The notes under the pieces are model-generated. The model saw nothing but the letters and a program-made list of their open reading frames with translations. It was not told the origin of the DNA and searched no databases. The translations under genes and the position numbers were made by a program. From the IMG/VR virus record IMGVR_UViG_3300035459_000078, positions 1 to 21,625 of that record: a stretch of 21,625 nucleotides of DNA; one strand, 5' to 3'. This DNA comes from a virus. Below are positions 1 to 21,625 of this stretch, one piece after another; positions within the stretch are counted from its first letter, which is position 1; the number at the start of each line of letters is the position of its first letter.

Positions 1-315
1 GGATATGGGCATAATATATTCATCAATCGCCTTTATGTGGAAGAAACCATAAAGTATGATTACAAAGTATTTGAAAAAGTATTAAATAAAATAGATTATG
101 AAATATCTCTATCCGATGATGCTAAAGATATTTTACAATATATTTTGTCACGAGAATGGGAAGATGTTGAAACTAATTGGATACCGAGATTTTCATATAT
201 AAAAATGGTATATGCAACTAAAGGATGGGCAGGGAATAGGATTATAAATAGCTGGAACGAAATAAAGTTATGGTGGCAAAATTCTAATAAAGATCAATTT
301 TGCATGGAGGTATGA
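1..315 (+). CDS. Hypothetical protein, 5' end outside the window
   Basis: The frame is open from base 1 to the stop at 313-315. A GTG at 37 is a possible start, but it has no ribosome binding site in front of it and the frame stays open upstream, so the gene most likely begins before the window. The visible part is about 104 residues, rich in Trp, Lys and Glu, with no membrane segment and no motif I recognise. Its stop overlaps the ATGA at 312-315 in front of the next gene, as expected for translationally coupled phage genes. Function unknown. Confidence 0.55.
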   Translation, partial: GYGHNIFINRLYVEETIKYDYKVFEKVLNKIDYEISLSDDAKDILQYILSREWEDVETNWIPRFSYIKMVYATKGWAGNRIINSWNEIKLWWQNSNKDQFCMEV

Positions 316-317
316 AA

Positions 318-497
318 ATGGAAGAATTACTTTCTGCAATATCAAAAAGTGGATTTGATTCTTTAGATGAATTCAATGGATTAGTTTGTAAAGTTGATTT
401 AAGTACAAATATAGTTATAAGTAAATATAAAGAATGGCAATATAAAGATGGCACTAAAAATGGTTTATTAAAATTATTAGGGCAAAATAATGGGTAG
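318..497 (+). CDS. Small hypothetical protein
   Basis: This is a protein of about 59 residues with no recognised domain. Three in-frame ATGs lie at 300, 312 and 318. A GGAGG at 306-310 is best placed for 318 (7 nt), so I chose that start; 312 is close behind and would overlap the upstream stop. The sequence is a soluble mix of charged and aliphatic residues, with no Cys pairs and no membrane segment. The TAG stop at 495-497 lies inside the next gene, which starts at 490. Function unknown. Confidence 0.5.
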   Translation: MEELLSAISKSGFDSLDEFNGLVCKVDLSTNIVISKYKEWQYKDGTKNGLLKLLGQNNG

Positions 498-813
498 AAA
501 ACCCGGCACTAAATTATCCCAAGAGCAAAAAGACAAGATGCGAATAGGACGGATACAAAAGCGGAATAAGCCTATTGAAGTAAAAGTATATGAAAAGCCT
601 GTATTGAAAATATCTAGGCATTGGGGAACTGGCTTTGATTTTTGGCCTGCCATGCGAAATATACTTAGGCCATTGCATCGATATGACGAATGCCGAAAGC
701 TTGAAAGGGCAATTGTCAATAACGATATTTGGCAAAATAAGGAGGAAATTATAAAAATACTGGAAAATAGTTTTGTTGTGGAATATAAAAAATTGAAGAA
801 AGAATGTATATAA
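490..813 (+). CDS. Hypothetical protein with NUMOD3-like N-terminus
   Basis: The product is 107 residues. The first 25 or so residues (GRKPGTKLSQEQKDKMRIGR) read like one unit of the NUMOD3 DNA-binding repeat found in homing endonucleases, with a basic Gly/Lys turn, a Ser-x-Glu-type helix start and a Lys/Met/Ile helix. The rest is basic and Trp/Arg-rich with no nuclease motif I can see. It may be a small DNA-binding protein or a fragment of an old homing endonuclease. It overlaps the end of the previous gene by 8 nt. Its last bases contain a TATAAT-type element (809-814) that serves the next gene. Function unknown. Confidence 0.55.
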   Translation: MGRKPGTKLSQEQKDKMRIGRIQKRNKPIEVKVYEKPVLKISRHWGTGFDFWPAMRNILRPLHRYDECRKLERAIVNNDIWQNKEEIIKILENSFVVEYKKLKKECI

Positions 814-830
814 TATAGATTGATAGGAGG
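799..830 (+). promoter_or_regulatory. Recurrent AT-rich element ending in a ribosome binding site (copy 1)
   Basis: AAAGA, TATAAT (809-814), ATAGAT and AGGAGG (825-830) occur in this order directly in front of the gene at 836. Near-identical copies occur at 5721, 11121, 17063 and 18334, with weaker ones at 9290 and 18611. It resembles a -10 box but has no -35 hexamer 16-18 nt upstream. Either a phage-type promoter giving a very short leader, or an RNA-level element. Confidence 0.5.
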
Positions 831-835
831 ATAAT

Positions 836-1009
836 ATGAAAACTTATGCTTTTGTTGCTTTTATTATCAGTACATTTTTTCTTGGAATGGTAGTGGCGAG
901 TAATATAGAATATTGTAGAAATCATAAAAAGGATAAATTTACTATATATTTAATGTCAATTGGTTTTATATGTTTTGGTTATCTTGTAGCAATTAATTAT
1001 TTTAATTAA
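836..1009 (+). CDS. Small two-pass membrane protein
   Basis: ATG at 836 follows a strong AGGAGG at 825-830 with 5 nt spacing. The frame encodes 57 residues. Residues about 4-21 and about 38-53 are strongly hydrophobic, and a charged loop (Arg-Asn-His-Lys-Lys-Asp-Lys) separates them, so this is a likely hairpin of two membrane segments. No enzymatic residues are apparent. Phages use such proteins as holins, superinfection-exclusion factors or membrane anchors, but nothing here chooses between those roles. It sits alone after one copy of the recurrent TATAAT element, so it may head a transcript. Function unknown. Confidence 0.55.
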   Translation: MKTYAFVAFIISTFFLGMVVASNIEYCRNHKKDKFTIYLMSIGFICFGYLVAINYFN

Positions 1010-1016
1010 GGAGTAA

Positions 1017-1427
1017 ATGATGATGGAAATGAATGGCCAGATGGTAAAGTATTACATGGACGTAAAGGAAAACGATCCGACAAATCACAAGATCCATAGT
1101 TATGTAAATGAGCAATATTTCTATAAGGGGCTCGAGCGGGCAAAGGTAGAAAAGCTGTTTATCGATGAAAATGGCAGGGTTGATCTATTTGGCCTTGTGC
1201 AATTTCTTTGGGGAGCTTTTGCCGATGGCAGAATTGTAGCATTGCCAAATCACGAATGCCGAAAGGCAGTAACAGAATATATTACTAAGATCACTTCATG
1301 TAGTAATAAGCAAGTAGAAGGATTGGCAGAAAAGATTATTGAGACAAAACCAAAGACGCCAAGGAAGAGTAGGGCAAAGCCGAAGGTAGAAGCAATAGAA
1401 AATAGTAGTCCAATAGAGTCTGTTTAA
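1017..1427 (+). CDS. Hypothetical protein with basic C-terminal tail
   Basis: The product is up to 136 residues. Three tandem ATGs (1017, 1020, 1023) follow AAGGAG at 1008-1013. The second or third has better spacing (6 or 9 nt) than the first, so the true start may be 3-6 nt later. The body (about residues 20-105) is mixed helical with a Trp/Phe-rich stretch near 60-70. The C-terminus (about 108-125) is Lys/Arg/Pro-rich, as in DNA-binding tails. Codon use is less AT-biased than in the small neighbours, which in this window is a feature of core phage genes. No family recognised. Confidence 0.6.
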   Translation: MMMEMNGQMVKYYMDVKENDPTNHKIHSYVNEQYFYKGLERAKVEKLFIDENGRVDLFGLVQFLWGAFADGRIVALPNHECRKAVTEYITKITSCSNKQVEGLAEKIIETKPKTPRKSRAKPKVEAIENSSPIESV

Positions 1428-1463
1428 TCCTCTTTACATCTTATCGAAAGGAGTATATATTAT

Positions 1464-1637
1464 ATGTATGGAATAGTTATGGCAGTAACTAATCTAAAAC
1501 TTTGCACGGAGGAAATAGAGCCATTAGTGAAGCGAATAGGAACGTGCATTCCTATGAAGGCCTGCCAGCCCGCTTCATTAATGGCTTTTTATTTAACAAA
1601 TATTTATGAAAAAAAAACTTTATGGGATTATTTATAG
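1464..1637 (+). CDS. Small hypothetical protein overlapping the homing endonuclease
   Basis: ATG at 1464 follows AAAGGAG at 1447-1453. The frame encodes 57 residues with three Cys and a Pro/Met-rich middle. It runs 32 nt into the endonuclease gene, which starts at 1606 in another frame. The last ten or so residues are therefore encoded by endonuclease DNA, which raises the possibility that the original 3' end was lost when the endonuclease arrived. Codon use upstream of 1590 is less AT-rich than inside the endonuclease. No family recognised. Confidence 0.4.
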   Translation: MYGIVMAVTNLKLCTEEIEPLVKRIGTCIPMKACQPASLMAFYLTNIYEKKTLWDYL

Positions 1638-2643
1638 AGCTAGAAATGTTATGAATAACAAAGTGTATATTGGACAAACTATAAAGACACTACGTGAAAG
1701 AAAAAAAGAACATATATTTAGTGCTCTTTATGGAATAGACACTTATTTTTATTCAGCAATAAAAAAATATGGCAAAGAAAATTTCAAATGGAAAGTAATA
1801 GAAAAAATCTATAATAAAAAACAATTAGATAATAAAGAAAAATATTGGATCAGATTTTATAAAAGTAATAATAGCGAATATGGTTATAATTTAACTTCAG
1901 GTGGAAAATCTGGAGGACATCTTAATGAAAGTACAAGAAACAAAATAGGTTCTCGTCATAAGGGTAAAATAGTTTCTGAAGAAACAAGAACAAAAATGAG
2001 TTTAGCACAAAAAGGCAGAATAATTTCTGAAGAGACTAGAAAGAAAATGAGTTTATCTAGAATAGGAACGCATAGAAGTCCTGAATGTTGTAAAAATATT
2101 AGTGAAGGTAAAAAAGCGAAACATTTAGTCAATTCCCCAGAAAGAAGAAAACAAATAAGTGAATTTAATAAAGGCAAACATTTATCAGAAGAAACTAAAA
2201 AGAAAATAAGTCTTGCAAACACAGGAAGAAAGTTCCCACCTGAATTTGGAGAAAAAATATCAAAAGCGAATAAAGGTAGAAAATTATCAAAAGAACAAAT
2301 AGAATTTTTAAGGAAAATAAATACCGGAAAGCATCATTCAGAAGAAACAAAAAGAAAAATTGGATTAAAATCGAGTATAAACAATAAAGGTAATAAATAT
2401 CGTTTAGGATATATAACACCTGAGGAAACCAAAAGAAAAATAAGCAAATCTAATACTGGTAAAAAACATAAAGAAAGTTTTCCTGGAAGTTTTAATTTAT
2501 CCGCAAAAAATAGATGGGCAAAAAGAAGAGAAAATAATTGGAAAATGTCAGATGAAACAAGAAAAAAGCACAGTGAAGCTACAAAAAGATATTATGAAAA
2601 TAAACGGATAGAAGCAAAAAAAAGGAAGAACAATGAAAATTGA
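1606..2643 (+). CDS. GIY-YIG homing-type endonuclease with NUMOD3 repeats
   Basis: This is a 345-residue site-specific DNA nuclease of the GIY-YIG family, resembling free-standing phage homing endonucleases (Seg type). The N-terminal nuclease domain (about residues 5-95) shows GIIY at 7-10, YIG at 21-23, an Arg at 30 or 32 in the catalytic position, and Glu78 before Tyr-Trp as the probable metal ligand. From about residue 105 to 285 there are roughly nine NUMOD3 DNA-binding repeats, most at a 17-residue pitch, with the Ser-Glu-Glu-Thr signature at 124, 141, 194 and 245 and variants between. The C-terminus is very basic. It sits between replication genes and overlaps the primase start, so the primase ribosome binding site lies inside it. 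Confidence 0.9.
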   Translation: MKKKLYGIIYRARNVMNNKVYIGQTIKTLRERKKEHIFSALYGIDTYFYSAIKKYGKENFKWKVIEKIYNKKQLDNKEKYWIRFYKSNNSEYGYNLTSGGKSGGHLNESTRNKIGSRHKGKIVSEETRTKMSLAQKGRIISEETRKKMSLSRIGTHRSPECCKNISEGKKAKHLVNSPERRKQISEFNKGKHLSEETKKKISLANTGRKFPPEFGEKISKANKGRKLSKEQIEFLRKINTGKHHSEETKRKIGLKSSINNKGNKYRLGYITPEETKRKISKSNTGKKHKESFPGSFNLSAKNRWAKRRENNWKMSDETRKKHSEATKRYYENKRIEAKKRKNNEN

Positions 2644-3511
2644 TCTTCCAAATATATTCAAACAATACGGAATAAAATATCAAATAGGGGATAATGGTTG
2701 GATAAATATTTGTTGTCCAAATTGCAATGATACTAAATATCACGGAGGGTTTAATCTAAATGAATTTTACTATAATTGTTGGCGATGTGGTGGAATAAAT
2801 GCTAAAGATATTTTACAAAAAATACTAGGTTTATCTTATAATACCTTAAATACTTTATTGAGTGAAAATACTACTGATAAAATAATATTACACAAATTAA
2901 ATAAAAAGCAGAATAGAAAAGATATTGAATTACCCGGATATCCATTAAATGAAAGAGAAAGAAAATATTTAATAAACCGGAATTTCGATCCTGATTATCT
3001 AATTGATACCTATAAAATACAAGGCGGTGGAATAATAGGGGAATGGAATTTCAGAATTATTGTCCCGGTTTTTTGCCAAAATAAATTAGTTACTTTTTTA
3101 GGAAGAACAATTGTAAATAACGAAGTTAGATATAGAAACTTGAAATCAGATAAAGCATTAATTTCAAATAAAAAAATATTGTATAATTTGGATAATTGTA
3201 ATAGTGATTATATAATAGTAGTTGAAGGCCCATTTGATTGTTGGAGATTAGGTCCTGATAATGTTTCTTGTTCTTTCGGTATTGAAATTACTCCAGAGCA
3301 AATAAATCTATTGGCCAAGCGATATAAAAAAGTAATATTTTTATTTGATAACGAGAAACAGGCGCAGGATCGAGCGAAAAAATATGGTTCTGAATTATCT
3401 TCATTGGGTGTGGAGGTGGAAATATTCAACCCTGAATTTGAACATGATCCTGGTGATTATACTTTGGAAGAAGAATCGGCAGTAAGGAGGGAATTGTGTT
3501 TATTACAATAA
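2633..3511 (+). CDS. dnaG: DNA primase, CHC2 zinc finger plus Toprim
   Basis: The product makes RNA primers for phage replication. At 292 residues it is about half the length of bacterial DnaG. An N-terminal zinc finger has Cys28-x2-Cys31 and Cys49-x2-Cys52. A Toprim core follows, with the Val-Glu-Gly motif (Glu198), Phe-Asp-Asn (Asp239) and the later His-Asp-Pro-Gly-Asp (271-275) resembling the DnaG Asp-Pro-x-Asp motif. There is no fused helicase domain; the DnaB-like helicase is separate at 7857. The start overlaps the endonuclease gene by 11 nt and has AAGGAAG upstream. The bacterial C-terminal helicase-binding domain appears to be missing. The family is clear; the exact partners are inferred. 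Confidence 0.85.
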   Translation: MKIDLPNIFKQYGIKYQIGDNGWINICCPNCNDTKYHGGFNLNEFYYNCWRCGGINAKDILQKILGLSYNTLNTLLSENTTDKIILHKLNKKQNRKDIELPGYPLNERERKYLINRNFDPDYLIDTYKIQGGGIIGEWNFRIIVPVFCQNKLVTFLGRTIVNNEVRYRNLKSDKALISNKKILYNLDNCNSDYIIVVEGPFDCWRLGPDNVSCSFGIEITPEQINLLAKRYKKVIFLFDNEKQAQDRAKKYGSELSSLGVEVEIFNPEFEHDPGDYTLEEESAVRRELCLLQ

Positions 3512-3660
3512 AAAAAGAAGATGTTAATGACGATTATTGGAATTATATGATTGGTAAAGAATATGAATTAAATGATTATTTGGATGGACCATATGGGGAT
3601 CAATTTAATAATGAAACCATAATTATTTTAACATCAGCAATAAAAACATTGTTAAAATGA
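3496..3660 (+). CDS. Small hypothetical protein, GTG start
   Basis: GTG at 3496 follows AAGGAGG at 3484-3490 with 5 nt spacing. The frame encodes 54 residues, acidic in the middle and ending in a hydrophobic helix-like stretch. It starts inside the primase gene and ends in an ATGA overlap with the next gene at 3657. The strong ribosome binding site and the clean overlaps at both ends are the evidence that it is real. No family recognised. Confidence 0.5.
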   Translation: MFITIKKEDVNDDYWNYMIGKEYELNDYLDGPYGDQFNNETIIILTSAIKTLLK

Positions 3661-3995
3661 AATCACCTAAATCATCCTGCGAAATGTCAAATAAATTATT
3701 GCAAGAATGTTTTGCGAAGATACCAGGCTTTATGCTTCGTAATCATTCCGTAACCACATCATCTATTTATTGCAAAATGCCAGATGGCTATAGTTTGCGT
3801 ATTGGCGATCATAAAGGACGAGAAAAGTATTCATATAAATATAACCTTGATCCAAATATAAAAAGAAAGGGTTATTGGAAAAAGGAATATAATAAAATAA
3901 ATAAGCGTGATTATTGGAGATATTATACAGGGAATGTGGATGATTTGATTGAAACATTGAATAGCAGAAAATGGAATAAGGAGATGGCAAAATGA
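3657..3995 (+). CDS. Hypothetical protein, aromatic and basic
   Basis: The product is 112 residues, rich in Tyr, Lys and Trp. An unusual Lys/Tyr/Asn stretch (about 55-90) suggests a nucleic-acid-binding surface, but no fold is recognised. The start overlaps the previous stop (ATGA) and has no good ribosome binding site of its own, so it probably depends on coupling; an internal ATG at 3684 is the alternative. It ends in an ATGA overlap with the gene at 3992, within the group between primase and SNF2-like helicase. Function unknown. Confidence 0.5.
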   Translation: MKSPKSSCEMSNKLLQECFAKIPGFMLRNHSVTTSSIYCKMPDGYSLRIGDHKGREKYSYKYNLDPNIKRKGYWKKEYNKINKRDYWRYYTGNVDDLIETLNSRKWNKEMAK

Positions 3996-4258
3996 ACCTT
4001 TTGTTTTGGGAAGATAAAGAGTCTGATTTTATAAATGAATTAGGCATCAAATGGTGGATAGACCATGATACTATGAAGTTTTCAAAATTAAATAGTAAAT
4101 ATCAAATTTTCGTAATTAAAAATAATGATAACATTACAAGAGTAATTACAGATAATGAAAAGCAAGAAATAATTTACGAATCTCAACAATTAGAGGCTAT
4201 TGGAGCATTTTGCGATGTATTGAATTTTATGGAAACTGATAAATATAAGAATGGCTAA
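3992..4258 (+). CDS. Hypothetical protein upstream of the SNF2-like helicase
   Basis: The product is 88 residues. AAGGAG at 3977-3982 lies 9 nt before the ATG. It is acidic and looks like a compact alpha/beta domain, with no Cys pairs or catalytic motif. Its end overlaps the SNF2-like helicase start by 8 nt, so the two are probably made together, but that alone does not establish a shared function. No family recognised. Confidence 0.55.
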   Translation: MNLLFWEDKESDFINELGIKWWIDHDTMKFSKLNSKYQIFVIKNNDNITRVITDNEKQEIIYESQQLEAIGAFCDVLNFMETDKYKNG

Positions 4259-5714
4259 ACTAAAATATCTTCCTTATCAAAAAGAATATATCAAATTTGT
4301 CGAAGAGCATAATGGCTATGCTATTAATGGATCAAAATGCGGTGTAGGCAAAACAATAGAAACAATAGGCACAATGGATATTAGTTATCCAGGAAAATAT
4401 GTAATCATTTGCACTAAGTCAATGAAGTATAAATGGGCACGAGAAATCAAAAAATGGACAGGTAACGATTCATATATAATTACTGGAGAAAAAGAATATA
4501 GTTTACCTAAAAACTATAATTACTATATTATCAATTATCATATATTAGGTAGAGAAAATATTTCAGATAGAAAGAAAGAAAATAAACGAAAGGCATTATT
4601 TGATAAAAAAGAACTATTAAGAAAACAGGAGGAAGGATCAAACTATAAAAAGCATAGATATAAAAAAAGTATAGTTAGATTAGAGGGATGGTTTAGAGAA
4701 CTAGCTAAATTAGATATTACAGGTATCGTTCCAGATGAAGCGCATAAATTTGGAAACCCAAAAGCTATATGGACAATGTGCTTGAATGAAATGATGAAAG
4801 AAATAAAACCCAAAGTATTTTTACCCTTATCAGGAACCTTAACAAGAAAATATCCCAAAAAACTATGGACTATTTTACATTTAACCGCACCTAAATTATT
4901 CCCTAAAGAGTATTCTTTTTATTGGCGTTATTGCGGGCCTTCAATTGGGTATAAAGGTGGATGGGAATTTAACGGATCGAGTAATGAAAAAGAATTGCAT
5001 CAAAAATTAAAAAAAATAATGGTAATGCAAGAAAAGTTTAGGAAAGAACCAATATTTAATGTAGTTCCATTAGAGTTAAATAAATTAGAAGAAAAAAATT
5101 ATATTAACATAAGTAACGAATTAAAAGAATTATTAAGACATAACAAAAGTAAATTAGAAATAAAAAATAGTTTTAGTAAATTAAAACGATTAGCGTATTT
5201 AGCCAAAAGAAACGCGTTATTTGTATGGATAGATGAATATTTAGAAGATCATGATAAATTGGTAGTTTCCGTTTGGCACAAAAACGTTATGGATGATTTA
5301 TATACTAAATATAAAACTATTGCAGTAAAAATAGATGGGTCCGTTGCTACTGACGCAAAAAGACAAGAAGCCGAGGATAAATTTCAAACCGATAAAAAAG
5401 TTAAATTGATTTTTATCCAAACAGAGGCAGGAGGCGAAGGACTAACATTGTCAGTAAGTGAAGGAATAGCAATAGTCGAAATACCTGATACGCCAGGACA
5501 ATTGATTCAAGTATTATCAAGAATAGATAGACCAGGACAAAAGGCAGAAAGAGCAATGATATATTTCCCATTTGCCAATGGAACTATTGAAAATATAGTG
5601 GCAGATAGGATAGAAGAAAGTTTCAGGTCAATGTCGATGATACTTGACGGCAAGGAATCGAAGGGGATTTTTAATTATAGTTTCGACGAAATACTTATGA
5701 AAAATCTTACATAA
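4251..5714 (+). CDS. SNF2-like DNA helicase/translocase
   Basis: This is a 487-residue superfamily 2 ATPase. The first RecA lobe has the Walker A motif GSKCGVGKT (27-35), DEAH (162-165) and the Ser-Gly-Thr motif III (194-196). The second lobe has motif V EAGGEGLTL (392-400) and motif VI QVLSRIDRPGQ (420-430), where Arg-x-x-Arg-x-Gly-Gln is typical of SNF2 proteins. There are no obvious accessory domains. Many phages encode such an enzyme near replication genes, where it is thought to remodel or translocate on double-stranded DNA during replication, recombination or repair. The exact role here is inferred. Only a weak ribosome binding site precedes the ATG, and the gene overlaps the one upstream. 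Confidence 0.88.
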   Translation: MAKLKYLPYQKEYIKFVEEHNGYAINGSKCGVGKTIETIGTMDISYPGKYVIICTKSMKYKWAREIKKWTGNDSYIITGEKEYSLPKNYNYYIINYHILGRENISDRKKENKRKALFDKKELLRKQEEGSNYKKHRYKKSIVRLEGWFRELAKLDITGIVPDEAHKFGNPKAIWTMCLNEMMKEIKPKVFLPLSGTLTRKYPKKLWTILHLTAPKLFPKEYSFYWRYCGPSIGYKGGWEFNGSSNEKELHQKLKKIMVMQEKFRKEPIFNVVPLELNKLEEKNYINISNELKELLRHNKSKLEIKNSFSKLKRLAYLAKRNALFVWIDEYLEDHDKLVVSVWHKNVMDDLYTKYKTIAVKIDGSVATDAKRQEAEDKFQTDKKVKLIFIQTEAGGEGLTLSVSEGIAIVEIPDTPGQLIQVLSRIDRPGQKAERAMIYFPFANGTIENIVADRIEESFRSMSMILDGKESKGIFNYSFDEILMKNLT

Positions 5715-5720
5715 AAATTG

Positions 5721-5748
5721 AAAGATAGTATATAATATAGATAGGAGG
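5721..5748 (+). promoter_or_regulatory. Recurrent AT-rich element ending in a ribosome binding site (copy 2)
   Basis: This is the best copy: AAAGATAG, TATAAT at 5731-5736, ATAGAT and AGGAGG at 5743-5748, followed by ATG at 5754. If it is a -10 box, transcription would start close to the A at 5743, leaving almost no leader. The best -35 candidate (TTACAT, 5707-5712, 18 nt spacing) is poor. Confidence 0.55.
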
Positions 5749-5753
5749 GTGAA

Positions 5754-6068
5754 ATGGATTATCCTAAAGAATGGATAGATGAAATTGATAATATAAAAGT
5801 ATTAAGCTTATCAGGAGATTTGATTTTATATTATGATAAACATCCAGATGAATTAAAGGCAAAATTAAAAGATGAAGAAACTAGATGGGCTGGATATGAT
5901 GGCAATTTACCAAATAAAGAAATAACTTGTGCAAGTATTTGTATATTTGATTCTAATACAGAAAGATATTCAGATACATCAGTATATAAAAATAAAAAGG
6001 GATATTGGTTTAAGAAAGCTGGAAAGAAATATTATTTTAATATAGATTTTTTAGATAAACTAGAATGA
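5754..6068 (+). CDS. Hypothetical protein
   Basis: The product is 104 residues, with a strong AGGAGG 5 nt before the ATG as part of the recurrent element. It is rich in Asp, Lys and Tyr, ends in an aromatic Lys/Tyr stretch and appears soluble. It probably heads a transcript of tightly packed small genes that continues to the HNH and helicase genes. It overlaps the next start by 4 nt (ATGA). No family recognised. Confidence 0.6.
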   Translation: MDYPKEWIDEIDNIKVLSLSGDLILYYDKHPDELKAKLKDEETRWAGYDGNLPNKEITCASICIFDSNTERYSDTSVYKNKKGYWFKKAGKKYYFNIDFLDKLE

Positions 6069-6262
6069 AATATATAGTCAAGGTTCCCAAGTATCTATCT
6101 GATTTTCAATTTACCTATTATATCAAGCGCATTACCAATTACAAAAAATTATGGAATGGCGTCAATTTATGCTTAGATATTGAACATGCCCATAGATATT
6201 GTTCTGAAAGCACGGCGCAAAAAGCATCGATAGCCTATAATGGGGAGGTGGTAATTATATGA
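6065..6262 (+). CDS. Small hypothetical protein
   Basis: The product is 65 residues and basic, with Tyr-rich N-terminal and central segments and two Cys (about 38 and 48) that do not form a recognisable zinc motif. The start is coupled to the previous stop by ATGA. A GGAGG at 6244-6248, near its 3' end, serves the next gene. Function unknown. Confidence 0.5.
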   Translation: MKYIVKVPKYLSDFQFTYYIKRITNYKKLWNGVNLCLDIEHAHRYCSESTAQKASIAYNGEVVII

Positions 6263-6396
6263 ATAAATATAAATGGATTACTTATAATGATAATACAAAT
6301 AGGCATATTGGTATTTTATCTAATGTATATATTTTTGATTGTAGAAACATGAAATTAAGTATTATTGAAAAAATTAAATATGGTGTTCTAAAATGA
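6259..6396 (+). CDS. Very small hypothetical protein
   Basis: ATG at 6259 overlaps the previous stop (ATGA) and has GGAGG at 6244-6248. The frame encodes 45 residues and ends in another ATGA overlap with the gene at 6393. It fills the gap between two well-spaced genes exactly, which is the main reason to believe it. It is basic, has one Cys and no membrane segment. Function unknown. Confidence 0.45.
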   Translation: MNKYKWITYNDNTNRHIGILSNVYIFDCRNMKLSIIEKIKYGVLK

Positions 6397-6589
6397 AATA
6401 TTCATTTGGTACGATCAAAGACGGCAGAAGGAAGGATATATTTTCCATAATCATTTTCAGCTTTCCAATATTTTCATATTTCATTATTGATTTCAGAAAG
6501 GATGTAAAATATTTTGCCAATGAATCGATGAAAGTAGGATTTTTATATATTCTAGGTTTTCATGTTTTTACTAAGGAAGTAAAATAATG
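6393..6589 (+). CDS. Small membrane protein
   Basis: The product is 64 residues. A long hydrophobic, Phe/Ile-rich stretch at about 16-34 and a shorter one at about 48-60 suggest one or two membrane segments. A charged N-terminus (Lys-Asp-Gly-Arg-Arg-Lys-Asp) probably stays in the cytoplasm. The start is coupled to the previous stop by ATGA, and the stop TAA overlaps the next ATG (TAATG). It lies among soluble small genes, so its role cannot be read from context. Confidence 0.5.
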
Positions 6590-6820
6590 GATAGGCCATC
6601 AGTTGAACAAGTTGCATGGGTATTTAATAAAATATGTGAAAATGCCGGAAAAGGAACATTTAGATATTTAATTTATGATGTAATGGGATTTGAAAGTAGG
6701 GATTATGAAACTCTATATAGAGCTGGTGGAATGTCAATAAATAATGCTATGGATATTGCCATAAATGAAAAGAATATTATTTATAGATTATTCTGGAAAC
6801 TATTCAAGAAGATACCTTGA
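6587..6820 (+). CDS. Hypothetical protein
   Basis: The product is 77 residues with AAGGAAG about 8 nt before the ATG. The middle (Tyr-Asp-Val-Met-Gly-Phe and Leu-Tyr-Arg-Ala-Gly-Gly-Met) looks like a small helical domain of the kind often seen as an orphan phage protein. The C-terminus is basic and aromatic. It ends by overlapping the TTG start of the metallopeptidase-like gene. No family I can name. Confidence 0.55.
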   Translation: MDRPSVEQVAWVFNKICENAGKGTFRYLIYDVMGFESRDYETLYRAGGMSINNAMDIAINEKNIIYRLFWKLFKKIP

Positions 6821-7176
6821 AAGAATATATTGGTTCATATTGGTATATGCCAGAACATAAACACAAGGAATATGAATTAGCAGTTTATCTATATGATACT
6901 AAAGAAGAAATGATTGAAGACAATAAACTATTAAAAGGATCGTTTGGGTTGTTTGTTCCTGCGAGTCAAAATAGTTCGTATATCGGTAGTGTAAAATTGG
7001 CTAAAGATGCCTTGACGATTGATACAATAGTTCACGAATGTTGTCATGCCGCAATTGAAACTTGTTATCATATGGGAAAATGTTTTTCCAAACGTTATGA
7101 AGAAACAATAGTTGGAATTACCGGATTATATTCAAAAGCATTGATAGAAAAATTGAAGGATAAAATATTATGGTGA
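6817..7176 (+). CDS. Zincin-like small protein with HExxH motif
   Basis: This is a 119-residue protein with HECCH at 73-77, an exact HExxH zinc-binding motif inside a predicted helix, followed about 18 residues later by Glu-Glu (95-96) in a second helix that could supply the third ligand. This layout is typical of small zincin metallopeptidases. The TTG start at 6817 overlaps the upstream stop (TTGA). The unusual Cys-Cys between the two His could affect metal binding. The substrate is unknown. It is next to a papain-like gene and an HNH gene, so an anti-host or processing role is possible but not shown. Confidence 0.6.
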   Translation: MKEYIGSYWYMPEHKHKEYELAVYLYDTKEEMIEDNKLLKGSFGLFVPASQNSSYIGSVKLAKDALTIDTIVHECCHAAIETCYHMGKCFSKRYEETIVGITGLYSKALIEKLKDKILW

Positions 7177-7532
7177 AAGTAAAACAAACTACTTTTTATC
7201 CGGGTGGTAATTGTTTATCGGCTTGCTTCGCTTCTATATTTGAAAAAGATATAAATGATATTCCTGATTTTATTGGTATGAAGGATTTTTGGGATCAAGT
7301 AATAGAATATTTAGATAGTATTGGATATGAATATAATGGATTGATAAGATTTAATAAAGAATATGATAGATATATAAAGGATGGGTATTATATTGTTATG
7401 GGAAAATCAGAACGCGGATGCAATCATGTTTGTATTTATAAAGAAAGTAAATTAGTATTCGATCCCCATCCTAGTGATTTAGGTTTAATGTGCGAAGATT
7501 GGATTTTAGATATAGTTAAACAAAATGAATAA
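7170..7532 (+). CDS. Papain/C39-like phage protein
   Basis: The product is 120 residues. Gly-Gly-Asn-Cys (Cys15) opens a helix with Ala-Cys-Phe-Ala-Ser, followed by Asn-His-Val (His86) and Phe-Asp-Pro-His-Pro-Ser (Asp98). This Cys...His...Asp order and spacing fit the papain-like fold of C39-type peptidases and transglutaminase-like proteins. I recall similar small phage proteins with Gly-Asn-Cys and Asp-Pro-His-Pro-Ser that are usually listed as hypothetical. Whether it cuts peptides, isopeptides or nothing cannot be told. It overlaps the zincin-like gene by 7 nt and the HNH gene by 8 nt. Confidence 0.55.
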   Translation: MVKVKQTTFYPGGNCLSACFASIFEKDINDIPDFIGMKDFWDQVIEYLDSIGYEYNGLIRFNKEYDRYIKDGYYIVMGKSERGCNHVCIYKESKLVFDPHPSDLGLMCEDWILDIVKQNE

Positions 7533-7860
7533 AGATAGATTAAAAATATATATTATGTTCGATGGCAGATGTGCTTATTGTGGAGATAAATTGAAAAGTA
7601 ATTTTCATATAGATCATGTTAATCCTAAATATAAAGGTGGAATCAATAGTAAGGAAAATTTATATCCTGCTTGTCCTCGATGTAATATCAGAAAATCGGT
7701 CTTTACTATTGAACAATTTAGACACGAAATATCTGAACAAGTGAATAGGCTTAGAAGAAATTCAAATCAATTTAGATTGGCCGAATCGTTTAATCAAATT
7801 TACGTAACAAATTATCCGGTAGTATTCTGGTTTGAAAAATATAATGAGGGAAACTTTTGA
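7525..7860 (+). CDS. HNH endonuclease
   Basis: The product is 111 residues. An N-terminal HNH domain (about 13-60) shows Cys16-x2-Cys19, Asp30-His31-x2-Pro, Asn45-Leu and Cys50-x2-Cys53-Asn54. These are the structural zinc ligands and the catalytic beta-beta-alpha metal core. The remaining 50 or so residues are helical and Arg/Asn/Gln-rich and probably bind DNA. It could be a homing nuclease, a replication or recombination nuclease, or part of phage DNA processing. Sitting directly before the replicative helicase and sharing its overlap (TTGA at 7857-7860) does not decide this. Confidence 0.85.
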   Translation: MNKDRLKIYIMFDGRCAYCGDKLKSNFHIDHVNPKYKGGINSKENLYPACPRCNIRKSVFTIEQFRHEISEQVNRLRRNSNQFRLAESFNQIYVTNYPVVFWFEKYNEGNF

Positions 7861-9290
7861 CTCGTACAACCATAAAGACAGACCAGGAAGTAAATCTCCT
7901 CATTTACATGATAGTAAATGACAGGTTTCTAAATGAAATAGTCCCTATGTTTCGCACTCAATACATGAAGACATCATATTCAAAACTTATATCGTCATGG
8001 ATTTTAGAATTTTACAACGAATATCATTGTTCGCCAAAAAAGCACATCCAGGATTTATACATTACTAAATATAAATTATTGCAAGACGAGGATAGTGAAG
8101 ATACAGATAATATAAAATTATTCCTTTCCAATTTATCAAAGAAATGGGAAACATATACAGAATCAACCAATATAGATTTTGTCTTGATTGAATCGCAAAA
8201 TTACTTGAAAATTAGATCGGGTGAATTATTAAAAGAAAAATTAGACGATGCAATTTTATCCAATGATTATACGAAAATGGAAAATTGCATTGCACAATAT
8301 AAAAGGGTTGAAAAGCCTACAGGCCAAGGTATTGATTTATTGCATGATCATAATAAAATATTAGAAGCATTGACAAAAGAACATAATGAAATAATTACCT
8401 TTCCTGGAGCCGTAGGAACAATCATCCCTCCAATTTGCCGTGGCGACTTTATGTCATTTTTTGGACCCGCCAAGCGCGGAAAATCGTTTTTTTTATGGTG
8501 GGCATCAGAGATAGCGATGGGCCAAGGGAACAAAGTTATTTATATTCCTCTAGAAATGAATGATACAGCAATAATAAAACGTTGCTGGCCATCTATCACA
8601 GGACAGCCATTATATAAGCGCACTATTCATTCGGCACATTTTGAACCTAATGAGGACGGTAAATATTCAATAGAGCAAGATGAAAAAGAAATGGATAGTG
8701 TCAATTTAGAAAATATAGAGGATATGCAAAAGAAATTAAGGAGGCTATACAGAAAAGGCAGGATAAAAATAATTCCCATGATTGCTTGTACAGTCCAAGC
8801 CATTGAAAGTCTCTGCGATAATTTATATTATTATGAAAACTTTATTCCTGATACCATCATCATCGATTATGCCGATTATATGGAACCCGGCAAGAAATAT
8901 ACAGACAACAGGGATAGGATAAACACCATCTGGAAAGGGTTACGGGATTTTGCCAATGAGAGGAACGTGGCAGTAATCACGGCAAGCCATACGGAAAAGA
9001 AAACATTTGAAAGCGATATAAAAACTTCTCAGGCTTCTGAGGATATAAGGAAAATAAACCATGTCACATTGGCAGTGAGTTTGAATGCCACTGATAAGGA
9101 AAATTCAAATAACATAATTAGGCTAGGAATGATGGAAGTAAGGGAAGGTAGGCATATAACGGATCAGGCTGTTTGTCTGCAATGCCTGGATCTAGGAAGG
9201 CCATGCATTGATTCAAAAATGGCCAAGGATGTTTCAGGATATGACAAGAAAATTGAAGAAAAACATACCTACAAGCGCAGCAATTCTTGA
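7857..9290 (+). CDS. dnaB: DnaB-type replicative helicase
   Basis: The product is a 477-residue RecA-fold (superfamily 4) helicase expected to unwind DNA at the phage fork as a hexamer and to work with the primase at 2633. After a DnaB-like helical N-terminal domain (about 1-150) come Walker A GPAKRGKS (203-210), Pro-Leu-Glu-Met (231-234), Walker B IIIDYAD (334-340) and the sensor-like ITASH (374-378). TTG at 7857 is the best start, with GAGGG at 7846-7850 (6 nt). GC content rises through the 3' half compared with the flanking small genes. The C-terminus is short and basic. Confidence 0.88.
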   Translation: MTRTTIKTDQEVNLLIYMIVNDRFLNEIVPMFRTQYMKTSYSKLISSWILEFYNEYHCSPKKHIQDLYITKYKLLQDEDSEDTDNIKLFLSNLSKKWETYTESTNIDFVLIESQNYLKIRSGELLKEKLDDAILSNDYTKMENCIAQYKRVEKPTGQGIDLLHDHNKILEALTKEHNEIITFPGAVGTIIPPICRGDFMSFFGPAKRGKSFFLWWASEIAMGQGNKVIYIPLEMNDTAIIKRCWPSITGQPLYKRTIHSAHFEPNEDGKYSIEQDEKEMDSVNLENIEDMQKKLRRLYRKGRIKIIPMIACTVQAIESLCDNLYYYENFIPDTIIIDYADYMEPGKKYTDNRDRINTIWKGLRDFANERNVAVITASHTEKKTFESDIKTSQASEDIRKINHVTLAVSLNATDKENSNNIIRLGMMEVREGRHITDQAVCLQCLDLGRPCIDSKMAKDVSGYDKKIEEKHTYKRSNS

Positions 9291-9310
9291 AAGATGATGT
9301 ATAATGATAG
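9290..9310 (+). promoter_or_regulatory. TATAAT element that may give a leaderless transcript (copy 3)
   Basis: AAAGATGATG, TATAAT at 9300-9305 and GATAG match the recurrent element, but no ribosome binding site follows. An ATG lies at 9312, 7 nt after the hexamer, where transcription would be expected to start. If the element is a promoter, the message would begin at or next to the start codon. Confidence 0.35.
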
Positions 9311-9311
9311 T

Positions 9312-9488
9312 ATGGGTAAACGAAAAGAAATAATCATTAAAATGGATATCAATAGTCGGGAATGGAAAGATAAAATGGAAAGATTGAATAAGGAATTGGA
9401 TGAACGGGATGGTGATAATAGACGATCATGGGGAAAAGAAACTTTTTATGATAAAGGATTATATCCCGAACCTTCAAAGAGGAAATAA
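9312..9488 (+). CDS. Small charged hypothetical protein
   Basis: ATG at 9312 encodes about 58 residues; in-frame ATGs at 9294 and 9297 would add 6 or 5 residues but lie before the TATAAT element. The product is highly charged (Lys, Arg, Asp, Glu) and probably helical, with no recognised motif. There is no clear ribosome binding site. It ends 4 nt before the TTG start of the transglycosylase, and the ribosome binding site of that gene (AGAGGA) lies in its last codons. It could simply be the leader reading frame of the modification operon. Confidence 0.45.
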   Translation: MGKRKEIIIKMDINSREWKDKMERLNKELDERDGDNRRSWGKETFYDKGLYPEPSKRK

Positions 9489-9492
9489 TATT

Positions 9493-10371
9493 TTGAATAA
9501 CGATGAACAATCACCAAAACAAAAACCTCTAATCATTCATGGTGGGGCCCCTATAACTTCTCAAAAACAAATGCAAAAATATAATAAAAAAATACCTGTA
9601 TTGATTCCATTTGATATGATCCCAAAAAATAAAAAAATAGAATGGCAAAAATGGTTTAATTATTTATTCATTGATTCAGGTGCATTTTCAGTATCACAAA
9701 ATAATGCATCTATAAATCTAAAAAAATACATTAATTTTATAAAAGACAATGAAGATAAAATAAGCAATTATGCTTCATTAGATGTGGTAGGAGATGGTGA
9801 AACTTCTTTACATAATTGGAAAGTAATGAGAAAAGCTGGATTATTGCCTATTCCTGTTTTTCATGATGGAGAAAATTTTGATATATTAAAAGAATATACA
9901 GATAATTGTTCATATATCGGATTGGGTGCAGTAGCATATAAATCAAATAAAAGCAGAGTCATATTTTTTGATAAGGTTTTTTCTATGTTCCCTGATAGAA
10001 CTAAAGTAGGATTTCATGGATTCGGAGTAATGGATTTAGGGTTGTTACAAAGATATCCATGGAAAAGCATAGACTCTTCTTCTGTTACAACTATTGCAAG
10101 GTTTGGCGGCATAATTATTGGAAATAAATTATTAAAATTAGCAATATCAAAAAGAGTTAATCAAGAATCTGTAAGAAAATGGCACTCAGAATATAATGAA
10201 CAATATGTAAAAAATGAATTCATAAAATATGGATGGAATTATGAATTAGCTAGAGAAGGTACACAAGAAGGATTATTTGAAAGGCAATTTTTTAATTTAG
10301 ATACAGTTAATGAATATGCAAAAATACCTAATGTGTTTAATCCTGTTTTAAGAGTAAATACTTTATTTTAA
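9493..10371 (+). CDS. dpdA: DpdA-like DNA transglycosylase (TGT fold)
   Basis: Proteins of this family swap guanine in DNA for a 7-deazaguanine such as preQ0 or preQ1. From TTG at 9493 the product is 292 residues. Visible TGT-type features are Asp61-Ser-Gly-Ala-Phe (matching Asp-Ser-Gly-Gly-Phe in tRNA-guanine transglycosylases), Leu-Asp97-Val-Val, a Gly-Leu-Gly-Ala substrate loop (143-146), His-Gly-Phe-Gly (175-178) and Ser-Ile-Asp194-Ser-Ser-Ser, where Asp194 is the likely nucleophile. The zinc-binding Cys cluster of tRNA enzymes is absent, as in phage DpdA. AGAGGA at 9478-9483 supports TTG; an ATG at 9400 would overlap the previous gene. The transporter downstream supports the call. A tRNA substrate is not excluded. 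Confidence 0.8.
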   Translation: MNNDEQSPKQKPLIIHGGAPITSQKQMQKYNKKIPVLIPFDMIPKNKKIEWQKWFNYLFIDSGAFSVSQNNASINLKKYINFIKDNEDKISNYASLDVVGDGETSLHNWKVMRKAGLLPIPVFHDGENFDILKEYTDNCSYIGLGAVAYKSNKSRVIFFDKVFSMFPDRTKVGFHGFGVMDLGLLQRYPWKSIDSSSVTTIARFGGIIIGNKLLKLAISKRVNQESVRKWHSEYNEQYVKNEFIKYGWNYELAREGTQEGLFERQFFNLDTVNEYAKIPNVFNPVLRVNTLF

Positions 10372-10387
10372 GGGGGCAAGGTTAATC

Positions 10388-10424
10388 AGCGGTTCGTAGA
10401 ATCCCGCTAATCAAAAACAAAGGA
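10388..10424 (+). promoter_or_regulatory. PreQ1-I riboswitch controlling the transporter
   Basis: The leader folds as a type I preQ1 aptamer. P1 is AGCGG (10388-10392) with CCGCT (10404-10408), 5 perfect pairs. The 11-nt loop (10393-10403) ends in C10403, the position of the C that pairs with preQ1 in known aptamers. An A-rich tail (AATCAAAAACAAAGGA, 10409-10424) follows and includes the ribosome binding site AAGGA, 7 nt before ATG 10432. Ligand binding should lock the tail into the pseudoknot and block translation. No terminator hairpin is seen, which fits translational control. Confidence 0.88.
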
Positions 10425-10431
10425 TTGAATT

Positions 10432-11118
10432 ATGGAAAACGTGAACAAAGAAAAACTGTTGCCAATGATTACTGGAGCTTTTGTAGGTATTTTGATTTTA
10501 TCAAATATCCTCGCTGCTAAGATGGTGCAGATTGGGCCTTTTGTGTTTGATGGGGGGACATTGCTTTTTCCTCTATCATATATTTTTGGCGATTGCCTTA
10601 CCGAAGTATATGGGTATAAAGCATCGAGAAAAGTTATATGGACGGGTTTTGCTATGATTATTTTAATGGCAGTCAATATCTGGATTATTGGTTATTTGCC
10701 TGCTGAAAAATCATGGGTGTTTCAAGATTCATATAACAATATTTTAATGATGGTGCCGAGAATTGTACTAGCATCTTTATGCGGATTTTTTGCTGGGGAA
10801 TTTTCTAATTCATTTGTACTTTCTAAAATGAAAGTATTAACCAATGGGAAACATTTATGGATGCGTACTATCGGGTCTACAGTGGTTGGGGAATTTGTTG
10901 ATAGTCTTTTATTTGTAATGATTGCTTTCTTAGGGCTATACCCTACTTCAGTTTTAATTGTCATGGCAATATCAAATTATCTTTTCAAGACATTTATTGA
11001 AGTTGTTTTCACTCCTATTACATATGCAGTGATCAGATTCATGAAAAAGCAAGAAGGAATTGATACTTTTGATACAGGATATAAATCAAAAGATTATAAT
11101 CCTTTTGTTCTAAAATAA
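10432..11118 (+). CDS. yhhQ: YhhQ/VUT-family queuosine-precursor transporter
   Basis: This 228-residue inner-membrane protein probably imports preQ0, preQ1 or a related 7-deazaguanine. Family hallmarks are Ser-Asn-x2-Ala-Ala-Lys (24-30), Phe-Pro-Leu-Ser-Tyr-x-Phe-Gly-Asp-x2-Thr-Glu-Val-Tyr-Gly-Tyr (46-62), and Arg145 followed by Gly-Ser and Gly-Glu-x2-Asp-Ser (148-158). About six hydrophobic segments fit the family (near 12-30, 42-56, 67-89, 106-126, 150-170, 173-200). The C-terminus is short and hydrophilic. It lies 60 nt after the DpdA-like gene behind a preQ1-I riboswitch, which points to preQ1 or a close precursor as cargo. No queC, queD, queE or folE gene is in the window, so the phage probably relies on imported or host-made base. 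Confidence 0.85.
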   Translation: MENVNKEKLLPMITGAFVGILILSNILAAKMVQIGPFVFDGGTLLFPLSYIFGDCLTEVYGYKASRKVIWTGFAMIILMAVNIWIIGYLPAEKSWVFQDSYNNILMMVPRIVLASLCGFFAGEFSNSFVLSKMKVLTNGKHLWMRTIGSTVVGEFVDSLLFVMIAFLGLYPTSVLIVMAISNYLFKTFIEVVFTPITYAVIRFMKKQEGIDTFDTGYKSKDYNPFVLK

Positions 11119-11120
11119 TA

Positions 11121-11147
11121 AAAGATAGTATATAATATGTATGAGGG
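11121..11147 (+). promoter_or_regulatory. Recurrent AT-rich element before the clamp leader (copy 4)
   Basis: AAAGATAG, TATAAT at 11131-11136, ATGTAT and GAGGG at 11143-11147 match the other copies. Here the ribosome-binding-like GAGGG is followed by TTG at 11151 rather than by the clamp start. No -35 hexamer is convincing. It probably begins the clamp transcript. Confidence 0.5.
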
Positions 11148-11172
11148 TGATTGAAAAACATTGCCTTCATAC
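11139..11172 (+). other. Stem-loop in the sliding-clamp leader
   Basis: GTATGAGGG (11139-11147) pairs with CCTTCATAC (11164-11172): 9 pairs, one of them G-U. It can be extended inward by wobble pairs to leave a loop of about 10 nt. No T-run follows, so it is not an intrinsic terminator. It would hide the GAGGG of the small reading frame at 11151 and ends 12 nt before the clamp ribosome binding site AGGAG (11185-11189). Confidence 0.45.
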
Positions 11173-11216
11173 ATAATTTTATAAAGGAGAAAATAATACT
11201 TAATGCAACTGAATAA
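11151..11216 (+). CDS. Possible leader peptide overlapping the clamp start
   Basis: TTG at 11151 after GAGGG (11143-11147) opens a 21-codon frame ending at TAA 11214-11216, which overlaps the clamp start (11203) in another frame. The layout matches other uses of the recurrent element, where GGAGG is followed closely by a start codon. The spacing is short (3 nt) and the peptide has no recognisable feature. It could be a translated leader that controls the clamp, or chance. Confidence 0.2.
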   Translation: MKNIAFIHNFIKEKIILNATE

Positions 11217-12282
11217 AAATGATTTTCTTTCTGCAATGAAAAAGGCCATGCCGGGCGTAGAATCCTCCAATACCATTTTACAAGGTGCTGATACGTTCAT
11301 TTTCCATGATGGCTTCATCCATACCTACAATGATACCATTTCAGTATCAGTGCATTTTCCCATCACCAACAAGGCAGGCGAAAACATCTCTGCCGCAATC
11401 AAGGCAAAAGATTTCTATGATCTTATTTCTCGCTATGAAGGCGATACCATTTCAATCATTCTTAAAAGCGATATGTGGATCATCAAGTCAGAAAATGCTA
11501 GGGCTGAATTGACTCTGCTTGAAAATAATCTTATCGAACGTATCCAAGGATTGAAAATTGACAACAAACAACTGAAAAAGATTCCAGAAAGGTTTTTTGA
11601 GGGTTTGGCAATATGCAATTTCAAGTCACAATCCCAGATATCCGGTGTCTATTGTGTAGATAAAAATATTATTGCCACTGACAACCTGAAAGTGAATTAT
11701 TATACTTTGGATGATGATATTATTACTTCATTTTGGATTAATGATGATTCTGTAACTGAATTACTTAAATTACAGAATCCTATAAAGTATTATGTTAGTG
11801 ATTCATGGGTGCATTTCCAGACAGAGGATAAGACTATTTTTTCCATAAAGCGATTGAATCAGGAAAATTATCCATATAGTAAAATCATAGAATTTGTAGA
11901 AAGTCATAAAAAGGAAAAGGGCGATATTACTAACGAGCTTCCAAATAAATTGATCGATGCAGTGAACAGGGCAGCGGCACTTAGCCAGAATATAGAAAGT
12001 TTTGATACGGTCAAATTGACATTCACCAAGGATCATATAGAAGTATTCAGCCAAAGGCCGAGCGGGAAATATACGGAAAATGTCCCATGGGAAAAGCCAT
12101 TCAAGAAGGATATTTCGCCAATAAGCATTTATGTGGATTATTCAATGATACAGAATGGGATTAAATATTCTAAAAGTTTCTATCTGAAAAATACTACGGT
12201 GAGTGATAAAATTAAAACCAGGGTTGTGTTCGTTTCGGAGTTTGGAATTCAGCTTATCTCAACATTCGATGGAGGAGAATAA
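11203..12282 (+). CDS. dnaN: DNA polymerase III beta-type sliding clamp
   Basis: The product is 359 residues, close to the usual 360-380 of bacterial beta clamps. The repeating beta-strand-rich pattern fits three clamp domains: an N-terminal Asp-Gly-Phe-Ile-His-Thr-Tyr-Asn-Asp strand pair (36-44), a central Gly-Val-Tyr-Cys-Val-Asp...Ala-Thr-Asp-Asn-Leu-Lys segment (about 147-161, like the Thr-Asp-x-x-Arg region of DnaN), and a C-terminal domain. It would ring DNA and hold the alpha subunit at 13082, loaded by the DnaX-like protein at 17404. Similarity is weak, so the call leans on length, pattern and gene order. The ATG is 13 nt from AGGAG, longer than usual. GC content is higher than in neighbours. 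Confidence 0.7.
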   Translation: MQLNKNDFLSAMKKAMPGVESSNTILQGADTFIFHDGFIHTYNDTISVSVHFPITNKAGENISAAIKAKDFYDLISRYEGDTISIILKSDMWIIKSENARAELTLLENNLIERIQGLKIDNKQLKKIPERFFEGLAICNFKSQSQISGVYCVDKNIIATDNLKVNYYTLDDDIITSFWINDDSVTELLKLQNPIKYYVSDSWVHFQTEDKTIFSIKRLNQENYPYSKIIEFVESHKKEKGDITNELPNKLIDAVNRAAALSQNIESFDTVKLTFTKDHIEVFSQRPSGKYTENVPWEKPFKKDISPISIYVDYSMIQNGIKYSKSFYLKNTTVSDKIKTRVVFVSEFGIQLISTFDGGE

Positions 12283-13082
12283 TTAAAAATCTTTATGTAA
12301 AAAAAGAAATTATAAATAACTCAACTTTATATCAAGGTGATTGTCTGGAAGTAATGAAAATTATTCCCGATAAAAGTATTGATATGATTTTATGTGATTT
12401 ACCATACGGGACAACTGTTTGTAAATGGGATGTAATTATTCCATTTAAGCCTTTATGGGAACAATATAAAAGGATAATAAAAGATAAAGGATGTATTGCC
12501 TTATTCGGATCAGAACCGTTTAGCTCTTATTTACGATTATCAAATATTAAAGAATTTAGATATGATTGGATATGGAAGAAAAACGAAGCTACCGGAGGAA
12601 TGAATTGTAATAAAATGCCTTTATTAGACTATGAAACAATATCAATATTTTATAAAAAATTATCTTTATATAATCCACAATTAACAAAAGGTTGTTCGTA
12701 TAAAATAAAAAGAAACAAACCATCATTAGATTCGGTATATGGTAAAACTGGAACAAAAAACAATTTTGTTTCTAATAATGAAGGCATAAGATTCCCACAA
12801 AGAATAGTTAAATTTGATGTGCAAAGAGGATTACATCCAACACAAAAACCAATAAATTTATTATCTTATTTAGTTAAAACATATACAAAAGAAAACGAAA
12901 CTATATTAGATAATTGTATGGGAAGTGGAAGTACAATAGTTACTTGTAATTATATAGATAGAAAATCAATAGGGATTGAAATGGATAGGGATATTTATGA
13001 ATTAGCTATTAAAAGGATAAAGAATCCTGAACAGATAATAAAAGAAAAGAAAAATAAATATTCATTATTCGGGGATATTTAA
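12282..13082 (+). CDS. DNA methyltransferase (N6-adenine or N4-cytosine type), probable ATT start
   Basis: The product transfers a methyl group from SAM to an amino group of a DNA base. Motif IV reads Asp-Leu-Pro-Tyr-Gly and precedes His-Pro-Thr-Gln-Lys-Pro and the SAM-binding Asp-Asn-Cys-Met-Gly-Ser-Gly-Ser-Thr, the order of the beta class; DLPY is more often seen in adenine enzymes. The first ATG (12354) would remove the family motif Tyr-Gln-Gly-Asp-Cys-Leu-Glu-Val. The frame is open upstream, and GGAGG at 12271-12275 is 6 nt before ATT 12282, which overlaps the clamp stop, so I place the start there (266 residues). No restriction enzyme partner is adjacent. It ends by overlapping the polymerase start. 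Confidence 0.85.
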   Translation: MKNLYVKKEIINNSTLYQGDCLEVMKIIPDKSIDMILCDLPYGTTVCKWDVIIPFKPLWEQYKRIIKDKGCIALFGSEPFSSYLRLSNIKEFRYDWIWKKNEATGGMNCNKMPLLDYETISIFYKKLSLYNPQLTKGCSYKIKRNKPSLDSVYGKTGTKNNFVSNNEGIRFPQRIVKFDVQRGLHPTQKPINLLSYLVKTYTKENETILDNCMGSGSTIVTCNYIDRKSIGIEMDRDIYELAIKRIKNPEQIIKEKKNKYSLFGDI

Positions 13083-15781
13083 TGCCTAAAGATTTTATCC
13101 ATCTTCATGTCCACAATGAATATTCCTTGCTCGATGGATTTGGAACCGCCAAGAATTATGCTAAAAAGATAATAGAAAATAATCAGATAGGAATGGCACT
13201 AACCAATCATTCAAATATTGATGGCAATATAAAGTTCCAGAACGAGTTTATTTCAAATGGCCTTATTCCTATTCATGGATGCGAATTTTATATAGTCAAT
13301 GATATTAAAGATCATACAAAAGGGGAGAAGCGTTCCCATTTACTTGCTTTGGTGAAAAATGATATTGGTTGGACTAATATTCTACAAATGCTTACTATTG
13401 CCAATCTTGAAGGACAATATTACAGACCGCGCATATCACCAGAAATATTATTGAAACATTGCGAAGGATTGATAATTTCAACCGCCTGCACTGCCTCATT
13501 TATAAAAGAAAAATGGGGTATTAAACTATTAAAGGATTTATATAAACAAATAGGTAATGATCTATATACAGAGGTGATGCCACATAATATTCAAGAGCAA
13601 ATTGAAATAAATAAATTAGCTATAAAATATTCAGAAGCACTGGGAATAAAAACAATTGCCACTAATGATTGCCATTATATTTCCTCTGATGATGCAAAGG
13701 CGCAAGAAGTATTATTGGCAATCCAGACAAAAAAGAAATGGTCAGATCCCGATAGATGGCGATTTGAAGTTGAAGGATTATATGCAAAAACCTACGATAA
13801 AATGTTTAATGCTTTCGAGAAACAAAAACAATTTGATGATGAACAAATAGAAGATTATTTGAATAATACCATGGAAGTATTCAATAAATGTAAGGGTTTT
13901 AGGATAACCGAAAGAAAAGTACAATTGCCTAAAACACCTGAACTGGCAAAATATAAAGGAACGGCAGAAGATTTATTATGGTCTAAATGTATATATGGAT
14001 TTCAAAATAAAATAGCTAATAATGAAACTAAAAAAGCAAAAAAAGTAATTTACAAAAATAGAATGATGGAAGAATTAGAACTAATTAAAAAACAAGGATT
14101 TTGTGAATACTTTTTAATTGTCGAAGAAGTGATTGAATGGTGTAAGAAGAATAATATAATGACAGGGCCAGGACGAGGAAGTGCAGGCGGTTCATTAGTT
14201 TGCTATTTGATTGGAATAACCAAGATCGATCCTATTGAATTTAATTTACTTTTTTCTAGGTTTATATCTCCTGATAGAATAGACCTTCCCGATATTGATA
14301 ATGATTTCCAGGACGATAAACGACAATTAGTCATAGAACATTTCAAGAATACCTATGGTGAGGATCATGTTGCTTGCGTTTCTACTTTTATGTCAATGAA
14401 AGGTCGAGGGGCATTACGAGATGTTTCAAGGGTATTTGATATCCCATTGAATGATGTAAATATTGCGGCAGATATCATTGAAGAATCGGAAGATGACAAT
14501 TGTTCTATTGAAGAGTCATTTAATAATTTTGATGAAGGAATCAGATTCAAGAAGAAATATCCAGAAGTTGTAAAAATAGCCTCTAAACTTGAAGGACAGA
14601 TTCGCGGGAAAGGAATGCACGCGGCCGCAGTAGTAATTTCTAATGATGATTTAAGAAATGGTGATAAAGTATATTTGCAAAAGACTTCAAATAAAAACGA
14701 ATTAGTGGTCAATTGGGATAAATACGATATTGAATTTGAAGGCTTGATGAAGCTGGATATTCTAGGAATAAATGCGCTAACGGTATTAAATGAAGCTAGA
14801 GAATTGATTAAAATAAATAGTGGAAAAGATATTGTTTATGAAGATATTGAATTGAATGATCCTAAGATATTCAAGGAATTTTCTAAAGGGAATAATACTG
14901 GAGTGTTCCAATTTGGTACATATGGATTAAAAAAACTTTGTCAAGAAATGGGTATCGAAACATTTATGCATTTATCTGATGCCAATGCTTTATGCAGACC
15001 TGGTACGGCGCATAGTGGACTAACCGATTTATATATTCAAAGAAAACACGGGAAGAAAATACCTAAGCAAAATACTATAATTGAAAAAATTACTAAAGAC
15101 ACTTATGGAATTATTTTATATCAAGAACAATTGATGCAGATTGCCAATGAAGTAGGTGGTCTTGATTGGAAAACTACAGATAAAATTAGAAAGGTAGTGG
15201 CAAAAAGCAAGGGAAGTGAAGAGTTTCTAAAATATAAAAAAGTATTTGCTAATGGGTGCGTAAAGAATAAAACATTAAATAAAGATGAAGCTGAAAAATT
15301 ATGGGATGATTTGGCTACATTCGGTTCATATTCTTTCAATAAAAGTCATAGTGTTGCTTATTCTGTGATATCATATTGGTGCATGTTTCTAAAAGCATAT
15401 TACCCATTAGAATTTATTTGTGCTTCATTGACTTGTGGTTCTGATAAAAGTAAATCTGATATGATTGAAAATGCTTTAAGGAAAGATTATGATATCAGAC
15501 CGCCTAAAATTGGAAAATCAGATAGCAAAAAATGGATAGTGAAAAATGATGTAATGTATTGTCCATTCATTGAAATTAAAGGATTCGGTGAAAGCACCGC
15601 CAAGGAAGTTGCCAATAGAAAATCAAAAGTTAATAATGGATTTTTTGATATTGATAGCAATATAGGAAAGAAAACAAAGGCCGATGATATATTATCTATT
15701 ATTGGCGCATATAAGGATTGCGAAGTGACTAGCGAACAGAATAATAAATTGAAACAATATTTTGATTTCAGTTTCAAATAA
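13082..15781 (+). CDS. dnaE: DNA polymerase III alpha subunit (DnaE type)
   Basis: This is the main replicative polymerase, 899 residues. An N-terminal PHP domain carries His9 and His11 (HLHVH), His43, Glu68, His86 and His198. The palm has Gly-Pro-Gly-Arg-Gly-Ser-Ala-Gly-Gly (362-370), Pro-Asp404-Ile-Asp406-Asn-Asp-Phe and Lys-Leu-Asp559; Asp404, Asp406 and Asp559 match the three catalytic Asp of DnaE. Gly-Met-His-Ala-Ala-Ala-Val-Val (511-518) is also typical. It ends after the helix-hairpin-helix region (about 830-850), so the OB fold and tau-binding tail of the roughly 1160-residue E. coli protein are missing. The usual Thr-Asp-His of the PHP domain is Thr-Asn-His here. No separate DnaQ exonuclease is in the window. 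Confidence 0.93.
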   Translation: MPKDFIHLHVHNEYSLLDGFGTAKNYAKKIIENNQIGMALTNHSNIDGNIKFQNEFISNGLIPIHGCEFYIVNDIKDHTKGEKRSHLLALVKNDIGWTNILQMLTIANLEGQYYRPRISPEILLKHCEGLIISTACTASFIKEKWGIKLLKDLYKQIGNDLYTEVMPHNIQEQIEINKLAIKYSEALGIKTIATNDCHYISSDDAKAQEVLLAIQTKKKWSDPDRWRFEVEGLYAKTYDKMFNAFEKQKQFDDEQIEDYLNNTMEVFNKCKGFRITERKVQLPKTPELAKYKGTAEDLLWSKCIYGFQNKIANNETKKAKKVIYKNRMMEELELIKKQGFCEYFLIVEEVIEWCKKNNIMTGPGRGSAGGSLVCYLIGITKIDPIEFNLLFSRFISPDRIDLPDIDNDFQDDKRQLVIEHFKNTYGEDHVACVSTFMSMKGRGALRDVSRVFDIPLNDVNIAADIIEESEDDNCSIEESFNNFDEGIRFKKKYPEVVKIASKLEGQIRGKGMHAAAVVISNDDLRNGDKVYLQKTSNKNELVVNWDKYDIEFEGLMKLDILGINALTVLNEARELIKINSGKDIVYEDIELNDPKIFKEFSKGNNTGVFQFGTYGLKKLCQEMGIETFMHLSDANALCRPGTAHSGLTDLYIQRKHGKKIPKQNTIIEKITKDTYGIILYQEQLMQIANEVGGLDWKTTDKIRKVVAKSKGSEEFLKYKKVFANGCVKNKTLNKDEAEKLWDDLATFGSYSFNKSHSVAYSVISYWCMFLKAYYPLEFICASLTCGSDKSKSDMIENALRKDYDIRPPKIGKSDSKKWIVKNDVMYCPFIEIKGFGESTAKEVANRKSKVNNGFFDIDSNIGKKTKADDILSIIGAYKDCEVTSEQNNKLKQYFDFSFK

Positions 15782-15792
15782 GGAGGAAATAA

Positions 15793-15996
15793 ATGATTGA
15801 ACGCGATTCTTTCGATGGTGATATTTATGAAGTGTCGTGTGATTATTGCTCCGAGGATATCGAGATCGATTCCGGTGGCGATTGGCAAGATATGATTAAT
15901 GAAATAAAAGAAGATGGTTGGTTAATAGGAAAAGTAAATGATGAATGGAAACATATGTGCCCTGAATGCAAAAAGAATCATAAGGAATTAAAATGA
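15793..15996 (+). CDS. Small zinc-ribbon-like protein
   Basis: The product is 67 residues. Cys-Asp-Tyr-Cys near residue 16 and Cys-Pro-Glu-Cys near 56 form two Cys-x2-Cys knuckles, as in a zinc ribbon, separated by an acidic linker with Trp residues. A strong AAGGAGG is 6 nt before the ATG. It probably binds zinc and perhaps protein or nucleic acid. It ends in an ATGA overlap with the next gene. It follows the polymerase by 11 nt and so is probably on the same transcript. Confidence 0.6.
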   Translation: MIERDSFDGDIYEVSCDYCSEDIEIDSGGDWQDMINEIKEDGWLIGKVNDEWKHMCPECKKNHKELK

Positions 15997-16271
15997 AAAT
16001 AATTGCCCATGAAAACAATGAAATATTATATGGACAAGATATGCAATGTTTCAAAGGGCTCCCAGCCAATATTGAATTTGATGCAAAAGTATTCAAATGG
16101 GAAAATGATATGCCAACTGAAATAGTTTTAGAATCTTATGGATATGGACAATTAATTCCCTATGATAATAAATCATACGGAAATGGGAAAATATATGTTT
16201 ATCTAAGTCATATGAAAGAAAAAGATGGATTAAATGTTATTAAAAAAGTAAAAGAAGAAATTATGATATGA
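15993..16271 (+). CDS. Hypothetical protein
   Basis: The product is 92 residues, mostly beta-like with Gly/Tyr-rich turns (Tyr-Gly-Tyr-Gly at about 49-52) and a helical Lys/Glu C-terminus. It has one Cys and no membrane segment. The start is coupled to the previous stop by ATGA, and the end is coupled to the next gene the same way. It lies between two cysteine-rich small proteins. No family recognised. Confidence 0.55.
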   Translation: MKIIAHENNEILYGQDMQCFKGLPANIEFDAKVFKWENDMPTEIVLESYGYGQLIPYDNKSYGNGKIYVYLSHMKEKDGLNVIKKVKEEIMI

Positions 16272-16594
16272 ACTACCTAAAAATAACTAAACAGCAAGCC
16301 TATTATCTAGGCATTACCATGTGGGGATATCTGTATAATTTCCCTGAAATTGAGTATAAATATAAATTACCTAGAAAACTATATTCAATAATCAAACAAT
16401 TATATTATTGGTGCCCATGTTGCGCGGTATATAATAAACATGACGGAACCAGGAATTGCCCTGGATGCCCATTAGAAAATAATTGCATCGAAGGTGAGCA
16501 TTTATATAAAACATGGTCGGAGACTACAAATATAAAAGTAAGAAAAGCATATGCCAAAAAGATATTGGATAGAATAATCGAAGGAGGATATTAA
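16268..16594 (+). CDS. Cysteine-rich small protein, probable zinc binding
   Basis: The product is 108 residues. A cluster Cys-Pro-Cys-Cys (about 50-53), then Cys-Pro-Gly-Cys-Pro-Leu (about 66-71) and Cys at about 75 could bind one or two zinc ions. The surrounding region is aromatic and basic. Such Cys-x2-Cys-Pro phage proteins are common among early or replication genes and usually have no known role. The start is coupled by ATGA. Its last codons carry AGGAGG (16582-16587), which serves the following gene. Confidence 0.55.
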   Translation: MNYLKITKQQAYYLGITMWGYLYNFPEIEYKYKLPRKLYSIIKQLYYWCPCCAVYNKHDGTRNCPGCPLENNCIEGEHLYKTWSETTNIKVRKAYAKKILDRIIEGGY

Positions 16595-16780
16595 ATTAAT
16601 AAATTGAATAATTATCATAATCAAGAATTTGAAAAATGTTGTAGTATTTGTGTTAATGTAATTAGACCATCATATCCGTTTGATTGGAAGTGCAAACTCA
16701 ATAATCATCCTAATGCTAAAATACAATGGTATGGATTATGTGATAAATACGAAAAAGATCATTCGTGGGATAAAAAATAA
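16595..16780 (+). CDS. Small cysteine-rich protein, ATT or TTG start
   Basis: The frame encodes 58-61 residues with Cys-Cys-x2-Cys near the N-terminus, then Trp-Lys-Cys-Lys-Leu and Leu-Cys-Asp-Lys-Tyr, a likely small zinc-binding protein. It fills the 186 nt between two genes. There is no ATG or GTG. ATT at 16595 is 7 nt after AGGAGG (16582-16587), while the first TTG (16604) is 16 nt away. I chose ATT on spacing, as for the methyltransferase. The stop touches the next ATG at 16781. Function unknown. Confidence 0.5.
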   Translation: MNKLNNYHNQEFEKCCSICVNVIRPSYPFDWKCKLNNHPNAKIQWYGLCDKYEKDHSWDKK

Positions 16781-17077
16781 ATGTATACAAAAGATCAATC
16801 AAACAATATCATCAGGCGATGTGCAAAGGTACGAGGAAAGGAATGGTGCTTATTGAAATTGGCCGAGGAATGCTCCGAATTATCATCAAGCATTCTACAA
16901 TATTTGACCAAGAATGATTCCGAGATAAATATACAAAATGAAATGGGCGATGTTGAGATAGCAATAGATATATTGAAAATTATATATAGTAATAAGATTA
17001 TAGATGTTTCAAAGCAAAATAAGTTGGGAAAAATAGATGCAAAAAATAATGAAATAATTCGTAAAGTTAGTATATAA
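16781..17077 (+). CDS. mazG: MazG-like nucleotide pyrophosphohydrolase
   Basis: The product is a 98-residue all-alpha NTP pyrophosphohydrolase, a single domain as in other phage MazG-like proteins. Glu29-Glu30-x2-Glu33 and Glu54-x2-Asp57 form the family magnesium site EExxE...ExxD with the right spacing. It would hydrolyse NTPs or dNTPs, possibly clearing unusual nucleotides or lowering alarmone signals; which of these is not visible. It lies among replication genes, just upstream of SSB, and its last codons overlap a copy of the recurrent TATAAT element. Confidence 0.8.
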   Translation: MYTKDQSNNIIRRCAKVRGKEWCLLKLAEECSELSSSILQYLTKNDSEINIQNEMGDVEIAIDILKIIYSNKIIDVSKQNKLGKIDAKNNEIIRKVSI

Positions 17078-17091
17078 TATATTGAAAGGAG
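17063..17091 (+). promoter_or_regulatory. Recurrent AT-rich element before ssb (copy 5)
   Basis: AAAGTTAG, TATAAT at 17073-17078, then AAAGGAG at 17085-17091 and ATG at 17098. It overlaps the MazG stop. The spacing from hexamer to ribosome binding site is again 6 nt. No -35 hexamer is evident. Confidence 0.5.
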
Positions 17092-17097
17092 AAATAA

Positions 17098-17403
17098 ATG
17101 AATAGTTTGAACAGCATTCTTATCGAAGGTAAATTGATTGCCGATCCCGTTAAAAATGATGTTGGATGTGCTTTCACAATCACTTCTGATAGATTCTATA
17201 AAGATGATGAAGTATTGGTAAAAGAAGTTTCATATTTTATGGTTGAAGCATTTGGAAGATTAGCCGACGTCTGTATGAATGAATTAAAAAGGAATCGCGG
17301 GGTAAGGGTAGTTGGCAGAATTAAACAATTATCAATTGATAGCAGAATGACTATTATTGCCGAACATGTAGAATTCAAGCCTATTATTAAGGATAATAAA
17401 TAG
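17098..17403 (+). CDS. ssb: Single-stranded DNA-binding protein, OB fold
   Basis: The product is 101 residues. The N-terminus (Asn-Ser-Ile-Leu-Ile-Glu-Gly-Lys-Leu-Ile-Ala-Asp-Pro) matches the first strand of bacterial-type SSB, followed by Phe-Thr-Ile-Thr-Ser-Asp-Arg, Phe-Met-Val-Glu-Ala-Phe-Gly-Arg-Leu-Ala and Val-Arg-Val-Val-Gly-Arg-Ile, the usual core strands. It is short, with no acidic C-terminal tip (Asp-Asp-Ile-Pro-Phe) for partner binding, unlike bacterial SSB. It protects ssDNA at the fork or in recombination. A second, gp32-like protein is at 20697. Its TAG stop directly abuts the clamp-loader ATG at 17404. Confidence 0.78.
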   Translation: MNSLNSILIEGKLIADPVKNDVGCAFTITSDRFYKDDEVLVKEVSYFMVEAFGRLADVCMNELKRNRGVRVVGRIKQLSIDSRMTIIAEHVEFKPIIKDNK

Positions 17404-18330
17404 ATGTCTAGTTTATATGTTCGCTATAGACCAACTACTTTTGAAGAAATGGTCGGCAATGAATCTGCCATCGCATCATTGCAAAAATCCATAACCAAAA
17501 AGAATCATTCTCATGTGTATCTATTATCAGGCCCTAGTGGATGCGGCAAAACCACTGTTGCTAGAATAATGGCAAAAACCATTTTAGGCGCTAGTGATAT
17601 CTGTATAAATGAAATTAATTCATCATCAGATAGGGGCATCGATACTGCCAGAGAAATAATTCAGCAAATGCGCTATAGTCCTTCGGATGGAAATTGTACT
17701 ATATTTATTCTTGATGAGGCTCACAAACTAAACAATAATTTTATGAATGCCATGCTTAAAAGTCTTGAAGATGTTCCAGAATATTGTTATTTTTTCATTT
17801 GTACCACTGAGCCTTCTAAAATAATTACTACTATTCGCAATCGTGCTACAGAAATAAAATTCAAATCGTTAAAAGTTGAAGAATTAATTGAAGTAATCAA
17901 GCGAGTATGTAAACTAGAAAAAGTTACTATTGATAATGATGTTATAGAAACTATTGCAGAAAAGGCCGATGGTTCACCTAGGAAATCATTAGTATTGCTA
18001 GAAAGAATTATTAATAGTACAGAAAAAGAACAAAAAGCAATTTTATCAGAAAGTGTAGACAATGAAGATATAGAAATTATAGAATTAGCTAGGGCATTAT
18101 TGGCAAAAAAACCGTGGAATGAAGTGAATAAGATATTATCTAAATTAAAGGAAAATAATAAATTAGATGATGCCGAAACAGTTAGATATATTATTTTAGG
18201 ATATATGTCGGCAGTATTGTTGAAGAGCGCGAATAAGCAAGCGGCCATTGTCATGGATGCCTTCAGGGAAAATACATTCAATACCGGAAAATTTGGAATT
18301 ATTTTAGCAAGTTTCGAGTCAATAATTTAG
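17404..18330 (+). CDS. dnaX: Clamp-loader ATPase (DnaX/RFC small-subunit-like)
   Basis: The product is a 308-residue AAA+ protein that would open and load the sliding clamp at 11203. Tyr-Arg-Pro (8-10) and Phe-x-Glu-Met-Val-Gly (13-18) are the typical DnaX/RFC start. Then come Walker A GPSGCGKT (43-50), Walker B ILDEAHK (102-108) and sensor 1 CTTEP (133-137). The usual Ser-Arg-Cys motif is Asn-Arg-Ala (146-148), keeping the Arg that acts on the neighbouring subunit. Gly-Ser-Pro-Arg-Lys is the probable sensor 2. The four zinc Cys of bacterial DnaX and the long tau tail are missing, so in size it is closer to an RFC small subunit. No second loader subunit is visible. Confidence 0.88.
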   Translation: MSSLYVRYRPTTFEEMVGNESAIASLQKSITKKNHSHVYLLSGPSGCGKTTVARIMAKTILGASDICINEINSSSDRGIDTAREIIQQMRYSPSDGNCTIFILDEAHKLNNNFMNAMLKSLEDVPEYCYFFICTTEPSKIITTIRNRATEIKFKSLKVEELIEVIKRVCKLEKVTIDNDVIETIAEKADGSPRKSLVLLERIINSTEKEQKAILSESVDNEDIEIIELARALLAKKPWNEVNKILSKLKENNKLDDAETVRYIILGYMSAVLLKSANKQAAIVMDAFRENTFNTGKFGIILASFESII

Positions 18331-18333
18331 TTT

Positions 18334-18358
18334 AATGATATATAATATAGATAGGAGG
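18334..18358 (+). promoter_or_regulatory. Recurrent AT-rich element (copy 6)
   Basis: AATGATA, TATAAT at 18341-18346, ATAGAT and AGGAGG at 18353-18358, followed by ATG 18364. From TATAAT through AGGAGG it is identical to the copy at 5731-5748. It lies in the short gap after the clamp loader. Confidence 0.55.
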
Positions 18359-18363
18359 ATAAA

Positions 18364-18591
18364 ATGACCTTACAGCAATGCAAGACAATAAAGCCAGGCA
18401 CCATTATAAAATCAGAAAATGGTTCTATTGCAATTGTTGAAAGTTCATCAAATAAATTCCCCAATTCATTTTGTGGATGGTGTATAAAAGAATATGGAAA
18501 TGAATTATATATTAGATATGAAAGATGGAATATCTGTACTAAAGAAGAAATCGAGAACATTTATAACAATGCTATTTTAGCAATTAAGTGA
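18364..18591 (+). CDS. Small hypothetical protein
   Basis: The product is 75 residues. The N-terminal half (Lys-Pro-Gly-Thr-Ile-Ile-Lys...Ala-Ile-Val-Glu) looks like a small SH3-like beta barrel, followed by an aromatic segment with three Cys (about 37, 40 and 58) and a helical tail. AGGAGG is 5 nt upstream. It lies between two copies of the TATAAT element, so it may be a one-gene transcript. Function unknown; the beta-barrel reading is a guess from the pattern. Confidence 0.6.
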   Translation: MTLQQCKTIKPGTIIKSENGSIAIVESSSNKFPNSFCGWCIKEYGNELYIRYERWNICTKEEIENIYNNAILAIK

Positions 18592-18594
18592 TTA

Positions 18595-18616
18595 ATCTTT
18601 CCCGTATGGGATAGAT
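18595..18616. other. Inverted repeat upstream of the acidic-tail gene
   Basis: ATCT-T-TCCC (18595-18603) and GGGA-T-AGAT (18608-18616) form 8 pairs with one T-T mismatch and a GTAT loop. It directly abuts the TATAAT at 18618-18623. No T-run follows the second arm, so a terminator is unlikely; an operator over the promoter or an mRNA hairpin at the 5' end is more plausible. Confidence 0.45.
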
Positions 18617-18632
18617 ATATAATTTCAAGGAG
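18611..18632 (+). promoter_or_regulatory. Weaker TATAAT element with ribosome binding site (copy 7)
   Basis: ATAGATA, TATAAT at 18618-18623, then AAGGAG at 18627-18632 and ATG 18639. Only 3 nt separate hexamer and ribosome binding site, so ordinary initiation 6-7 nt after a -10 box would cut into the AAGGAG. This weakens a simple promoter reading of this copy. Confidence 0.35.
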
Positions 18633-18638
18633 ATTCTA

Positions 18639-19013
18639 ATGGCTAGTGTACGTGATCTTGTAGAGGCTGGACTGGATGAGGGACTTGTAAAGCAGGCGGT
18701 GGATGCGGCTGGATTCGAGCGCAAGCGTGGGCGCGGTGGACTTAATCTCGATGCGAAGGGCGTTGCGAAGGTACTCAAGACCTATATTGCACTTCTTGCC
18801 AAGCTCACCACCAAGGCATCCAAGGTAAATCCTGATAAGTTTACCTATGACGATGATGAGGCCGCTGCCCCGAAGGCCAAGGCCGAGAAGAGGCCAGCGC
18901 CTAAGGCCAAGAAGGCAAAGCCCGCCGACGATGAGGAAGATGACGATGAGCCCGAGACCGATGACCAGGATGATGAGGTCGAGGAAGCCGACGACGAGGA
19001 AGAGGACGAGTAA
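18639..19013 (+). CDS. GC-rich gene: basic N-terminus, Lys/Ala/Pro linker, acidic tail
   Basis: The product is 124 residues. Residues 1-68 form a helical Ala/Leu/Lys/Val domain with a basic Arg-Lys-Arg-Gly-Arg-Gly loop (28-33). Residues 76-96 are a Lys/Ala/Pro linker resembling histone H1-like tails. Residues 97-124 are almost wholly Asp/Glu. Codon use is sharply different from most neighbours: GCC, GAG, GAC, CGC and CGT rather than the AGA/AAA-rich pattern. It may be a DNA- or protein-binding factor whose acidic tail mimics DNA, as in gp32-like proteins, or a recent import. The strong AAGGAG is 6 nt from ATG. No family recognised. Confidence 0.65.
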   Translation: MASVRDLVEAGLDEGLVKQAVDAAGFERKRGRGGLNLDAKGVAKVLKTYIALLAKLTTKASKVNPDKFTYDDDEAAAPKAKAEKRPAPKAKKAKPADDEEDDDEPETDDQDDEVEEADDEEEDE

Positions 19014-19059
19014 TTAAACAAAACCATGTAAAAATATTTCTTTTTTATAAGGATAATTT

Positions 19060-19263
19060 ATGAATAATAGTTACGAAGAATATTTAAGGATGGTTCAATC
19101 ATTTAACGAATTATGGAATAATTACCAAGAAACAAGAAAATTATTAATTCCAGAAATAGAATTTAATATGTTTACTAAGGGTTGGTTAAATCAATGTAAT
19201 TATAAAGGCTATAATTATTATCGTTGTAATGATGGACAAATATTAGTTAGCAATTTAAATTAA
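19060..19263 (+). CDS. Small hypothetical protein
   Basis: The product is 67 residues, Asn/Tyr-rich, with a helical N-terminal half and a Gly/Tyr/Asn-rich C-terminal half that has two Cys. The ATG follows a modest AAGGA. The 46 nt before it (19014-19059) are AT-rich with no clear hairpin or terminator. It returns to the AT-rich codon use of the other small genes after the GC-rich gene upstream. Function unknown. Confidence 0.55.
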   Translation: MNNSYEEYLRMVQSFNELWNNYQETRKLLIPEIEFNMFTKGWLNQCNYKGYNYYRCNDGQILVSNLN

Positions 19264-19276
19264 ATAAGGAGAAACA

Positions 19277-19738
19277 ATGACTAGAGATTTTGAATCAGAT
19301 GTAAAATTCAATAAATACAAGCTTGAAGATGAATGCGAAAAGCACGCAAGCGTCTATTGGTATTGGGCTGATAAACTTGCCAAGGCAAAGAATAATTTAG
19401 GCGATAGCGAAGATGCTTATAAGCTTGTATCGGCACAAAGGGAAATGTTCATTAGGCAGAATTGGAATGAGTCATGGGGTAAGCAGACAGAGGCAGGGGT
19501 AAAGGCACAACTGGAAGGAGATGAGGAATATCTATCTGCCAAGGAAGCTATCAGAAATAATCAGCATGAAGTAAATACTCTTATTGCCGCTGTATCTGCG
19601 ATGGAGCATAGACGCGACATGCTGAAATGTGAAAAGGAACTATTGATCGGCGGATTTTATGCTTCGCCCGATATGAATAAAAAGGATAGTACAAAGTCAG
19701 TTGATAGGGAAATTAACAAGAAGTTGAACAAAAAATGA
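19277..19738 (+). CDS. UvsY-like recombination mediator (tentative)
   Basis: The product is 153 residues and almost entirely helical and charged. The order is an early Leu-Glu-Asp-Glu-Cys-x-Lys-His-Ala helix, Tyr-Trp-Ala-Asp-Lys-Leu-Ala-Lys-Ala-Lys (about 29-38), a middle Thr-Glu-Ala-Gly-Val-Lys-Ala helix, Leu-Ile-Ala-Ala-Val-Ser-Ala-Met-Glu-His-Arg-Arg (about 102-113) and an end motif Gly-Gly-Phe-Tyr-Ala-Ser-Pro. That pattern is common in phage proteins listed as UvsY-like. UvsY helps load recombinase onto ssDNA coated with gp32, and a gp32-like gene lies 1 kb downstream, which supports the call. No UvsX/RecA gene is in the window. AAGGAG is 6 nt from the ATG. Confidence 0.55.
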   Translation: MTRDFESDVKFNKYKLEDECEKHASVYWYWADKLAKAKNNLGDSEDAYKLVSAQREMFIRQNWNESWGKQTEAGVKAQLEGDEEYLSAKEAIRNNQHEVNTLIAAVSAMEHRRDMLKCEKELLIGGFYASPDMNKKDSTKSVDREINKKLNKK

Positions 19739-20676
19739 AATCAAAAACTATTAAAGCTATAATTAGAAATAAAATCGATTCTTGGTTGGATAGTATTGAA
19801 GATGAAACTGTAAAAGATTTGGCCTCAAAAAATACTATTGTAACTGGTGGTTGTATTGCTTCAATGTTACTAAAAGAAAAAGTAAATGATTATGATTTAT
19901 ATTTCAAAAACAAAGAAACTGTAAAGGCATTGGCAGAATATTATATTACCAGATTTAAGGTAAAAAATAGAAGTGGAATAGAATGTAATATTTCTGTTTG
20001 GGATGAAAATGATAGGATAAAAATAGTAATTAAATCTGCCGGTATCGCTAGTGAAGATGGGACTAAAAAGCCTTATGAATATTTTGAATCATCAGCAGAA
20101 GGTGAAGCGTCTAAATATGTATCTGATATTATGCAAGATTCTGAAAAGATAGAAGATACTTATGAAGAAACAGAAAATAAAGCATTAGAAGTAGAGGAGG
20201 AAGGAAAAGAAAAATATCGACCTGTTTTTATGTCTACTAATGCAATTACATTAAGTAATAAAGTTCAATTAGTATTGCGTTTTTATGGCGAACCAGAACA
20301 GATACATGAAAATTATGATTTTGTTCATTGTACTAATTATTGGAAGAGTTGGGATAGTGAATTAATACTAAATCCAAAAGCATTAGAAGCATTATTAGCT
20401 AAAGAATTAATTTATGTTGGTTCTAAATATCCAGTCTGTTCTATTTTTAGAATGCGAAAATTTATTAATCGCGGATATACTATAAACGCTGGTCAAATAG
20501 TAAAAATGTGTATGCAGATTTCGGCTTTAGATTTAACTGATATAAAAGTATTAGAGGATCAACTAACTGGAGTAGATTGTGCTTATTTTCTGGAGGTAAT
20601 TAGCAAACTAAAAGATAATGACCCTGAAAAAATTAATTATGCTTATCTAGTAGAAGTTATTGATCGAATGTTCTAA
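19735..20676 (+). CDS. Nucleotidyltransferase-like phage protein
   Basis: The product is 313 residues. Thr-Gly-Gly-Cys-Ile-Ala-Ser (37-43) followed by Asn-Asp52-Tyr-Asp54-Leu-Tyr-Phe fits the Gly-Gly/Ser...Asp-x-Asp signature of the polymerase-beta-type nucleotidyltransferase fold. An acidic insert (about 115-155) separates this from a conserved-looking second half (Val-Leu-Arg-Phe-Tyr-Gly-Glu, His-Cys-Thr-Asn-Tyr-Trp, Gly-Ser-Lys-Tyr-Pro) that I associate with a widespread but uncharacterised phage family. The substrate is unknown: nucleotides, RNA ends or protein are all possible. It overlaps the UvsY-like gene by 4 nt and sits just before the gp32-like gene. Confidence 0.65.
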   Translation: MKSKTIKAIIRNKIDSWLDSIEDETVKDLASKNTIVTGGCIASMLLKEKVNDYDLYFKNKETVKALAEYYITRFKVKNRSGIECNISVWDENDRIKIVIKSAGIASEDGTKKPYEYFESSAEGEASKYVSDIMQDSEKIEDTYEETENKALEVEEEGKEKYRPVFMSTNAITLSNKVQLVLRFYGEPEQIHENYDFVHCTNYWKSWDSELILNPKALEALLAKELIYVGSKYPVCSIFRMRKFINRGYTINAGQIVKMCMQISALDLTDIKVLEDQLTGVDCAYFLEVISKLKDNDPEKINYAYLVEVIDRMF

Positions 20677-20696
20677 AAAATTATTAAGGAGAATAA

Positions 20697-21625
20697 ATGA
20701 AAAAGAACAGCCTGAAGGATCGCCTCAAGAAGGATTATGAATCAAAGGATCGTGGTGCTGGTTCCAGACCTTCTGCAATGGATTGGAAAAAGATTGACGA
20801 TGTGAAGTTTTTCAAACCCAAGGAAGGGAAGAATATCATTGATATTGTTCCGTATATTATCAAGACAAAAAATGATCCTTTAGTCAAGACCGGGGATGCA
20901 AAGGTCGGCGATCAGTCATATATGCTTGATCTTTTCATACATAGCAATATCGGGCCAACGCAAGCATCAATCATCTGCCTGAAGGAAACATTCGGGAAGC
21001 CATGTCCGATCTGTGAACAGCGGCAGGCATTCTACAATGAGGGCAAGAAGGATGAAGCGGCGGTATTGAAGGCCAAGCGACAATGTTTTTATAATGTCAG
21101 GGATGTAAAGAATGCTTCTGATGAGATCCAAGTATTTAATATTTCACATTTCCTTTTCCAAAAGGAACTAATTGAGGAAGCCAAGGCATCGTCCGATGAT
21201 GGTGGGATTGTGGATTTCGTTGATCTTGATGATGGCAAGAGCATTTCATTTAGGGCGGCAGAAACAGAATCTTTGATCAATGGAAAGACGGTGAAATTCC
21301 TTGAATACAAGTCATTTAGTTTCAAGGATAGGGAAGACCCGCTTGATGAGTCATGGGTAAAGAAGGCGGTTGCATTCGATGAACTGATGAAGCTCCATAC
21401 CTATGATGAGGCTAAAAAGATTCTGTTCGGCGATGAGGACGAGGATACAGATTCAGACGATGATGAGGATGAGAAGCCAAAGGCCAAGGGAAAGACAAAG
21501 GGCCATCCAGTAGAGGATGATGAGGAAGAGGAAGATGTGGACGACGATGACGATTCAGACGATGAGGAAGATACCGACGAATCAGATGAAGATGAAGATG
21601 AGGAATCTGACGAAGATGATGAGGA
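20697..21625 (+). CDS. gp32-like single-stranded DNA-binding protein, 3' end outside the window
   Basis: The frame is open from ATG 20697 (AAGGAG 5-6 nt upstream) to the window end, giving 309 codons. A zinc motif His82-x11-Cys94-x8-Cys103-x2-Cys106 closely follows the His-x12-Cys-x9-Cys-x2-Cys layout of T4 gp32. It sits in an OB-like core with Asp/Lys-rich strands (about 30-235). From about residue 243 onward the chain is nearly all Asp, Glu and Ser with one short Lys-rich break, an unusually long acidic tail that is still running at the edge. In gp32 the acidic tail recruits replication and recombination partners and regulates DNA binding. GC content is higher than in most neighbours. Confidence 0.82.
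   Translation, partial: MKKNSLKDRLKKDYESKDRGAGSRPSAMDWKKIDDVKFFKPKEGKNIIDIVPYIIKTKNDPLVKTGDAKVGDQSYMLDLFIHSNIGPTQASIICLKETFGKPCPICEQRQAFYNEGKKDEAAVLKAKRQCFYNVRDVKNASDEIQVFNISHFLFQKELIEEAKASSDDGGIVDFVDLDDGKSISFRAAETESLINGKTVKFLEYKSFSFKDREDPLDESWVKKAVAFDELMKLHTYDEAKKILFGDEDEDTDSDDDEDEKPKAKGKTKGHPVEDDEEEEDVDDDDDSDDEEDTDESDEDEDEESDEDDE

Follow-up and report, generated by a model that had tools for sequence, protein, structure and literature searches.

A candidate preQ1-I class riboswitch in the leader of a phage-borne queuosine precursor transporter gene

Anatomy and predicted action of the yhhQ leader

Judging from its sequence, the leader of a phage yhhQ gene very probably contains a preQ1-I class riboswitch (10388 to about 10424, 37 nt) that would repress translation of the gene when preQ1, and perhaps also preQ0, is plentiful. 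Known in its class and unusual in its place, the riboswitch is very likely real. It lies in the window, by which we mean the whole stretch of 21,625 nucleotides that was analysed, an AT-rich virus record of 21.6 kb (31% GC; IMG/VR record IMGVR_UViG_3300035459_000078). The leader itself is the 60-nt gap between the stop codon of a dpdA-like gene, which ends at 10371, and yhhQ. An earlier note on this DNA had named a 5-bp P1, an 11-nt loop ending in C10403 and an A-rich tail running into the Shine-Dalgarno sequence, and all of these parts were located on the plus strand. The 5' strand of P1 (AGCGG, 10388-10392) and its 3' strand (CCGCU, 10404-10408) form five Watson-Crick pairs, identified by direct reading and by covariation over 14 leaders. 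Between them lies the 11-nt loop UUCGUAGAAUC (10393-10403), delimited by direct reading, the RF00522 alignment and a leave-one-out model, whose last base, C10403, is the predicted ligand-specificity base; the first loop base, U10393, and C10403 are both kept in position across the 14 aligned leaders. A loop of this length falls within the class range of about 9-13 nt. The alignments place the A-rich tail (L3), AAUCAAAAAC, at 10409-10418, where it ends in the conserved tail C10418 and is followed by the Shine-Dalgarno sequence AAAGGA (10419-10424, direct reading), a 7-nt spacer and the yhhQ ATG at 10432. The yhhQ start is thereby no more than 14 bases past the riboswitch tail. The earlier span of 10388-10434 was right as to where the element is, but its end runs into the start codon, and the element stops at about 10424.

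By analogy with solved preQ1-I switches, AAAGGA is predicted to be masked by a pseudoknot. The ligand preQ1 would be read by C10403 together with tail bases (by analogy with PMC11625349, PMC8752633 and PMC10622847), its binding would close an H-type pseudoknot in which the tail, in the region of the Shine-Dalgarno sequence, pairs with bases of the loop, and the masked sequence would block the ribosome, a translational OFF response by which precursor import would stop once the supply is abundant. The element lies beyond the end of the dpdA reading frame and would act at the start of yhhQ, so that dpdA, translated from a start site of its own, would stay on and its product would continue to place the 7-deazaguanine base in phage DNA; the earlier note had likewise suggested that an element downstream of the DpdA-like gene would control the importer alone. 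The phage would import precursor on demand instead of making it.

A scan for terminator-like structures found no intrinsic terminator between dpdA and yhhQ, and a transcriptional switch was rejected for this reason. The scan did find a strong hairpin (11136-11175, plus strand) in the interval between yhhQ and the sliding-clamp gene, which may be the transcript end; L003, the nearest diverged viral relative, carries at the corresponding position a hairpin that differs in sequence.

Gene content of the contig

Both flanking genes proved to be what the earlier note had called them. The product of yhhQ (10432-11118, plus strand), a queuosine precursor (preQ0/preQ1) transporter, matched PF02592 (E 1.5e-54; 184.9 bits against a cut-off of 27.2) and the equivalog family TIGR00697, "queuosine precursor transporter" (120.6 bits; cut-off 50.95). 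The dpdA-like gene (7-deazaguanine DNA transglycosylase; 9493-10371, plus strand) has an inferred TTG start at 9493 in a frame that is open from 9388. Its protein matched phrog_887 (phage queuine transglycosylases) with an E-value of 1.5e-35 and gave no match in Pfam or NCBIfam, and its residues D66 (in DSGAF) and D199 (in SxDS) are invariant in six proteins, namely its own and five other phage DpdA-like sequences. It is predicted to insert 7-deazaguanine into phage DNA. The phage setting was likewise borne out, as the window is otherwise a replication module of phage-type genes that encodes a primase, an SNF2-type helicase, a DnaB-like helicase and a clamp and also holds a DNA methyltransferase, Pol III alpha, SSB and a clamp loader. 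Searches with the MS1 proteins found no QueC, QueD, QueE or FolE homologue in the window, which may be an incomplete genome; from this, salvage is the likely source of the precursor.

The sequence GATAGTATATAAT occurs at 5724-5736, 11124-11136 and 17066-17078 (two exact copies and one with a single mismatch), each time shortly ahead of a plus-strand gene start, and the copy upstream of the clamp gene is kept in L003 too. It is possibly a phage promoter element, with a count only mildly above chance.

Evidence that the element is not a chance hairpin

The earlier note had proposed to abandon the riboswitch if no Rfam hit rose above threshold, and formally this is what happened: nothing in the window reached a gathering threshold. 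RF00522, the best family in the leader, covered all 45 model positions (1-45) with 26.4 bits, short of its gathering score of 39 bits. This miss carries less weight because the same cut-off also misses the yhhQ leaders of spirochaetes, Moorella and Sporotomaculum, which have the same layout. Across the 21.6-kb record the leader was the sole RF00522 match (E 2.9e-5 for this family alone), and the location of the match, at the exact spot expected ahead of a preQ1 transporter gene, was counted in favour of a switch.

Three further comparisons addressed the element itself. A descriptor (a 5-bp stem, a loop of the form U...C, AAAA in the tail and then a Shine-Dalgarno sequence) matched 7 of the 40 leaders of viral yhhQ genes; outside the leaders, in 633 kb of viral DNA with both strands counted, it occurred six times, a background in viral loci of about 0.0024 per leader of 250 nt; as the descriptor was drafted after some leaders had been seen, the evidence lies in the contrast and not in the exact number. 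A leave-one-out covariance model, constructed from 13 other yhhQ leaders with the window excluded, had its top match in the window at 10386-10425 (25.6 bits, E 6e-4; the runner-up scored 14.3 bits) and ranked this segment first across 268 kb of viral yhhQ loci. Finally, over 14 leaders including that of the window, P1 accumulated 15 double changes as against 3.4 in shuffles, with four of its five pairs changing on both sides and 100% of cells paired, and shifting the partner strand abolished the signal. Tandem units, described below, were excluded from these pair counts because MAFFT misaligned them. The folding energy of the leader was ordinary (z +1.1), as expected of a 5-bp hairpin plus pseudoknot, and was set aside as an uninformative test. 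A chance origin of the element is very unlikely.

Subtype and pseudoknot

The earlier assignment to type I holds for the preQ1-I class and for the recognition bases, and not for the subtype as a whole. All six bases that are listed for the alpha and beta preQ1 sites in type I (PMC8752633, from which the positions were taken) are there: U10393, U10394, U10402, C10403, A10417 and C10418. However, the tail reads CAA at 10418-10420 where type I has CUA (U32), the loop has 11 nt where 12 are usual, and the tail C occupies position 10 after P1, as in the spirochaete relatives, and not position 9. The CUA and the 12-nt loop being absent, we have not filed the leader as type I; nor does it have the AC ahead of the P1 3' strand that marks type II, as UC stands at 10402-10403. 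Read in this way, the subtype is mixed, with type-I pocket letters and a type-II-like tail. For the P2 loop-tail helix the only canonical pairs that can be drawn are G10399-C10418, U10397-A10420 and C10395-G10422, and the best simple duplex reaches just -1.0 kcal/mol, which was counted against a working switch. In the Tte riboswitch two of four P2 steps are canonical (PMC11625349).

Leaders on other viral yhhQ genes

PreQ1-I-like leaders were also found in the dpdA-yhhQ gap of the viral loci L014, L017, L033, L036 and L042, whose YhhQ proteins are 25-39% identical to that of the window over the best segment. In all, four viral YhhQ lineages beyond the window's bear such leaders, one of them the tandem clade described below. 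Three of the leaders in the dpdA-yhhQ gap were also picked up by RF00522 alone: L017 with 24.2 bits, L033 with 21.9 and, weakly, L014 with 12.4. Because L002 is near-identical to the window and L003 (81% identity in YhhQ) is without such a leader, neither establishes conservation of the leader within this phage lineage. At 4119-5540 of L003, dpdA is split by an in-frame stop and yhhQ is frame-shifted and apparently without part of its 5' end, reflecting either decay or an assembly error.

MS1, which carries queC, queD, queE and folE genes, and L012, L020 and L034, which likewise have homologues of their own near yhhQ, showed no leader by the descriptor. This fits salvage-specific control, with a few kb read per gene, and many gapless loci of the salvage type are also without a leader. 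Rfam searches of the phage relatives MS1, phiFN37 and MT836020 returned nothing at the yhhQ leader, and no match came from scanning viral contigs with exact patterns for aptamers like that of the window or of the type-I consensus. Two candidates were rejected: the related yhhQ of Faecalibacterium phage Roos has just 8 bases ahead of it, and a text match to a preQ1 riboswitch in phage Seurat was a reference title only, no such element being reported there.

A recurrent gene order of ParB-like, DpdA and YhhQ was seen in L014, L017, L033, L036, L042, L007 and others, which suggests a mobile modification cassette. Downstream of dpdA in L033 there is a short frame (3830-3975) whose beginning, MILFSGGLDSTTALAMA, resembles that of QueC; it precedes the riboswitch, terminates within it and is either a remnant or a small gene.

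Tandem leaders in one viral clade

Leaders of two units were found at L038 3869-3940, L039 3863-3937 and L040 3867-3940. Unit 1 reads ATTG UUUAGUCCUAC CAAT ... GAGGAU, and unit 2 reads AGUUG UUUAUCCUUAC CAACU ... AAGGAG and is followed by the start codon. A scan with the unit-1 loop recovered 12 viral stretches, eight of which have unit 2 as well, in every case directly ahead of yhhQ; the other four have neither unit 2 nor yhhQ. The further tandem contigs are L177, L178, L179, L181 and L182, giving eight in total. In L181 the unit-1 P1 is GUUG/CAAC instead of AUUG/CAAU, and dpdA sits after yhhQ. The unit-2 loop sequence UCCUU is able to base-pair with AAGGA in the manner of type III, and an alternative pairing of unit-1 AGGAUA with unit-2 UAUCCU (-5.7 kcal/mol) may form a hairpin that links the two units. 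This clade thus seems to carry two preQ1-I-like aptamers in tandem. A 2022 survey places preQ1-I among the classes not found in tandem (PMC9481103), and the tandem form, if true, would be the first for the class.

Taken broadly, salvage phages may repeatedly have put preQ1-I elements on yhhQ, mostly after dpdA, so that import and not insertion would be ligand-controlled, with two type-III-like aptamers in the eight-contig clade, of which unit 2 would bury the Shine-Dalgarno sequence and unit 1 would compete through AGGAUA/UAUCCU. We regard this wider proposal as evenly poised between right and wrong.

Bacterial relatives and alternative explanations

The nearest non-viral YhhQ proteins are spirochaetal, foremost those of Treponemataceae, with identities of up to 75%. 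A leader of the same kind was present in 5 of 30 Treponemataceae loci (L145, L147, L149, L167 and L172) and in a more distant Spirochaetota genome, L125; by the descriptor, the remaining Treponemataceae loci had none. The P1 of L145 and L147 is identical to that of the window, and the L145 leader, CAGCGGTCGCGATTCCCCGCTTTATCAAAACAAGGAG, combines this P1 with nearly the same tail. Related leaders precede yhhQ in Moorella and Sporotomaculum, where RF00522 scored 22.9 and 22.3 bits, respectively, both under the gathering score; the L145, L149 and L167 leaders were not listed by RF00522 at all. These type II-like leaders (L145, L147, L149, L167, L172, L107 and L097, from Treponema, Moorella and Sporotomaculum) share the downstream gene family with the window and resemble its leader in an identical or covarying P1, in tail length and in the ACAA(A)GG ending. 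Their loops start with UCG and several end in AC, whereas that of the window has UUCG at its start and UC at its end. The host is likely to be a spirochaete; the phage protein encoded at 19735-20676 had no match in 274 Treponemataceae genomes and was uninformative on the host. In the YhhQ tree the proteins of the window and of viral L003 form the sister group of the Treponemataceae proteins (100/96 for the pair), and the phage protein lies outside the Treponema subclade whose members bear the riboswitch, so no donor lineage was assigned and capture of a cassette from that subclade is unsupported.

With the same leader on spirochaete yhhQ genes, the element might be a relic, acquired along with yhhQ from a donor resembling spirochaetes, that no longer works in the phage, and it is also true that L003 lost the leader or never had one, that P2 is weak and that the tail departs from both the type I and the type II consensus. 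Yet P1, U10393, C10403, the A-rich tail and the Shine-Dalgarno spacing are intact, and the phage YhhQ is at least 25% diverged from every spirochaete protein found, a distance over which an unmaintained 37-nt element should decay; we consider a relic unlikely. That the contig is a bacterial or other mobile-element segment, and the riboswitch an ordinary bacterial one, is barely credible. The closeness of YhhQ to spirochaete chromosomal genes would fit, as would a metagenomic fragment with no structural genes in view, but phage-type primase, DnaB-like helicase, clamp, Pol III alpha, SSB, clamp loader and methyltransferase genes stand in one AT-rich run, and the DpdA-like protein found one weak match (E 2e-7, 27% identity) in the 274 Treponemataceae genomes.

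A generic hairpin, a small stem ahead of the ribosome-binding site that tunes translation and binds nothing, would be equally short and of equally ordinary folding energy. It would account poorly for the RF00522 E-value within the record, for the first rank in the leave-one-out model, for the covarying homologues or for a downstream gene that is the one controlled by bacterial preQ1-I switches, and we judge it highly improbable.

Relation to known systems

The type I switches of RF00522 in Carnobacterium antarcticum, H. influenzae and N. gonorrhoeae (PMC8752633) share with the window a 5-bp P1 followed by UU, UC before the P1 3' strand and the tail A and C; apart from the loop and tail differences given above, the window's element differs in scoring under the Rfam gathering score and in lying in a phage. 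The type III preQ1-I switch of E. coli likewise controls yhhQ and holds the Shine-Dalgarno sequence in its pseudoknot, but has a short pyrimidine-rich loop with an AC motif (PMC10622847). The window shows nothing of this kind, but the viral tandem leaders, those of L038 and its kin, are similar to the E. coli switch. Control of bacterial yhhQ by preQ1-I riboswitches is established (PMC10622847). For other classes, riboswitches in phages are reported to be rare, and the glutamine riboswitches of Melnitz and Mosig, which are likewise metabolite-sensing RNAs in phage genomes, have another ligand, other genes and no link to DNA modification (PMC9004378). Phage systems for 7-deazaguanine modification also place dpdA beside a phage-borne precursor transporter; the study describing them noted phage YhhQ with no pattern and mentions riboswitches nowhere (PMC6884629). 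No preQ1 riboswitch in a phage was reported in the open-access literature searched. The class and its regulated gene are thus known from bacteria, while that literature yielded neither the phage setting nor its recurrence.

7-deazaguanine DNA modification shields phages from restriction, and a preQ1 sensor on the importer, if true, would match import to supply during infection. The similar elements at the same spot in distantly related phages suggest sensing, by some phages, of the metabolite that they import for DNA marking, and their repeated presence across several lineages of viral YhhQ points to a general strategy.

Additional features

A gene at 18639-19013 encodes an acidic low-complexity protein without a Pfam match and has 56% GC as against 31% for the contig; it is possibly a foreign insert. 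A GIY-YIG endonuclease with NUMOD3 repeats (1606-2643) immediately precedes the primase, and an HNH endonuclease (7525-7860) immediately precedes the DnaB-like helicase; both are likely homing endonucleases. Elsewhere, at 3930-4003 of L011, two repeated units of the form GTCGCAG...ACCCT..CAAAAC stand ahead of a viral yhhQ that is followed by queC, and these resemble a pair of degenerate hairpins of the preQ1-I kind, in the first of which GCAG could pair with CTGC.
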